In this document: piece by piece, positions 1 to 57,811 of the stretch | Position numbering within the stretch: position 1 is the stretch's first letter | Layout: every line of letters begins with the position of its first letter | DNA from: Calditrichota bacterium | Lineage (GTDB): Bacteria; Calditrichota; Calditrichia; Calditrichales; Calditrichaceae | DNA length: 57,811 bases | Direction of reading: 5' to 3' | NCBI GenBank assembly: GCA_024278755.1 | Contig: JAJRSO010000065.1 | Location: forward strand, 1 to 57,811 | The notes under the pieces: generated by a model | What the model was told of the DNA's origin: nothing | What the model saw: the letters and a program-made list of their open reading frames with translations, nothing else | Database searches by the model: none | Made by a program: the position numbers and the translations under genes

Positions 1-102
1 AAAGAGCCGGTTATCCATTTTTTAACTATAAACGGTATACCCGGAACGGTTCTTTTCATTTAAAATCTGAAATTCAAAATTTAGCATTTAAACGCGGTGT
101 AC

Positions 103-139
103 GGGATTGCTTCGTCGCTGCGCTCCTCGCAAAGACGGT
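103..139. repeat. Dispersed repeat copy 1 (GC-rich, 37 bp)
   Basis: The stretch starting GGGATTGCTTCGTC and ending CTCGCAAAGACGGT recurs, diverged in its centre, at 4268-4308, and a degenerate inverted relative lies near 5171-5196. It sits just downstream of the stop codon of the M23 peptidase gene. The outer arms match closely while the centre differs, as expected for a short non-coding interspersed repeat. No open frame or transposase is associated with it. Confidence 0.6.
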
Positions 140-144
140 GCTTT

Positions 145-2292
145 TTATTTTAGCAAAACCAGCTTAATCACCCGGTTTTCACGCCCGAAGCGCAGGCGGC
201 ATACGTAAACTCCGGAACTAAAATTACCGTCTGGCTCCCAAACCGCTTCAGCGCTGCCGGCGCTTAGCTCTTTATCCGCAAGTACTTTTACCAGCCTGCC
301 CTGAATATCAAAAATATCTATTTTTACCCGAACCGGCTGCTTATAATCCGAAGAAACGCTGTATTTGATTTTAACGGATTCTTTAAACGGATTTGGAACG
401 GCGGAAAGCGTTGTATACGCTTCCGGCTTTTCGGAAAGAGGAATATCGGGCGCGCTAAAATATTCGGAAACCGTATTAAACAACTCCTGCGCGCTGGCGC
501 TGTTTTCTAACAACTCAAAGGGAAATCCGGCAAAAATTAGTTTGGCCGGCTGTTCGGAATTACCAAAGGTATTATAAAATGAAATGCCGGCGCTGCTGTC
601 ATTTTGATAAATAAAAAACGGCGCTGCTCCATCCAGACCGGTTAAAACATCACAAGCCGGAGTTTTGTCGTACGGTGCACTAACTTCATTCCGGTTGATC
701 TTTGCGCTATCGAACACAATTAAAGAGACAGATGAGTCCGAAAGCAGAGCGGCTTTAAGATATTCTGCCGCAAAAGAGGTCTGCCCGTCTTCCATTAGAC
801 CGCGCATAATTGCGGAGCCGCATAAAAACAAATTCCCGCCATTTTCCAGGTAAGCCGCAAGCGCTTCCCGCTCCTTCGCCGAAAGGCCTAAATTATCTCC
901 TTTAAAATACAGCACATTTGGATAATCAATTAAATCAACAAGGCCCTGCTCGAGCGCTTCGGCAGAACAACTGATAAATGTTTCATCCTGCTCCAGTAAA
1001 AATTCCGCATAGCGAGAAACAAAATCGTGGCGCATATTTTTCCAGTAACCGTCCGTTCGGCTGAAACCGTCCACAATTAAAAAGCGGCTACCGTCCGCTC
1101 CGGGTTTATTAACGTAGGTATTTGAAAATTCCGACTCGTTTGTTCGGGCCGCGTCATCATACACACGCAGCCGTATGTAAAACGGGTAGGAATAATTAAA
1201 CCCGTTTCCGGAATAGCCGGTGTCCTGCGCGGCAATTGCCGAAGAAACGGAACTGTGCCGATTAAAATTAACGCCGTCAAAGGAAAAGTAAAATTCATAT
1301 CCGGCAATATCCGCGGCGCTGTTTTTTTTCCAGTACAACTGAAAAGAACCGTCGGCCTGACCGTCAAACAGTTTAATCTCCGGTTTGTCCGGCGCAATAT
1401 TATCTTCTTCCGCTATCTCAATGCTTTTCCAGAATTCCGTGCGGTTTCCACGGGTGTCTTCGGTATAAATTTTTATTTTGTACTTCCCGGGCGAATAAGC
1501 GGCGGTATTCAGATAATTGTTCTGCTGTACCTGATTTGTGAGAATATAATAGTAAGTGGATAAATCGCTGCCATCAAAAAAGACATTCCGGACATAGGAA
1601 TTGGAAGGGCGCACATCAAATTTATATGGGGTATAGCGCGCGCTTTGCGCTTCCGTTCCGCTGGAATCGTAAACCTGGTAGCCGGCCAGATAAATTCCGT
1701 TATTCGATCCGTAGGCGCCATTGTCCGTTTTATCGTACAAACGCACCACCATATCCACCTTTCCGCTTATCTTGCTGCCGGGGAAAGCGGTTTTCGTACC
1801 GTCAATGTAAAATTTTAGCGAGGCGACCGTCGGCAAATAGGGATCCGCAAAGGGGGCAATTCCGTCTGCGCGCAGCGGATTGATATAATCCGGATAGTAG
1901 CCGTCGATCAAATGCACATGGTTGGCGTAATTGGTATGGCCGACCAATTGTCCCTTCTGCACATAGTCGTTCACATCCAGTTCCGCCAGCGGCGTTACGT
2001 GCAGGTAATTGTAACGTCCCACCCGAATCCAGGCCGAATAACCCTCTCGGGTGATACTGACAACACTTCCTGCTTCGATGGCATAAACGTTTCCGCCGGA
2101 GGAAAGTGGAATATCGATGGCATTGTGAAAATGGTCGATTTGAACCGTACCGTCGGAAGAGGGCCGGTTTTCACAAAAAGTAGCGCTCACAAAATGTTGC
2201 GTATCAAATGGTTTGATAGGCCACTGGTATCCAGCCGTGGTCATTTCAACAAACAAGATTAGCAGAATACCTGTTCGCATAAGATTTTTCAC
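145..2292 (-). CDS. Secreted M23-family metallopeptidase with T9SS sorting domain
   Basis: Predicted exported zinc endopeptidase of the M23 (lysostaphin/LytM) family, 715 aa. A signal peptide covers about residues 1-21. The M23 core follows: H56-x3-D60, H98 (in place of the usual YGHL histidine) and H125-x-H127, so the zinc and catalytic residues look intact. Residues 300-400 resemble a fibronectin-type module, and residues 405-560 resemble a glutamine-amidotransferase-like alpha/beta domain without a visible catalytic Cys-His pair. The last 85 residues match the Por/T9SS C-terminal sorting domain (VPNPF, then DIFDIQGRLV, ending VIKLVLLK), implying export by a type IX system and surface attachment or release. 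The GTG start at 2292 overlaps the stop of the upstream gene by 4 bases; an ATG at 2280 is an alternative start. The substrate (peptidoglycan or another peptide) cannot be told from sequence. Confidence 0.85.
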   Translation of the reverse strand: MKNLMRTGILLILFVEMTTAGYQWPIKPFDTQHFVSATFCENRPSSDGTVQIDHFHNAIDIPLSSGGNVYAIEAGSVVSITREGYSAWIRVGRYNYLHVTPLAELDVNDYVQKGQLVGHTNYANHVHLIDGYYPDYINPLRADGIAPFADPYLPTVASLKFYIDGTKTAFPGSKISGKVDMVVRLYDKTDNGAYGSNNGIYLAGYQVYDSSGTEAQSARYTPYKFDVRPSNSYVRNVFFDGSDLSTYYYILTNQVQQNNYLNTAAYSPGKYKIKIYTEDTRGNRTEFWKSIEIAEEDNIAPDKPEIKLFDGQADGSFQLYWKKNSAADIAGYEFYFSFDGVNFNRHSSVSSAIAAQDTGYSGNGFNYSYPFYIRLRVYDDAARTNESEFSNTYVNKPGADGSRFLIVDGFSRTDGYWKNMRHDFVSRYAEFLLEQDETFISCSAEALEQGLVDLIDYPNVLYFKGDNLGLSAKEREALAAYLENGGNLFLCGSAIMRGLMEDGQTSFAAEYLKAALLSDSSVSLIVFDSAKINRNEVSAPYDKTPACDVLTGLDGAAPFFIYQNDSSAGISFYNTFGNSEQPAKLIFAGFPFELLENSASAQELFNTVSEYFSAPDIPLSEKPEAYTTLSAVPNPFKESVKIKYSVSSDYKQPVRVKIDIFDIQGRLVKVLADKELSAGSAEAVWEPDGNFSSGVYVCRLRFGRENRVIKLVLLK

Positions 2293-3425
2293 TTGTCACC
2301 GTCCATTCCGGGGACAAGATAAACCCCGTATCTGCCGCCAAGTTTCCATTTCCCTTTTCGTGTTTTTCTAATATTTCCCGGAATAAATTCCGCTTCCGGA
2401 ATAACGGTTTTTTCGATTTCATATTTAAAGCAGTCGGTTTGATAGAGATGCGTATCGTGATAAAACAATTTTCCGTCAACGTATTCCGGCCGGCCTGAGA
2501 TTAGTCCCACACGATTCTTTTTTGTTAAAACAACCGAATCAAAAATCCGTTCCGTTTCCTTTAGTTCCCATAAAACCTGTCCGGTCTTTATATTTATGAA
2601 ATGAGTTTTGTTTTTTCCCATTAGCAGAAGGTGATTTGTATCGACAAACAGTGCTTTACGGAATTGAAAGTTCGTTTCGCGTAAAACGTTTTGTGTGCTA
2701 TCCAAAATCAGCGTACGTATCTGTCTTTTTTTTTCGTTTCTGTTTCCGGAAGAAACCAGTGTTAACACACCGCGGCTACCGTCCCTGCTCACATCCATTT
2801 TCAGCATTTTTGCGTTTGTAAAAAGCCGTTCTTTTAAAAGCGCTCCCTGCGCCGAAACAGTATAGAGCCTTGTTTCCCAGCGGGGATCGCCTTCTTTAGA
2901 CGGCTGACTTATGGCCGCAGTAACCGCTCCGTTTTTAGCATTCAGCGCTAGGGTATAGGTATTTTCGTAGGTAAAAACGGGATCCGTTTTTAGAATCCGC
3001 TGCCAGAGCAATTCCCCGGAAAAATTCCGGACGCTGAGGCGTCCGCTTTGAACGAAACTTATTATACGTTCTCCCGAAGAATTGATTATTATTATTGGCA
3101 GAGGCTGATCCCTATCCCAGCGACGCGAAAATTCTGATAAAACTTCTCCGGAAGGCAGATGCAGGCGGTATTTAATTTCACCCTCCGCAAGATTTTGAAC
3201 GATAAAAAAACCGCTGTATGAATCCTGAATTAAAAGCGCCCGCGCTTTTAGCGCAACCGGTTGGTCGAACTGAAGTTGATGATCCCTAAAAGGGATGGAT
3301 TCCTTCCCCAACAGCCAGAACGAAACCGGTTGAGAACGTTGCATCGTTTTACGATAGTGTGTCCCCTCATTTACATTGGCGAAAAGCGAAATGGTAAGCG
3401 CTAAAAACAGAATTATTTTAACCAT
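2289..3425 (-). CDS. Exported protein, probable beta-propeller, unknown function
   Basis: A 378-aa protein with an N-terminal signal peptide (MVKIILFLALTISLFANVNEG). The body is beta-rich, with recurring blocks of the type LxxDSxxNVL, GKNKTHFINIKTGQVLWEL and ISGRPEYVDGKLFYHDTH, which look like PQQ/WD-type propeller blades. The phrase TGQVLWEL is typical of PQQ-like blades. The frame stays open upstream to 3506, but the ATG at 3425 begins the signal peptide and overlaps the 3' end of the lpxH-like gene by 8 bases, so it is the preferred start. The next gene (M23 peptidase) overlaps by 4 bases. The three genes therefore form one unit, suggesting an envelope role. No enzyme motif was recognised. 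Confidence 0.7.
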   Translation of the reverse strand: MVKIILFLALTISLFANVNEGTHYRKTMQRSQPVSFWLLGKESIPFRDHQLQFDQPVALKARALLIQDSYSGFFIVQNLAEGEIKYRLHLPSGEVLSEFSRRWDRDQPLPIIIINSSGERIISFVQSGRLSVRNFSGELLWQRILKTDPVFTYENTYTLALNAKNGAVTAAISQPSKEGDPRWETRLYTVSAQGALLKERLFTNAKMLKMDVSRDGSRGVLTLVSSGNRNEKKRQIRTLILDSTQNVLRETNFQFRKALFVDTNHLLLMGKNKTHFINIKTGQVLWELKETERIFDSVVLTKKNRVGLISGRPEYVDGKLFYHDTHLYQTDCFKYEIEKTVIPEAEFIPGNIRKTRKGKWKLGGRYGVYLVPGMDGDK

Positions 3426-4158
3426 GATTTTCTTCCGAATATTTGTGTAAAGCAAGTTCTGTTCCGTTAAAACAGGCGTAGGTAAAATGGCCCAGCCAGT
3501 CGCCAAGATTTAGGTAAATATGTTCACCCTTTTTGTGCGTTAGGGGATTGTGACGGTGCCCCATTAAAACATAATCAAAACCCTGTTCAAATTTTTCTTC
3601 GGCAAATTTAATATAATCCGATTCATCGCGAGTATCGTTCATCTGATTGGTGTACTTGCGGCTGGAACCTGAAATGAACCGGGCTAATGGAATTCCCAGA
3701 TCGGGATGCAGCCAGCGAAATATTTTTTGATTAAACCGGCTGCGTAAAATACGCCGTAATACACGGTAACTATTGTCTTCCCTGGCCAGGCCGTCGCCAT
3801 GGAACAGGAAAAACGTTTTGCCGCCTAACTCGAAATTCATTTCTTCGGGCCAGGTTTTTATTCCCATCGTTTGATCAAAAAAAGTCCCCAGGGCAAAATC
3901 ATGATTTCCGGCCAAATAGTGTATTTCCACACCCCGATCAACGAGTTTTTTTAATTCGTAGAGGAGGGTAAAATGTCCCTTTGGTATGGCGTATTTATAT
4001 TCAAACCAAAAATCAAAAAAGTCCCCGACGATATACAGATGAGAGGCTTGTTGTTCAATGGATTTAAAAAAGGAACGTATTTTTTGATGCTTTTGATCTT
4101 CCCAGTCGCCGGCTTTGCAGGATAAATGGGCGTCGGATATGAAATAGGCATTGATCAT
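3418..4158 (-). CDS. lpxH: UDP-2,3-diacylglucosamine diphosphatase-like phosphoesterase (LpxH family)
   Basis: Calcineurin-type metallophosphoesterase. The motifs appear in order: SDAHL (D-x-H), GDFFDFW, GNHD, HGDG and GHRHNP, which supply the usual two-metal site. The length of about 246 aa and the GDFFDFW signature fit the LpxH/LpxH2 branch, which hydrolyses UDP-2,3-diacylglucosamine to lipid X on the inner face of the cytoplasmic membrane during lipid A synthesis. The ATG at 4158 is preferred because the family begins just before the YFISDAHL strand. An in-frame ATG at 4197 would add a hydrophobic 13-residue extension with no ribosome binding site. It leads the operon with the exported propeller and M23 genes. 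A related phosphoesterase with another substrate cannot be excluded. Confidence 0.8.
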   Translation of the reverse strand: MINAYFISDAHLSCKAGDWEDQKHQKIRSFFKSIEQQASHLYIVGDFFDFWFEYKYAIPKGHFTLLYELKKLVDRGVEIHYLAGNHDFALGTFFDQTMGIKTWPEEMNFELGGKTFFLFHGDGLAREDNSYRVLRRILRSRFNQKIFRWLHPDLGIPLARFISGSSRKYTNQMNDTRDESDYIKFAEEKFEQGFDYVLMGHRHNPLTHKKGEHIYLNLGDWLGHFTYACFNGTELALHKYSEENHG

Positions 4159-4267
4159 AGGGAGCTCTGTTATTAATACAGAGATGAAAATAATCATTTA
4201 TAAATTTTAAAGCAATTTTAGCTGTTTATAAAGACTGAATTACAACTTTTATACCGGCTGTTTCTTT

Positions 4268-4308
4268 GGGATTGCTTCGTCTCGGTTTTCGGGACTCGCA
4301 AAGACGGT
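4268..4308. repeat. Dispersed repeat copy 2
   Basis: It has the same arms as the copy at 103-139 (GGGATTGCTTCGTC and ACTCGCAAAGACGGT) with a different centre. It lies in the 384-base gap between lpxH and the DJ-1/PfpI gene, directly beside a second, palindromic element. A short minus-strand reading frame through it is an accident of the repeat. Confidence 0.6.
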
Positions 4309-4330
4309 TTGGACGGTCATTCCGATGACG

Positions 4331-4400
4331 TCCGGAAGGACAAAGAAGAATCCCTTGATAATTTCGTTAATGCTTTCGCAACGTGGATTCTTCTTCCGGA
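4331..4400. repeat. Imperfect inverted repeat element
   Basis: GAAGAATCC at 4345-4353 is mirrored by GGATTCTTC at 4385-4393, and outer TCCGGA (4331-4336) by TCCGGA (4395-4400). The arms would form a cruciform or RNA hairpin with a loop of about 31 bases. It abuts the other dispersed repeat, so the gap 4159-4542 is mostly repeat-derived DNA plus the promoter of the following gene. Confidence 0.5.
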
Positions 4401-4481
4401 AAGACGATGTAAAAAGGATCTGCCTTGTTCTGACATTAGAAACCAAAAAGAAGCTTCGTGCCGGTGTGAGCGCTTTATTGT

Positions 4482-4510
4482 TTGACAAAATTATTCAGGA
4501 GGCGTAACAT
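4482..4510 (+). promoter_or_regulatory. Sigma-70-type promoter for the DJ-1/PfpI gene
   Basis: TTGACA at 4482-4487, a 17-base spacer, and TAACAT at 4505-4510. The start site would fall near 4517, giving a short leader before the ATG at 4543. Confidence 0.55.
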
Positions 4511-4542
4511 TCAAAAGGGTATGTAAAAACTACAGGGGTATT

Positions 4543-5100
4543 ATGAAAAAAGCACTGGTTCTCTTAGCGTCCGGTTTCGAAGAAATTGAGGCGGTTACCA
4601 TTATCGATATTCTGCGCCGGGGAGAAGTTGAGGTTACCACCGCCGGATTGGAAAAGGATTTAATTTTAGGTTCTCATGATATTTATTTGAAAGCAGATGT
4701 TTATTACAAAGATATCCGGGAAGAAGATTTTGATATTTTAATTCTTCCGGGCGGCCTGCCGGGCAGTACGAATTTAAAAAAAGACCCGCTGGTTTTAAGC
4801 TGGATTAAAAAACGGTTTAAGGCGGGAAACGCTCTTGCGGCTATTTGTGCCGCGCCCACTGTTTTTCATGAGGCCGGTATTGCGCGGGGATTAAAGATTA
4901 CCAGTTATCCCAGTGAAGCGTCGGTTTTTTCCGAGAGTATTTATAAAACCGATTCGGTCGTGAAAGATAAAAATGTAATGACCAGCCGGGGCGTAGGTAC
5001 GGCCATCGAATTCGCCCTGAAGCTGGTGGCGGAATTAAATAGTTCCGAAGCGGCGGCCGCTGTCAGGGAGAAAATTCTATATCACCCTGTTGACTCTTAG
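4543..5100 (+). CDS. DJ-1/PfpI family protein (YajL/ThiJ-like)
   Basis: A 185-aa member of the DJ-1/PfpI superfamily. The nucleophile-elbow cysteine is C102 in AAICAAP, with the partner glutamates in GFEEIE (residues 11-16) and the ILPGG loop at 67-71. The arrangement matches the DJ-1/YajL branch, whose members are described as redox-sensing chaperones or deglycases; the exact activity is disputed in the literature. It stands alone with its own promoter and is flanked on both sides by dispersed repeats. The length is normal for the family. Confidence 0.85.
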   Translation: MKKALVLLASGFEEIEAVTIIDILRRGEVEVTTAGLEKDLILGSHDIYLKADVYYKDIREEDFDILILPGGLPGSTNLKKDPLVLSWIKKRFKAGNALAAICAAPTVFHEAGIARGLKITSYPSEASVFSESIYKTDSVVKDKNVMTSRGVGTAIEFALKLVAELNSSEAAAAVREKILYHPVDS

Positions 5101-5134
5101 GGCTCTCTTTCGTTATATCGGAATAAATTCATGG

Positions 5135-5205
5135 CGCGGATTTTCACAGATAAACACGGATGTCATTACGATACCCGAGAATCGGGGAAAAGCAATTTTC
5201 CCGGG
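5135..5205. repeat. Composite of degenerate dispersed-repeat fragments
   Basis: The 291-base gap 5101-5391 has no supported gene. It holds a CGCGGATTTTCACAG / ATAAACACGGAT unit (5135-5161), of a kind recurrent in non-coding DNA of related bacteria. This is followed at 5171-5196 by a degenerate inverted relative of the repeats at 103 and 4268 (ACCCGAGAATCGGGG then AAAGCAAT). No terminator hairpin was recognised after the DJ-1 gene. Confidence 0.4.
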
Positions 5206-5391
5206 ATCGGCGCTTTTCAAATGCTCTTTGCGAAAACAGTTTTTTAGAACAACGATGCCTTTATGTGGTTCCACATTTGTCGGGAAGAAAGTAGTCCGAT
5301 CAAAATTGCAGTACTAAGGGCATCATTATTTCCATAAAACGTCCTTTTACCTCAGTGATTTCTTTTTTCGTTTGTATTTCGCTTAATGGTT

Positions 5392-5886
5392 TTATTTTAT
5401 AAGGATACTGTCTTTTTGCAGCGATTTAATAAAAATATAGGGGCGTATTTTTTGCAGCGTTTTGGAACCAATACGTTTTACTTTTGTTAGTTCTTCCGGT
5501 TTATTGAATCGACCGTGTTCCGTACGGTAGTCAATAATCCATTGTGCTGTTTTGGGCCCGACTCCGGGAAGCGTCTCTAATTCTTTTAATCCGGCCGTAT
5601 TGATATCAATCGAATGCTGTTTGAGTGTTTTTTTGTCTGTCTTTTTCTTCGGAATCAGTTTTATTCTTTTTTCCTTTTCAGGATAAACTGCTGTTTGTGC
5701 CGCTTTTTTCCGTATCATTTTTAACGTGTCTACCGACAACGCTTTAAACAGGCTGTCCTGCAGAGAATAATCATACTGGCGGCTTTTTATTTTATGCGGC
5801 AAAAAGAACTGAACCAAGGCTCCTGCCGCCAAAATTACCACCAACAGCAGCAGGGCCTTTTGTTCTTTGGAAGTTAAGCGGATCAT
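5392..5886 (-). CDS. ComEA-like helix-hairpin-helix protein, membrane-anchored
   Basis: A 164-aa protein with one N-terminal transmembrane segment (about residues 10-29), a lysine-rich linker (55-90), and a C-terminal tandem helix-hairpin-helix domain (91-152) carrying INTAGLKELETLPGVGPKTA and VKRIGSKTLQKI. This is the layout of ComEA, the periplasmic double-stranded DNA receptor of natural transformation. In this lineage such domains also occur in proteins not tested for DNA uptake. It follows dnaJ by 14 bases and is probably co-transcribed with grpE-dnaJ. A pilM-like gene lies in the same window, but no comEC or comF is present. Confidence 0.75.
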   Translation of the reverse strand: MIRLTSKEQKALLLLVVILAAGALVQFFLPHKIKSRQYDYSLQDSLFKALSVDTLKMIRKKAAQTAVYPEKEKRIKLIPKKKTDKKTLKQHSIDINTAGLKELETLPGVGPKTAQWIIDYRTEHGRFNKPEELTKVKRIGSKTLQKIRPYIFIKSLQKDSILIK

Positions 5887-5900
5887 TTAAAACCCACGGT

Positions 5901-7055
5901 TTATAAATTTAGCGCTTCCTTAAATTTTTCAAAAATACTGTGGTGTCCATCCTTTTTGGGGTGCATATTTTCAAATTCGTCCAATTCGTGCAGTTTTTGT
6001 TTTTCTACCGCCGATAATCTTGTCGGAACATAGACCTGTATCTGAATTAGTTGATCGCCCATTCCCGCGCCCCGCAGCCGGGGAATACCTTTTCCGCGCA
6101 TGCGTAGCAGAGTCCCGGATTGCGTACCCGGCGCAATGTTTAACTTTGCCTTTCCCGTTAATGTGGGAATTTCTACCGTGGCGCCAAGCGCCGCCTTCGG
6201 AAAACTAATCGGCAACACCATTAGCACATTTTCGCCGCGCCGTTCGAATATTTTATGTTTTACTTCTTCAATATGGACGATTAAATCTCCTGCGGGGCCG
6301 CCGCGCAGTCCCATGTTTCCCTCTCCGTGCAGGGGAATATAATTTCCATTGGCCACACCGGCCGGCACATTGATTTCAATTGTTTTACTGCCGGTCACCC
6401 GACCCTCGCCTCCGCAGGCGCGGCAGGGATTTTCAATTATCTGCCCTTCGCCGTGGCAGCGGTGACAGGCGGTTACATTGATCATTTGTCCGAAAAGAGA
6501 TTGCGATACCTGACGCAGTTCCCCGCTTCCGTGGCAAACCGGGCAGGAGGTCGTGCGGCTGTATTTAGCCGATCCCGTTCCGTTACATTCCGAACAACTA
6601 ATCTTTTTCTTAACTTTAATTTTTTTAGTAACGCCTGTGGCGATTTCTTCCAGCGTCAGTTTCAGTTTTACCTGCAGATCGCTTCCTTTGCGGGAGGAAG
6701 ATCTCCTGCGGCCGCCACCGCCGCCGCCGAAAATATCGCCAAAGCCGAAGCCTTGTTCCATAAACTGGCGCAGCGCGTCGGAAATATCAAAGCCACCGCC
6801 CATGCCAAAGCCTTCAAAGCCGCCGCCCATCCCCGGCCCGTCATGTCCGAACCGATCGTATTTTTGACGTTTTTGGTCATCCGATAAAATGGCATACGCT
6901 TCCGCCACTTCTTTAAATTTCGCCTCGGCCTCTTTGTCTCCGGCGTTTTTATCCGGATGATATTTAATGGCCAGTTTTCGGTAGGCTTTCTTTATTTCGT
7001 CTGCCGTGGCGTTGCGATCCACGCCCAACACTTCGTAAAAATCTCTTTTTGCCAT
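5901..7055 (-). CDS. dnaJ: Chaperone protein DnaJ
   Basis: Type I Hsp40, 384 aa, co-chaperone stimulating the ATPase of DnaK. The J domain occupies residues 1-70 with the HPD motif at about 33-35. A Gly/Phe-rich region follows (about 73-115, with a run of seven glycines). The zinc domain has four CxxCxGxG repeats ([32 protein letters not shown]), then the C-terminal substrate-binding domain. It starts 8 bases after grpE. dnaK is not adjacent, so it must be elsewhere in the genome. Confidence 0.97.
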
Positions 7056-7063
7056 GCTCTTCC

Positions 7064-7630
7064 TTATTTTGCCACTAATACCTGCGCGTGGCGAATCACT
7101 TTATCGTTTAGTAAATATCCCTTTAAATGTTCGCTGATAATAAAACCGCTTTCCACGTCGTCGCTATCGGCCTGCATTAGCGCCTGATGTTTTTCGGCGT
7201 CAAATTCCTGCCCAACCGATTCCATCGTCTTTAATCCTTTTTTCTCCAGAACATCCATAATTTTTTTATGAATCAGGGCAACGCCGTCTTTAAGAGAAGC
7301 GCTGTTGGTATCATCGTCCGCGTGTTCCAGAAAACGGTCAAAATCATCGATTGCCGGCAGCAGGTCGATAATCAGGCCTTCGTTTGCATTTTGCAGATGG
7401 TTTAAAAATTCTTTTTCGGTACGGCGCTTATAATTCTCAAACTCGGCCATTTTGCGCAGGAGCTGGTCTTTCAGCTGGCCGCGCTCTTCTTCCAAGGCGC
7501 TAATTTTCTTTTCCAGCGCTGCAATTTTTTTATTTTCTTTGCTTTTTTCGGAAGCGGCTTTTTTCTTTTTCTTAGGCTTTTCCGGAGCCTCTTTCTCCAT
7601 TTTTGCTGCTTTTGATTTATCTTCTGTCAT
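7064..7630 (-). CDS. grpE: Nucleotide exchange factor GrpE
   Basis: A 188-aa GrpE, the dimeric exchange factor that releases ADP from DnaK. A long lysine/glutamate-rich head (residues 1-40) is followed by the coiled-coil dimerisation helix (about 40-85, ending [12 protein letters not shown]) and the C-terminal beta domain (HQALMQ and [19 protein letters not shown] are characteristic). It is first of a grpE-dnaJ-comEA-like operon with a strong promoter upstream. No CIRCE element and no hrcA gene were found beside it. Confidence 0.96.
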
Positions 7631-7694
7631 CGCTTGTCTTTCTATATTTATAATGTAACTTTTAACTTTTTTTCGGATAAAATCGATCCGTAAA

Positions 7695-7723
7695 TTTTAC
7701 AGATATTCCCTAATACTGTCAAG
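7695..7723 (-). promoter_or_regulatory. Strong sigma-70-type promoter for grpE-dnaJ
   Basis: Read on the minus strand: TTGACA (7718-7723), a 17-base spacer, then TAAAAT (7695-7700). The spacer forms most of an imperfect palindrome (ACAGTATT / AATATCTGT) that could be an operator. Consensus elements here suggest housekeeping rather than purely heat-shock transcription. Confidence 0.65.
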
Positions 7724-7795
7724 TTTCAGTGTAGGAAATCGGGGATTCCTTAAAACCGGTACGAATCCTTTAAGGCGCCACACTCATAAATAAAT

Positions 7796-7824
7796 CCGGG
7801 CTTTAAATTAGATTGAAAGCCGGG
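7796..7824 (-). terminator. Probable terminator of ftsEX
   Basis: On the minus strand CCCGGCTTT, an 11-base loop and AAAGCCCGG pair except for one C-C mismatch. They are followed by ATTTATTTAT, a weak T-rich tail, and lie about 40 bases after the ftsX stop. Confidence 0.45.
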
Positions 7825-7861
7825 TAAAAAGTTACACCGCCCCCCCCGCGAAAGTACCGTT

Positions 7862-8722
7862 TTAAATCCTATCCAGATAGCGGGACAGACTCAAGGCGCT
7901 GGAGACCATTCCAATGACAATGCCGGCGCCAATCAATATAAAATAGAGATTATCCTGCATCACCAGCGAATGAAACAACAAACGGCGGATGGCGCTGACT
8001 GAAAGAGAGAGCAAACCGCCGGCAAACAGAGCGCCCAGCAAACCTTGCACAAAACCTTCAATGAGAAAGGGGCGTTTTATAAAAGAAGCTGTGGCGCCGG
8101 TGAGCCCCATTATTTCGATAATATCTCGCCGTGCGAAAATGGTAAGACGGATGGTATTATAAAGCAGAATCACGGCAATGAAAAGAAGAATCGCGCCGAA
8201 ACCGCCAAGAATAATATATATCCAGGTCACATAGTAGTCGATTAGGCGCAGCAGTTCTTTTTCGTACACCACATCGCTAACGCCCTCAATACGGCCGATT
8301 TGCAGTACTATTTTTTGCACCGCCGCAGATGTTTGGAATCCGGACTTAAGTTTTACCCGGCAGGAAGGCGGCAGGGGATTAGAATCCAGCACATCATAAA
8401 TATTCCGTCCGAATTCTTTTTCGAAACGGGCCGCGGCGTCTTTTTTAGAAATATAAACCACACTACCGGCGCCCGGAATTTTTTGCACTTGTGCCGTTAA
8501 AGCCTTTGCTTTGGCGTTGCTTACATCGTTTTCAAAAAAGACTTCCAGTTCCATTTGAGAACGTTTTTCGCCGATCCAGCGGTTAACATTTATGGAAAAA
8601 AGAATGAAATAGCCGGCTAACAATAGGGCCAGCGCCAGCGAAGTAATGGTAATCACGCTAGCCAGGCGCGCCCGTTTAAATCCCAAAAGACCCTCTTTTA
8701 CGGAAAACCAGAAATTTCTCAC
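7862..8722 (-). CDS. ftsX: Cell division protein FtsX
   Basis: A 286-aa integral membrane partner of the FtsE ATPase. It has an N-terminal transmembrane segment (about 20-45), a periplasmic domain of about 120 residues (SQMELEVFFEND to RLIDYYV), then three more transmembrane segments in the C-terminal half. The permease-like motif RRDIIEIMGLTGAT after the second segment is typical of FtsX. Family members couple ATP hydrolysis to activation of peptidoglycan hydrolases at the septum. The start overlaps the ftsE stop by 4 bases. Confidence 0.93.
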   Translation of the reverse strand: MRNFWFSVKEGLLGFKRARLASVITITSLALALLLAGYFILFSINVNRWIGEKRSQMELEVFFENDVSNAKAKALTAQVQKIPGAGSVVYISKKDAAARFEKEFGRNIYDVLDSNPLPPSCRVKLKSGFQTSAAVQKIVLQIGRIEGVSDVVYEKELLRLIDYYVTWIYIILGGFGAILLFIAVILLYNTIRLTIFARRDIIEIMGLTGATASFIKRPFLIEGFVQGLLGALFAGGLLSLSVSAIRRLLFHSLVMQDNLYFILIGAGIVIGMVSSALSLSRYLDRI

Positions 8723-9369
8723 CGTCCCACCCGGCCTTCTTTAATTTCGATAATGCGGTGCGGAAAGGCAGAAATTAATTCGTTATCGTGTGTAGCCATT
8801 AAAACAGCCGTACCGCTTTGATTGATCTTTTGCAGAATTTCCATTATTTCCAGCGAATTATCGGAATCCAGATTTCCGGTCGGTTCGTCGGCCAGCACGG
8901 CAATGGGATTGTTCACCACGGCCCGGGCGATGGCCGCGCGCTGCTGTTCGCCTCCGGAGAGTTCATCCGGATAATGATTTCGTTTATGACTCAGATTCAC
9001 ATCGGTTAACACCCGCAGAACGCGCCGTTTAATTTCTTTTCCGGGCATACCGATAACGCGCAGCGCAAAGGCCGTATTGTCAAATATATTGCGATCCGGC
9101 AGTAGTTTAAAATCCTGAAACACAACCCCAAGCTGGCGGCGCAGGTAGGGAATTTCCTTATCCTTTATTTTTGCCGAGCTGTAGCGTTCGATAATTACAG
9201 TGCCGCGATCGGGAAACAAATCCATATACAGTAAACGTAAAACGGTCGATTTCCCCGCGCCGCTGGCCCCGGTCAGGTAAACAAATTCGCCTTTTAAAAT
9301 ACGAAAAGAGACATCCCGGAGGATTGTTTTTTTATCGATGTTTAGGTCTACATTATAAAATTCTATCAT
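8719..9369 (-). CDS. ftsE: Cell division ATP-binding protein FtsE
   Basis: A 216-aa ABC ATPase. Walker A is GASGAGKS (about residues 35-42), the signature [14 protein letters not shown], and Walker [12 protein letters not shown], followed by the switch histidine in MATHDNEL. Together with the overlapping ftsX this is the classical ftsEX pair acting at the division site on the inner membrane. An M23 metallopeptidase, a family often controlled by FtsEX, is encoded some 6 kb away but is not shown to be linked functionally. Confidence 0.95.
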
Positions 9370-9422
9370 CGCCGTTACTATGTTGTTTTAAGAGATAAAT
9401 GTAGTTTGTACGTTTATGTGAG

Positions 9423-10196
9423 TCAAAATTTTGTTCCGTAAGATTTACGGCAAATAAAATGCGCCCGTTCGGATTTCCGCCTGGCAGGACGCTGCGTGTA
9501 ATCCGCATAAACGGCTTCCAGTTTTAGCGGACTGCTTTTTACCAATCGCGTCCATTCTTTTATTTTTCGAATCTTTTGAACATGCAGCTCTTCGCAGGTT
9601 TTATCCTCCAGATGCATGGTAAATTCATTGTACTGAATCTGCTCGGCCGCATCGTACCAGCTTCTGCGATCATACCCGGTTGTCTCATCAAAGTATTGTG
9701 TTTCCTGAAAGTCCTTAAAGGCCGTATTGCAAATATAAGGGGTTACAGCGTCAAAAATCAAAAGCCCCCCCGGTTTTAAAATCCGGTTTGCTTCCAAAAG
9801 AAAGAGGCACACCTGCGCTTCGTCAAGCAGATAGTTTACGGAGTCATACAGGGCCACGGCAATATTAAAGGAGGCCTCCCGAAAAGGAAGCGCCGTAAAA
9901 TCGCTGCAACAGAAGCCTCGTATCCCGGCGATGTTTTTAGCCGCCGCCTGGCGCAGCATGGAAACAGACAAATCACAACCGGTAAATGCCGTATTTTTTA
10001 AATCCAGATTTTTTAACAGGCTGCCGGTTCCACAAGAGAGATCAATAACGCTTTGCGGCGGATGTTCCGTCGACAGAAGTTTTTCAATGTAATTCGCCCA
10101 CTGCTTGTAATTAACATGTTCCATTACCTCGTCGTACATTTCCGCCAGGAAATCGTAGGGCTCCGCTGTTTTATGCATTACGTTTGTATTCATCAC
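9423..10196 (-). CDS. Class I SAM-dependent methyltransferase
   Basis: A 257-aa soluble protein with a Rossmann-fold methyltransferase core: motif I VIDLSCGTGSLL, an acidic residue at the end of strand 2 (FTGCDLS), motif II/post I FREASFNIAVALYDSVNYL, and motif III RILKPGGLLIFD. The arrangement is like generic methyltransferase-11/25 domains. The substrate is not identifiable. It is divergently oriented from the BatA-like gene across a 149-base gap and is not clearly in an operon with ftsEX. Two more in-frame ATGs near the 5' end (10193 and 10178) are possible starts. Confidence 0.8.
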   Translation of the reverse strand: MMNTNVMHKTAEPYDFLAEMYDEVMEHVNYKQWANYIEKLLSTEHPPQSVIDLSCGTGSLLKNLDLKNTAFTGCDLSVSMLRQAAAKNIAGIRGFCCSDFTALPFREASFNIAVALYDSVNYLLDEAQVCLFLLEANRILKPGGLLIFDAVTPYICNTAFKDFQETQYFDETTGYDRRSWYDAAEQIQYNEFTMHLEDKTCEELHVQKIRKIKEWTRLVKSSPLKLEAVYADYTQRPARRKSERAHFICRKSYGTKF

Positions 10197-10345
10197 TATA
10201 GTAAAACAATCCGCCGGATTGCTGGCTTTCGATACGGCGGTTCCGATTAGGGATTGTTCTTATTTTTATTCTTAATAAAATTGTTTAAAAATCGTTTCTG
10301 TGTTAATTTCGTGTTTTTTACTGATAAATAAAAGTGGTAATCAAA

Positions 10346-12412
10346 ATGCTTGGATTTTTAAATTCCTTTGTTCTGCCTGCTCTGGCCGCGGCCGCGGTGC
10401 CGTTGATTATTCACTTTTTTTACCGGCGCCGCAGTAAAACCGTTTTATTCAGTTCTATCCGTTTCTTAAAACTTCTGGAAAGCAAACGTATCAAACATTT
10501 GCGTATTTATCAGTTGTTGCTGGTACTGATTCGAATGTTGTTTATCCTTGCGCTTGTCGCCGCTTTTGCTCGTCCGGTTATTAAATCCGTTTTTTTTACA
10601 AACCGTTCCGCCAATACAACCGCCGTTATTTTGCTAGACGATTCGTACAGCATGCAAACCATTACACCGACTTCCGATTATTTTCAGGAAGCCAAACGTT
10701 CACTTAAAACTATTTTAAAAACGTTTGGCAAAGATGACAAGGTTTATTTACTGTTAACCTCCCGGAAAATGGATTCGCCGCAGCTTTTAAATACGGATTT
10801 ACCCAAAGATATTAATTCATTAAATCCCGGCTATTCCGCTCAAAATTTAAAAACGGCTTTCGCCGAGGCTTTTCGCCTCTTTAAAAAACATATCAATTTT
10901 AATCGGGAATTGTATTTAATCAGCGATTTGCGTATAAACGAAACCCTGTTTCCCGATTCTCTAACAAAAAAACTAACCGCCGGACAAATACAATTCTTTC
11001 TGCTTAATCCGGCAAAAGACCATTCTTTTGCAAATATTGCCATCGATACCGTCGACATAAAAAACCAGATAATCGAACAAAATAAACCGTTTTTTCTTTC
11101 CGCCCGTCTGCAAAATCACAATGCAACAGAAGCGCAGGAAACGCGCATTCATCTGTTTAACGGCCAAAAACGGCTGGCTATGAAGTCCGTTACCATTCCC
11201 GCCGGCGCTTCAGCAGAGGTTTCTTTTTCTGTTTTACCGGAACACGCCGGACCGCTGGCCTTACATTTGGAAATAGACAGCGATGATTTGGCGGCGGACA
11301 ATTTTTATTATTTTAATGTTTCCGTCGCCGGTAAACTGCGGCTCCTTTACGTGGGAGAGCCGGCAGCGGGGCCTCTGAGCGCCGCGCTAACGACCCTTCG
11401 CGAACAAAGTTCGCTGCAAATAACTGCCCTGCCGTTTGCCCGGCTTAAACATATCAATTTAAATACTTTTAACGCTGTTTTACTCTATGACCCGCCGATG
11501 CCGGACAATGGCATTTTATATCGGTTAAAACAATTTAATCAATCCGGGCATTCCCTGCTTTTCCTGCCAGGGGACAAAACAACTCCGCTTATTTTAAATA
11601 CCTTTTTACATTCTTTAAGCGGCCAAAAGCCTTTTTCTATACTGAAATCTGTTCCCGGAGGAGAGGGATATTTTTCCACGCAAAAAGGATTTGAACATAA
11701 TGATCTGTTCCGGCCGTTTTTTAAAAAACCAAAAAACAATCTGGCGGCTCCGGAAATTTTTCGCTTTTATCCGCTGCGTCCTGCCGGCGCTTCCTTAATC
11801 CTTTTGCAGAACGGGTTTCCTCTGCTTACGTTTTATAAAGGAAAAACAAATGCGGCCCGGGTTTATATTTTCTCTTCGGCGCTGGATTTAGAATGGAATA
11901 CTCTGCCCCTGCAGGGCTTTTTTGTTCCACTTTTACAGCGTCTGTTTTATCAGGCCGGACTAACGGCCGAACCCGCAGTAACGGGACAAACGGATCGTCC
12001 CCTTGTTTTGCACTTCCCCGGTTTTGGTTTGCGCGACCGCTTTATGTTAAAACAGCCTTCGGGTGAAACCCTGCCTTTAAATCCCTCGGTGGAAACGAAC
12101 GGGATAGTTCTCTCCGTTAAGGCGCCGCTTGCGCCGGGGCAATATCAACTGTTAAAAAACGGACAGCCGGTGAAACTTTTTTCCATTAATGTTTCGGCCA
12201 ATGAATTACAAGAGCCATATTATCAATTTGATACATGGGAACAGACCATTTCCGAATTGAAAAACGATCAAACACTTTTGGAAAGAATTAAGCAAACCCG
12301 GCACGGATACGAACTCTGGCCGTTTTTTACCGGCATTGCATTTTTACTTCTTTTACTGGAAATTTTGCTTATTAAACGAATCGAAGGAAACAACGAAAGG
12401 ACCTCGGCTTGA
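10346..12412 (+). CDS. BatA-like membrane protein with vWA domain
   Basis: A 688-aa membrane protein. The N-terminal double-transmembrane BatA module (FLNSFVLPALAAAAVPLIIHFFYRR, then FSSIRFLKLLES) is followed by a von Willebrand A-like domain. That domain begins VILLDDSYSMQ, with the metal-site DxSxS pattern (DDSYS) present. A long beta-rich region (about 240-640) and a C-terminal transmembrane helix (LWPFFTGIAFLLLLLEILLIK) complete it. Homologous proteins in Bacteroidota and relatives lie in aerotolerance (Bat) or MoxR-linked loci, but no MoxR ATPase is here. The ATG at 10346 matches the family N-terminus; a GTG at 10334 is also in frame. The last four bases overlap the meaB start. Confidence 0.8.
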   Translation: MLGFLNSFVLPALAAAAVPLIIHFFYRRRSKTVLFSSIRFLKLLESKRIKHLRIYQLLLVLIRMLFILALVAAFARPVIKSVFFTNRSANTTAVILLDDSYSMQTITPTSDYFQEAKRSLKTILKTFGKDDKVYLLLTSRKMDSPQLLNTDLPKDINSLNPGYSAQNLKTAFAEAFRLFKKHINFNRELYLISDLRINETLFPDSLTKKLTAGQIQFFLLNPAKDHSFANIAIDTVDIKNQIIEQNKPFFLSARLQNHNATEAQETRIHLFNGQKRLAMKSVTIPAGASAEVSFSVLPEHAGPLALHLEIDSDDLAADNFYYFNVSVAGKLRLLYVGEPAAGPLSAALTTLREQSSLQITALPFARLKHINLNTFNAVLLYDPPMPDNGILYRLKQFNQSGHSLLFLPGDKTTPLILNTFLHSLSGQKPFSILKSVPGGEGYFSTQKGFEHNDLFRPFFKKPKNNLAAPEIFRFYPLRPAGASLILLQNGFPLLTFYKGKTNAARVYIFSSALDLEWNTLPLQGFFVPLLQRLFYQAGLTAEPAVTGQTDRPLVLHFPGFGLRDRFMLKQPSGETLPLNPSVETNGIVLSVKAPLAPGQYQLLKNGQPVKLFSINVSANELQEPYYQFDTWEQTISELKNDQTLLERIKQTRHGYELWPFFTGIAFLLLLLEILLIKRIEGNNERTSA

Positions 12413-13353
12413 ACCAGCTTACCCAACAGGTATTAGACGGGCATACGCGCGCCATTGCCCGCGCCATCAGTTATGTCGAAAACAATCATCCCGAAAAAGA
12501 AAACTTGATTGACAGCCTCTATGCGCACGGGGGTAATGCCGTTGTCTGGGGATTAACCGGCCCTCCCGGATCCGGGAAAAGCAGTTTGCTAAATTTAATC
12601 CTCCGTAAAGAACGGGACAAGGGTAAAAAGATTGCCGTTGTGGCCGTTGATCCCAGCTCTCCCTTTTCGGGCGGCGCGGTGTTGGGCGATCGGCTGCGCA
12701 TGCAAAAACACGCGGTTGATCCGGGTGTTTTTATCCGTTCCATGGCTTCGCGCGGTCACCTTGGCGGAGTGTCGGGCGCTGCCGGAGATGTTATAAAAAT
12801 ACTGGATGCCGCCGGGTTTGATCTTATCATTATCGAAACCATTGGCGTAGGACAAACGGAAATTGATATTGTGGAAATGGCCGACATCGTTCTGCTGGTG
12901 CTCGTCCCCGGCCTAGGCGATGAAATCCAGGCCCTAAAAGCCGGAGTGATGGAAATCGGCGATGTGTTTATCGTTAATAAAAGCGACCGGGACGACGCGG
13001 CCAAAGTACGGGCGGAGATTGAATATGTGCTGCATATGAAAACCCCGTCCGAGTTAGATGTTCCCAACCCCGTTGTGATGACTTCCGCCCTTGAAAACAG
13101 GGGAATTGACGATTTGCTTGTGCAGATTGAACAGTACTTAGCCGCCATTTCGCAAAACGGATTATTAGAACAAAAACGCAAACAACGCATTGCCCGCGAG
13201 TTAAAAATTATAATCTCCGCTAAGGTGCGCGGCCGGGTATACCGGCAATTAAAGTTGGACGAACGAATTCAGAACTGGGCCGACGCTGCGTACAACAAAG
13301 AGGTAAAACCCTATACTTTTATTAATAGAAAATTGGAGGATCTGTTTAAATAG
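12409..13353 (+). CDS. meaB: Methylmalonyl-CoA mutase-associated GTPase MeaB/ArgK
   Basis: A 314-aa G3E-family P-loop GTPase. Visible motifs are the P-loop GPPGSGKSS, the switch region VDPSSPFSGGAVLGDRLRM, MASRGHLGG, ETIGVGQTEIDI and the guanine-specificity motif NKSD. MeaB protects and reloads the B12-dependent methylmalonyl-CoA mutase (or a related acyl-CoA mutase). The mutase genes are not in the window. Translation appears to start at TTG (12409) in the overlap TTGA with the BatA-like stop, suggesting translational coupling. Confidence 0.93.
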   Translation: MNQLTQQVLDGHTRAIARAISYVENNHPEKENLIDSLYAHGGNAVVWGLTGPPGSGKSSLLNLILRKERDKGKKIAVVAVDPSSPFSGGAVLGDRLRMQKHAVDPGVFIRSMASRGHLGGVSGAAGDVIKILDAAGFDLIIIETIGVGQTEIDIVEMADIVLLVLVPGLGDEIQALKAGVMEIGDVFIVNKSDRDDAAKVRAEIEYVLHMKTPSELDVPNPVVMTSALENRGIDDLLVQIEQYLAAISQNGLLEQKRKQRIARELKIIISAKVRGRVYRQLKLDERIQNWADAAYNKEVKPYTFINRKLEDLFK

Positions 13354-13436
13354 ATCCATATAAGAGGTGGTTTCGGCCCTTGATTTTAAATGATGTCCCT
13401 CCCATATTAAACACCGATACTATTTAACGGAATACT

Positions 13437-14717
13437 ATGATAGAATCTCCCGATCCCTATTTTAAAAATATGCCCGAACGCTGCATTCTTGCCGCCGTCA
13501 TTTTGCCGGCTCAATCTAAATGGCAGGTTCAGGATCATCTCGACGAACTGAAAGAATTAGCCATAACCAGCGAGGCGGATGTCATTTCTTTTTTTACGCA
13601 GGAACGCAGCCGGCCCGATTCCGCCTATTTTATGGGAAAGGGTAAAATTGAAGAAATAAAGGAATTCATTGACGAAAATGATATTTCCCTGGTTATTTTT
13701 GACGATGAATTAACCCCGGCTCAAACTCGCAACCTGGAACGTGTTTTTGAAATTAAAGTCATCGACCGGGCCGCGCTTATTTTGGATATCTTTGCCCGGC
13801 ACGCCCGCAGCCGCGAGGCCCGCGTGCAGGTGGAACTTGCTCAGCTAAATTATCTACTGCCCCGCTTAACCCGGCAATGGCAGCATCTTTCACGTCAGGT
13901 GGGCGGGATTGGCACCAAAGGCCCCGGCGAAACCCAGCTAGAGACAGACCGCCGTCTGGTGCGCACACGCATCGGGAAACTTAAAGTTAAATTAAAGCAG
14001 ATTGGCGGGCAGAAAAAAACACAGCGCCGCCAGCGTTCAAAGTATTTTAGAGCCGCCATTATCGGCTACACCAATGCCGGAAAATCGACCCTTCTCAAAA
14101 GTCTGACAGACGCCGATGTATTAATTGAAGATCAACTCTTTGCCACTCTCGATACAACGGTTAAGCGTTTGCAGATAAGTTCGTCCAGCCAGATTTTAAT
14201 CAGCGATACGGTTGGATTTATCCGTAAACTTCCCCATCATCTCGTAGCGTCTTTTCGTACCACCTTATCCGAAACCCTGGAAGCGGATCTATTGATTCAT
14301 CTGGTGGATGTTTCCCATCCGCACTTCGAAGAACATATTCAGATCGTCAACCAGTTGCTCGAGGAGCTCGATACTTCCGAAAAACGGATACTGCTTGTTT
14401 TTAATAAAGTGGACAAGCTTGAAACGCCGGAAATACTAACCCAGCTTCAAACCGGTTTCCCGAATGCTGTTTTTATTTCTGCCACACGCCACATCGGTCT
14501 TACCCAATTGCAATCCGATTTGGTTGATATTGTGGAAGCGCAGTTTGAAACCCGGGAGCTTGTTCTGAATCTCAGTCACGGCGCTTCGGAACATTTGCTT
14601 TATCCATTCGCCGAAATAATAAAAAAGCGTTACGATGATACACATTTATATGTTACGGTTAAATACGATAAAGAATTTGCCGGGCGGATTGCCGCGGTGC
14701 AGGATAAATACAAATAA
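13437..14717 (+). CDS. hflX: GTPase HflX
   Basis: A 426-aa HflX-family GTPase. The N-terminal HflX domain holds AYFMGKGKIEEIKEFI and FDDELTPAQTRNLE, then a helical linker with GGIGTKGPGETQLETDRR. The G domain follows with P-loop GYTNAGKSTLL, DTVGFIRKLPHHLVASF (G3) and NKVD (G4). HflX binds the 50S ribosomal subunit and splits stalled ribosomes under stress. It lies 83 bases after meaB, possibly in the same transcript. All core motifs are intact. Confidence 0.96.
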   Translation: MIESPDPYFKNMPERCILAAVILPAQSKWQVQDHLDELKELAITSEADVISFFTQERSRPDSAYFMGKGKIEEIKEFIDENDISLVIFDDELTPAQTRNLERVFEIKVIDRAALILDIFARHARSREARVQVELAQLNYLLPRLTRQWQHLSRQVGGIGTKGPGETQLETDRRLVRTRIGKLKVKLKQIGGQKKTQRRQRSKYFRAAIIGYTNAGKSTLLKSLTDADVLIEDQLFATLDTTVKRLQISSSSQILISDTVGFIRKLPHHLVASFRTTLSETLEADLLIHLVDVSHPHFEEHIQIVNQLLEELDTSEKRILLVFNKVDKLETPEILTQLQTGFPNAVFISATRHIGLTQLQSDLVDIVEAQFETRELVLNLSHGASEHLLYPFAEIIKKRYDDTHLYVTVKYDKEFAGRIAAVQDKYK

Positions 14718-14782
14718 TCCGGTGTTCAATTTAAGCCTTCCCGGTTTTATAAATCAGAAACGTTTTCTTCGAAAGGGTCTAA

Positions 14783-16351
14783 ATGTATTTTAAACGTCTA
14801 TGTATCATAAGCATTCTTCTGCTTTCTTTCTCTGCCCGGGCGCAGGTTGTGCATCAAATGCAGTTTGACCGTTTTTCGCATTCTGCTCCCGACGACTGGA
14901 TTACGTATGCCCCAACCACCGATATAACCGACATCGATCTTGGAGATGATTTTGTCTATTTTGCCACTCTTCGCGGCGGGATTTTACGCTACCATTTATA
15001 CGAGCATTACTGGGATTATCCTTTTACGACCAGCAACGGTTTACGCAGCAATCATATTTTGCATCTTTCTTTTGATATACATACCCACCAACTTTATGCC
15101 GAAACGGTAAAAGGAATTGATCTGTTTAATCCCTCTCTTGGCTATTGGCAGCCGGCCCAACGCTCTGCGCTCCCTCCCCGGCAGCAGCCGCTTTCCGAAG
15201 AGGTTCGAACATACCGTCAAAACCCAAATTTTCATTTCCCCGAATTTTATAATCCCGGTAATCGGGAACTACCTGATTTTTTTATGCCCCGGGGATTTGT
15301 CTTTAATCCGCCCAAGGATATTTTAGATCCATTTAACCGCTCCTTTCAGTTAAAAGCCGCTCGCATTACCGATCGCTTCGGGACCTTGTGGCTTTCTACA
15401 AACGGGCTGGGAATCGGCCGCTGTTCGACAGATGACTGGACATTGTACACAGAGCAGCGTTCCATTTCCAATATTTCCGTCCGTGATGTTTTAATTGACA
15501 AAAAGGGTATCTGGATTGGGGGAATCAGCAAAAGACATGAGCCGGCCGGCATTGTTTTTTGGAATGATTCGCTGGATATCTGGAAATTTTTTGAAGCGCA
15601 TTATAATTTTGACCTTTTAAGCAATAATGTGCAGGTGATCGCCAGTAACGAGCGCGATGTTTTTTTCGGTACAGAATTAGGGCTTGTCAAATATTCAAAA
15701 GAAAATAAACAATGGTCTGCCGTTCAGGCCTATTCGCGTTTCTTATCGGAGCCAATCAACGACTTAAAGTTTTTAAACGGAAAACTATTTATCGCATCTG
15801 CGGTCGGGCTGGGCTGGATGTATCCGGATAATTCCGGAATTGAGTTGCCAAAAGACAAAACCATAAACACCATGGAAGCGCATCAGCTTGCCACGCTTGA
15901 CTCTACTCTGCTGGTTGCCACTGATTACGGATTATACGAATATAATCCCGAAACAGAACGGTTTTCCTTTTTTAATGTGAGCGCTGCTTTATCGGAATAC
16001 GGTGCATCGGCCATAAACGCAAACGGTGATTCCCTATGGATTGCCGGACCTTCCGGCATAATTCTTTTCAATCAGAAAAACAAACAGTGGTTTTCGTTTA
16101 CGCAGATTCAGCGGCAGATACACGCCCTTTATTACGACATCGCTTTTAGCGGGCCGTTTATTTGGTTTGCTACAAGCAAGGGCTTGCTGCGTTATGATAC
16201 CGCGCAAAATTACTGGTATTTGTATACGCGCAAAGATGGTTTGGCGTCCAACAAAGTTTACCATATCGATGTAGATAATGATTTGTTGTGGCTCAGCACC
16301 GAAGGGGGAGTAACTACTTTTTTATGGCAAAGAGAAGGACGTATAGAATAA
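14783..16351 (+). CDS. Exported beta-propeller protein (two-component-regulator propeller type)
   Basis: A 522-aa protein with a cleavable signal peptide (about residues 1-20, ending SARAQ). It has repeated blades with the pattern of two-component-regulator propellers: GGILRYHLYEHYW, TDRFGTLWLSTNGLGI, KKGIWIGGISKR, DVFFGTELGLVKY, GPFIWFATSKGLLRY and NDLLWLSTEGGV. No kinase or DNA-binding domain follows, so it is a free-standing periplasmic or surface propeller. It is common in the FCB group and without known activity. The position after hflX gives no functional hint. Confidence 0.75.
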   Translation: MYFKRLCIISILLLSFSARAQVVHQMQFDRFSHSAPDDWITYAPTTDITDIDLGDDFVYFATLRGGILRYHLYEHYWDYPFTTSNGLRSNHILHLSFDIHTHQLYAETVKGIDLFNPSLGYWQPAQRSALPPRQQPLSEEVRTYRQNPNFHFPEFYNPGNRELPDFFMPRGFVFNPPKDILDPFNRSFQLKAARITDRFGTLWLSTNGLGIGRCSTDDWTLYTEQRSISNISVRDVLIDKKGIWIGGISKRHEPAGIVFWNDSLDIWKFFEAHYNFDLLSNNVQVIASNERDVFFGTELGLVKYSKENKQWSAVQAYSRFLSEPINDLKFLNGKLFIASAVGLGWMYPDNSGIELPKDKTINTMEAHQLATLDSTLLVATDYGLYEYNPETERFSFFNVSAALSEYGASAINANGDSLWIAGPSGIILFNQKNKQWFSFTQIQRQIHALYYDIAFSGPFIWFATSKGLLRYDTAQNYWYLYTRKDGLASNKVYHIDVDNDLLWLSTEGGVTTFLWQREGRIE

Positions 16352-16361
16352 GACCGCTCCA

Positions 16362-16390
16362 TTGTCTTTTAATGTCAATAATATTATATT
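16362..16390 (+). promoter_or_regulatory. Promoter for the MFS transporter gene
   Basis: TTGTCT (16362-16367), a 17-base spacer, TATATT (16385-16390). A TTGGAGG ribosome binding site follows just before the ATG at 16446. Confidence 0.55.
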
Positions 16391-16445
16391 AGTACTTTTT
16401 AATGTACAGCTGATAATTTGCAGTTTTATTTGATTTGGAGGTATA

Positions 16446-17864
16446 ATGCAGGAGGGAAATCGATCTACAAACCAGAGTGGCAATGGGTTTCGTCAGGCAA
16501 TACAACAAACAGGCCGGGAACTTATCGATCCGTTTATTGCTCTGTTTCATGCACCGCGCGCATTATGGGGACTTAATCTTTCCTATGTACTGGAAGGTTT
16601 AATTTATTTTGGCGTTCTTGGACTTTTAGCCATTTTTTTTAATAATTATATTGGCTTAGACGATATCGATGCCGGCAGAATGGTTGGTGTACTTACCGCC
16701 GGTATTACATTAGCCATGCTTTTTTTAGGCGGAACCGTCGATTGGATTGGTATCCGGAAATCCCTGCTGATTTCACTCAGTTTTATGTTAGCCGGACGTT
16801 TGTTTTTAACCCTTTCTCCAAATTTTGGCGGACAGGGACTTTGGCAACCAGCCCATTTAGTTACCCTGCTGGGGATGTTGGGTATTGTTATCGGTTATGG
16901 AATTTATCAACCGGCCTGCTATGCCGGTGTTAAAAAATTTACTAACGAAAAAACATCCGCTATGGGCTATGCCATGCTCTATGCCCTGATGAACCTGGGT
17001 GGTTTTCTTCCCGGAATCATTTCGCCGCCCGTACGCAAAGCGTTTGGCATTGTTGGCGTTTACTGGGTCTTTACCGGGTTGACTGTTGTCGGAATATTAG
17101 TTGTCGCTGTTTTGATGTCTAAAAAAGCCATTGCCGCCGCGGAGGAAAAAGCGGCATCAGAAAGTGATCATCCGCAGCAGGAAGAAGAGACGAATCCAAT
17201 GGATGAGATGAGTCCAAAGGAAAAACTTCTTTTCTACTTAAAGAACTTTCCTATCCGAGATGGAAGGTTTATGTTTTTCGTTTTTATTTTAGTATTTGTA
17301 CAAACACTTTTTGCACATAACTGGCTTACACTTCCTCAATATTTTAGCCGCGCTTTTACCGGTGTGGTTCAAAATAATTTTGAGTTTTTTGTGAACCTAA
17401 ATCCTATTTTTATATTTATTCTTACACCAATGGTCACAGCCCTAACTTCTAAAAAAGACACCTATAAAATGATGATCATCGGTACTTTAGTGATGGCCGC
17501 CCCCACATTTTTTCTGGCAATGGGAACCAATATCTATCTTGTATTTGCATATTTAATTGTTATGACTATCGGCGAAGCCATGTGGCAACCGCGGTTCCTG
17601 CAATGGATTGCAGAAATTGCACCAAAAGGAATGACCGGGATTTATATGGGTATCGGCCAGTTCCCATGGTTTTTAACCAAAGTGCTTACCAGTCTTTATT
17701 CCGGATGGTTCCTAATGCATTATGTCCCCATGGGAGTTCCACAGGAACAAATGAATCCCCAAATGATGTGGCTTATTTATGGCTTTATCGCGATGATTAG
17801 TCCAATTGGTTTGATTCTGGCTAAAGGATGGATGGGCAAGGCTATGGAAAAAAAACACGGATAA
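16446..17864 (+). CDS. MFS transporter (POT/peptide-like)
   Basis: A 472-aa protein with about 12 predicted transmembrane helices and a charged cytoplasmic loop in the middle (about 228-262, rich in Glu and Pro). The N-terminal half contains GGTVDWIGIRKSLLIS, in place of the MFS loop 2-3 motif, and GIYQPACYAGVKKFTNEKTSAMGYAMLYALMNLGGFLPG, which resembles the proton-dependent oligopeptide transporter pattern. The substrate cannot be assigned. It has its own promoter and ends at a bidirectional terminator shared with citrate synthase. Confidence 0.8.
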   Translation: MQEGNRSTNQSGNGFRQAIQQTGRELIDPFIALFHAPRALWGLNLSYVLEGLIYFGVLGLLAIFFNNYIGLDDIDAGRMVGVLTAGITLAMLFLGGTVDWIGIRKSLLISLSFMLAGRLFLTLSPNFGGQGLWQPAHLVTLLGMLGIVIGYGIYQPACYAGVKKFTNEKTSAMGYAMLYALMNLGGFLPGIISPPVRKAFGIVGVYWVFTGLTVVGILVVAVLMSKKAIAAAEEKAASESDHPQQEEETNPMDEMSPKEKLLFYLKNFPIRDGRFMFFVFILVFVQTLFAHNWLTLPQYFSRAFTGVVQNNFEFFVNLNPIFIFILTPMVTALTSKKDTYKMMIIGTLVMAAPTFFLAMGTNIYLVFAYLIVMTIGEAMWQPRFLQWIAEIAPKGMTGIYMGIGQFPWFLTKVLTSLYSGWFLMHYVPMGVPQEQMNPQMMWLIYGFIAMISPIGLILAKGWMGKAMEKKHG

Positions 17865-17918
17865 CCATAAAAACCGAACGCATTATTTAAAAAATCAGCT
17901 TCATAAATGAATAAAAAA

Positions 17919-17943
17919 AGGGCGCCCGTTTGAGCGCCCTTTT
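17919..17943. terminator. Bidirectional intrinsic terminator
   Basis: AGGGCGC (17919-17925), an 8-base loop, GCGCCCT (17934-17940). A-rich sequence precedes and T-rich follows, so it can stop transcription from the MFS gene on the plus strand and from the citrate synthase gene on the minus strand. Confidence 0.85.
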
Positions 17944-17962
17944 ACGTTAGAAGGAAACCAGG

Positions 17963-19267
17963 TTATTTAATTCCGGCAATGTCTTCCAGCATGGCGGTGG
18001 TGAGTGATTTGGGTCGTTCAATCGGATAACCAAGAGCCCGATCCCAGGTAATGTTTGCCAATACACCGATGGCGCGTCCCACACCAAACAGCACGGTATA
18101 AAAATCATATTCTTTTAACCCGTAGAACCACTGAATGACGCCGGACTGTGCATCCACATTCGGCCAGGGGTTTTTAGCTTTGCCGTGTTCTTTAAGAATA
18201 TCCGGAACAACCTGATAGAGCATGTCCACATATTTAAAAATCTTATCATCCGGCAGATGCTTCAGACAAAAATCGCGTTGTGACTGATAACGCGGATCTG
18301 TTTTACGAAGAACGGCATGTCCGTAACCCGGAATAACCTGTCCGCTGTTTAACGTATCCCAAACGAACTGTTTCATCATTTCCGGCGTCGGTTCTTTACC
18401 GGCCAGTTTGTCCATAACACCCTGCAGCCAACGCAGAACTTCCTGATTTGCCAGGCCGTGCAGCGGGCCGGCCAGCGCGTTCATTCCGCCGGAAAGCGAA
18501 TAATAAGCATCGGATAAGGTGGAAGCAATCAAGTGGGTTGTATGCGCGGAAGCGTTTCCGGATTCGTGATCGGAGTGCAGAATGAAATACATACGCGCAA
18601 CGTCATCGTATGGATTGTCAATACCCATCATGTGTGCAAAATTACCGCCCATATCCAAAGTATTATCAGATGGAATATGTTCGTCGTTTTTATATTTTAA
18701 GCGGTAAATGTATGCGGCAATAGAAGGTAATTTCGCCAGAATATCCATTGAGTCTTCATACATCGGTTCCCATGCGGTCATTTTATTAAAACCTTCTGCA
18801 TAGAATTTTGCAAACTTACTGTCGCGCTGCATAGACAGAATAGCCGTTGAAAACATGGTCATCGGATGTGAATCTTTTGGCATGGTTCTCAAAATATCAA
18901 TCACATACTTCGGCACTTCTCTTCTCTGTTTGAATTCTTCCACAACCTCTTCGGCTTCGGCTTTGGTAGGAATATCGCCGGTAAGCAGAAGGTACCAAAA
19001 TCCTTCCACATACGGATAATCCTTGCCTTCCGGTCTCGGAAGCGCTTCCATTACTTCGGGAATGGTCATTCCGCGAAACCGAATTCCTTCGAACGGATCC
19101 AGATACGAAATATCGGTAACCAGTGATTTGATACCCCGCGCGCCACCGATGGTTTGAGCAATCGTGATTTCCTGAACCTTTACATCGCCGTATTCTTTAA
19201 GCAGACGTGTCGTCCGTTTACGGTGATCTTCAATTTTTGAGGCTAAAACCTCTTTTAACTTTGACAT
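17963..19267 (-). CDS. gltA: Citrate synthase, mitochondrial-like type
   Basis: A 434-aa citrate synthase condensing acetyl-CoA and oxaloacetate, the entry of the TCA cycle. The catalytic residues lie in LAGPLHGLANQEV (His), VIPGYGHAVLR (His) and WPNVDAQSG (Asp). The block HSDHESGNASAHTTHL and the length are those of the eukaryotic/mitochondrial-type family rather than the allosteric hexameric proteobacterial type; Geobacteraceae are known to have such an enzyme. The frame is open to 19309, but the ATG at 19267 follows a good GGAAAGGACG ribosome binding site and is preferred. It is monocistronic, with a promoter overlapping a Rex-like half-site. Confidence 0.96.
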   Translation of the reverse strand: MSKLKEVLASKIEDHRKRTTRLLKEYGDVKVQEITIAQTIGGARGIKSLVTDISYLDPFEGIRFRGMTIPEVMEALPRPEGKDYPYVEGFWYLLLTGDIPTKAEAEEVVEEFKQRREVPKYVIDILRTMPKDSHPMTMFSTAILSMQRDSKFAKFYAEGFNKMTAWEPMYEDSMDILAKLPSIAAYIYRLKYKNDEHIPSDNTLDMGGNFAHMMGIDNPYDDVARMYFILHSDHESGNASAHTTHLIASTLSDAYYSLSGGMNALAGPLHGLANQEVLRWLQGVMDKLAGKEPTPEMMKQFVWDTLNSGQVIPGYGHAVLRKTDPRYQSQRDFCLKHLPDDKIFKYVDMLYQVVPDILKEHGKAKNPWPNVDAQSGVIQWFYGLKEYDFYTVLFGVGRAIGVLANITWDRALGYPIERPKSLTTAMLEDIAGIK

Positions 19268-19321
19268 AAAACGTCCTTTCCCTAATGTTGATATCCCAAT
19301 AGCACCCATTTGAGGGCTGAT

Positions 19322-19351
19322 AATTTATTCACAAAAGTAATTGGAAGTTAA
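19322..19351 (-). promoter_or_regulatory. Citrate synthase promoter with Rex-like half-site
   Basis: Minus strand: TTAACT (19346-19351), an 18-base spacer, TAAATT (19322-19327). TTGTGAA (19328-19334 on the minus strand) fills the spacer next to the -10 element and equals one arm of the Rex consensus TTGTGAAnnnnTTCACAA. The other arm is poorly matched. Confidence 0.35.
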
Positions 19352-19377
19352 TAAATAAAACTACGAAAAAAAACTAT

Positions 19378-19623
19378 TTAACTCGCTTTTTTTGCACTTT
19401 TTTTTGATGTTTTCTCTTTAGCTTTTTGGGGCCGCCGGGAAGCTTTTTTATAATCGGTTTCATAGAACCCCGAACCCTTAAAGATTAAGCCGGCGCCACC
19501 AAATATTTTTCGTTCGATGACTCCTTCGCATTTGGGACATGTTTTTAACGGTTCGGCAGAAATGCTCTGAAAGGTATCAAAATGATGACCGCATTTTTTA
19601 CAAACATACTCATATGTCGGCAT
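19378..19623 (-). CDS. FmdB-like zinc ribbon protein
   Basis: An 81-aa protein starting MPTYEYVCKKCGHHF. It has two Cys pairs (C8/C11 and C29/C32) forming the FmdB/CxxC_CxxC regulatory-type zinc ribbon, then GGAGLIFKGSGFYETDY, the conserved tail of the family. The C-terminus is lysine/serine-rich and low complexity. The biological role of this widespread family is unknown. It lies 18 bases after pta and is likely the last gene of that operon. Confidence 0.85.
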   Translation of the reverse strand: MPTYEYVCKKCGHHFDTFQSISAEPLKTCPKCEGVIERKIFGGAGLIFKGSGFYETDYKKASRRPQKAKEKTSKKSAKKAS

Positions 19624-19641
19624 TTTTAAATTCCTTTTTAG

Positions 19642-20616
19642 TTATGACAACACACTGCAAATACAGGCAACATTTACAATATCATCCACACTGCAACCGC
19701 GTGACAAATCATTATAAGGCTTTGCCAGGCCTTGCACAACGGGCCCAACGGCTTCGGCGCCGGCAAGACGCTGCGTAATTTTATAGCCAATATTTCCGGC
19801 ATCCAAATCGGGAAAGATAAAAACATTTGCTTTTCCGGCCACTGGGCTTCCCGGCGCTTTTTTGGAACCGATTGATTCTAACAGCGCGGCGTCAAATTGA
19901 AGCTCCCCATCCACATTTAATGCCGGTTCCAGCGCTTTTACCAATTGTGTTGCATTAATCACTTTTTCAGCATCCTCATGTTTGGCGCTTCCTTTCGTCG
20001 AAAAAGACAACATGGCGACGTTGGGTGTTTCTCCGGCCAGTCGTTCGTGTGTTTTTGCGCTGCTGATGGCTATGCTGGCCAATTGCTCTTCATTGGGATT
20101 GGGAATTACGGCACAATCTCCAAAAGTGAAAATACGCCCGTCTGTTAAAACCATAACAAAAGAACTGGAAACCGCTTTAATCCCCGGCGCGGTTCCAACC
20201 ACCTGAATGGCCGCCCGCATTACATCGGCCGTGGGTGAAAGCGAACCTGCAACGGCGCCCGCGGCTAAATCGTTACGCAGCATAAACGCCGCATAAAACA
20301 GAGGGTTTTTTACCGTTTCCGCAGCCTGAGCTTCGGTCATTCCCTTATGTTTACGCAGTTGAAAGTATTCCTGAGCAAAACCAGCTGTTTTGCCCGAATG
20401 TTGCGGATCGATTATTTGAATATCATTTAACGCGATACTTTCTTCCTCTGCTAATTTGTTAATCTCTTGTTCGTTTCCCAGCAAAACCGGCAAAACCAGG
20501 TTTTCTTTTTTCAAACTTTCGGCTGCTTTTAACACACGTGGATCCTTGGGTTCGGGAAGTAAAATAGTTTTTATTTCTCCACGGGCATTGCGCCTTATTT
20601 GTTCAACTAAATTCAT
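19642..20616 (-). CDS. pta: Phosphate acetyltransferase
   Basis: A 324-aa Pta of the short class. It interconverts acetyl-CoA and acetyl phosphate. Motifs include LPEPKDPRVLKAAE at the N-terminus, AGAVAGSLSPTADVMRAAIQVVG, SFVMVLTDGRIFTFGDCAVIPNPNEEQLA, and ANVFIFPDLDAGNIGYKITQRL near the C-terminus. It is cytoplasmic and acts in acetate/acetyl-CoA exchange with acetate kinase, which is not in the window. The start is 2 bases after coaD. A phosphate butyryltransferase activity is a less likely alternative. Confidence 0.93.
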   Translation of the reverse strand: MNLVEQIRRNARGEIKTILLPEPKDPRVLKAAESLKKENLVLPVLLGNEQEINKLAEEESIALNDIQIIDPQHSGKTAGFAQEYFQLRKHKGMTEAQAAETVKNPLFYAAFMLRNDLAAGAVAGSLSPTADVMRAAIQVVGTAPGIKAVSSSFVMVLTDGRIFTFGDCAVIPNPNEEQLASIAISSAKTHERLAGETPNVAMLSFSTKGSAKHEDAEKVINATQLVKALEPALNVDGELQFDAALLESIGSKKAPGSPVAGKANVFIFPDLDAGNIGYKITQRLAGAEAVGPVVQGLAKPYNDLSRGCSVDDIVNVACICSVLS

Positions 20617-20618
20617 TT

Positions 20619-21110
20619 TTATTTTCCTTTTTTAAACTTCTGTATAATTTTCTTTGCGACAAAATCAGGAACAAATTTATTAATATCGCCGTCAAAGCTG
20701 GCCACATTTTTAATAATAGACGAACTTAAATACGTATATTTTTCATGCGGCATAAAAAAAACGGTATCGATATCTTCGGCCAGGTTACGGTTCATCAGGG
20801 CCATCTGAAATTCAAATTCAAAATCCGATATAGCCCGTAATCCTCGAATGATGGCCGAAGCTCCGCTTTTTATTGCCAGATCGACAATTAAGCCGTCGAA
20901 GACAACAACGCTTGCATTGGGAATATGTTCCACTGCTTTTTCTACCATTTCTTTTCTTTCGTCCGGACGGAACAATAGCGTTTTTTTGGGGTTTATCGCC
21001 AAGGTAACTATAACTTTGTCAAACACCCGGCAACTGCGTTCTATAATATCGATATGCCCTAAAGTAATGGGATCAAATGTACCCGGATACACGGCCGTTT
21101 TATTACTCAT
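20619..21110 (-). CDS. coaD: Phosphopantetheine adenylyltransferase
   Basis: A 163-aa CoaD, which transfers AMP from ATP to 4'-phosphopantetheine in coenzyme A synthesis. The nucleotidyltransferase signature TFDPITLGHIDII (T/HxGH type) is at residues 11-23, IIRGLRAISDFEFEFQMALMNR is the substrate region, and YTYLSSSIIKNVA is the ISSS-like loop. The length is typical. It overlaps rsmD by 8 bases and precedes pta by 2 bases, so CoA synthesis and acetyl-CoA use share a transcript. Confidence 0.96.
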   Translation of the reverse strand: MSNKTAVYPGTFDPITLGHIDIIERSCRVFDKVIVTLAINPKKTLLFRPDERKEMVEKAVEHIPNASVVVFDGLIVDLAIKSGASAIIRGLRAISDFEFEFQMALMNRNLAEDIDTVFFMPHEKYTYLSSSIIKNVASFDGDINKFVPDFVAKKIIQKFKKGK

Positions 21111-21660
21111 ATGATTCCTTATATTCTAAAAAACTGATAAAACTGCGGCTTATTTTTTTCTGTAAAAACAGATTATAATGCGGGCTTTCGGTTTGAATCG
21201 GATTAATAACCTCATGCTCCAGAACCAGAATACCGTTTTTATTTAATTGCCGGTTGGAAAAAAAAGCATCTATTAATTCCTGTAATGGCGGATATTTATA
21301 TGGCGGATCCATGAAACATAAATCTGCTTTTTCGGTTTCGGAGCGGACAAAGGCCAAAGCATCTTTTTGTATGATTTGATATTGATTCGGTGGAACTTTT
21401 ACAGCGGTAAGATTCTCTTTTAATACCCGGATGGAAGAATATGCTTTTTCGACAAAAACGGTTCTTTGCGCTCCACGGCTAAGGGCCTCGAGGCCCAGTC
21501 CTCCGCTGCCGGAAAAAATATCAAAAACCTGCGCGTCTTGTGGAAATTCCCGGAGAATATTAAAAATGTATTCTTTTACTCTGTCGGTTGCGGGTCGAAT
21601 GCTGAGATCTTTACTGCCTTTAAGGCGGCGGCCTCGATAGATTCCGGAAATTATACGCAT
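21103..21660 (-). CDS. rsmD: 16S rRNA (guanine(966)-N(2))-methyltransferase RsmD
   Basis: A 185-aa RsmD-family methyltransferase modifying G966 of 16S rRNA. The N-terminus MRIISGIYRGRRL and RPATDRVKEYIFNIL are diagnostic. Motif I is VFDIFSGSGGLGLEALSRGA and the catalytic tetrapeptide DPPY appears in LCFMDPPYKYPPL. The rsmD-coaD pairing is very common in bacteria. Here the pair follows a pilM/pilN-like pair by 15 bases. Confidence 0.95.
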   Translation of the reverse strand: MRIISGIYRGRRLKGSKDLSIRPATDRVKEYIFNILREFPQDAQVFDIFSGSGGLGLEALSRGAQRTVFVEKAYSSIRVLKENLTAVKVPPNQYQIIQKDALAFVRSETEKADLCFMDPPYKYPPLQELIDAFFSNRQLNKNGILVLEHEVINPIQTESPHYNLFLQKKISRSFISFLEYKESYE

Positions 21661-21675
21661 TTTATAAAGACAAAC

Positions 21676-22827
21676 CTATAAATAAACCTGAACGATAAGC
21701 CGCATCTGATATTTTTTAGAACTGAAATTACGCTGATCCACAGCATTTAAACTTAATTTTGTAACGGTAATGTTTCGGTTTGCATCTCCAATGCTTTTAA
21801 TCAACTGAAGACAATTATCGCGGCTGCCATAAACAGAGGCGTCTATCTCTACAGCATCAAAACCGCTACGGCGGCCTAATGGACGTGTTTTGAGATTCTT
21901 CATTTTTAACGATCCGTTGTCCACCAGAAAGGATAACCAGTTTTTTGCTTCTGCGGCCGATTTAAACGGATTGCTAACGGTACGTCCGGTTGGTCCTCCG
22001 CTACCGGACAGTGTCATTTTATAAACGCCAAAAATGCCACCGTTAGGGCCGGGACGATCCTGAGACGAGACTATTTTAATATTATTATTCTTGAATTCTT
22101 CTTTTAATTTGATATTGAGCTTTGCCAGTCCCGCACGGGTTTTGGCAAAGGCTTCAAAAGTCAAATCCGTGCCGTAAAACAAAATGCTGGACAAGCGGGC
22201 TTTTTGCAACACGGCGCCGGAAACACGGGCTATGGAAGATGTGGCAAATTGTGTTTTCCCGGCGTGTTCGGCATAAAATTTCGTCTTACGCACTTCTTCG
22301 GCCGAAGGGCCTTTTTTCTCGGCTACAGTTTTTTCGCTTTTTTGTTTTTCGGCTATAGTTGTATCCGATGTATCAAAAAAGAATATTTTCCCTAAATACA
22401 GGAGAACCGCAACGGCAATAATTATTATAATCGCAATAATAAAGGGCTTGTAGCTTATCTTTTTCTGCTTATCATCATAGTAATCCGGTAATTCTTCTTC
22501 ACCGTCATTAACAAAATCCGAAGTTGTTTCCGGTTCCTCGGAAAATTCCGGTTTTTTTTCGCTTGGTTCTGTTCCGGTAAAATCAAAATTCTCTTTTACA
22601 TCTTCATTAAAATCCTGCGGAGTGGTGTCCAGCCCTTCAATATCATCCAGGTCCAGCGGTTCCTCCGGCATTTCTTCGTGTTCAAAAACAGTTTCTTCTT
22701 TTTCCGGAAGTGGTCTGGCAAAAAGATCTTCATCCGGCTGAGATTTTTCAGGTACGCCCTGCTCCGGTTTTTTCTTTTGTTCGCCGGAAAAAAAATCGTC
22801 CTCACTAATCAAATCAAAATTTGCCAT
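21676..22827 (-). CDS. PilN/PilO-like bitopic membrane protein (candidate)
   Basis: A 383-aa protein with a long, very acidic cytoplasmic N-terminus (about 1-120), one transmembrane helix (about 127-150), and an extracytoplasmic domain with a helical stretch and two alpha/beta repeats (about 220-383). This is the layout of PilN/PilO assembly proteins, although the cytoplasmic head is much longer and there is no recognisable INLLP motif. The start MANFDLISEDDFF might be the equivalent docking peptide. It directly follows a PilM-like gene (22 bases), which supports the idea. Assignment rests on architecture and context, not on clear sequence identity. A GGGAGA ribosome binding site precedes the ATG. 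Confidence 0.45.
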   Translation of the reverse strand: MANFDLISEDDFFSGEQKKKPEQGVPEKSQPDEDLFARPLPEKEETVFEHEEMPEEPLDLDDIEGLDTTPQDFNEDVKENFDFTGTEPSEKKPEFSEEPETTSDFVNDGEEELPDYYDDKQKKISYKPFIIAIIIIIAVAVLLYLGKIFFFDTSDTTIAEKQKSEKTVAEKKGPSAEEVRKTKFYAEHAGKTQFATSSIARVSGAVLQKARLSSILFYGTDLTFEAFAKTRAGLAKLNIKLKEEFKNNNIKIVSSQDRPGPNGGIFGVYKMTLSGSGGPTGRTVSNPFKSAAEAKNWLSFLVDNGSLKMKNLKTRPLGRRSGFDAVEIDASVYGSRDNCLQLIKSIGDANRNITVTKLSLNAVDQRNFSSKKYQMRLIVQVYL

Positions 22828-22849
22828 CTATTTCTCCCAAAATTCTTTA

Positions 22850-23716
22850 TTAATCAAACAGAACCTGTATGGCTTCCAGTCCGGAATTCGTTTTTCCCAT
22901 CTGAAGAGACTGTAACATAACCACCGGTTTAGTAAACTGGTCTTCAAATAGTTTTTCCAATTGTGGGCTAAGACCATCGCCATAAATAAAAAAATTTAAT
23001 TCTTTTTCCTGAGTAAAGGGCAGTTTTTGTAATAGTTCTTCAGTTGCATTAAGCCTGTTTTTAGAAATTTCAAACAATCTCTGTTCCGGTTCGGAGGAAT
23101 TATTTTTTATACTGTCTAAATAAGAATAATAGTATTTTCCGTCTATAAACAGTTGCGCATTGATACAACTTTTTCCCAGTTTAACGACAAGGGCATTTAA
23201 TATTTCTTTTTGGTTAAGAATATCCGATGCTAAAAAATTGGCAGGCACTATTTTTTTAAGCGCCATTTTACTTTTTTCCGCTAATTGCTTCAGGGCGCTG
23301 ATGATCTCTTTTTTAAAGGCTAAAAAAACAACTTCCCGGTAATTTCCAAGCGTAAATTCCGTTCGGGAATTAATAATTTTGTATTCTTCAATGGGCCCGG
23401 ATAGGTAATTTTTAAACTCCCATTCCGCTTGGTGTTGTAAAAGCTCCGTATCGGCTTCGAGTGGAAGAGCTATTTTTTTTAGGTGTACAAAATTCATGGG
23501 AAGAGATACCGATAGTTCCGGGTTTTCCGAAATATCGTTCTCTGCCGTTTCCGCCAGTACCGCGGCCAGCGTATTTATTTGCTCGTCTTTAAACAACGTT
23601 TCATATGAAAATTCAAATGGGTATGGAATCGATTTAACCTTCTGAACCGCCCCGCTCCGGGCAAACGCTGTATGCACTAATGTGTCTGAAAACGCAATTC
23701 CAATTTGATTATTCAT
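22850..23716 (-). CDS. PilM-like actin-fold protein (candidate)
   Basis: A protein of about 288 aa. The order of elements resembles PilM/GspL cytoplasmic domains. It has an N-terminal IGIAFSDTLVHTAFA strand-turn in place of the GIDIG phosphate loop, then SVSLPMNFVHLKKIALP, a LLQHQAEWEFKNYLSGPIEEYKI block matching the W-E-Ax-x-YIPFPxEE segment, and EVVFLAFKKEIISALKQLAEKSKMALKKI. The phosphate-binding residues look weak, so nucleotide binding is doubtful. ATG 23716 is chosen; a TTG at 23728 is in frame. It leads the operon pilM-like, pilN-like, rsmD, coaD, pta, fmdB-like. PilM normally docks the cytoplasmic tail of PilN at the inner membrane. Confidence 0.55.
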   Translation of the reverse strand: MNNQIGIAFSDTLVHTAFARSGAVQKVKSIPYPFEFSYETLFKDEQINTLAAVLAETAENDISENPELSVSLPMNFVHLKKIALPLEADTELLQHQAEWEFKNYLSGPIEEYKIINSRTEFTLGNYREVVFLAFKKEIISALKQLAEKSKMALKKIVPANFLASDILNQKEILNALVVKLGKSCINAQLFIDGKYYYSYLDSIKNNSSEPEQRLFEISKNRLNATEELLQKLPFTQEKELNFFIYGDGLSPQLEKLFEDQFTKPVVMLQSLQMGKTNSGLEAIQVLFD

Positions 23717-23734
23717 AGGCCGTTTCAAGTAATA

Positions 23735-23760
23735 AAAAAGGAGGGATTAGCCTCCTTTTT
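23735..23760 (-). terminator. Intrinsic terminator of the 557-aa membrane protein gene
   Basis: On the minus strand AAAAAGGAGG, a 6-base loop and CCTCCTTTTTT form a perfect stem with a T-run. It lies between the stop at 23780 and the pilM-like start, so the two are transcribed separately. Confidence 0.85.
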
Positions 23761-23779
23761 TAATGGTAAATGCCGTTAA

Positions 23780-25453
23780 TTATTTTTCTTCCCAGCTTTT
23801 GCTGCCGCCATCTATGTAACCGAAATTAACAATTTTTTTCTTAAAAACGCCGTATCGGGTTTCGGTTGTTCCTTCCGAAGTAAACAGGTAGATCTTTCCT
23901 AATTTTTCTTCCAGACTTCCGAGGTTACTGTCTGAGGCATTTTTAATATTTGTAAGAAATTGTTCTAATTGTATTTTGTCCTGTTCAAGGTTTACAATAT
24001 CCTTTGGCAGACGTCGTACTTTTGATAAAAGCGAATCAAAAGCAAACATTGCATTGCCAAGATCCTGGTGCAAAGTATCCAGCTTTCCAAAGGTGTTTTC
24101 GGTATAGGCCTGGTTAAAAACCTGAATACCGGCCAGACTGTTTTTGGTAATTTCTTTTAATTCACTAAAACTTTCACTTTGCGGCACCGTCTGAATCATG
24201 GTATTCAAATCCGTATAGGATTTAACAACAATTATTTCTTTAAAGCGCTTAATTATCTCTTCCATCTCTTTATAAGCAATAAAGATGTCGGTGTTTTTGC
24301 GTAACCGTTTGCGAATGGCATACCCTTTTGTATTTATACTATCCAAATTATCAATATAGGATTTAAATGCCGACATCAGCGCAAGGTTTTTGGTTTCTTC
24401 GACAACGGGCGTGAGTTTTTCTTTTAACTCGTCCGTTAAGATCGGACTTTCAATCTTTATAGACGTCGAGTCATCCGAAATTATTATTTTAACCTGTCCG
24501 CCGGTTACCGGACAGAAAAAATTGTTTTCAGTAAGATGAAGGACCATCGAATCTGCGTCTGCCAAACGATAGAGAGCTCGTTTACTGGTAATAAGAAAGT
24601 CACCGAGAAAAACCTGATATTTTTCATCGACGCGATTGCTTATTTCATCAGCCAGGGCAACATCTTCCTCAAAATTTGCCGCTTTCATTTTATTCAGACT
24701 TTCATCGGCGTCTTTTCTAAAATCTTTCATGCGGTCGGCAACGCTGGTCTCATTTACCAGGTCAGACTTAAGAATGTTTTTTATAAGAACGCCAACCCGC
24801 TCAGACAGTGGCGCCCAAGCTTCGGCAAGCGCATTTACATTCACTTTCGGAAAGACAATTTTAAGCGTATCGGTAATCGCTTTTGTTTTTGCCGCACCGC
24901 TCAAAAGTGAAAAATCCGATAAATCACGGCGCAGTTTTATTAATGAATCTATATATGCGCCGGTAATTTTATAATTGGGAAATTTGTCGGAAGAATTAAA
25001 AACGGAAATATGGGTGTTCAGATCTTCCGCTTCATTTTTAATATTTTCATACTTCCGAAAATAAATCCGATTCGATTCCAGGTCTTCCATTATTCTGCCG
25101 ACATTATCATTAAACGTGGCAATATCATGGATAAAGGGAATTTCCACATAGGTATCCATCAACCCGGTTAATTCATTCGTGTAATTAACAAGCCCCTGCA
25201 AACGTTGCAGAGAAGAATCTTCCCGTACCACACGCAGAAGTTCTGCGGGATCGGTTGTATACGAATTATTCAGCCGGTAATAAAAGCGCTCTGCTTCATA
25301 AATACTGGTCATGTTGCCGCGACTTTCTTTCATTTCACGGGCCTCTTCTTCCCATAATTGTGCGGGAATTACAATCACTGCGATTAAAACAACTGCCAGT
25401 ATGACCATCAGGAGTTTTAATACGATGGAACCATTACCATCATTTTTTGCCAT
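23780..25453 (-). CDS. Membrane-anchored coiled protein, unknown
   Basis: A 557-aa protein with one N-terminal transmembrane helix (about 11-31) and a long helical extracytoplasmic body. Just after the helix, the segment GNMTSIYEAERFYYRLNNSYTTDPAELLRVV resembles the post-helix region of pseudopilin-like proteins. The cysteine in NNFFCPVTGGQVKI recalls the C-P-x-T-G pattern of similar FCB proteins. The remainder (about 130-290 and 360-520) is heptad-like with many charged residues. It is monocistronic and adjacent to the PilM/PilN-like pair. I do not recognise a family, and a role in envelope or pilus-like assembly is only a suggestion from context. Confidence 0.6.
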   Translation of the reverse strand: MAKNDGNGSIVLKLLMVILAVVLIAVIVIPAQLWEEEAREMKESRGNMTSIYEAERFYYRLNNSYTTDPAELLRVVREDSSLQRLQGLVNYTNELTGLMDTYVEIPFIHDIATFNDNVGRIMEDLESNRIYFRKYENIKNEAEDLNTHISVFNSSDKFPNYKITGAYIDSLIKLRRDLSDFSLLSGAAKTKAITDTLKIVFPKVNVNALAEAWAPLSERVGVLIKNILKSDLVNETSVADRMKDFRKDADESLNKMKAANFEEDVALADEISNRVDEKYQVFLGDFLITSKRALYRLADADSMVLHLTENNFFCPVTGGQVKIIISDDSTSIKIESPILTDELKEKLTPVVEETKNLALMSAFKSYIDNLDSINTKGYAIRKRLRKNTDIFIAYKEMEEIIKRFKEIIVVKSYTDLNTMIQTVPQSESFSELKEITKNSLAGIQVFNQAYTENTFGKLDTLHQDLGNAMFAFDSLLSKVRRLPKDIVNLEQDKIQLEQFLTNIKNASDSNLGSLEEKLGKIYLFTSEGTTETRYGVFKKKIVNFGYIDGGSKSWEEK

Positions 25454-25521
25454 TTTGCCTCCAAAAAATTATATTGCGAATCAGTATTATTCAGCTTTAT
25501 GCTGTTAAAAAAAATAAAAAT

Positions 25522-25550
25522 AAGGTAAATAAATTAAATTTTAATGTCAA
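25522..25550 (-). promoter_or_regulatory. Candidate promoter for the 557-aa membrane protein gene
   Basis: Minus strand TTGACA (25545-25550), a 17-base AT-rich spacer, and TACCTT (25522-25527), a weak -10. It lies in the divergent gap 25454-25737, which otherwise shows no gene. Confidence 0.35.
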
Positions 25551-25737
25551 TCCTTTTTTATTGTGCGTAAAAGCTGTAAATATAAGAACTTCCGCGCTTT
25601 GATACTCGGTTTTACGAGGAATAAATTTTATGGTTTTTATTTTGCGCTTTTAAGGGTTTTTATATTGTTTCCGGATAGATGTAACTCTTTTTCCTGTTTT
25701 TTTAACAGGGAACAACTTTTTATCAAAGGTATGCCTT

Positions 25738-27723
25738 ATGATTAAGTTTATATTCCCTCTGTTTTTTGTTTTAGTTAGTTTTATATCCTGCTCTAAAGAG
25801 CAAACAACGCCTGATTTTTTTAGCCGGATAAAAACCCTTGAATATAGCAGGGAGCAGAATGCCGCAAAATGGGAAACTTTGTATCGGCAACTAAAAACAG
25901 ACGACCAAAAGCAAGCGCTCCTTAAATCTGTCGCCAAAATCAAAAGCCGTTCCTGCATTCCTTTTCTTGCCCGGGCGCTTCGGCATTCTGTATCCGATTC
26001 CATCTCTAAGGCTGCTATTTTTGCTCTTGGACAAAGCGGCGGCGCCGAGGCGGAAAACGTTTTACTCCGTCTGCCTTTTGATTCGTTAAAAACTCCCGCT
26101 CAGACGCAATTATTATTTGCCCTGTCTCAATGCGGATCGGAACAGGCAATTCCCTTTTTGCAACGACGCTTAAAATCCGGATCGTTTCCGCGGCAGACAT
26201 TTTCTACGCTTGCCCATTTACGAAGAAAGGGGGTTGGAAAATCGTTTTTTCCCGAAGACTCCAGCCGTGTTTTGGCCTATTATCTTTATTATGCTGCAGA
26301 ATTTAAACATCTTCCGCTTACTATTTCTTTGCTGAGCCATGCAAAACCTGCAAATCAAAAGTATTTATTTAAAACATTAGTTAAAAAAGCGGCCTTAGAC
26401 AGTGGTCGTTTTAGACGGATACTTCGTTCGGACAGCTTGGCGTTAGGGGAATTAAAAACGGCGCTTCTATCTGTTCTTTCAAAAAAAACAGACTGGAAAA
26501 TTCAACTGTATGCTTTGCCTCTTGTTCCGTTACTTCGCGATTCCATATTAACCGGACAGCTGCGGAGTTTTTATACCTCTTCCAACCCGCATCTTTTTCT
26601 ATCCGCAGTAAAGGCTTCTGTTGCGCCGATGTCCTCTTCGGAGGCCTCCTCTTTGTTGCTTTCTTTTTTGGGTTCGGAACAAAATCCGTTTCTGCGAGCC
26701 GAGCTTTTAAAACTCCTGGCTCGTTTTAATAATCAGATTGCTTACCGTATTATAATGCAAGATTTGGACAAGGGGACTAACCGTTATAAAATAGCGCTGC
26801 TCGACGCTCTTGCCCAAACCGAAATAAAGCCGGCCCTAAACACTATCAGGCAGTTTCTTGCCGTTCCCAATCCGCCGCTTGCCAACAAGGCCTTTGAACT
26901 CTTGGCAAAACGTGGCTTAATTTATAAGCAAAACATACAACAACTGTTGGCTTCGGAAGCCTTTAGTTCTGTAACCATTGCCCTGGAACAGTGTAAAAAA
27001 GAGCGCTTAAAACTTGCGGCCGAAACATTGCTAAACCTATATCATAAATTCAGCACTCCCGCAGATTTTGAAGTACAAAAAGCGGTGGTTAATTATTTTT
27101 CGGAAAAAACGGTTTTAACAGATACGCTCCTGCAAAATCGTCTTTGGGATCAGGCGGCTCACCCTTTTATGCAACGGCTGCTTATACAAAAAGACCCAAC
27201 GCTTTTTCCCGGCCGGAGAGTAACCAAAAAATACCTGGAATATTTACCCGTTTTCTTACGGCCGGACTCTCTGGATTACAATCATAAAAATCCGCAGATT
27301 TTAATTAAAACGAGTCGCGGTGAAATAACCATAGAGCTTTATATCCGGGATGCGCCTCTTACGGTTCATAATTTTTTACACCTCACAACCACCGGTTTTT
27401 ATAGGCGCCTGGATTTTCACCGGGTTGTGTCCGATTTTGTCATTCAGGGCGGCGATCCCGAAGGAGACGGCTGGGGCGGAACCGACTATTTAATCCCTTC
27501 GGAAGACAATGGCATTCCTTTTGAGCGGGGAAGCGTAGGAATTGCCACCTCCGGGTTTGATACGGGAAGCTGCCAGTTTTTTATCTGCCAATCCGGGCAG
27601 CCGCATCTGACAGGGAACTATACAAACTTTGGACGTGTTATAAAGGGAATGGACGTTGTTAATCATATTCTTCCGGGGGATAAAATTCTTGATATTAAAC
27701 GATTGGACGGTAACTCTTTATGA
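25738..27723 (+). CDS. Lipoprotein with HEAT-like repeats fused to a cyclophilin-type peptidyl-prolyl isomerase
   Basis: A 661-aa protein. The signal peptide ends in a lipobox with C18 (VSFISC), so it is probably a membrane-anchored lipoprotein. Residues about 45-480 are alpha-helical HEAT-like repeats (for example SCIPFLARALRHSVSDSISKAAIFALGQSGG, given here only in outline). Residues about 520-660 form a cyclophilin domain with the active-site blocks FHRVV, FVIQGGD, GSCQFFIC and NFGRVIKG, equivalent to the catalytic Arg, Phe/Gln and Gln-Phe residues. Cyclophilins accelerate proline isomerisation during folding, and the HEAT scaffold may bind clients. It overlaps the histidine kinase gene by 4 bases, an unusual pairing. 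Confidence 0.88.
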   Translation: MIKFIFPLFFVLVSFISCSKEQTTPDFFSRIKTLEYSREQNAAKWETLYRQLKTDDQKQALLKSVAKIKSRSCIPFLARALRHSVSDSISKAAIFALGQSGGAEAENVLLRLPFDSLKTPAQTQLLFALSQCGSEQAIPFLQRRLKSGSFPRQTFSTLAHLRRKGVGKSFFPEDSSRVLAYYLYYAAEFKHLPLTISLLSHAKPANQKYLFKTLVKKAALDSGRFRRILRSDSLALGELKTALLSVLSKKTDWKIQLYALPLVPLLRDSILTGQLRSFYTSSNPHLFLSAVKASVAPMSSSEASSLLLSFLGSEQNPFLRAELLKLLARFNNQIAYRIIMQDLDKGTNRYKIALLDALAQTEIKPALNTIRQFLAVPNPPLANKAFELLAKRGLIYKQNIQQLLASEAFSSVTIALEQCKKERLKLAAETLLNLYHKFSTPADFEVQKAVVNYFSEKTVLTDTLLQNRLWDQAAHPFMQRLLIQKDPTLFPGRRVTKKYLEYLPVFLRPDSLDYNHKNPQILIKTSRGEITIELYIRDAPLTVHNFLHLTTTGFYRRLDFHRVVSDFVIQGGDPEGDGWGGTDYLIPSEDNGIPFERGSVGIATSGFDTGSCQFFICQSGQPHLTGNYTNFGRVIKGMDVVNHILPGDKILDIKRLDGNSL

Positions 27724-28940
27724 GATATAAAATAGTCAGTCAAAAAGGAAATGTAAAAGCGCTTCTTTTTTTGGTTGGTATTATTTTAATTGTTTCTGGT
27801 ATTTTTTATTCACAGCGGCTGGTAAACGATTTAAAAGAACAATCGGCCCAATACCTTCGGTTTCGTATAAAAGTTTTCGAAACCAATATTAACAATCCTA
27901 ATCTTAATACCGATATAAATTTTTTATTCAACGAAGTTATCCGCGGCGCGGACTATCCTATCATTTACACCAATGTCAACAATGTGCCGCAAAGCTGGAT
28001 GCATCTCGAAAAAGACATCCCGCAGGTGCATCCTTCGGAACTTACTAAAAAAGACAGCCTGCGTTTATATACGTACCTGGAGCAAATGACCGGCGAAAAC
28101 ACACCCATTCCCATTAAATATCAGGATAGTCTTATTTTGGGATACTATTATTACGGTTTGTCGCCCGTCATTAATAAACTTCGGCTTTTTCCATTTATTG
28201 CCATCGGCGCGGCGGCGCTTTTTATTTTGGTAGGATATTTCGGGTTTTCTTATATTAAAAAAAGCGAGCAGCAAATGATTTGGGTGGGGATGGCCAAAGA
28301 GACTGCGCACCAGCTGGGAACGCCCCTAAGTTCCATTGCCGGATGGCTGGAACTTATTACGCTGGATCGCTCCCTTTCTGATTCTGCCGTCAGTGAGATT
28401 AAAAAAGATCTTTTACGTTTAAATAAAATAGCCGGGCGTTTTTCTAAAATTGGTTCTGTTCCCGAGCTGACACTTAACCGGGTAGATGAAATTACCGCCC
28501 TGGTGGTGGAATATTTTCAGCGTCGCCTGCCCAATATGCAAAAAAAGGTTTCGCTCCGTTTTTCCGCAAAAGCAGATATTCCCGCTGTTTTGCTGAACCA
28601 GGAGCTTTTTGAATGGGTTCTTGAAAATCTTATTAAAAACAGTATCGATTCCATCGAAAACACAAACGGTATAATTCAGATAATGATACAACATAAGGCA
28701 GAAAAAGAACTCGTTTACCTTGATATAAGCGATACCGGAAGGGGGATTAACGCCAAGCAGAAAAAAAATATCTTTAAACCCGGATTTAGTACAAAAAAAC
28801 GCGGTTGGGGGCTTGGGTTAAGCTTGGCCCGTCGAATTGTTGAAGAATACCACGGTGGGAAGCTTTTCTTAAAAGAGAGTAAACCCGGCGCGGGGTCCAC
28901 GTTTAGAATTGTACTTAATGTACCAAAAAAACTTGCTTGA
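27720..28940 (+). CDS. Sensor histidine kinase
   Basis: A 406-aa membrane kinase. It has two transmembrane helices (about 12-31 and 156-178) enclosing a sensor region of about 125 residues. The phospho-acceptor region is MAKETAHQLGTPLSSI with H197. N box LENLIKNSIDSIEN, G1 DTGRGI, F box FKPGFSTKK and G2 RGWGLGLSLARRI follow. No HAMP or PAS domain is evident. No response regulator gene is adjacent; the next genes are an ECF sigma factor and its anti-sigma factor. The first codons overlap the HEAT-cyclophilin gene, suggesting that the lipoprotein and kinase are produced together. Confidence 0.93.
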   Translation: MRYKIVSQKGNVKALLFLVGIILIVSGIFYSQRLVNDLKEQSAQYLRFRIKVFETNINNPNLNTDINFLFNEVIRGADYPIIYTNVNNVPQSWMHLEKDIPQVHPSELTKKDSLRLYTYLEQMTGENTPIPIKYQDSLILGYYYYGLSPVINKLRLFPFIAIGAAALFILVGYFGFSYIKKSEQQMIWVGMAKETAHQLGTPLSSIAGWLELITLDRSLSDSAVSEIKKDLLRLNKIAGRFSKIGSVPELTLNRVDEITALVVEYFQRRLPNMQKKVSLRFSAKADIPAVLLNQELFEWVLENLIKNSIDSIENTNGIIQIMIQHKAEKELVYLDISDTGRGINAKQKKNIFKPGFSTKKRGWGLGLSLARRIVEEYHGGKLFLKESKPGAGSTFRIVLNVPKKLA

Positions 28941-28964
28941 CAATAAAAACGTTTTTCATAAATT
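28937..28964 (+). promoter_or_regulatory. Candidate promoter for the ECF sigma operon
   Basis: TTGACA (28937-28942), a 16-base spacer and TAAATT (28959-28964). It overlaps the end of the kinase gene. Confidence 0.4.
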
Positions 28965-28991
28965 AGCTTATTTTAAGTAAGGAATTTTATC

Positions 28992-29576
28992 TTGTCTAAG
29001 AATAAACATACATTGTTTTCCGAGCTGGTAAAACCACACCTTACCTCTCTTTTCAGCACCGCCCTGCGTATGACGCACCATAAAGGGGACGCCGAAGATT
29101 TGGTCCAGGATACTTTGTTTAAAGCATATCGCGCTTTGGATCAATTTCAGGAAAATACAAACTTTAGAGCCTGGATTTTCCGCATTATGGTTAACACGTT
29201 TATTACCGGGTATCGGAAGGCTGTAAAACAGCCGCAAAAAATTAGTTACGATGATATGGAAGAATTTTTCCTTTTTAAGCGTTTAGATGAAAATAAAGAG
29301 CTTCAGGAAACATCTAAAGAAGAATTTTTAGATACTTTTTTTGACGATGATATAAAAGAAGCACTTGAAAATCTGCCATATCAGTTTAGATTAGTTGTGC
29401 TTTTATGTGACGTGGAAGGGTTTTCATATAATGAAATCGCCAGCGTTATCGATGCACCCCTCGGCACTGTGATGTCCCGTTTGTACCGAGGCAGAAAATT
29501 ACTTCAACGTAATTTATGGGCTTATGCCAAAACAAGAGGATACATCACCGATGTCACGGTCGCACGCCAGTCATAA
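28992..29576 (+). CDS. ECF-type RNA polymerase sigma factor
   Basis: A 194-aa sigma-70 family factor with regions 2 and 4 only. Region 2 carries DAEDLVQDTLFKAYRALDQF and NFRAWIFRIMVNTFI; region 4 carries LPYQFRLVVLLCDVEGFSYNEIASVIDAPLGTVMSRLYRGRK. The spacing is that of the RpoE/SigW-like ECF group. Translation starts at TTG (28992), eight bases after AAGGA. It overlaps the anti-sigma gene by 26 bases, which fits coupled expression. The regulon is unknown. Confidence 0.93.
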   Translation: MSKNKHTLFSELVKPHLTSLFSTALRMTHHKGDAEDLVQDTLFKAYRALDQFQENTNFRAWIFRIMVNTFITGYRKAVKQPQKISYDDMEEFFLFKRLDENKELQETSKEEFLDTFFDDDIKEALENLPYQFRLVVLLCDVEGFSYNEIASVIDAPLGTVMSRLYRGRKLLQRNLWAYAKTRGYITDVTVARQS

Positions 29577-29808
29577 AAAATTTAATTGTGCCGATGTGGA
29601 AAAATTAGCACAACGTTATATTGACAACCAGTTAGATGAGGAAGAAAAAAGATTGTTTGATGAACATCTTGAATATTGTCTCCCTTGCGATAAGAAAATT
29701 CAGTTTGAGTTCAAACTGAAAGAGATTGTAAAATCCAAAGCAAGGGAACCGCTATCAAACAATTATTCTTCCGAAAAAATAAAATCTTTTCTGGAAAACC
29801 TGCACTAA
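29551..29808 (+). CDS. Anti-sigma factor with zinc-finger (HC2/ZAS) domain
   Basis: An 85-aa soluble protein with a ZAS-type zinc site (C13, H39, C43, C46; HLEYCLPC core). No transmembrane helix is present, so it would be a soluble anti-sigma factor rather than a membrane-spanning one. The ATG at 29551 has an AGAGGA ribosome binding site and begins just before the domain; an upstream in-frame ATG at 29524 lacks one. It overlaps the sigma gene. Members of the family bind and hold the ECF factor, often releasing it on thiol oxidation, a possibility not shown here. Confidence 0.8.
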   Translation: MSRSHASHKKFNCADVEKLAQRYIDNQLDEEEKRLFDEHLEYCLPCDKKIQFEFKLKEIVKSKAREPLSNNYSSEKIKSFLENLH

Positions 29809-29819
29809 GCATTTTTTTA

Positions 29820-29865
29820 ACCGGAAAAGCGTCTATGCCGTTTTTTGTACGGGGTTATTTTTTAT
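29820..29865. terminator. Possible terminator between convergent genes
   Basis: CCGT, TTTTTGT, ACGG hairpin inside AACC...GGTT flanks, followed by ATTTTTT, between the anti-sigma gene and the minus-strand gene. The pairing is short, so confidence is limited. Confidence 0.3.
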
Positions 29866-30686
29866 TCTTTTCTTCCCGGTTGGTTTTCAAATTGAATAGA
29901 CTGATTAAACAAAAAATTCTTCAGCTTAATTTCGTCATAGTATTTTCTGCCTTTTGTTTCTGCCCGTTGCACTTCAATCATTAAATCCGCCGGAACCCAG
30001 ATCCCTTTTTCCAAGCGGCTGGTTACCGTTATATCAAACCCGTTGTCTATCTCATCCAAAACATAGTTCTGAACAGACCAGCCCGTACATAACCATTTTG
30101 TTTTGGCCGTTTTAAACCGGGGATAAATAACAATTTGTTTTTGTGTTTGGGGATAATCGATTTGTATCATAAGCAGTAATCCGTTTTCACCGAAAAGGTA
30201 TTTAATTCTTGTCAAAAGAGAATCTCTGCCGGTGGAAAACGTTAATTGAACGGCTTCGTCATTATGTTGCAAAATATAATCGGGACTTATACTATCATAA
30301 ATTCCGTTTAGATAAAAACGCTGCAAATCGATAAGTATACCGCGTAGCTGTTTTTTTAGCCCCTGGAGCGCTTCCTCGTATTCATTTGTTCTGTTTTCCG
30401 GAATCTTCGGAACTCCGTTTTGTGAAAGATACAATTTATCCGGGTTAAACCAGATTAATTGCAGGGGAAAGATTTCCGCGTTATTCCATATTTCTTTTGC
30501 CAGTTGTTCCGTTGTAGCGCTTGTTACCAGGGCCACAAAGTTTTATACTCCTGTTGCCGACATATTATAATAGGATGTTTTTACACGGTTAAAGAACTCC
30601 TGCTCGTTAAAAATCTTTTGTTGACAAAAAAGCGCTTTCGGCAAAACAGAAACAAAAAATAAAAACAAAAAAACCTGTTTTATCAT
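29862..30686 (-). pseudogene. Exported protein gene with an in-frame TAA stop
   Basis: The ATG at 30686 opens a 47-codon frame (MIKQVFLFLFFVSVLPKALF and on), a clear signal peptide followed by mature sequence ending SYYNMSATGV. A TAA at 30543-30545 then interrupts it. The same frame continues immediately as NFVALVTSATTEQL for 226 more codons to 29862, with no length change. The intact protein would be 274 aa. Its fold looks beta-rich and could be LolA-like or DUF4292-like, but I do not recognise it firmly. A single base change (for example AAA to TAA, Lys) would explain it. A GTG at 30536 could give an unexported product. Alternatives are a sequencing or assembly error, or readthrough. Confidence 0.65.
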
Positions 30687-30785
30687 ATTAAATCTTTGGT
30701 GTTTATGTATCATACGGATTTCCTCTTTTTTTTGCCTATCCCGTATTTTTTTAGTATTTTTCTTGTTTAATTTTTGTGTGTGAAA

Positions 30786-31814
30786 ATGAATTTAGAAACA
30801 ATTGTTTTTGAAAACAATACTCTGCGTATAATAGATCAAAATCTTCTGCCGGCCAGGTTAACTTATATAACTCTGTCTACGTTGGAAGAGGTCATTACAG
30901 CTATTAAAAAAATGTCTGTACGCGGCGCTCCGGCTATTGGAATAACCGCGGCTTACGGTTTATATTTACATGCAGTTATTTTACACAACTCCGGGTCTTT
31001 GACAAAAAGTGCATTTTTACAGGCCGGCTATGCCCTTAAATCGGCTCGTCCAACTGCCGTTAACCTATCGTGGGCTGTCGAAAAAATGATTCACGCTTAC
31101 TTAAATCCACCGACTCCCAATGAGGTGCAGACTCTATCGCGACTTAAAGCGGAGGCCGGGACGATTCATGCGGCAGATAAAAAAACCTGTGATTTAATCG
31201 GTAAATACGGTGCGGAACTATTGCCAAAGAAGGTCTCCGTTTTAACCCATTGTAATGCCGGCATTCTGGCCACCGGAGGACGGGGCACGGCACTATCGGT
31301 TATCTATCGCGCGGCAAAATCCGGATCGGTTCATGTTTTTGTTGATGAAACACGACCTGCCGGTCAGGGAATACGGCTAACCTATTGGGAGCTAACCAAA
31401 AACAATATTCCCGCTACGGTATTAACCGATAGTATGGCCGGTTTGCTGATGCAACAAAAAAAAATTGACGCCGTTATTGTTGGCGCAGATCGCATCGCTC
31501 AAAACGGCGATACCGCAAATAAAATTGGTACCTATTCGCTTGCTGTTTTAGCAGGATATCATGATGTTCCGTTTTATGTGGCCGCACCTCTTTCTTCCTT
31601 TGATATGAGTTTGGTCAGCGGTGCGTCCATTCCTATTGAATTTCGTGAAAAAGAAGAAGTGCTGGATTTTTGGAAGATTCCTGACCAGGACAAATATACC
31701 GTATTCAATCCTGCTTTTGACGTTACTCCGGCGGAACTTATTAGCGCATTTATTACGGAAAAAGGGGTTATCGGGCCCCCATATAAAGAAAATTTAACTT
31801 ATCTATTTACTTAA
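30786..31814 (+). CDS. mtnA: S-methyl-5-thioribose-1-phosphate isomerase
   Basis: A 342-aa MtnA/eIF2B-alpha-like isomerase converting 5-methylthioribose-1-phosphate to 5-methylthioribulose-1-phosphate in the methionine salvage pathway. Diagnostic motifs are MSVRGAPAIGITAAYG, NLSWAVEKM, LTHCNAGILATGGRGTALSV (catalytic Cys), ETRPAGQGIRLT and VGADRIAQNGDTANKIGTYSLAV (catalytic Asp). No other mtn gene is nearby. The ATG at 30786 gives the usual length; a TTG at 30774 is also in frame. It sits between two genes that each carry a stop codon. Confidence 0.94.
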   Translation: MNLETIVFENNTLRIIDQNLLPARLTYITLSTLEEVITAIKKMSVRGAPAIGITAAYGLYLHAVILHNSGSLTKSAFLQAGYALKSARPTAVNLSWAVEKMIHAYLNPPTPNEVQTLSRLKAEAGTIHAADKKTCDLIGKYGAELLPKKVSVLTHCNAGILATGGRGTALSVIYRAAKSGSVHVFVDETRPAGQGIRLTYWELTKNNIPATVLTDSMAGLLMQQKKIDAVIVGADRIAQNGDTANKIGTYSLAVLAGYHDVPFYVAAPLSSFDMSLVSGASIPIEFREKEEVLDFWKIPDQDKYTVFNPAFDVTPAELISAFITEKGVIGPPYKENLTYLFT

Positions 31815-31832
31815 TAACTTTAAGGAGTTTTT

Positions 31833-32918
31833 ATGAAACGAACCGCCCTTCTTTTTATTACAGCCTTGGTTGGCTTATCAATGCTTGTTTCCTGCCGTCC
31901 GGCAGAGCTGGAAGGCGCCTTTGTAGAATATAAAGCAAACCGCTTTGACAAGGCCCTGGAATTAGCGCAACTTTCTACGGAAAAATACCCGCAAAACGGA
32001 GAAGCCTGGTTACTGCTTGGCCGTCTTTACGGAAAAAAAGACCAGTTTGGCAAAATGGTTGACGCGTTTGACAAAGCCGTTGAAATGAACCCACAATATG
32101 CGGTAACCGTTAAAAATGAAAAAATTTATTATTTTCAGATTAATTTTAACAAAGGTGTAAACAATTATAACACCTTTACAAAGTTGGAAGACCATAAATC
32201 TGAAAAAGCTATAAAGACCATCGATCAGGCAATTGAAGGTTTTTCCAATGCAAATTTAATCAAAACCGACTATACTGCCACAAATCTTCTTGCCTCCTGT
32301 TATAATATTTCCGGCCGTTAGGACAAATCATTAAAATATTATACGGAATTAACCAAAATTGCCCCGGATACTGCTACATCCTGGTTAGCGCTGGGAACGT
32401 ATTATTTTTCTAAAAGCAATTTTGAAAAAGCGGTTGAAAATCTGAAAAAAGCACTCGACATTGAGCCTGAAAATGTTGAAGCAATCACCTTAATTTCTCA
32501 GGCTTATGACATGCTTAAAGACACAGATAATGCCATTAAAGCGTATGAAAAAGCAAAAATTCTTAACAATCAGGAAAAAGCCTTCCCGTATAATTTAGGC
32601 TTAATTTACAACAAACTTCTAAATGTTGAAGGTATTGATGCTGCCACCAAAGCGAAGTATCTTGACAAATTGGTCGAAAACTTTGGTCAGGTTATCAAGC
32701 TGGATCCGGATATTCAGATTGCGTATCAAATGAAAGCGTATGCCGAAATTCAGCAGGAAAAATATGAAAACGCCGTTAAAACATTAAACGCCGGAATAGA
32801 ACATTTTCCCGAAGAAGGCGCCCTTTGGTTTAATCTTGGTATTGCGTACAGCCGTTTGGCAAAGGCAAAAGAAGCAAAAAATGCCTTTAAAAAAGCAGAA
32901 GAACTCGGCTATAAATAA
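31833..32918 (+). pseudogene. TPR lipoprotein gene with an in-frame TAG stop
   Basis: The lipobox C21 (LSMLVSC) marks a lipoprotein. Tetratricopeptide repeats follow (for example EAWLLLGRLYGKKDQF and TSWLALGTYYFSKSNFEKAVENLKKAL). A TAG at 32319-32321 follows LASCYNISGR, and the frame continues directly as DKSLKYYTELTKIAP to a TAA at 32918, giving about 361 codons in total. In the TPR consensus (G-R-Y-D-x-A) this position is normally Tyr, so TAT/TAC to TAG is the simplest explanation. An AAGGAG ribosome binding site precedes the ATG, so the N-terminal half is translatable. A downstream ATG at 32511 is only an internal codon. It shares its region with the TAA-interrupted gene on the other side of mtnA. 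Confidence 0.75.
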
Positions 32919-32986
32919 GAGCGTTTTTGAGTTTTCTTTAAATAGCAGGAAGATGTCTTAGGGGAATTCATTAACTTCAATCGGTT

Positions 32987-33012
32987 AAAAGGGATGCGTT
33001 GTCATCCCTTTT
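32987..33012. terminator. Intrinsic terminator after the TPR lipoprotein gene
   Basis: AAAAGGGATG, a 6-base loop (CGTTGT) and CATCCCTTTT, followed by more T residues. It serves the plus-strand TPR gene and overlaps the 3' end of rex, which reads the other way. Confidence 0.8.
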
Positions 33013-33634
33013 TTTTATCCCGAGATAAATGGTAAGAGAGGGCTTCCAATTCAATTGACATATTTTCGTTCTTAACAATAATTCCTTCCGGAACTTTTAT
33101 GGTAATGGGCGCAAAATTTAAAAACGCGCGTACGCCGCATTTAACCAAATCGTCAACAACCTGTTGTGCTTTATGTGCCGGTACTGCAATAACGGCAATT
33201 TCCAGATTTTCTTTATTGGCGATATAACAAACGTCATCTATATGATGAATTTCCAGATCGCCGGCTTTTTTACCAACCTTATTCAAATCGTTGTCAAAAA
33301 TTGCTTTTATAAAAAAACCCTGTTTTTTAAATTCGGTATAATCAATAAGCGCCCGGCCGATATTTCCGGCGCCCACCAAGCCGATATTCCATTTTTTATC
33401 AATCCCAAGAATGGATCCTATTTCTTTTTTGAGCGCTACCGTGTTATATCCTAAACCGCGTTTGCCGAAGGCTCCGAAAAAAGACAAATCCTTCCGGACT
33501 TGTGCCGAAGTAATATTATTTATATGGGCAATTTTTTCAGACGAAACCGTATCTATTTTTTGTTCTATCAGGCGGGAAAGCGTCCGATAATAGGTGGACA
33601 ATCGACTAATTGTGGGATCGGAAATTTTTTGCAT
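33002..33634 (-). CDS. rex: Redox-sensing transcriptional repressor Rex
   Basis: A 210-aa Rex protein. An N-terminal winged helix (about 1-80; SRLSTYYRTLSRL and ITSAQVRKDLSFFGAFGKRGLGY) is followed by an NAD(H)-binding Rossmann domain with GLVGAGNIGRALIDY. Rex is a dimeric repressor that lets go of DNA when the NADH/NAD ratio rises, derepressing fermentative or respiratory genes. Its promoter contains one TTGTGAA arm, and another arm lies in the citrate synthase promoter of this window. It is a single gene, not in an operon with gyrA. Confidence 0.95.
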   Translation of the reverse strand: MQKISDPTISRLSTYYRTLSRLIEQKIDTVSSEKIAHINNITSAQVRKDLSFFGAFGKRGLGYNTVALKKEIGSILGIDKKWNIGLVGAGNIGRALIDYTEFKKQGFFIKAIFDNDLNKVGKKAGDLEIHHIDDVCYIANKENLEIAVIAVPAHKAQQVVDDLVKCGVRAFLNFAPITIKVPEGIIVKNENMSIELEALSYHLSRDKKKG

Positions 33635-33658
33635 TTATTCTCCCGTTCAGAGATTTTT

Positions 33659-33701
33659 TTCACAAGTAAAACTAAATTAAGCAATTATTTTTGTGTGTCA
33701 A
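33659..33701 (-). promoter_or_regulatory. rex promoter with Rex-like half-site
   Basis: Minus strand TTGACA (33696-33701), a 16-base spacer, TAATTT (33674-33679), then TTGTGAA (33659-33665). The last equals one arm of the Rex operator and could serve autoregulation. The second arm is not convincing. Confidence 0.4.
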
Positions 33702-33787
33702 TACTTATGGGTTGATTTTGCAAGACAATTTTTATGGTTTTCTCAACCGCTAAATGGTGATAGAAATAGCTGTTTGAACAAAAAAAC

Positions 33788-33811
33788 ACCCGAAACGGGT
33801 CGGGTATTTTT
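33788..33811 (-). terminator. Intrinsic terminator of gyrA
   Basis: On the minus strand ACCCGA, a 6-base loop and TCGGGT are followed by G and a run of seven T residues, located about 30 bases after the gyrA stop. Confidence 0.75.
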
Positions 33812-33835
33812 AAATTTTATTCTGTTCGTTGCACG

Positions 33836-36295
33836 TTACTCTTCTGTTTCTTCATCTCCGTTTTCTTTTCCGTTTTCCGTGATGACAACCTTTGCCACAT
33901 CGGCAACCTTGTCGTCTGTATCCAAACGGATGAGTTTAACGCCTTGTGTATTTCGACCGATAAGACTGATGCTTTCCGTATTCTGACGGATCACCACGCC
34001 TTTTTCGGTGATGATCATAATGTCTTCTTCCTCCACAAGAGTTAGCGCCGTTACCAGCTTTCCGGTTTTTTCGGTAATTTTCATCCCGATTAAACCGCTT
34101 CCGCCACGTTTCTGAACCCTAAAGTCTTTGACCGTCGTGCGTTTTCCATAGCCGTTTTCCGAAATCGTCAGCAACTGGTATTCATCCATGGCAACGGCCA
34201 TCTGGATAACCCGATCGTTACCTTTTAAGCGGATGGCCTTTACGCCGGTTGCGGTACGCCCCATTTCACGCACATCGCTTTCGTGAAATTTTATAGCCGT
34301 TCCGTTTTCCGTTACGAATAATATTTTACACTCACCGGATGAATATTTTGCTTCTATGAGTTTATCGCCTTCGCGAATATTAAGAGCAATGATTCCGCCT
34401 TTTCGCGGACGGCTAAATGCTTTTAAACTGGTTTTTTTAACAATCCCTTTTTCCGAAGCCATAATGATATAGCCTTCGGAATCAAAATCTTTCACGGTTA
34501 CAAAAGCCCGGATGTTTTCACCGCTTTCAATATTAATCAAATTGATAATCGGCCGCCCTTTTGCCGTTTTTCCTGCCGGAGGGATGGCATGCACTTTTAA
34601 CCAGTATACTTTTCCTTTGTCCGTAAAAAAGAGAATGTACTCGTGCGTGTTAGCAGTGAACAGGTGTTCAACAAAATCTTCCTCTTTGGTTGCCGCGCCT
34701 TTAACGCCCCTGCCGCCGCGGTTTTGCAGGCGGTATTCGCTAACCGGAATTCGTTTTATTGCGCCTTTATGGGAAATGGTTATCACCACATCTTCTTCCA
34801 CAATCATATCCTCGATGGTTAAATCATCCAACGTGGTTACGATTTCGGTACGCCGTTCGTCCTGGTATTTTTGATATACTTCGTTAAGCTCGGCCTTTAC
34901 AATTTCTTTTTGTGATTGTTCACTTGCCAAAATGGCTTCCAGTTTTTCAATAAGCGCTAACAATTGCTGGTATTCGTTTTCAATTTTATCGCGTTCCAGC
35001 CCTGTTAATTTTTGTAGCCGCATTTCCAAAATGGCTTTGGCCTGAATTTCGGATAGCCCGAAGCGTTCAATAAGCCGTTCCCGTGCGGTATTAATATCGG
35101 GTGATTTTTTTATCAGTTCGATAATTTCATCAATATTATCGATGGCGATGCGTAGCCCTTCCAGAATATGGGCTCTTTTTTGGGCCTGATCCAGTTCGTA
35201 TTTGGTGCGGCGCACAATCACTTCGATACGATGATCGATAAAATACTGAATCATCTGTTTTAGATTAAGCACCTGCGGACGGCCATTTACCAGGGCCAGC
35301 ATATTGATGCTGAAGGTCGTTTGCATCTGACTGTGTTTATACAGAAGGTTTAAAATTACCTGAGGATCGTAATCTTTTTTTATTTCGATTACGATACGCA
35401 TTCCGTCCCGATCGGATTCATCCCGTAAATCCGAAATTCCTTCGATTCGTTTTTCCTTTATCAAATCAACAATTTTTTCCAGCAGGGTTAGTTTATTTAC
35501 CTGGTAGGGAATTTCATTTACGATGATCACCGATTTGCCGTTGGGCTTTTCTTCTATTTCGGCCTTACCGCGCACATACACTTTTCCTTTTCCGGTTGTG
35601 TATGCCTGATGGATGCCTTCGATGCCGTATATGGTCGCGCCGGTAGGGAAGTCGGGCCCCTTTATATGCTGCATTAAATCCACAATTTCCGTTTCCGGCT
35701 CATCGATTAATACATTTACTGCATCGATCACTTCGCCTAAATTGTGCGGTGGAATATTGGTGGCCATTCCAACGGCAATGCCGCTGGAACCGTTTATCAA
35801 AAGATTGGGCAAGTTGGCCGGCATGACGACCGGTTCGTCGAGACTGTCATCAAAATTACGTGAAAAATCGACGGTGTTTTTATTTAGATCCTGCAGCAGT
35901 TCTTCCGCAATGCGCTGCATACGCACTTCGGTGTAACGCATGGCGGCCGGCGAATCACCGTCCACAGAGCCAAAGTTTCCCTGTCCGTCAATCAACGGAT
36001 AACGTAATGAAAAGTCCTGTACCATTCGAACCATCGTATTGTAAACCGCCAAATCACCGTGCGGATGGTATTTACCCATTACTTCACCCACGATTCTGGC
36101 GCTTTTTTTATGGGCTTTATTATGCAATAATCCCAATTCATGCATTCCGTACAAGACACGCCGATGCACCGGTTTTAATCCGTCCCGAACATCCGGCAAG
36201 GCTCGGGAAACAATAACCGACATGGAATAGTCCAGATAGGACTCTTTCATTTCGTTTTCTATATTAACAGGAATAATTCGTTCGTTCGTTTCCAT
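33836..36295 (-). CDS. gyrA: DNA gyrase subunit A
   Basis: An 819-aa GyrA, the breakage-reunion subunit of gyrase that introduces negative supercoils. The catalytic tyrosine is Y121 ([10 protein letters not shown]). The winged-helix QRDR reads [11 protein letters not shown]. The C-terminal half contains the six-blade beta-pinwheel, with the GyrA-box [10 protein letters not shown] and further blades through to the end. Within the QRDR, the E. coli Ser83 equivalent is Leu82 (TTG, 36050-36052) and the Asp87 equivalent is Asn86 (AAT, 36038-36040), the same side chains seen in classical quinolone-resistant mutants. It lies 14 bases after gyrB, probably in the same transcript. Confidence 0.96.
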
Positions 36296-36309
36296 CTTTT
36301 CCTCAAAAA

Positions 36310-38517
<2,208 letters not shown>

Positions 38518-38521
<4 letters not shown>

Positions 38522-39627
38522 TTTACTACTTTTCCCTGTTCAATTTCCATAAAACGTACAGATTCTTCGGGAACGCCTTTAATTTTTTCCCGGCTTGTGG
38601 TCGTAATTAAGGTCTGTCCAAAGGGAATAACGCATTGGATCAGGTTATTGATACGTTCGTTATCCAGCTCCCCAAAAATATCATCCATCAGTAAAATAGG
38701 ATTTTCGGCTGTTTGCTCTTTTAAATATTCGCTTTCCACTATTTTTAGTGCAATTAAAAGAGTTTTATTTTCTCCCTGGGAACCGTATGTTTTTAAAGGA
38801 AAACCTTCTTTAAAAAAAACTAAATCGTCCCGGTGTGGACCAATTAATGTATTTTGCCGTTGCACGTCCGCATCATAATTATCAAAAAGTGTTTGTTTAA
38901 AAACGTTTTCTATCTCTCCCGTTTCTGCTTCAAACGGAACATTTGTTTTGTACTTTATCGATATTTGTTCATTCCTAAATGAAATCTTTCGGTAGTAGTC
39001 CCCTATTTTTTCATTGGCAAAAGTGATAAACTTCTGCCGTAACCGGATAATATAGGCGCCGTTTTTTACGAGCTGTTCATCCCAGGGAAAAAGGATACTG
39101 CTGTTCTCTTTGTTTTCTGAAATGAGGGAAAGCAGCCGGTTGCGGTGGCTTAATGCTTTTTTATATATCTGCAGGGCCTGTAAATAGATCGGGCTGACTT
39201 GCGATAATAAAATATCTATAAATTTCCGCCGGTTTGCCGGAACACCATAAGCCAGCTCAAGGTCTTCCAAAGATAACAGCGTAACCGGAATTTTTCCGAT
39301 GAGTTGAGAAAATTTATCTATTTTGTTTTGATTAAAAAAAACGTGTTTTCCATCGGCAACGGAATAAAATATGCGAACAGAAAAAGCGTCTTTTTTATCC
39401 GTTTCAAAAAGGCCGGCAATCTGCAAATATTCCTTATCGTGCTGCAATACTATTTTTTCTGATTTAGCTCTAAAGCTTTTTGTAATTGCTAAAAAGAATA
39501 CTGCTTCTAATAGTGATGTTTTTCCCTGGCCATTCCTTCCGTGTATAATATTTATTTGTTTTCCGAAATTAATATTTTCCGCAGAAATATTTCGGAAATG
39601 ATTCAGTTCGATCTGTTTTAAATACAT
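38518..39627 (-). CDS. recF: DNA replication and repair protein RecF
   Basis: A 369-aa RecF. An SMC-like ABC ATPase with Walker A GRNGQGKTSLLEAV at about 31-44, signature SQGENKTLLIALKIVE, and Walker B NPILLMDDIFGELD. It loads RecA at single-strand gaps with RecOR. It begins 3 bases after dnaN and overlaps the dciA-like gene by 4 bases. Confidence 0.96.
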
Positions 39628-39630
39628 CTA

Positions 39631-40746
39631 TCAGCTATTTAACCGAACCGGCATAATCAGCATTAAAATTTCTTCTTTTTCTTCCTGTTCAAAGGGAACG
39701 ATAATTCCCGGACCATCTTCATCTTCCACTAAAAATTTAATTTCTTCCGAATCCAGATGACGTAAAATATCGAGCAGGTAATTTGCGTTGTACGCAATAT
39801 CCAGCGGATCGGAATCAAACTTACAAGCAATCGTCTCGTTTGCCTCCCCTCCAAAATCGATATCCTGTGCGTAGATATTTATTTCGTTCGGTTTTAAACT
39901 GAGTTTTACCTGATAGGTCATCGGGTTGGAAAACAGGGACACACGTTTTACAGACGAAATAAACTGTTCTTTGTTAATTTCCATCTGCTTGCTGTTTTGC
40001 GCGGGAATCACCCGTTCATAATCCGGATACGGATCTTTAATTAAACGCGAATAAATTTTTGTATTGGGTAATTCGAAAAGAATATGATTTTCACTAATTA
40101 ATATTTTCTGGCTTCCTTCGGCCGGCAAATTACGGGCTACAAAATTTAGCGCCTTAGTGGGAATAATAATATTTTCCGTAAATTCTTTGTTTTCAAAATC
40201 ATGGGTAATAATTTTAACAAGACGATGCCCGTCTGTGGCAACCATGCGGTATTCATCTTCCATTATCTGGCAAAAAACGCCGGTGAGCGCCGGGCGCAGA
40301 TTATCGGTGGAACAGGCAAAAATTGTCTTTTCTATCATGTGCTTGAGTACGGTATTTTTTAATTCGATTTTATGTTCGGTCTCCACCAGAGGAACGCTTG
40401 GAAATTCATTTTTATTTTGTCCGGATAATTTGTATTCACCAAAAGTAGATTCAATATAAATTTTCAGATTCGAATCGATTTTAAAGGTTAAATCATTTTC
40501 CGGCATTTCCCGGATAATATCTAACAGTAATTTACCCGGTACGGCAATGGAACCTTGTTCCGAAACATTGCAGGAAGCCCAGGCTATTTGCGTAATTTCT
40601 AAATCGGTAGCAATAATTTTAAGTTGATCTTCTTCGGCTATTAAAAGAACACTGTAAAGAATATCAACGGTCGATTTATTGGGAATTACGTTGATAACTT
40701 TTTGAAGAACTCGATAAAAATCATTACGGGAAATGGTAAAATTCAT
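39631..40746 (-). CDS. dnaN: DNA polymerase III beta sliding clamp
   Basis: A beta clamp of 371 aa when started at the ATG at 40746, which has a GGAGG ribosome binding site nine bases before it. An upstream in-frame start at 40770 would add 8 residues. Three beta-clamp domains are present, ending MLIMPVRLNS, the typical C-terminus. It encircles DNA and tethers polymerase III. It is the first gene left of the origin; dnaA, its usual upstream neighbour, is absent. Confidence 0.97.
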   Translation of the reverse strand: MNFTISRNDFYRVLQKVINVIPNKSTVDILYSVLLIAEEDQLKIIATDLEITQIAWASCNVSEQGSIAVPGKLLLDIIREMPENDLTFKIDSNLKIYIESTFGEYKLSGQNKNEFPSVPLVETEHKIELKNTVLKHMIEKTIFACSTDNLRPALTGVFCQIMEDEYRMVATDGHRLVKIITHDFENKEFTENIIIPTKALNFVARNLPAEGSQKILISENHILFELPNTKIYSRLIKDPYPDYERVIPAQNSKQMEINKEQFISSVKRVSLFSNPMTYQVKLSLKPNEINIYAQDIDFGGEANETIACKFDSDPLDIAYNANYLLDILRHLDSEEIKFLVEDEDGPGIIVPFEQEEKEEILMLIMPVRLNS

Positions 40747-41461
40747 TTTGCCTCCAAACAGGGATTTCAAAACAAAAAAGATAAGAAATTTTCCATTCTT
40801 TTACAATAGAAAGCGTATGTTCATTTTAAATTGAAAAGAGGTTTAATGAACAACCCGTTATAAGTAAAAATACATCCGCAATAACTTGACTCTTTATCAT
40901 ATCACGAGGTTCGGAGAAGAAAATCTATCGGATGGAATTTAATAAAAAACTCATAAACTAAAAAAGATACTATTATTTAAAATAGATTATTTAAAATAAT
41001 ATAATAGATAGTTATTAGTCCTGTGGATATGTGGATAAGTGTGTGAACAGTATGCTATCGTTGAATGAAAATACTTTTTAGCTGTTAATAAAAAGTGCTT
41101 TGTTTGTTTGTTAAAAAGAGAAATTTAAAAACACCCTTAAATTTTAGTATCAGATGTTGATAAGCGGAATATTAGATTCATATTATGCACATTTTTATTA
41201 ACAAATTTTAAAACCTGTTAATTGTTTGTTTTAAAAGGATTAAACAAATAATTATAAAATATTTATCCACATTCGTATTTTTACGGATACATTTAGCGGT
41301 TTTGTGTGGGCAATATCCTTACAAAAATTGTAGGGAATTTATACAAATTATCATGGATGGAGCTATTTTTTTTAAATTAAAAAATATTTAGGAATATTTG
41401 CCTTTCTCTTATTCAAATAGATAAATTAGCGTTTCTAAAAAATATAAGAAATGGAGTATAT
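40747..41461. other. Putative chromosomal origin oriC
   Basis: A 715-base AT-rich gap between divergent dnaN and rpmH. Exact or near DnaA boxes (TTATNCACA) are: minus 41022-41030 (ATATCCACA), minus 41030-41038 (TTATCCACA), minus 41155-41163 (TTATCAACA), plus 41183-41191 (TTATGCACA) and plus 41263-41271 (TTATCCACA). The tract 40966-41016 is almost pure A/T with repeated ATTATTTAAAAT and could be the unwinding element. Gene polarity diverges from here. No open frame or RNA gene was seen inside. Confidence 0.8.
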
Positions 41462-41620
41462 ATGAAACGTACCTATCAGCCGAGCAATCGGAAAAGAAGA
41501 AACAAACATGGTTTTCGTTCCCGCATGAGTTCTGCAAACGGCCGTGCCGTTCTTTCGCGCAGAAGAGCTAAAGGACGTAAAAGATTAACCGTTAGTGATG
41601 ATCTTATCAAAAACGCCTAA
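41462..41620 (+). CDS. rpmH: 50S ribosomal protein L34
   Basis: A 52-aa basic protein, [20 protein letters not shown] and on, containing the L34 core ([22 protein letters not shown]). It has a short acidic tail ([10 protein letters not shown]), so slightly longer than the usual 44-47 aa. A GGAG ribosome binding site is five bases before the ATG. It is first of the rpmH-rnpA-yidD-yidC cluster right of the origin; its end overlaps rnpA by 23 bases. Confidence 0.98.
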
Positions 41621-41960
41621 TATAATTTCTTTAAAAAATAAAAAAGAAATACAAGACCTTCTTGCTTCTGGCAGGAAGGTCTATACGAAATATGGTATTA
41701 TTTTTTTAAAGAATTTGCCCGAGGCAACAGATAAAAGAATAGCGATTCTTGTAAAAAAGAAATGCGGTAATGCGGTAAAAAGAAATTACATTAAACGGTT
41801 ACTGCGCTATTTTATTCGTAAGCAGGCTTTGCTGATAAGCAAAAATAACAGAGTGGCCTTTCTGTATTTATATAACGGCAAAGCGGAATACAAAAAAATC
41901 GAAACAGTTTATCTTAATGCATTGAACAGGTATGAGGAAAATTCTATTAATTCTCATTAG
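41598..41960 (+). CDS. rnpA: Ribonuclease P protein component
   Basis: A 120-aa basic protein, the RNase P protein that helps the catalytic RNA mature tRNA 5' ends. The conserved helix is [20 protein letters not shown], with RNY where most homologues have RNR. The ATG at 41598 (a GTG at 41595 is in frame) lies inside the end of rpmH, an overlap typical of this pair. Its own end overlaps yidD by 29 bases. Confidence 0.93.
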
Positions 41961-42141
41961 AGCATACCAAAAATACATTTCTCCTTTAAGGCCACCGACG
42001 TGCCGATTCTACCCCAGTTGTTCTCAATATTCCTATGAATCTATTCAAAAGCACGGCGTTTTTAAAGGAGGATTTTACTCTGTTGTCCGTATCGGTAAAT
42101 GTCATCCTTTTCATCCGGGCGGGTTTGATCCTGTTAAATAG
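41932..42141 (+). CDS. yidD: Membrane protein insertion efficiency factor YidD
   Basis: A 69-aa protein with the diagnostic [23 protein letters not shown] block (three conserved cysteines) and [13 protein letters not shown] at the C-terminus. An amphipathic N-terminus associates it with the inner membrane, where it aids YidC-dependent insertion. It overlaps rnpA and is followed by yidC after 19 bases. Confidence 0.97.
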
Positions 42142-42160
42142 AAAGTAATAAGGAATTATA

Positions 42161-43936
42161 ATGGATAGAAAATCAATAACAGCGTTAGTTTTAATTGCGG
42201 TAATCATTCTTCTGCTTCCATCTTATCAGCAACTTATTAATGGCGATCAACCGGATATATCTCGGGCAAAAAGAGATTCGGCTCAAACAATATTAAGAGA
42301 CAGTGTTACCAAAGCAGAAAAAAAACCGGTACAGATAACAAAAAGCCTTCCCGTTAAAAAAGAAATAACTCTGGCCGAAAAAAATGAGCCGGAAAAAAGT
42401 ATTAGCGTTCAGGAAGCAAGTGAAGGAAAAACATTTAAAATTCAATCCGATAAAATAAATGTTGTTTTATCGAATAAAAACGGCGCATCGTTAAAGCAGT
42501 TTATTTTAACTAAATTTGCGATGAACGATTCTTTAAAAGTGAATATGATAGACCCTACGATTCATAACGGTATTTATTTAGCCTTTCAAAATAATCAGGG
42601 AGAATATATAAACACCGGTGAATATATGTTTTCTACCGATAAAACACCCGGTACTGTTTTTCTGGATAAAAACGATTCTTACCGTATAGAGTTTAGCTTA
42701 CTTATAAGCGGTGATATTGTTAAAAAAACCTATACTTTTTACGGAAACAGCTATCATTTTGATGTAGCCGTTTCTTTTTCAAATCCTGAAAAAATGCTGT
42801 TAAACAGACAATACGAATTTGGCTGGAAAAACGGACTACCTTCCACAGAATCATATAAATCGGATGATAATAATTATAACCAGGTTTATGTCTATATGGG
42901 AGATGAACTGGAAAATTACAGCATAAGCGATCCGGGAAAAGGGGAAGCCGTTACACTATCCGGGAAAGCAGACTGGACAGCTGTTCGTACCAAATATTTT
43001 TTGGGCAGTATTTCCAATATAAACGGTTCATCTGACGCGGTATATTATTCCGGAGAAGGTATTCAGCGAAAAGACTATGTACAGCGTTTATATGATTTTG
43101 GTTTTGATTTGCAGGTTCAGAACAATACGGCCGATACTATGCGTATATATCTGGGCCCGCTTGATATTCATGAACTGGAGCAGTATAAAAACAATTTAGA
43201 AACCCTGATCATGAACAATGGATGGTACGAACGGGTTTTCCGCTTCTTCAGTTTGCTTGTACTAAAAATATTAGAACTCTTAAATATGATTATTCCCAAC
43301 TATGGCGTGGTAATCATTGTCTTTTCAATTCTGATAAAATTACTGGTGTACCCGTTAACGCGAAAAAGCTATACGTCGATGAAGGAAATGCAGCGTATTA
43401 ATCCGCTCATTGCCGAATTAAAAGAAAAATATAAAGGAGACCCGCAGCGGCTGAATAAAGAAACGATGAAATTATATAAAGAACACGGCGTAAATCCTTT
43501 GGGTGGCTGTCTGCCGACATTGATTCAGATGCCGTTATTAATTTCACTCTTTATTGTTTTTCGCTCGACGATTCAGTTGCGCGGCGCCATGTTTATTCCA
43601 GGATGGGTAACGGATTTATCCCGACCGGACACATTGTTTATGCTTCCCTTCAGCCTTCCGATGTACGGGAATGAATTTAATTTACTTCCCATACTGATGG
43701 CGGTAACGATGATTTTTCAGTCTAAAATGACCATGCAGGATCCAAAACAAAAAGCGATGGTTTATTTAATGCCGGTGTTTATGTTGCTGCTTTTCAATCG
43801 ATTTCCTTCGGGTTTAAACCTGTATTATACGCTGTTTAATTTACTAACAATAATACAGCAAAAATTCATAAACACGGGGACGGCGGCGCCGGTTACGGTT
43901 CCGGACAAAAAAAAGAAACCAAAACGAAAAAAATAA
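42161..43936 (+). CDS. yidC: Membrane protein insertase YidC
   Basis: A 591-aa Gram-negative-type YidC. An N-terminal transmembrane helix (about 6-20) is followed by a large periplasmic beta-supersandwich domain (about 90-340) and the C-terminal insertase core of five helices (about 355-575). The core holds YGVVIIVFSILIKLLVYPL, KEHGVNPLGGCLPTLIQMP and FPSGLNLYYTLFNLLTIIQQ, and the protein ends in a lysine-rich tail (KKKKPKRKK). The conserved positive charge in the hydrophilic groove is in KLLVYPLTRKS. It inserts and folds inner-membrane proteins with or without SecYEG. Confidence 0.97.
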   Translation: MDRKSITALVLIAVIILLLPSYQQLINGDQPDISRAKRDSAQTILRDSVTKAEKKPVQITKSLPVKKEITLAEKNEPEKSISVQEASEGKTFKIQSDKINVVLSNKNGASLKQFILTKFAMNDSLKVNMIDPTIHNGIYLAFQNNQGEYINTGEYMFSTDKTPGTVFLDKNDSYRIEFSLLISGDIVKKTYTFYGNSYHFDVAVSFSNPEKMLLNRQYEFGWKNGLPSTESYKSDDNNYNQVYVYMGDELENYSISDPGKGEAVTLSGKADWTAVRTKYFLGSISNINGSSDAVYYSGEGIQRKDYVQRLYDFGFDLQVQNNTADTMRIYLGPLDIHELEQYKNNLETLIMNNGWYERVFRFFSLLVLKILELLNMIIPNYGVVIIVFSILIKLLVYPLTRKSYTSMKEMQRINPLIAELKEKYKGDPQRLNKETMKLYKEHGVNPLGGCLPTLIQMPLLISLFIVFRSTIQLRGAMFIPGWVTDLSRPDTLFMLPFSLPMYGNEFNLLPILMAVTMIFQSKMTMQDPKQKAMVYLMPVFMLLLFNRFPSGLNLYYTLFNLLTIIQQKFINTGTAAPVTVPDKKKKPKRKK

Positions 43937-43940
43937 AATA

Positions 43941-43962
43941 AACCCCGAAAGGGGTTTTTTTG
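43941..43962 (+). terminator. Tetraloop hairpin between yidC and mnmE
   Basis: AACCCC-GAAA-GGGGTT followed by TTTTT, a GNRA-loop hairpin ending about five bases before the mnmE ATG at 43964. It can act as a terminator of the yidC unit or as an attenuator, because the only Shine-Dalgarno-like sequence for mnmE (AAAGGGG) lies in the stem. Confidence 0.7.
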
Positions 43963-43963
43963 T

Positions 43964-45352
43964 ATGAAAAAAACAAATCAAAACGATACGATAATTGCTC
44001 CGCTAACGCCTTCTGTCGGCGGTAGTGTTTCCTTATTAAGAATAAGCGGACCAAAGGCCGTTTCCTTCGCGGAAAAAGTATTTTCTAAAAAAAATATTTC
44101 ACAGCGGGAAGGGGGGCGTTTTTTCTTTGGAAATCTGCAAGACGAACAGGGTAAGTTGATAGACGAAGTTGTTTTACTTTTTTTCAAAGCGCCCAATTCC
44201 TATACCGGTGAGGATATAATAGAAATAAACAGCCATGCCAATCCTTTTGTAGTTGATACAATTTTTCAATTGTTTTTAAGATTAGGCTGCCGCCCGGCCG
44301 AACCGGGAGAGTTTTCCAAGCGCGCCTTTTTGAACGGGAAAATGGATTTAGTGCAAGCCGAAGCGGTAGCCGATTTAATTGCTGCAAAATCTCAGACAGG
44401 TGTTCAGAATTCGCTGTTTCATTTAAAAGGAAAGCTTTCGGAAAAAATCATTAAAATTAAAGAAAAGATTATCCAAATCACATCTTTCTTAGAATTAGAT
44501 TTAGATTTTTCAGAAGAAGAAATAGACATTATTTCCGCACAAAAAGCAAGCGCATTAATTGATGAAACAGAGCAGGAAATAGCACAACTTCTTACCACCT
44601 ACGAACATGGAAAAATAATTACGCGTGGCATCGACGTATTGATTACCGGCCGGCCAAACGTTGGAAAATCCAGTTTAATGAATGCGCTCCTCGGCGAAAA
44701 CAGAGTGATTGTATCGGATACACCCGGAACCACCAGGGATATTATTCACGAGCAAACACTAATCCAAAACACCCAGGTACGGTTTTTAGACAGCGCCGGC
44801 ATTCACCTGACCGACAATTCTATAGAAGCAGAAGGAATTGGACGCGCCAGAGAATTCTTTGTAAAAGCCGATATTATTTTATTGGTTTTAGATATTTCAG
44901 AAGAAATACAACGGGAAGACGAAAACCTGATTAAACTTTTGTCCGGTTCATATAAAGAAAAAACCATTCTCACCGTAAACAAAACAGACAAGACGGAAAC
45001 AAAACAGCTTGAAAAAAGAATAAAAAACAAACTTAGTAATACCGTTTTTGTTTCGGCAAAAACACAGGAAAACATCGATCTACTAAAAGAACAAATTATC
45101 CGTCTCGCTTCAGGAACTCAACCGGAAAAAGCGGATGAAATACTAATAACAAACCAGCGGCAATTTAATTATTTATCTTTAACAAAAAAGGCGCTTCAAA
45201 AAGCAAAACAGAGCCTGGAACAGGGCGTAGGATTTGAATTTGTCTCCCTCGATATGCGAGCGGCCACAAACTACCTTTCGGAAATTACCGGCGAAATTAC
45301 CACCGATGATTTACTCAACAACCTGTTCTCAAATTTTTGTATCGGAAAATAA
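43964..45352 (+). CDS. mnmE: tRNA uridine-5-carboxymethylaminomethyl(34) synthesis GTPase MnmE
   Basis: A 462-aa MnmE (TrmE/ThdF). The N-terminal tetrahydrofolate-binding domain covers 1-120, a helical domain carries an embedded G domain (GRPNVGKSSLMNALLG, DTPGTTRDI, NKTD), and the C-terminal CIGK motif supplies the catalytic cysteine. With MnmG it modifies wobble uridine 34 of certain tRNAs. The GTPase and Cys motifs are intact. Its product works with the next gene. Confidence 0.97.
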   Translation: MKKTNQNDTIIAPLTPSVGGSVSLLRISGPKAVSFAEKVFSKKNISQREGGRFFFGNLQDEQGKLIDEVVLLFFKAPNSYTGEDIIEINSHANPFVVDTIFQLFLRLGCRPAEPGEFSKRAFLNGKMDLVQAEAVADLIAAKSQTGVQNSLFHLKGKLSEKIIKIKEKIIQITSFLELDLDFSEEEIDIISAQKASALIDETEQEIAQLLTTYEHGKIITRGIDVLITGRPNVGKSSLMNALLGENRVIVSDTPGTTRDIIHEQTLIQNTQVRFLDSAGIHLTDNSIEAEGIGRAREFFVKADIILLVLDISEEIQREDENLIKLLSGSYKEKTILTVNKTDKTETKQLEKRIKNKLSNTVFVSAKTQENIDLLKEQIIRLASGTQPEKADEILITNQRQFNYLSLTKKALQKAKQSLEQGVGFEFVSLDMRAATNYLSEITGEITTDDLLNNLFSNFCIGK

Positions 45353-45368
45353 CGTTTCACGTGAAACA
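45353..45368. promoter_or_regulatory. parS-type centromere site (15/16 match)
   Basis: CGTTTCACGTGAAACA differs from the consensus TGTTTCACGTGAAACA only at the first base. It starts on the base after the mnmE stop codon, in the 23-base gap before mnmG. Confidence 0.75.
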
Positions 45369-45375
45369 ATAAAAT

Positions 45376-47250
45376 ATGAACACCAGATTTGATATAATCG
45401 TAATCGGAGCGGGACACGCCGGACTTGAAGCCGCCGTTGCTTCTGCGCGAATGGGTAAAAAAACGGCGCTGGTCACGCTGAATAAAAATAAAATTGCACT
45501 CATGTCCTGCAATCCCGCTATCGGCGGACTTGCTAAAGGACAATTGGTAAAAGAGATTGATGCTCTTGGCGGTGTAATGGGGAAAATTATTGATGAATCC
45601 GGCATTCATTTTAAGATGCTGAATTCCTCCAAAGGGCCGGCTGTCCAATCCCCCCGCGCCCAGGCAGACAGAAAATACTATGCCTTTACGGCAATTCGGT
45701 TTGCGCAGGAGACAACAAATCTGACCGTTGTAGAGGACATGGCGGTTGGAGTAAAAACGAAAAACGGAAAAATTACCGCCGTAACACTTTTAAAAAACGG
45801 GGATCTTTCCTGTCAAGCGGCGGTCGTTACCGCCGGTACATTTTTAAATGGTGTTATTTTTACCGGGCTGCATAGAGTTCCAGCCGGGCTGGCCGGGGAT
45901 TTGCCTGTAAAAGGATTGACGGAATCCCTTGAAAAAGCTGGTTTTTTTTCAGCACGATTAAAGACAGGAACCCCGCCCAGGGTTCACCGCGACACGATTG
46001 ATTTTTCTAAAACGGAAATACAAGAGCCGGATATGGTTCCCGTTCCTTTTTCCTATTCCACCGACAGTATTCACAGAAAACAGGTAAATTGCCATATTGT
46101 ATACACTTCGGAAACGACCCACGAAATTCTGCGTCTCGGCTTTGATCGCTCTCCGCTTTTTATGGGAACCATTCAGGGAGCCGGCCCGCGTTACTGTCCT
46201 TCTATTGAAGACAAAATAAACCGCTTTTCCGACAAACCGCGCCACCAATTGTTTTTAGAACCGGAAGGGTACAACAATGTGGAAGTTTATGTAAACGGTT
46301 TTTCCACCAGCTTACCGGGGGATATTCAGGAAAGGGCTCTCCGTACGGTTTCCGGGTTAGAGAAGGTAAAAATTCTACGCCTCGGCTACGCGGTGGAATA
46401 TGATTTTTTTCCGCCCAACCAATTACAGCACACCCTGGAAACAAAACAGGTAAAAAACCTCTATTTTGCCGGACAAATAAACGGGACATCCGGGTACGAA
46501 GAAGCGGCCGCGCAAGGCCTAATGGCGGGTATAAACGCCGCCTTAAAGCTGGATAAAAAAGAGCGCTTTGTATTGGAACGCTCGGAAGCTTATATCGGTG
46601 TTTTAATCGACGATTTGATCAATAAAACACACGACGAACCCTATCGTATGTTTACTTCGCGGGCGGAGTTTCGGCTGATGCTGCGTCAGGACAACGCCGA
46701 CTTACGCTTAATGGAAAAAGGCAGGGCGCTGGGACTCGTGGAAGAAAAGGCGTTTAATAAATATCAAAATAAAAAAGAACAAATTCACCGTATCCGGGCG
46801 AAAGATCTGGGTAGAAGAATACAGCCCGCCTGGTTTAACAGTCGTTTTGCGGGAAAAAGCACAGCCCTGCAACAAGCGCAAAAAATTAAGGATTTGGTAA
46901 AACGTCCCGAACTAAAGTTAATTGATCTGTTGGCGGCGGTTACGGAGGAGACGTATTCCGAAGCAGCTGTTAGCGAAGTTGAATACAATGCGAAATATGA
47001 GGGGTATTTAAAGCGCCAGTTGGAACAAATTGAAAAATTTAAACGCGTGGAAAAGAAAAAAATCCCCGAGGAAATAAATTATAGAGAAATAAAAGCCCTA
47101 TCCGTAGAGGCCCGGGAAAAACTCCAGGCAGTACGTCCGGAAAATCTGGGACAAGCCTCCCGCATATCTGGCGTCCGCAATGCGGATATTTCAGTTTTGG
47201 TTGTGTTTTTGGAAAAATATCGCAGAATGGATGTTTCACGTGAAACATGA
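45376..47250 (+). CDS. mnmG: tRNA uridine-5-carboxymethylaminomethyl(34) synthesis enzyme MnmG
   Basis: A 624-aa MnmG (GidA). The FAD-binding Rossmann motif GAGHAGLEAAVASARMG lies at about 11-27, with CNPAIGGLAKGQLVKEIDALGG and the PPRVHRDTIDFSKTE region, GQINGTSGYEEAAAQG, and the C-terminal helical domain ending PENLGQASRISGVRNADISVL. It is the FAD/NADH partner of MnmE. Its last codons (MDVSRET) are read from a perfect parS palindrome that also encodes the rsmG start. Confidence 0.97.
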   Translation: MNTRFDIIVIGAGHAGLEAAVASARMGKKTALVTLNKNKIALMSCNPAIGGLAKGQLVKEIDALGGVMGKIIDESGIHFKMLNSSKGPAVQSPRAQADRKYYAFTAIRFAQETTNLTVVEDMAVGVKTKNGKITAVTLLKNGDLSCQAAVVTAGTFLNGVIFTGLHRVPAGLAGDLPVKGLTESLEKAGFFSARLKTGTPPRVHRDTIDFSKTEIQEPDMVPVPFSYSTDSIHRKQVNCHIVYTSETTHEILRLGFDRSPLFMGTIQGAGPRYCPSIEDKINRFSDKPRHQLFLEPEGYNNVEVYVNGFSTSLPGDIQERALRTVSGLEKVKILRLGYAVEYDFFPPNQLQHTLETKQVKNLYFAGQINGTSGYEEAAAQGLMAGINAALKLDKKERFVLERSEAYIGVLIDDLINKTHDEPYRMFTSRAEFRLMLRQDNADLRLMEKGRALGLVEEKAFNKYQNKKEQIHRIRAKDLGRRIQPAWFNSRFAGKSTALQQAQKIKDLVKRPELKLIDLLAAVTEETYSEAAVSEVEYNAKYEGYLKRQLEQIEKFKRVEKKKIPEEINYREIKALSVEAREKLQAVRPENLGQASRISGVRNADISVLVVFLEKYRRMDVSRET

Positions 47251-47905
47251 AAAAGAGTTCTCTGAAATTATAGGCCGGTTGTCTGAAGTTGGGGTTGTGG
47301 TGGATTCGGTTCGGGAAAAACAGTTGCGCCTCTATTATCAACTGTTGTGGGTCTGGAATAAAAAAATCAACCTGGTTTCGCGGATAAGAACAGACGAAGC
47401 GATTAAAAAAAACATCTATTCTTCTTTTTTATTTTGGTCCGTTTTAAATGAAAGTTCCCCTCCGCCCGGTTTTTGTTTTGCCGATTTAGGTTCCGGGGGC
47501 GGTTTTCCGGGGGTCGTGCTTTCGATTATGCAGCCTGGAAACAAAGGCGTTCTGGTGGATTCTTCTCGAAAAAAAACGCTTTTTTTGAAGAAAGTTGTTT
47601 CGGAGTTAAGTTTAAACGCGACGGTTTTGGTTAAAAGAGTAGAGGCGTTATCGCTGCCGGAGGAAAACAAATATCAAGTGATTACCGCTCTGGCTTTTGC
47701 GCCTTTGGATAAGCTGCTTGGGTATGCCGCGCCGTTGCTCAAGAAAAACGGTTTTGTTTTAACGTTAAAAGGAAAATCATACGCGGAAGAATTGGTCGAA
47801 ACAGGCGTGGAGCGATATAAAATAACGCCGGTAAAGATAGATAATAGCTGGTGCCGGCTGGTTCCCGGATATGAAAACAAAACGATGTTACGATTGGAGT
47901 TATAA
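47231..47905 (+). CDS. rsmG: 16S rRNA (guanine(527)-N(7))-methyltransferase RsmG
   Basis: A 224-aa RsmG (GidB) methylating G527 of 16S rRNA. The core has LGSGGGFPGVVLSI for motif I and KPGFVLT-like KKNGFVLTLKGK near the C-terminus. The start MFHVKH is encoded by the parS palindrome overlapping mnmG, a known arrangement. An upstream in-frame ATG at 47180 is less likely. Loss of RsmG in other bacteria gives low-level streptomycin resistance. Confidence 0.95.
   Translation: MFHVKHEKEFSEIIGRLSEVGVVVDSVREKQLRLYYQLLWVWNKKINLVSRIRTDEAIKKNIYSSFLFWSVLNESSPPPGFCFADLGSGGGFPGVVLSIMQPGNKGVLVDSSRKKTLFLKKVVSELSLNATVLVKRVEALSLPEENKYQVITALAFAPLDKLLGYAAPLLKKNGFVLTLKGKSYAEELVETGVERYKITPVKIDNSWCRLVPGYENKTMLRLEL
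47232..47247. promoter_or_regulatory. Perfect parS centromere site
   Basis: TGTTTCACGTGAAACA is the full ParB consensus, embedded in the mnmG 3' end and the rsmG start. ParB would nucleate here near the origin. Neither parA nor parB is encoded next to rsmG. Confidence 0.92.
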
Positions 47906-48835
47906 ATGTCAGAAAATGATTTGTTTAAAGAATTGTCAACCTTGGTTACCGAAAGCCGGAACCCAAATTCCTTTGAAGTGGATGTAATGGAAACTCAGGA
48001 GGCTGTGCAGCTTTTTAATAGGGAAGATAAGAAGGTGGCTTTGGCGGTGGAAAAAGAGCTGGAATATATTGCTCAGGCGGTGGATTTAATTACCGAAGCC
48101 TTTAAAAACGGAGGACGACTCTGCTATTTTGGAGCAGGCACATCCGGACGTTTGGGTGTTTTGGATGCGGCAGAATGTCCGCCCACTTTTGGCGTTCCAG
48201 AGGGAATGGTTGTTGGCAGAATTGCCGGCGGTTTTGAGGCGCTTCATACGGCTGTGGAAGGATTTGAGGATTTTGAAGAAAACGGAGCAAAAGACGTTGC
48301 CGAGTTGAAAATATCGGAAAAGGATGTGGTTTGCGGGATCGCCGCCAGCCGTCGGACACCTTATGTGATTGGCGCTATAGATGAAGCAAAAAAGCGCGGC
48401 GCGAAGACGATTACCGTCGTTTGTAATCCACGTGAGCATTTACAATATGATGTAGATGTGGCGATTTGCCCGGTGCCGGGCCCGGAAACGATTATGGGTT
48501 CAACCCGGTTAAAAGCCGCCACAGCACAAAAGATGGTTTTAAATATGTTGACCAGTGTTTCTATGATTAAACTGGGAAAAGTATATGAAAACATGATGAT
48601 CGACTTGCAGCAAAACAATCTAAAACTTGTGGAGCGCTCTAAAAAGATCATTATGATCGCTGCAGATGTAAGTTATGAACAGGCTGGACATTGCCTGGAC
48701 GAAGCAAAGGGGCATGTAAAAACGGCAATTTTTACAGCACTTACAGGAGAGCCCGTTCAAACGGCAAAAACATATCTTGATAAAAACAAAGGCTTTCTTA
48801 AAAAAGCTTTGAATGACTGGCGGACAGATAAATAA
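47906..48835 (+). CDS. murQ: N-acetylmuramic acid 6-phosphate etherase
   Basis: A 309-aa SIS-domain etherase, cleaving the lactyl ether of MurNAc-6-phosphate to yield GlcNAc-6-phosphate and D-lactate in cell-wall recycling. Motifs are GRLCYFGAGTSGRLGVLDAAECPPTFG and RLKAATAQKMVLNMLTS. No anmK or murP is adjacent, so the route producing its substrate is not visible. It begins on the base after the rsmG stop. Confidence 0.95.
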   Translation: MSENDLFKELSTLVTESRNPNSFEVDVMETQEAVQLFNREDKKVALAVEKELEYIAQAVDLITEAFKNGGRLCYFGAGTSGRLGVLDAAECPPTFGVPEGMVVGRIAGGFEALHTAVEGFEDFEENGAKDVAELKISEKDVVCGIAASRRTPYVIGAIDEAKKRGAKTITVVCNPREHLQYDVDVAICPVPGPETIMGSTRLKAATAQKMVLNMLTSVSMIKLGKVYENMMIDLQQNNLKLVERSKKIIMIAADVSYEQAGHCLDEAKGHVKTAIFTALTGEPVQTAKTYLDKNKGFLKKALNDWRTDK

Positions 48836-48955
48836 AGAGGCGTACAAACGTTCACCCCAAAAGGCTTGGGATTTATTTTATCTTTTCATAAGTTACATAT
48901 GCTTTGCAAATAGGTTTCCGGCGATGTAAGTCTTAATAAATGATGGTTTTTATTT

Positions 48956-50131
48956 ATGACATCTCTGCTGAGTATTGTTGTTTTTGTTCTGCTTGCCTAT
49001 ATCGGATCGCGGTTTGTTCAGAAGAGACCAATCCAAAACACCTACCTTAAAAGTATTGCATTTACCGGGATTATATACATTGCTCTTGGTTATTTATTAA
49101 GTTCTAAGGTGCTGAATATCGTTACCGCCGAAATAACCGATCAGCTAAAAATTGTTTTCTCTCTGGTTTTGGGTTGGGCCGGATTCCTGATAGGGTTACA
49201 AACGAATATTTCCGGTCTTAAACGATTTCCTTTAAAATATTATCGTTATTCGTCTCTCGGTTTTTTAATTGCCTTTGTCATTACTTTCTTGCTTTTATAT
49301 GGCCTTTTGAATGTTGGGCCGATGAATGTCGTCGATTTTCACAGCCTTTTAATTCTCTCTCTTGCCGGCGCCGTAACGTCGCCCATAATGGTTGCCGTTG
49401 TCGTGCGGGATCATCGGGTACAGGCGCGGTTGTCACATTTGCTGCAATTCAATGCGGCTTTTGATAACTTGCTTGGCGTTTTTATGATCGGAATTATTGT
49501 GCTGGCAGATGCCTTTTTGGTCCGGGAATCTATCCAGACAACCATTCTGTACGGACTGGTGGTTCTTTTGGTTTCGGTTGCAGCAGCGGGCATATATTCA
49601 GCATTAACAACTGAAAAAATTTCTGCCGAAGAAAACTTCTTATATATTATAGGTTTGTTAATGTTTGTGGTGGGTAGCGCCCTCTATTTTGGAATGAGTA
49701 TTTTGTTGGCGGCGCTTGTTTTTGGAATACTTACGGCGAATCTTTCCGATAACACCCGCAGGCTTTACCAAAACATCCAACAGATCGAAAAGCCGATGTA
49801 CGTTCTGCTGCTTATTTATGCCGGTTTAAACCTTCGGTTTGAGATAAGCTATTCGTTACTGATTTTATTTTTTCTGTTTCATATCTTAGCAAAACTATTT
49901 GCCGAATATATAGCCAATTATTCACTTGGTAAAGAAGAACGCCACAATGGCTGGCTGGGGTTTGGCAACATCGGTATGGGGGGATTATCGCTGGCAATTG
50001 TTTTAGACTTTAATCTGATTTACGGCAATCATTCAACACAAGGCATATTGCTTATAATCATAGTAACGTTAATCTTTCAGGATGGAATTGCCTTGCAATA
50101 TTTAGAAAACCGGTTAATAAAAAGAAAATGA
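48956..50131 (+). CDS. CPA2-like cation:proton antiporter, first of a pair
   Basis: A 391-aa membrane protein with about 12-13 hydrophobic segments. The fold matches CPA2/NapA-Kef-type antiporters (SLAGAVTSPIMVAVVV equals the TM4 unwound crossing). The key aspartate pair (D-D in NapA-like members, N-D in others) reads D170-N171 in FNAAFDNLLG. The order is thus reversed from N-D and lacks the second Asp. There is no RCK/TrkA-N domain. It overlaps the next gene by 4 bases, so the two may form a heteromer. Confidence 0.8.
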   Translation: MTSLLSIVVFVLLAYIGSRFVQKRPIQNTYLKSIAFTGIIYIALGYLLSSKVLNIVTAEITDQLKIVFSLVLGWAGFLIGLQTNISGLKRFPLKYYRYSSLGFLIAFVITFLLLYGLLNVGPMNVVDFHSLLILSLAGAVTSPIMVAVVVRDHRVQARLSHLLQFNAAFDNLLGVFMIGIIVLADAFLVRESIQTTILYGLVVLLVSVAAAGIYSALTTEKISAEENFLYIIGLLMFVVGSALYFGMSILLAALVFGILTANLSDNTRRLYQNIQQIEKPMYVLLLIYAGLNLRFEISYSLLILFFLFHILAKLFAEYIANYSLGKEERHNGWLGFGNIGMGGLSLAIVLDFNLIYGNHSTQGILLIIIVTLIFQDGIALQYLENRLIKRK

Positions 50132-51417
50132 AAAAAGCCCTTATCATATTTTTTCTTATTGTTCTTACGTTTGGTATGAAAGCGTTACTTCCCGAAGGGA
50201 AGTCGTTACATGCGGAAGCAGCTCTCATAATGGGGCTGGTATTAATCACCGCATATTTAGCGGCGCTTTTGTTAAAACGCTTACAATTGCCGCGCCTTAC
50301 CGGATACATGCTGTTGGGGTTAGCGGTTGGCCCTGCCGGATTAAATTTTTTATCGCATGATTTATTACAACAGTTACATTTTCTCGAAGAACTGGCCTTG
50401 TCTTTTATCGCTTTAACCGCCGGAGGGGAGTTTAAATACAGCCGAATCAAAAAATTTCTGAAAAGCGTGGTCTCACAACTGCTGGGCCAATTAAACACGG
50501 TCTTTGTGGGCATTCTGTTTCTCCTGTTGCTCCTTGCCGGATATTTGCCGTTTCTAAAGGATCTGGAAGCCGATATGGTATTTGGTTTTTCCATATTATT
50601 CGCCGCCACTGCATTATCCACATCTCCGGCCGTTACTATCGGAATTATAACGGAACTGCGTGCGCGGGGATATGTAACGGAACGGGTTCTATCCATAACC
50701 ATTTTAAAATCCATCACACTGGTCATTATTTTTCCGTTGATTATTGCCTGGGCTAAATTATATCTGGTTCCGGGTACGGCCATCAACACAGAGTTGTTTC
50801 TTGCTGTTGCTACGCAGATTTTCGGTTCCATTTTGTTTGGCGTATTGGTAGGCGGTATTATCATATTATATCTGAAATACGTAAAAACGGAACAAAGCCT
50901 GTTTTTATTGGGAACGGCCATTGTAATTGTAGAGTTTACCCCGATGTTAAATATGGAAGTTCTGCTTACTTCCATTATTGCCGGAATTGTTGTGGAAAAC
51001 TTTTCAAAAAAAGGAGAGGCTCTTATCGAAAACATAGAGAAAAGTTCGCTTCCGCTTTATATTATTTTTTTTGGTTTTGCCGGAGCGGGTCTGCACATCG
51101 ACGCCATTGTTCAGGCTTTTGTTTTAACGGTTGTATTAGTCGTTTTCCGAATGCTCTTTTTATATATTGGTAATTATCTCGGGGCGGTAATTGCCGGGGA
51201 AAAGAAAATTATTAAAAATATATCCTGGCTGGGGTACATGGGGCAGGCGGGAATTGCCGTTGGGTTGGGTACGATTATCGAAAAAACATTCCCCGGCCCA
51301 ATCGGCAGCAGTTTTAAAACAATCCTGATTGCCAGCGTTGTAATTAATGAACTCTTTGGCCCGATACTGTTTAAATATCTGTTAGTTTATGCAAAGGAAT
51401 CAACAATAGATGACTGA
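50128..51417 (+). CDS. CPA2-like membrane protein lacking the conserved aspartates
   Basis: A 429-aa protein with about 13 transmembrane segments. It has the conserved LPRLTGYMLLGLAVGP segment, FAATALSTSPAVTIGI (crossing helix) and GQAGIAVGLGTII near the C-terminus. At the position of the D-D/N-D pair it has K194-S195 (TILKSITL). A lysine at this site is not compatible with the standard proton-coupled mechanism, so it could be a regulatory or structural partner of the preceding protein, or a transporter of another type. The translational overlap of 4 bases supports joint function. Confidence 0.75.
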   Translation: MKKALIIFFLIVLTFGMKALLPEGKSLHAEAALIMGLVLITAYLAALLLKRLQLPRLTGYMLLGLAVGPAGLNFLSHDLLQQLHFLEELALSFIALTAGGEFKYSRIKKFLKSVVSQLLGQLNTVFVGILFLLLLLAGYLPFLKDLEADMVFGFSILFAATALSTSPAVTIGIITELRARGYVTERVLSITILKSITLVIIFPLIIAWAKLYLVPGTAINTELFLAVATQIFGSILFGVLVGGIIILYLKYVKTEQSLFLLGTAIVIVEFTPMLNMEVLLTSIIAGIVVENFSKKGEALIENIEKSSLPLYIIFFGFAGAGLHIDAIVQAFVLTVVLVVFRMLFLYIGNYLGAVIAGEKKIIKNISWLGYMGQAGIAVGLGTIIEKTFPGPIGSSFKTILIASVVINELFGPILFKYLLVYAKESTIDD

Positions 51418-52174
51418 AAAAGCCGAATATAAAATTATGCCCGGATGTGAACCGCTATTCATCGAAGGAGATAAAACAGGTATTTTATTATTGCATGGTT
51501 TTACCGGCAGTCCGTATGAGGTGAAAGAGCTTGGTGAGCAATTAGGAAAAAAAGGATACACGGTTTCTATTCCGTTGCTAAAAGGGCACGGAACAACTCC
51601 AGCGGATTTACTAAATTGTCGTTGGTACGACTGGTTCGAGGATTCTAAAAAAGCGTTGTTTAAGTTGCGAAAAACCTGCAATACGGTTATTGCCGTTGGT
51701 TTATCCACAGGAGCCAGTCTTGCTCTGCATTTAGCGGCCCATTATCAACTGGAAGGCGTTGCTGCGCTTTCTCCGGCGCTCTTTTTAAAAAACAAAAGCT
51801 CGGTAATATTGCCCTATCTTCCTATTCTTTTTCCTTATCGCTATATAAAAGGCGGGCCGGATATTTCGGATGTCGCTACGGCCGACGCGGTTGTCAAATA
51901 TCGAAAAACACCGCTGAAAGCAGCGAAGGAAGTGTTAAAGCTTTATGCACATTTAAAAATGGATCTGCCGGAAATTTATGTGCCGGTGCTGCTTATTCAG
52001 GCCGAACAGGATCATGTTGTCGATCCTAAAGGCGCGCAGTGGATTTACGATCATATTTCTTCCAAAGAGAAAAAAATATTAAAACTGTCCAAGTCCTTTC
52101 ACGTTATTACGCTTGATGTGGAAAAGAAAATTGTTTTTCGTGAGATAGAACGCTTTATTTCGGAACGATTATAG
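51410..52174 (+). CDS. Alpha/beta hydrolase, Est30-like carboxylesterase
   Basis: A 254-aa alpha/beta-hydrolase. The oxyanion region is LLHGFTGSP, the nucleophile elbow is GLSTGAS with S99, and the triad is completed by D201 (EQDHVV) and H231 (SFHVIT). The GLSTG elbow with the small lid is the Est30 (monoacylglycerol lipase/carboxylesterase) form. The natural substrate is not known. The start overlaps the antiporter-like gene by 8 bases, so it may be in the same operon. Confidence 0.85.
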   Translation: MTEKAEYKIMPGCEPLFIEGDKTGILLLHGFTGSPYEVKELGEQLGKKGYTVSIPLLKGHGTTPADLLNCRWYDWFEDSKKALFKLRKTCNTVIAVGLSTGASLALHLAAHYQLEGVAALSPALFLKNKSSVILPYLPILFPYRYIKGGPDISDVATADAVVKYRKTPLKAAKEVLKLYAHLKMDLPEIYVPVLLIQAEQDHVVDPKGAQWIYDHISSKEKKILKLSKSFHVITLDVEKKIVFREIERFISERL

Positions 52175-52317
52175 TTTTCAGTTTGATTAAAACCTTAAAA
52201 TTGAGTAAATTCCACGGTTAGAAAAACGGGCCGGGTAAAAAAAATGTTTTTTTCAACCATGTCCGTTCTGTTTAAAACCTTCTGCCAGACTCAAAATATC
52301 TATTTCTAAGAGGTATC

Positions 52318-53796
52318 ATGGATAACTTAAAAATTTTATACTTAGCCAGTGAGGTTTCACCTTTTGCCATGGCAGGCGGGCTTGCTGATGTAACCGGCGC
52401 CCTGCCGAAAGCGTTGAAAGGGTTTAATCATGAAGTACGGATGATGATTCCTAAGTATAAATTCATCAACGAACGCAAATATGTTCTGCGCGAAGTTATC
52501 CGCTTGCGGGATATCCCGGTTACGGTTAACGGCAAGACGGAAATGGCAAATGTAAAATCTGCGTTTCTGCCAGACAGCAAAGTACAGATTTATTTAGTAG
52601 ATGTGGGTGATTTTTTTTCCCGGCCCGGTATTTATATCGATCCCAAAACAAAAAAACCGTATCCGGATAATGCGGAACGCTTTGCTTTCTTTTCGAAAGC
52701 GGCCATCGAAACCTTAAAAATTTTATCCTGGCAACCCAATATTATTCACTGCAACGACTGGCAAACCTCGTTTGCTCCGGTCTATTTAAAAACAATTTAT
52801 CTTAACGATCCGTTTTTAGAGGGAGTTAAATCCATTTACACGATTCATAATCTTACCTCTCAGGGAGAATTTGAACCGGCTGTCGCAGAAAAAATAGAAT
52901 ATGATCAGAGCCAGGTTAAAGAAGGCGGCATGTTTTATAAAGACGGAAAATTAAACTTAACCAAGGGCGCTATCCATTTTGCCGATTTCATTACGACGGT
53001 CTCCGAAACATATGCCAACGAAATTATCGATGACGATTCCATTGGTTTTGGGTTAGGACCGCTCCTGGAAGAAAAGGGTGAAAAGTTCGAAGGCATTTTA
53101 AATGGTGTGGATTACAGTGTCTGGAATCCGGAAACGGATAAACTGATTCCCCATAATTACACGGCGGAAGACTTGACCGGAAAAGCAGAAAATAAAAAAG
53201 CGCTTTTACAGCGGTCCGGGCTGGAATACAAAGAAGATGTTCCGTTAATTGGTATAATCTCCAAAATTACCGAGCAAAAAGGTTTGGATTTGATACTTGA
53301 GGTGCTGGATAAATTGCTTGCCATGGACGTGCAGATTATTATTCACGGAGATGGAGATCGCAAGCTGGTTGAAAAAATTATTATCTATGCCCAAAAATAT
53401 CCGGATAAATTTCGAATGAATGTAACGTTTGATGATAAGATGGCACATTTAATTGAGGCCGGAGCGGATATTTACCTGTCTCCCTCAAAGTATGAACCGT
53501 GCGGGTTAAACCAGATATACAGCCTAAAGTATGGAACAATCCCGGTTGTATCGTCTGTTGGCGGTTTGTTTGACACCGTTGACGATCTCGATGAGGAGCT
53601 TACCGAAGGAACGGGAATTATCATCGAAGAGCTTAGCGGGGAGGCGATTATAAAAGCCGTAACGCGTGCGCTTACCTATTTTAAAGATAAAGAAAAATGG
53701 TTGGCTATTCAGAAAAGAATAATGGAAGAAGATTTTTCATGGGAGCTTTCGGCTAAACGTTATCTGGATATTTATGATCGCGTTTTGTCCGATTAA
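52318..53796 (+). CDS. glgA: Glycogen synthase (GT5 family)
   Basis: A 492-aa glycosyltransferase with two Rossmann domains, transferring glucose from ADP- or UDP-glucose to alpha-1,4-glucan. The N-terminal motif reads EVSPFAMAGGLADVTGALPKAL; here M18 occupies the place of the lysine of the usual KTGGLADV. The C-terminal domain has GIISKITEQKGLDLI and the acid-rich YEPCGLNQIYSLKYGTIPVV active-site region. It stands alone with AAGAGGT before the ATG; no glgC or glgB is nearby. Confidence 0.93.
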   Translation: MDNLKILYLASEVSPFAMAGGLADVTGALPKALKGFNHEVRMMIPKYKFINERKYVLREVIRLRDIPVTVNGKTEMANVKSAFLPDSKVQIYLVDVGDFFSRPGIYIDPKTKKPYPDNAERFAFFSKAAIETLKILSWQPNIIHCNDWQTSFAPVYLKTIYLNDPFLEGVKSIYTIHNLTSQGEFEPAVAEKIEYDQSQVKEGGMFYKDGKLNLTKGAIHFADFITTVSETYANEIIDDDSIGFGLGPLLEEKGEKFEGILNGVDYSVWNPETDKLIPHNYTAEDLTGKAENKKALLQRSGLEYKEDVPLIGIISKITEQKGLDLILEVLDKLLAMDVQIIIHGDGDRKLVEKIIIYAQKYPDKFRMNVTFDDKMAHLIEAGADIYLSPSKYEPCGLNQIYSLKYGTIPVVSSVGGLFDTVDDLDEELTEGTGIIIEELSGEAIIKAVTRALTYFKDKEKWLAIQKRIMEEDFSWELSAKRYLDIYDRVLSD

Positions 53797-53837
53797 TCAA
53801 AAGCCAAAACCCAAAACGTTTAATATGTAAAAATGGA

Positions 53838-53871
53838 AAGCGGGATAGTTTTAAAAAAGACTGTTCCGCTT
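53838..53871 (+). terminator. Intrinsic terminator after glgA
   Basis: AAGCGGGATAGT (53838-53849) pairs with ACTGTTCCGCTT (53860-53871) over 12 positions with two G-U pairs. ATTTTAT follows and the gmhB ATG is only 11 bases downstream. Confidence 0.55.
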
Positions 53872-53881
53872 ATTTTATGTT

Positions 53882-54454
53882 ATGAATAAAGCTGTCTTCT
53901 TAGACCGCGATGGAACCATTAATGAAGAAATGGGTTATATAAACCATGTTTCGCGGTTCCGATTATTCGCTTTTGTTCCGCAGGCTGTAAAAATTATAAA
54001 GGATGCGGGTTTTAAAATTATCGTTGTAACCAATCAATCCGGTGTTGCAAGAGGCTACTTTGATGAAGAGCTGGTTTGGGAGATTCATAAAAAACTCGTT
54101 GAAGATTTAGAAAAAAGTTCAGCGCGAATTGACGGAATTTATTATTGTCCCCATCACCCACAAGAAGGAAGGGGAAAGTATAAAAAAGATTGTCCATGTC
54201 GAAAGCCAAAAACAGGGATGATTGATTTGGCGGTGAAAGAACATCAAATTGATTTAAGCCGTTCTTATATGGTTGGCGATCGCTATAAAGATATTTTATT
54301 TGCAAAAGAGGCGGGACTAAAACCGATATTTGTTAAAACGGGTTATGGTATTGGCGAGTATTCATTTCAACGAAACAAATGGAAAGCCGAACCATTGTTT
54401 GTTGCTGAAAACCTTCTGGAGGCCGCTGAATTTATCAGAAACTCAACGGGCTGA
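53882..54454 (+). CDS. gmhB: D-glycero-D-manno-heptose-1,7-bisphosphate 7-phosphatase-like HAD phosphatase
   Basis: A 190-aa HAD phosphatase of the GmhB/HisB branch. The DxD loop is in FLDRDGTINEE (D8, D10), VVTNQSGVARGYF is motif II, CPHHPQEG...CPCRKPKTGM is the zinc-binding loop, and MVGDRYKDILFAKEAGL is motif III/IV. In the ADP-heptose pathway it dephosphorylates the bisphosphate on the way to lipopolysaccharide core heptose. The alternative HisB-N assignment is less likely as no his genes are near. Confidence 0.9.
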   Translation: MNKAVFLDRDGTINEEMGYINHVSRFRLFAFVPQAVKIIKDAGFKIIVVTNQSGVARGYFDEELVWEIHKKLVEDLEKSSARIDGIYYCPHHPQEGRGKYKKDCPCRKPKTGMIDLAVKEHQIDLSRSYMVGDRYKDILFAKEAGLKPIFVKTGYGIGEYSFQRNKWKAEPLFVAENLLEAAEFIRNSTG

Positions 54455-54468
54455 CGGTTTTTTTCAGA

Positions 54469-54497
54469 TTGACAGTAAAATGACTATTAATTAAATT
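54469..54497 (+). promoter_or_regulatory. Promoter of the envelope gene set
   Basis: TTGACA (54469-54474), a 17-base spacer and TAAATT (54492-54497) ahead of the lipoprotein gene at 54526. A T-rich run at 54458-54464 precedes it. Confidence 0.6.
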
Positions 54498-54525
54498 TAC
54501 CTTCTAATTTAAATTTTGGACCTAT

Positions 54526-55785
54526 ATGAAAAAAACACTTTTATTTATAATAATATTATTTTCCGCCTGGGCCTGCCAGGATTTGAATTCGGTTAATCCG
54601 CCCGATGAATTTGATGTGAACGGCCAGTTTGGACGAATGGTTGATACGGTATTTTATGCTACGGATGCCCGCTTTTCTGTTGACTATCGTTCGGATACAG
54701 GAAACGGAAAAAAATTATGCGTAGGGAAATTTGCGGATTTTCAGGCCGGAATTTTTATTAAATTTATTAATCTTCCGCCCGATACAATGAAAATAGATTC
54801 TCTCTTTTTAGAGTTTACAAGCATGGGAAAGTTTGGCAACGGACAGGAAGAATTAAGTGTGGATGTTTACGAAATGAGCCAGGAGTGGGACGAGCATACA
54901 ATTAATACGCTCGATGAATGGCACAGCTGGCAACCGGCCGCGCCGGCAATTTTTCATACGGTTATTTCTGCGAATGATTCGGCTAAAATGAAAATTGAAA
55001 TAGACACAACGCTTTTTAATAAATGGCGCTACGAGCCGGAGATGAATTTTGGCATCTGTATTAAACCCACATCGGATTTAAACAATCATATTCGGGAGTT
55101 TGAATCTCTGGAATCCGAAAACCCGTTAAACTGGCCAAAGATTTATTATTATAAAAATCAAGGCGATACGTTAAGTATTTTAGATAGTGTGCGCACCGGA
55201 ATAGATGCCACGGTTTTTGATTATCCCGAAACAGCGCCGGATAATGTATTTAATTTAGCGCAGGCTAGCAATGAACTTATTCTTTCCAGCGGAATTCCCT
55301 CCCGCCTGTTTGTTCGTTTTGATTCCCTGAAAACCCTTCCCAAAACAGCGGTTATGCAGGCGGCAAACCTTATGTTGGAGGTTGACGAGGACAACGGCGA
55401 TTTACAAAATGAGAACCAGAGTAATGTTTTTTATCTGCGATCCATAACCGAGGCAGATTCGGCGTTATCGTCTTTTGAGATCGATTCCTCTTTTGCGTCG
55501 GATTCGAATTTTGGTTTTAATATGATCTATTCCGACGGCATGATTCAAATGAAAAGTACGTTTGAACAGGAAAAGCTGGGGAAAAATCAACTTCAAAACA
55601 TTATAAACGGAAATAAAACCAGCGAATGGTTTTATATTCATTTTGTTGATGCGCCAAGCCCGATTTCGGTAGAAAAAAGTGATGTTTCGGTTTTCCGACT
55701 CTTTTCACCAAAAGATGCGGGACATCCGGAAGCATTTAAGCTGCACGTACGCTATTTTGAAATAATGCCCGGCAGCGGTTTATAA
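54526..55785 (+). CDS. Lipoprotein of unknown function
   Basis: A 419-aa lipoprotein with a lipobox SAWAC (C17). The body is beta-rich with two similar halves (about 30-210 and 220-415). Each contains a strand pattern like KIDSLFLEF/AANLMLEV and a DVYEMSQEWDEHTINTLDEWHSW segment, resembling DNRLRE-type carbohydrate-binding or DUF4270-like proteins. I do not assign a function. Twelve bases separate it from the beta-barrel gene, so the two are likely co-expressed. Confidence 0.65.
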   Translation: MKKTLLFIIILFSAWACQDLNSVNPPDEFDVNGQFGRMVDTVFYATDARFSVDYRSDTGNGKKLCVGKFADFQAGIFIKFINLPPDTMKIDSLFLEFTSMGKFGNGQEELSVDVYEMSQEWDEHTINTLDEWHSWQPAAPAIFHTVISANDSAKMKIEIDTTLFNKWRYEPEMNFGICIKPTSDLNNHIREFESLESENPLNWPKIYYYKNQGDTLSILDSVRTGIDATVFDYPETAPDNVFNLAQASNELILSSGIPSRLFVRFDSLKTLPKTAVMQAANLMLEVDEDNGDLQNENQSNVFYLRSITEADSALSSFEIDSSFASDSNFGFNMIYSDGMIQMKSTFEQEKLGKNQLQNIINGNKTSEWFYIHFVDAPSPISVEKSDVSVFRLFSPKDAGHPEAFKLHVRYFEIMPGSGL

Positions 55786-55797
55786 CTTGGGGAAAGA

Positions 55798-57006
55798 ATG
55801 AAAAAATACACAGCAATTATAATTACGATATTACTTTTTTCCGGAACCGTTCTTGCCGGAGAAAGCTTATTTGGTATTAGCAATAAAAGTCTCGGGATGC
55901 TCTCTCTCCCTTATTCCGCACCGGGTATGGGACGTTCCTATGAAATAGCCTCATCAGACACCAATCAAATAAATTATTTAAATTATGCATTGTGGCCTAA
56001 AATAGGTATCACGTCTTATTCGGCGAAGTTTATTTATAAGGCCGCTTCCGGCAGTGACGAAGAGGCGGATAATTATTTTAACAGTGTTGAAAATTTCGGT
56101 GGGGGATATTTAACGGTTCCCATTCTTAAAAGAAAAATTTCGCTTGGCGTGGGTGTTATGCCTGTTTCCGATATGGAACAGCGTTATAAAGAGAACACCC
56201 CGGATGAAAGCGCCTCGTCGCAAATTGTTATAAAGGGCGGCCTTAGCCGTGCATCGATGAATATTTCGTATCTGGTGATGCCCAACGTTGGAATTGGGTT
56301 TGGTTATGAATATAATTTCGGTAAAATAAGTAAAACATTCCGATATCAGGATTCATCGAAAACGTACTCAGCGCTTGATCTCTACTATGAGTATAGAATG
56401 TATGGTCACGGAACCGTAATAAGCGCTTTTTTTCAGCCTTTAAAAGAGTTCAGTTTGGGGCTGGTTTTCAGGCCGGCGGTAAAAATTGATTACAGAATAC
56501 AAGCAGCAACAAATTCGGACGAAGTTGATAAAGCCGTGATAAAAACCCTAACCATTCCCGCACAGCTAAATTTTGGTGCCGAGTATAAACTAAACAAACG
56601 TTGGCGTTCCGGAGTGGATTTTAATTATCAAAACTGGAAAAAGGGGTATTTAAACAACGGTGTGGCTGTTGGCAGTCCGTTTACAGAGTATTATTCCATT
56701 GGCGGCGGAATTGAACGGATTCATAGCAATAAACTCTTTATCAGCCTTTTGGAAAAAATGGATTTGCGTGCGGGTGGTTTTTTTCGGCGTTTAAGCCAGA
56801 CAAGTTCCGGGAATCCGGTAAATGAATATGGCGTTTCTTTCGGGTTTTCTTTGCCGTTGCAACGTTTCCGTTCTAAAATAGATTTTGCCGGAATCATTGG
56901 CGGCAGAGGAAGTTTAGATACAAACCAATATAAAGAGATGTTCTACAAAATCGGTGTTTCCATAAGTGCTAAAGAGATGTGGTTCATTAAGCTGAAAGAT
57001 CAATAA
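55798..57006 (+). CDS. PorV-like outer-membrane beta-barrel protein
   Basis: A 402-aa exported protein with a signal peptide (residues 1-20, ending VLAG). It has repeated amphipathic beta strands ending in aromatic residues (GIGFGYEYNFGKI, VGVMPVSDMEQRY, FSLGLVFRPAVKIDYRI, MFYKIGVSISAKEMWFIKL). The layout is that of FadL/PorV-type barrels of the FCB group, although the final residues KLKDQ are not the usual C-terminal Phe. Its neighbours are a lipoprotein before and an exported TPR protein after. Confidence 0.65.
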   Translation: MKKYTAIIITILLFSGTVLAGESLFGISNKSLGMLSLPYSAPGMGRSYEIASSDTNQINYLNYALWPKIGITSYSAKFIYKAASGSDEEADNYFNSVENFGGGYLTVPILKRKISLGVGVMPVSDMEQRYKENTPDESASSQIVIKGGLSRASMNISYLVMPNVGIGFGYEYNFGKISKTFRYQDSSKTYSALDLYYEYRMYGHGTVISAFFQPLKEFSLGLVFRPAVKIDYRIQAATNSDEVDKAVIKTLTIPAQLNFGAEYKLNKRWRSGVDFNYQNWKKGYLNNGVAVGSPFTEYYSIGGGIERIHSNKLFISLLEKMDLRAGGFFRRLSQTSSGNPVNEYGVSFGFSLPLQRFRSKIDFAGIIGGRGSLDTNQYKEMFYKIGVSISAKEMWFIKLKDQ

Positions 57007-57019
57007 CAAAAGCGATAAA

Positions 57020-57047
57020 TTACCGCAAATAGGCTTTAATGCGGTAA
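57020..57047. other. Inverted repeat after the beta-barrel gene
   Basis: TTACCGCA (57020-57027) and TGCGGTAA (57040-57047) with a 12-base loop. No T-run follows, so it is only a possible terminator or an mRNA 3' end stabiliser. The rest of the gap to 57130 holds nothing I recognise. Confidence 0.4.
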
Positions 57048-57130
57048 AACCGTTTATATACATAAGGTGTTAATGTACCACAAACAATAAAAGATAACGT
57101 TGATTGTTTTCATAACAAAGAAGGTGAAAA

Positions 57131-57811
57131 ATGAACTCTTTAAAATATGTATTATTTCTGCTTCTTTTTAGTTTTTCGTTTTTATTTGCCCAGTTCGAAG
57201 ATGATCTTCCCGACGGTGAAGAACAAACGGAAGAAGCCTGCATTCCTGAAAACCTGTTAACCGGCTGGGATTCTCTGGCAACGGTTAAAATGGACCAACC
57301 AATCGGATTGCTTTATAATTACGGTTACGAATACTATAAAAACAAAGCCTATGGCGATGCGATGCCCTATTTGTGGAAAGTATATCTGCATGGAGCGGAC
57401 CGTTATGCTAAAAACGCGATTCGTAAAATAACAACCATCTATTTTCAGCAGGGTATGGTGGACAGCACTCTAATTGCTTGTTACCGGGGACTTGAAAAAT
57501 TTCCGACCGAAAAAATTCTGCACCATTATGCCGGTTTACTGCAAAACAAATTAGGACGCTTCCGTTGTGCGATTCCCCATTACGAGGCGTTGGTAGCAGC
57601 AGATTCCACGAATAAGGATTATATAAAAACATTGGCGATCTTATATTTTAGAAATGAAGATGAGAGAGCCATTGAAGCGCAGGAAAAAGTGGTTTCCCTT
57701 AATCCGAAAAATGCCGAAGAAAAAAATAATCTGGCGATATATGTTTCCTACTTTCACGGTGAAGGGGCCGATTTGGAATATCGTAAAAAAGCTTACGATC
57801 AGGATCCTTCT
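57131..57811 (+). CDS. Exported TPR protein, truncated by window end
   Basis: An open frame of 227 codons running off the right edge. A signal peptide (MNSLKYVLFLLLFSFSFLFA) and an acidic linker lead into tetratricopeptide repeats, for example YNYGYEYYKNKAYGDAMPYLWKVYLHG, KILHHYAGLLQNKLGRFRCAIPHYEALVAA and TLAILYFRNEDERAIEAQEKVVSLNP. An AAGGTG ribosome binding site is just upstream. It probably belongs to the envelope set and may continue for several more repeats. Confidence 0.85.
   Translation, partial: MNSLKYVLFLLLFSFSFLFAQFEDDLPDGEEQTEEACIPENLLTGWDSLATVKMDQPIGLLYNYGYEYYKNKAYGDAMPYLWKVYLHGADRYAKNAIRKITTIYFQQGMVDSTLIACYRGLEKFPTEKILHHYAGLLQNKLGRFRCAIPHYEALVAADSTNKDYIKTLAILYFRNEDERAIEAQEKVVSLNPKNAEEKNNLAIYVSYFHGEGADLEYRKKAYDQDPS

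Follow-up and report, generated by a model that had tools for sequence, protein, structure and literature searches.

What does a PilM/PilN-type pair do where no pilus motor is encoded beside it, and does the protein encoded just upstream belong to the same device? The locus lies on the minus strand at 21676-25453 of the window (the whole stretch of DNA that was analysed, 57,811 nucleotides) and consists of three ORFs, for P557, a PilM-like protein and a PilN-like protein, located as an earlier note on this DNA had them. The features used below are:

5392..5886, minus strand: ComEA-like HHH protein with an N-terminal hydrophobic segment (TIGR00426, 62.4 bits; cut-off 53.1)
5901..9369, minus strand: dnaJ, grpE, ftsX and ftsE (Pfam)
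20619..21110, minus strand: coaD, named by similarity and an earlier reading; constant downstream neighbour
21103..21660, minus strand: rsmD, named in the same way; constant downstream neighbour
21676..22827, minus strand: PilN-like bitopic protein with an NLL-type N-terminal motif, an acidic tail, a TM segment at residues 127-150, and a PilN/GspL-type domain (about 190-274) and a PilO/GspM-type domain (about 285-383)
22850..23716, minus strand: PilM-like actin-fold protein, 288 aa from ATG (the ORF opens at TTG 23728)
23732..23776 (approximate limits), minus strand: hairpin with a T run, from folding the gap sequence (-18.8 kcal/mol, flanks included)
23780..25453, minus strand: P557, 557 aa, with an N-terminal pilin-type helix, two helical insertions, a small C-terminal sheet and a C-terminal SWEE

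The PilM-like identity claimed by the earlier note was recovered with family profiles. The window protein alone scored 17.9 bits with TIGR01175 (cut-off 133) and gave no match to PilM_2 (PF11104); PilM_2 matched 12 of 24 family members (best 1.4e-7), and the family profile matched solved PilM at 4.6e-10 (outside-phylum set, 9.5e-34), so that family-level homology to PilM is supported by sequence comparison. The family also weakly matches FtsA (0.0065). The gene probably spans 22850-23716 (288 aa) rather than the 22850-23728 of the TTG reading, since the internal ATG (residue 5, codon 23716-23714) is the invariant start in the family alignment.

The partner chain has the PilN/PilO layout and the very long acidic cytoplasmic tail described before: residues 1-125 hold 42 D/E versus 12 K/R, and in the AF2 model pLDDT is <50 across most of this tail and a single helix at 127-150 fits the TM segment. 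Structural alignment of the model returned PilO (Z 9.4), PulL (Z 6.5) and PulM (Z 6.3), a Z near 6 being modest for the first (PilN/GspL-type) domain. T2SSM_b was found in 8 of 22 members, with the window protein at 20.5, just under the cut-off of 21.7. The joining of a PilN/GspL-type and a PilO/GspM-type domain in one chain is supported by these results. The PilM-binding motif at the N-terminus of PilN is INLLP-like; a PilN-type (NLL-type) N-terminal motif, present in 34 of 39 proteins versus 5.5% in shuffles and reading FDLIS in the window protein, is the putative PilM-binding motif here.

P557 had been labelled a membrane coiled protein, a description that its profile replaces with that of a pilin relative (E 1.4e-6 to solved PilA and 0.023 to GspG; 2e-7 and 0.0014, respectively, for the profile of short-form relatives). 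Its AF2 model (pLDDT 90.5) has a first helix of pilin length (residues 10-62), and the predicted fold is a pilin-like helix and small sheet interrupted by two large helical insertions. Fold searches with the whole 557-aa model gave only helical-bundle look-alikes and no pilins, and the case for a pilin core is therefore made by the sequence profiles, the length of the helix and the layout of the strands, by which P557 is supported as a pilin relative. The N-terminus reads MAKNDGNG|SIVLK...P22, and of the 47 relatives in the N-terminal alignment 44 have Gly(-1) and 42 have Ser(+1). At position 5, lysine occurs in 25 (including the window protein) and glutamate in 15, a lysine there in most relatives being unusual for a filament subunit, and Pfam N_methyl did not match any of 21 P557 members among the families listed. 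Loss of Gly(-1) follows no rule with respect to loss of the peptidase (Peptidase_A24, hereafter A24): the glycine is lost in genomes G094 and G236, without an A24 match, and in G093, where the match is weak, and is kept in G014, G022 and G039, none of which shows A24.

The gap between P557 and the PilM-like gene holds a hairpin whose stem is 12 bp long, with a T run, in agreement with the separate termination signal reported for P557. The consensus terminator scan did not list this hairpin, and the automatic terminator criterion flagged 8 of 23 such gaps, all in families f1-f3, whereas the wider hairpin count across families is by fold energy. We read the hairpin as terminator-like and take it as a partial terminator.

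A profile search detected P557 in 38 of the 40 Calditrichota genomes; 37 of these 38 carriers have a single copy, and in the remaining one a frameshift splits the gene. A single-query search with the PilM-like protein reached 25 of the 40, and a related-locus search from the window returned one locus. The order P557-PilM-PilN-rsmD-coaD is unbroken across the phylum to contig limits, which answers the earlier proposal to look for a conserved neighbourhood: among the 38 loci read, rsmD is the next gene in 34 and coaD is present in 33, the other 4 and 5, respectively, ending at a contig end. Because this order holds across the phylum, it is more than chance. In the window pta follows coaD on the strand of the module, so that the pair does lead rsmD, coaD and pta as described, and pta is next in line in just 18 of the 38 loci. 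The 0.9-Mb genome G236 retains the module without a ComEA-like neighbour. An apparent dissociation, with the pilus present and the module absent, was dropped: G006 and G007, which lack P557, also lack a convincing rsmD, and the whole locus may thus be missing from those assemblies.

The generic type IV filament model, as given in the available part of its description (PMC6668835), comprises an assembly ATPase, an inner-membrane platform and a major pilin. T2SSE and T2SSF are absent from the window's contig, which places the locus, taken by itself, outside that model; an earlier statement that no PilB, PilC, PilQ or pilin is nearby stands for these two families and does not quite hold for the pilin, P557 being itself a pilin relative. 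In this genome T2SSE, T2SSF and A24 matched one other contig only (C77), which also encodes a secretin, PilO, a 616-aa PilM_2 protein and two N_methyl pilin-type proteins. A search for pilus genes elsewhere, suggested beforehand, thus finds a type IV pilus cluster of the host's own, apart from the module. Most module carriers have T2SSE, T2SSF and A24. All three were undetected in carriers G011, G014, G022 and G236, three of which are incomplete drafts, and A24 was undetected in 12 of 51 carriers, among them the single-contig G039. FlhA, present in many Calditrichota, was searched for in 66 genomes and went undetected in 33, among them carriers G014, G022, G039, G235, G236 and G097 and all 15 DUF3822 genomes in the set.

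Beyond the phylum, 20 stretches were examined, of which seven (L097-L102 and L104), having no PilM-like, rsmD or ComEA-like neighbour, were taken to encode ordinary pilin-like proteins and left out. The 13 genomes outside Calditrichota with P557 relatives encode forms of 126-499 aa, with ComEA-like genes, dnaJ/grpE and ftsE/ftsX as constant neighbours. In 11 of the 13 the gene immediately upstream of the pilin relative is ComEA-like, and in two (L086 and L092) no such gene was found beside it; at L091 a ComEA-like gene and the pilin relative are present and no PilM-like gene adjoins, and PilM and PilN were read as fused in 4 of the 13. Since the same genes stand upstream of the module in these phyla, dnaJ, grpE, ftsX and ftsE at 5901..9369 look like the other half of one ancestral cluster; the window's ComEA-like gene is 17 kb from the module in the same genome.

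In all 19 DUF3822 (PF12864) loci examined, the DUF3822 gene immediately precedes rsmD or coaD, and in 7 of them a small membrane protein with a pilin-like stretch is encoded upstream of it. Assignment of the DUF3822 carriers to a Bacteroidota-type phylum rests on one control, Bacteroides ihuae, the only control with DUF3822, and the DUF3822 profile found no match in this genome or in any Calditrichota among 290 genomes. The solved member BT_3980 (3HRG) has an actin-like fold, as does the PilM-like protein, and the available part of a structural comparison likens it to type IVb pilus assembly proteins (PMC3984277). Position and fold class of the two families agree, and the sequence link is weak (hhalign 0.004 and 0.0023).

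It is well supported that the cluster encodes a module which descends from a type IV filament machine and whose genes lie away from those of the motor. The module is bigger than had been thought, with P557 as a third gene. Of the two options put forward earlier, a distinct inner-membrane assembly is the better, because the pilus cluster on C77 has its own PilM_2 protein and PilO and because some carriers (mostly drafts) have no detectable ATPase, platform or peptidase; docking to a distant pilus-like system may apply in genomes that have pili. As to function, which we infer, the three-gene set may be an overlooked machine for DNA handling or cell envelope support. We favour, at a probability of roughly 0.4, a complex in the inner membrane that takes up or handles DNA independently of a motor. 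In such a complex, the cytoplasmic PilM-type protein would hold the N-terminus of the bitopic PilN-like protein, whose PilN-type and PilO-type domains would stand in the periplasm, and P557 would be anchored beside it by its pilin-type helix, the three forming a standing inner-membrane complex and not a growing filament. P557 would be its most abundant part, as proposed from the hairpin, which in several families would trim transcription downstream of P557. Working with a ComEA-type DNA-binding protein, the complex would pass periplasmic DNA towards an inner-membrane channel, a DNA device with no need for PilB and PilC; it may co-operate with the pilus in hosts that bear one and act alone elsewhere.

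Searches of the open-licence PMC literature listed no description of this module, and for DUF3822 they listed no paper. Among known systems, PilM/PilN/PilO of type IVa pili and GspL/GspM of type II secretion share with it an actin-fold PilM relative, PilN/GspL and PilO/GspM domains and an NLL-type motif; the module differs in its PilN and PilO domains in one chain, its acidic tail, a locus without PilP, PilQ, PilB and PilC, and its partners, a 557-aa pilin relative and rsmD. P557 shares with PilA/GspG the N-terminal helix match, the Gly/Ser junction, Pro22 and the length of the first helix, and is set apart by its 557 aa, two helical insertions, Lys5 in the window protein and the lack of an N_methyl match among the families listed. 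Riemerella anatipestifer, a pilus-less Bacteroidota species, takes up DNA without detected pili and requires an HHH protein for transformation, according to the available part of that study (PMC8459023); the tie to the module is one of analogy, and the hits given there include no PilM-like, DUF3822 or pilin-like gene.

The favoured explanation draws on the pilin, PilM and PilN/PilO relationships, the N-terminal motif, the unbroken order in the phylum and the fused PilM-PilN reading in 4/13 outside genomes; for the DNA reading count the ComEA-like adjacency (11/13), the ComEA assignment above its cut-off, the carriers without a detected motor, Lys5 and the R. anatipestifer analogy. Against it count the ComEA-like gene not adjoining the module in Calditrichota, the two outside loci (L086 and L092) that have none there, the draft state of three of the four carriers without a detected motor, and the possibility that the adjacency is simply inherited, like the position of dnaJ and ftsEX. 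It is also odd for DNA uptake that the module is retained almost universally, a 0.9-Mb genome included; the R. anatipestifer screen, in the part available, had no DUF3822 hit (PMC8459023). The main rival, a static inner-membrane and periplasmic scaffold with a part in envelope growth, division or stability and no connection with DNA, draws on that retention (P557 in 38/40 genomes, single copy in 37, and the module kept in G236 without a ComEA-like neighbour), on the weak FtsA match, on ftsE/ftsX within the wider cluster and on the large helical periplasmic part predicted for P557. However, the closest upstream neighbour in 11/13 outside loci is the ComEA-like gene, and grpE and dnaJ separate ftsEX from the module; we hold a scaffold to be possible, if somewhat improbable.

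P557 could instead be an outsized minor pilin of the resident type IV pilus, with the PilM/PilN-like pair as an alternative docking platform for a distant PilB/PilC. Such an accessory would fit the conserved Gly(-1) and Ser(+1), the T2SSE, T2SSF and A24 of most carriers and the full cluster on C77; it is nevertheless unlikely, given the PilM and PilO of that cluster, the 12/51 carriers without A24 (single-contig G039 included), G236 without T2SSE, T2SSF, A24 and the glycine, the Lys5 of most relatives and, among the families listed, the absence of N_methyl from 21 members. The FcpM/FcpN/FcpO cage of Campylobacterota is, in the available part of its description, likewise a PilMNO-relative operon independent of pilus genes (PMC11870540). 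That cage is flagella-bound, whereas many module carriers lack FlhA and the module includes a pilin relative; a flagellar cage, despite FlhA in many Calditrichota, is already contradicted by the FlhA absences among the carriers searched and was rejected as very improbable. A CoA- or acetate-linked membrane assembly, suggested earlier from the adjoining coaD and, in some loci, pta, was likewise rejected and has hardly any likelihood left, with pta in line in only 18/38 loci, rsmD between the module and coaD, and rsmD and coaD as the constant neighbours within the phylum.

The DNA-uptake complex can be stated more broadly, as an undescribed motor-independent machine derived from type IV filaments that, with ComEA, forms the inner-membrane part of DNA uptake, is old enough to occur in several phyla, is at its largest in Calditrichota and persists among Bacteroidota in the form of DUF3822 and a small GNW-ending membrane protein; in this full form we consider it doubtful. 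If true, it would mean that a PilM/PilN/PilO core and a pilin relative can stand as a machine in their own right, retained throughout a phylum and also outside it, would give the uncharacterised actin-fold family DUF3822 a testable role, would, through DUF3822 and the GNW-ending protein, help explain transformation without pili, and would supply candidates for the means by which diderms with no detectable pili import DNA. Should the role prove structural, evolution would still have made something unusual, a pilin relative expanded by two helical domains and kept next to PilM.

We establish here the homology, domain layout and gene order of a three-gene module in the window, which belongs to an assembly of 79 contigs and 3.94 Mb with a Calditrichaceae MAG as its named near neighbour. 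The genes are arranged as follows.

25453 down to 21676, minus strand: the module, with the P557, PilM-like and PilN-like genes in a row
First module gene, minus strand: P557, 557 aa
Next, minus strand: PilM-like protein, 288 aa from an ATG at 23716 or 292 aa from a TTG start
Third module gene, minus strand: PilN-like bitopic protein, 383 aa
3' of the module, minus strand: rsmD, coaD, pta, a zinc-ribbon protein and citrate synthase, in this order

P557 is a pilin relative. The earlier note had called it a membrane coiled protein with a pseudopilin-like start; the protein itself proved to be a pilin relative by profile, the 21-member P557 profile matching the solved major pilin 8tj2 over profile positions 11-67 (E 1.4e-6) and, each more weakly, geopilin, PilA and GspG. 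At the presumed cleavage junction of 47 P557 relatives, Gly precedes the cut in 44 and Ser follows it in 42; Lys (25 proteins) outnumbers Glu (15) at position 5, and Pro22 occurs in all 47, the register having been set on this residue. Among the matches listed for the 21 family members there was none to N_methyl. The AF2 model (pLDDT 90.5) has a helix at 10-62 and short strands at 322-335 and 529-548 with helical blocks between, and a fold search with the whole model returned helical look-alikes only, with no pilin among the matches. Relatives from outside Calditrichota span 126-499 aa and carry a C-terminal SW, NW or DW motif; because the shorter ones align to P557 mainly in three separate blocks (near 1-113, 282-339 and 530-562), P557 resembles a small pilin relative into which two segments have been inserted. 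The 126-aa form (locus L103) matched Myxococcus PilA (1.1e-7) and GspG (1.8e-7), both under curated cut-offs.

The PilM-like actin fold and the PilN/PilO layout with an acidic cytoplasmic tail, both proposed from the sequence earlier, are supported by profiles and a predicted structure. The PilM-like family profile matched solved PilM at 4.6e-10; the window's protein by itself stayed under curated cut-offs, and PilM_2 and T2SSL were matched in 12 and 6 of the 24 family members. In the PilN-like protein, an acidic, disordered tail (D/E 42, K/R 12 in residues 1-125) is followed by a single TM-like helix and a pair of ferredoxin-like domains. GspL C-domains align with the first domain (Z 6.0-6.5); PilO (Z 7.8-9.4) and GspM (Z 5.4-6.3) align with the second. 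The PilO/GspM-type second domain is the firmer assignment, because a Z near 6 alone is weak; Foldseek with the PilN-like model gave no match at E 0.001 or better, the top one being PilO (2.4e-3). PilN binds PilM through an INLLP motif, and 34 of 39 PilN-like proteins start with [ND]-[LIV]-[LIMVWFK] (5.5% of shuffles), the remaining five being close variants.

P557 was present in 38 of 40 Calditrichota genomes. With one locus read per genome (n=38), the gene order was unbroken up to contig ends, a check that the earlier note had asked for: the PilM-like gene came next after P557 in 37/37 loci with both on the contig (in G011 they lie on two contigs), and PilN-like, rsmD and coaD genes were found in 36, 34 and 33 loci, all shortfalls falling at contig ends. 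In G020, P557 and rsmD are each two ORFs (L041 7351-9032 and 11126-11683), through sequencing error or real frameshift. P557 was absent from G006 and G007, which is uninformative because no convincing rsmD was found in either.

The gap between P557 and the PilM-like gene folds into a hairpin (12-bp stem and T run) that is absent from the consensus terminator scan. Among 23 folded gaps (15 from locus families f1-f3, 8 from f4-f6), values of -13 kcal/mol or lower were reached in 13/15 and 2/8, respectively, and 7/8 of the f4-f6 gaps measure 6-20 bases. The hairpin may cause partial termination, making P557 the more abundant product. Upstream of P557, a divergent gene (25738-27723, plus strand) encodes HEAT repeats and a cyclophilin-type domain and holds the same place in most f1-f3 loci read. 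Elsewhere in the window, 14783-16351 (plus strand) gives a PorZ-type beta-propeller match (34.9 bits, cut-off 27), hinting at components of type IX secretion.

Outside Calditrichota, the P557 profile was searched against 290 genomes, many pilin-like N-termini also matching; of 20 stretches fetched, 13 (L085-L096, L103) were kept for a pilin relative beside rsmD, PilM-like or ComEA-like genes, and 7 were set aside. A PilM-like gene was detected by profile in eight and a PilM-PilN fusion was read by eye in four (L092-L095), with neither seen in L091; the outside PilM-like set matched PilM at 9.5e-34 and aligned with the window's family by hhalign (E 8.5e-29). The PilN-like profile matched three loci (L086, L088, L089), and L085 and L087 have a gene with an NLL start in that position. 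A ComEA-like gene lies directly 5' of the pilin relative in 11/13 (10 by similarity, L094 by reading), and rsmD lies downstream in 12/13. Since dnaJ, grpE, ftsX and ftsE precede the module in several of these loci and also occur at window 5901-9369, the window appears to preserve an ancestral cluster in two halves.

In the phylum of genome G101, the actin-fold family DUF3822 (PF12864) exceeded its cut-off in 19/80 genomes sampled, followed directly by rsmD in 16 and by coaD in 3. It matched its solved member BT_3980 (3HRG, titled actin-like ATPase fold; E 1.7e-43), which a published comparison, in the part available, lists alongside type IVb pilus assembly proteins (PMC3984277). In 7/19 the gene just 5' of DUF3822 codes for a small membrane protein that contains a pilin-like stretch and ends in GNW; this protein aligned with short pilin relatives (hhalign 1.3e-5) and P557 (3.8e-4, 37 columns). 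DUF3822 aligned weakly with the PilM-like families (hhalign 0.004 and 0.0023, probabilities 8 and 13; PilN-like control 0.47), and common descent is likely but unproven. At L168 604-2016 and L169 1279-2697, a ComEA-like gene directly precedes a sub-cut-off DUF3822 match with no pilin relative between.

Pilus machinery, suspected earlier to lie elsewhere in the genome, was located: T2SSE, T2SSF and Peptidase_A24 matched only on contig C77, where a pilus cluster includes PilM_2 and PilO proteins of its own. The 616-aa PilM_2 protein of this cluster (L054 8793-10643) has a later hydrophobic segment and is apparently a PilM-PilN fusion; a second PilM_2 match (G000:C6:20028-20354, 42.6 bits) is apparently another actin-fold protein. 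That the module is an accessory to this resident pilus is a less likely reading. In 53 genomes surveyed (51 module carriers), 12 of the carriers, single-contig G039 among them, gave no Peptidase_A24 match, and none of the three families exceeded cut-off in G011, G014, G022 and G236. One lost contig could explain the incomplete drafts G011, G014 and G022, a few such cases being expected among 40 drafts; the strongest example of a motor-less carrier is G236 (0.9 Mb, 98% complete), which has also lost the pilin-type glycine. A T2SSE of ~600 aa beside T2SSF in G024, G029, G030, G033, G035, G039, G084 and G094, several without detectable A24, reads as a filament-type system of its own.

A flagellar role was ruled out because FlhA was not found in 33/66 genomes searched. 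The C. abyssi genome paper mentions, in an excerpt, flagellar genes as well as a type IV pilus cluster (PMC5317091). Searches of open-licence PMC papers listed no account of the module. The module locus does not fit the generic type IV filament model excerpted from PMC6668835, which calls for an ATPase, a platform and a major pilin. Like FcpMNO, whose members are relatives of PilMNO in the Campylobacterota flagellar motor, the module is a PilMNO set located away from pilus genes, but it has a pilin partner and no flagellar link (compared with passages of PMC11870540).

A role in DNA handling is suggested because ComEA adjoins the module outside Calditrichota and, in the portion of PMC8459023 consulted, a Bacteroidota species without detected pili requires an HHH protein for transformation. 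Near-universal retention of the module, and a ComEA-like gene that is not adjacent in the window, stand against it; the main rival is that the module is a structural scaffold. If the module does serve DNA handling, the PilM-like protein would hold the N-terminus of the PilN-like protein, the PilN/PilO domains and P557 would form a standing periplasmic assembly, and a ComEA-type protein may deliver DNA to it.
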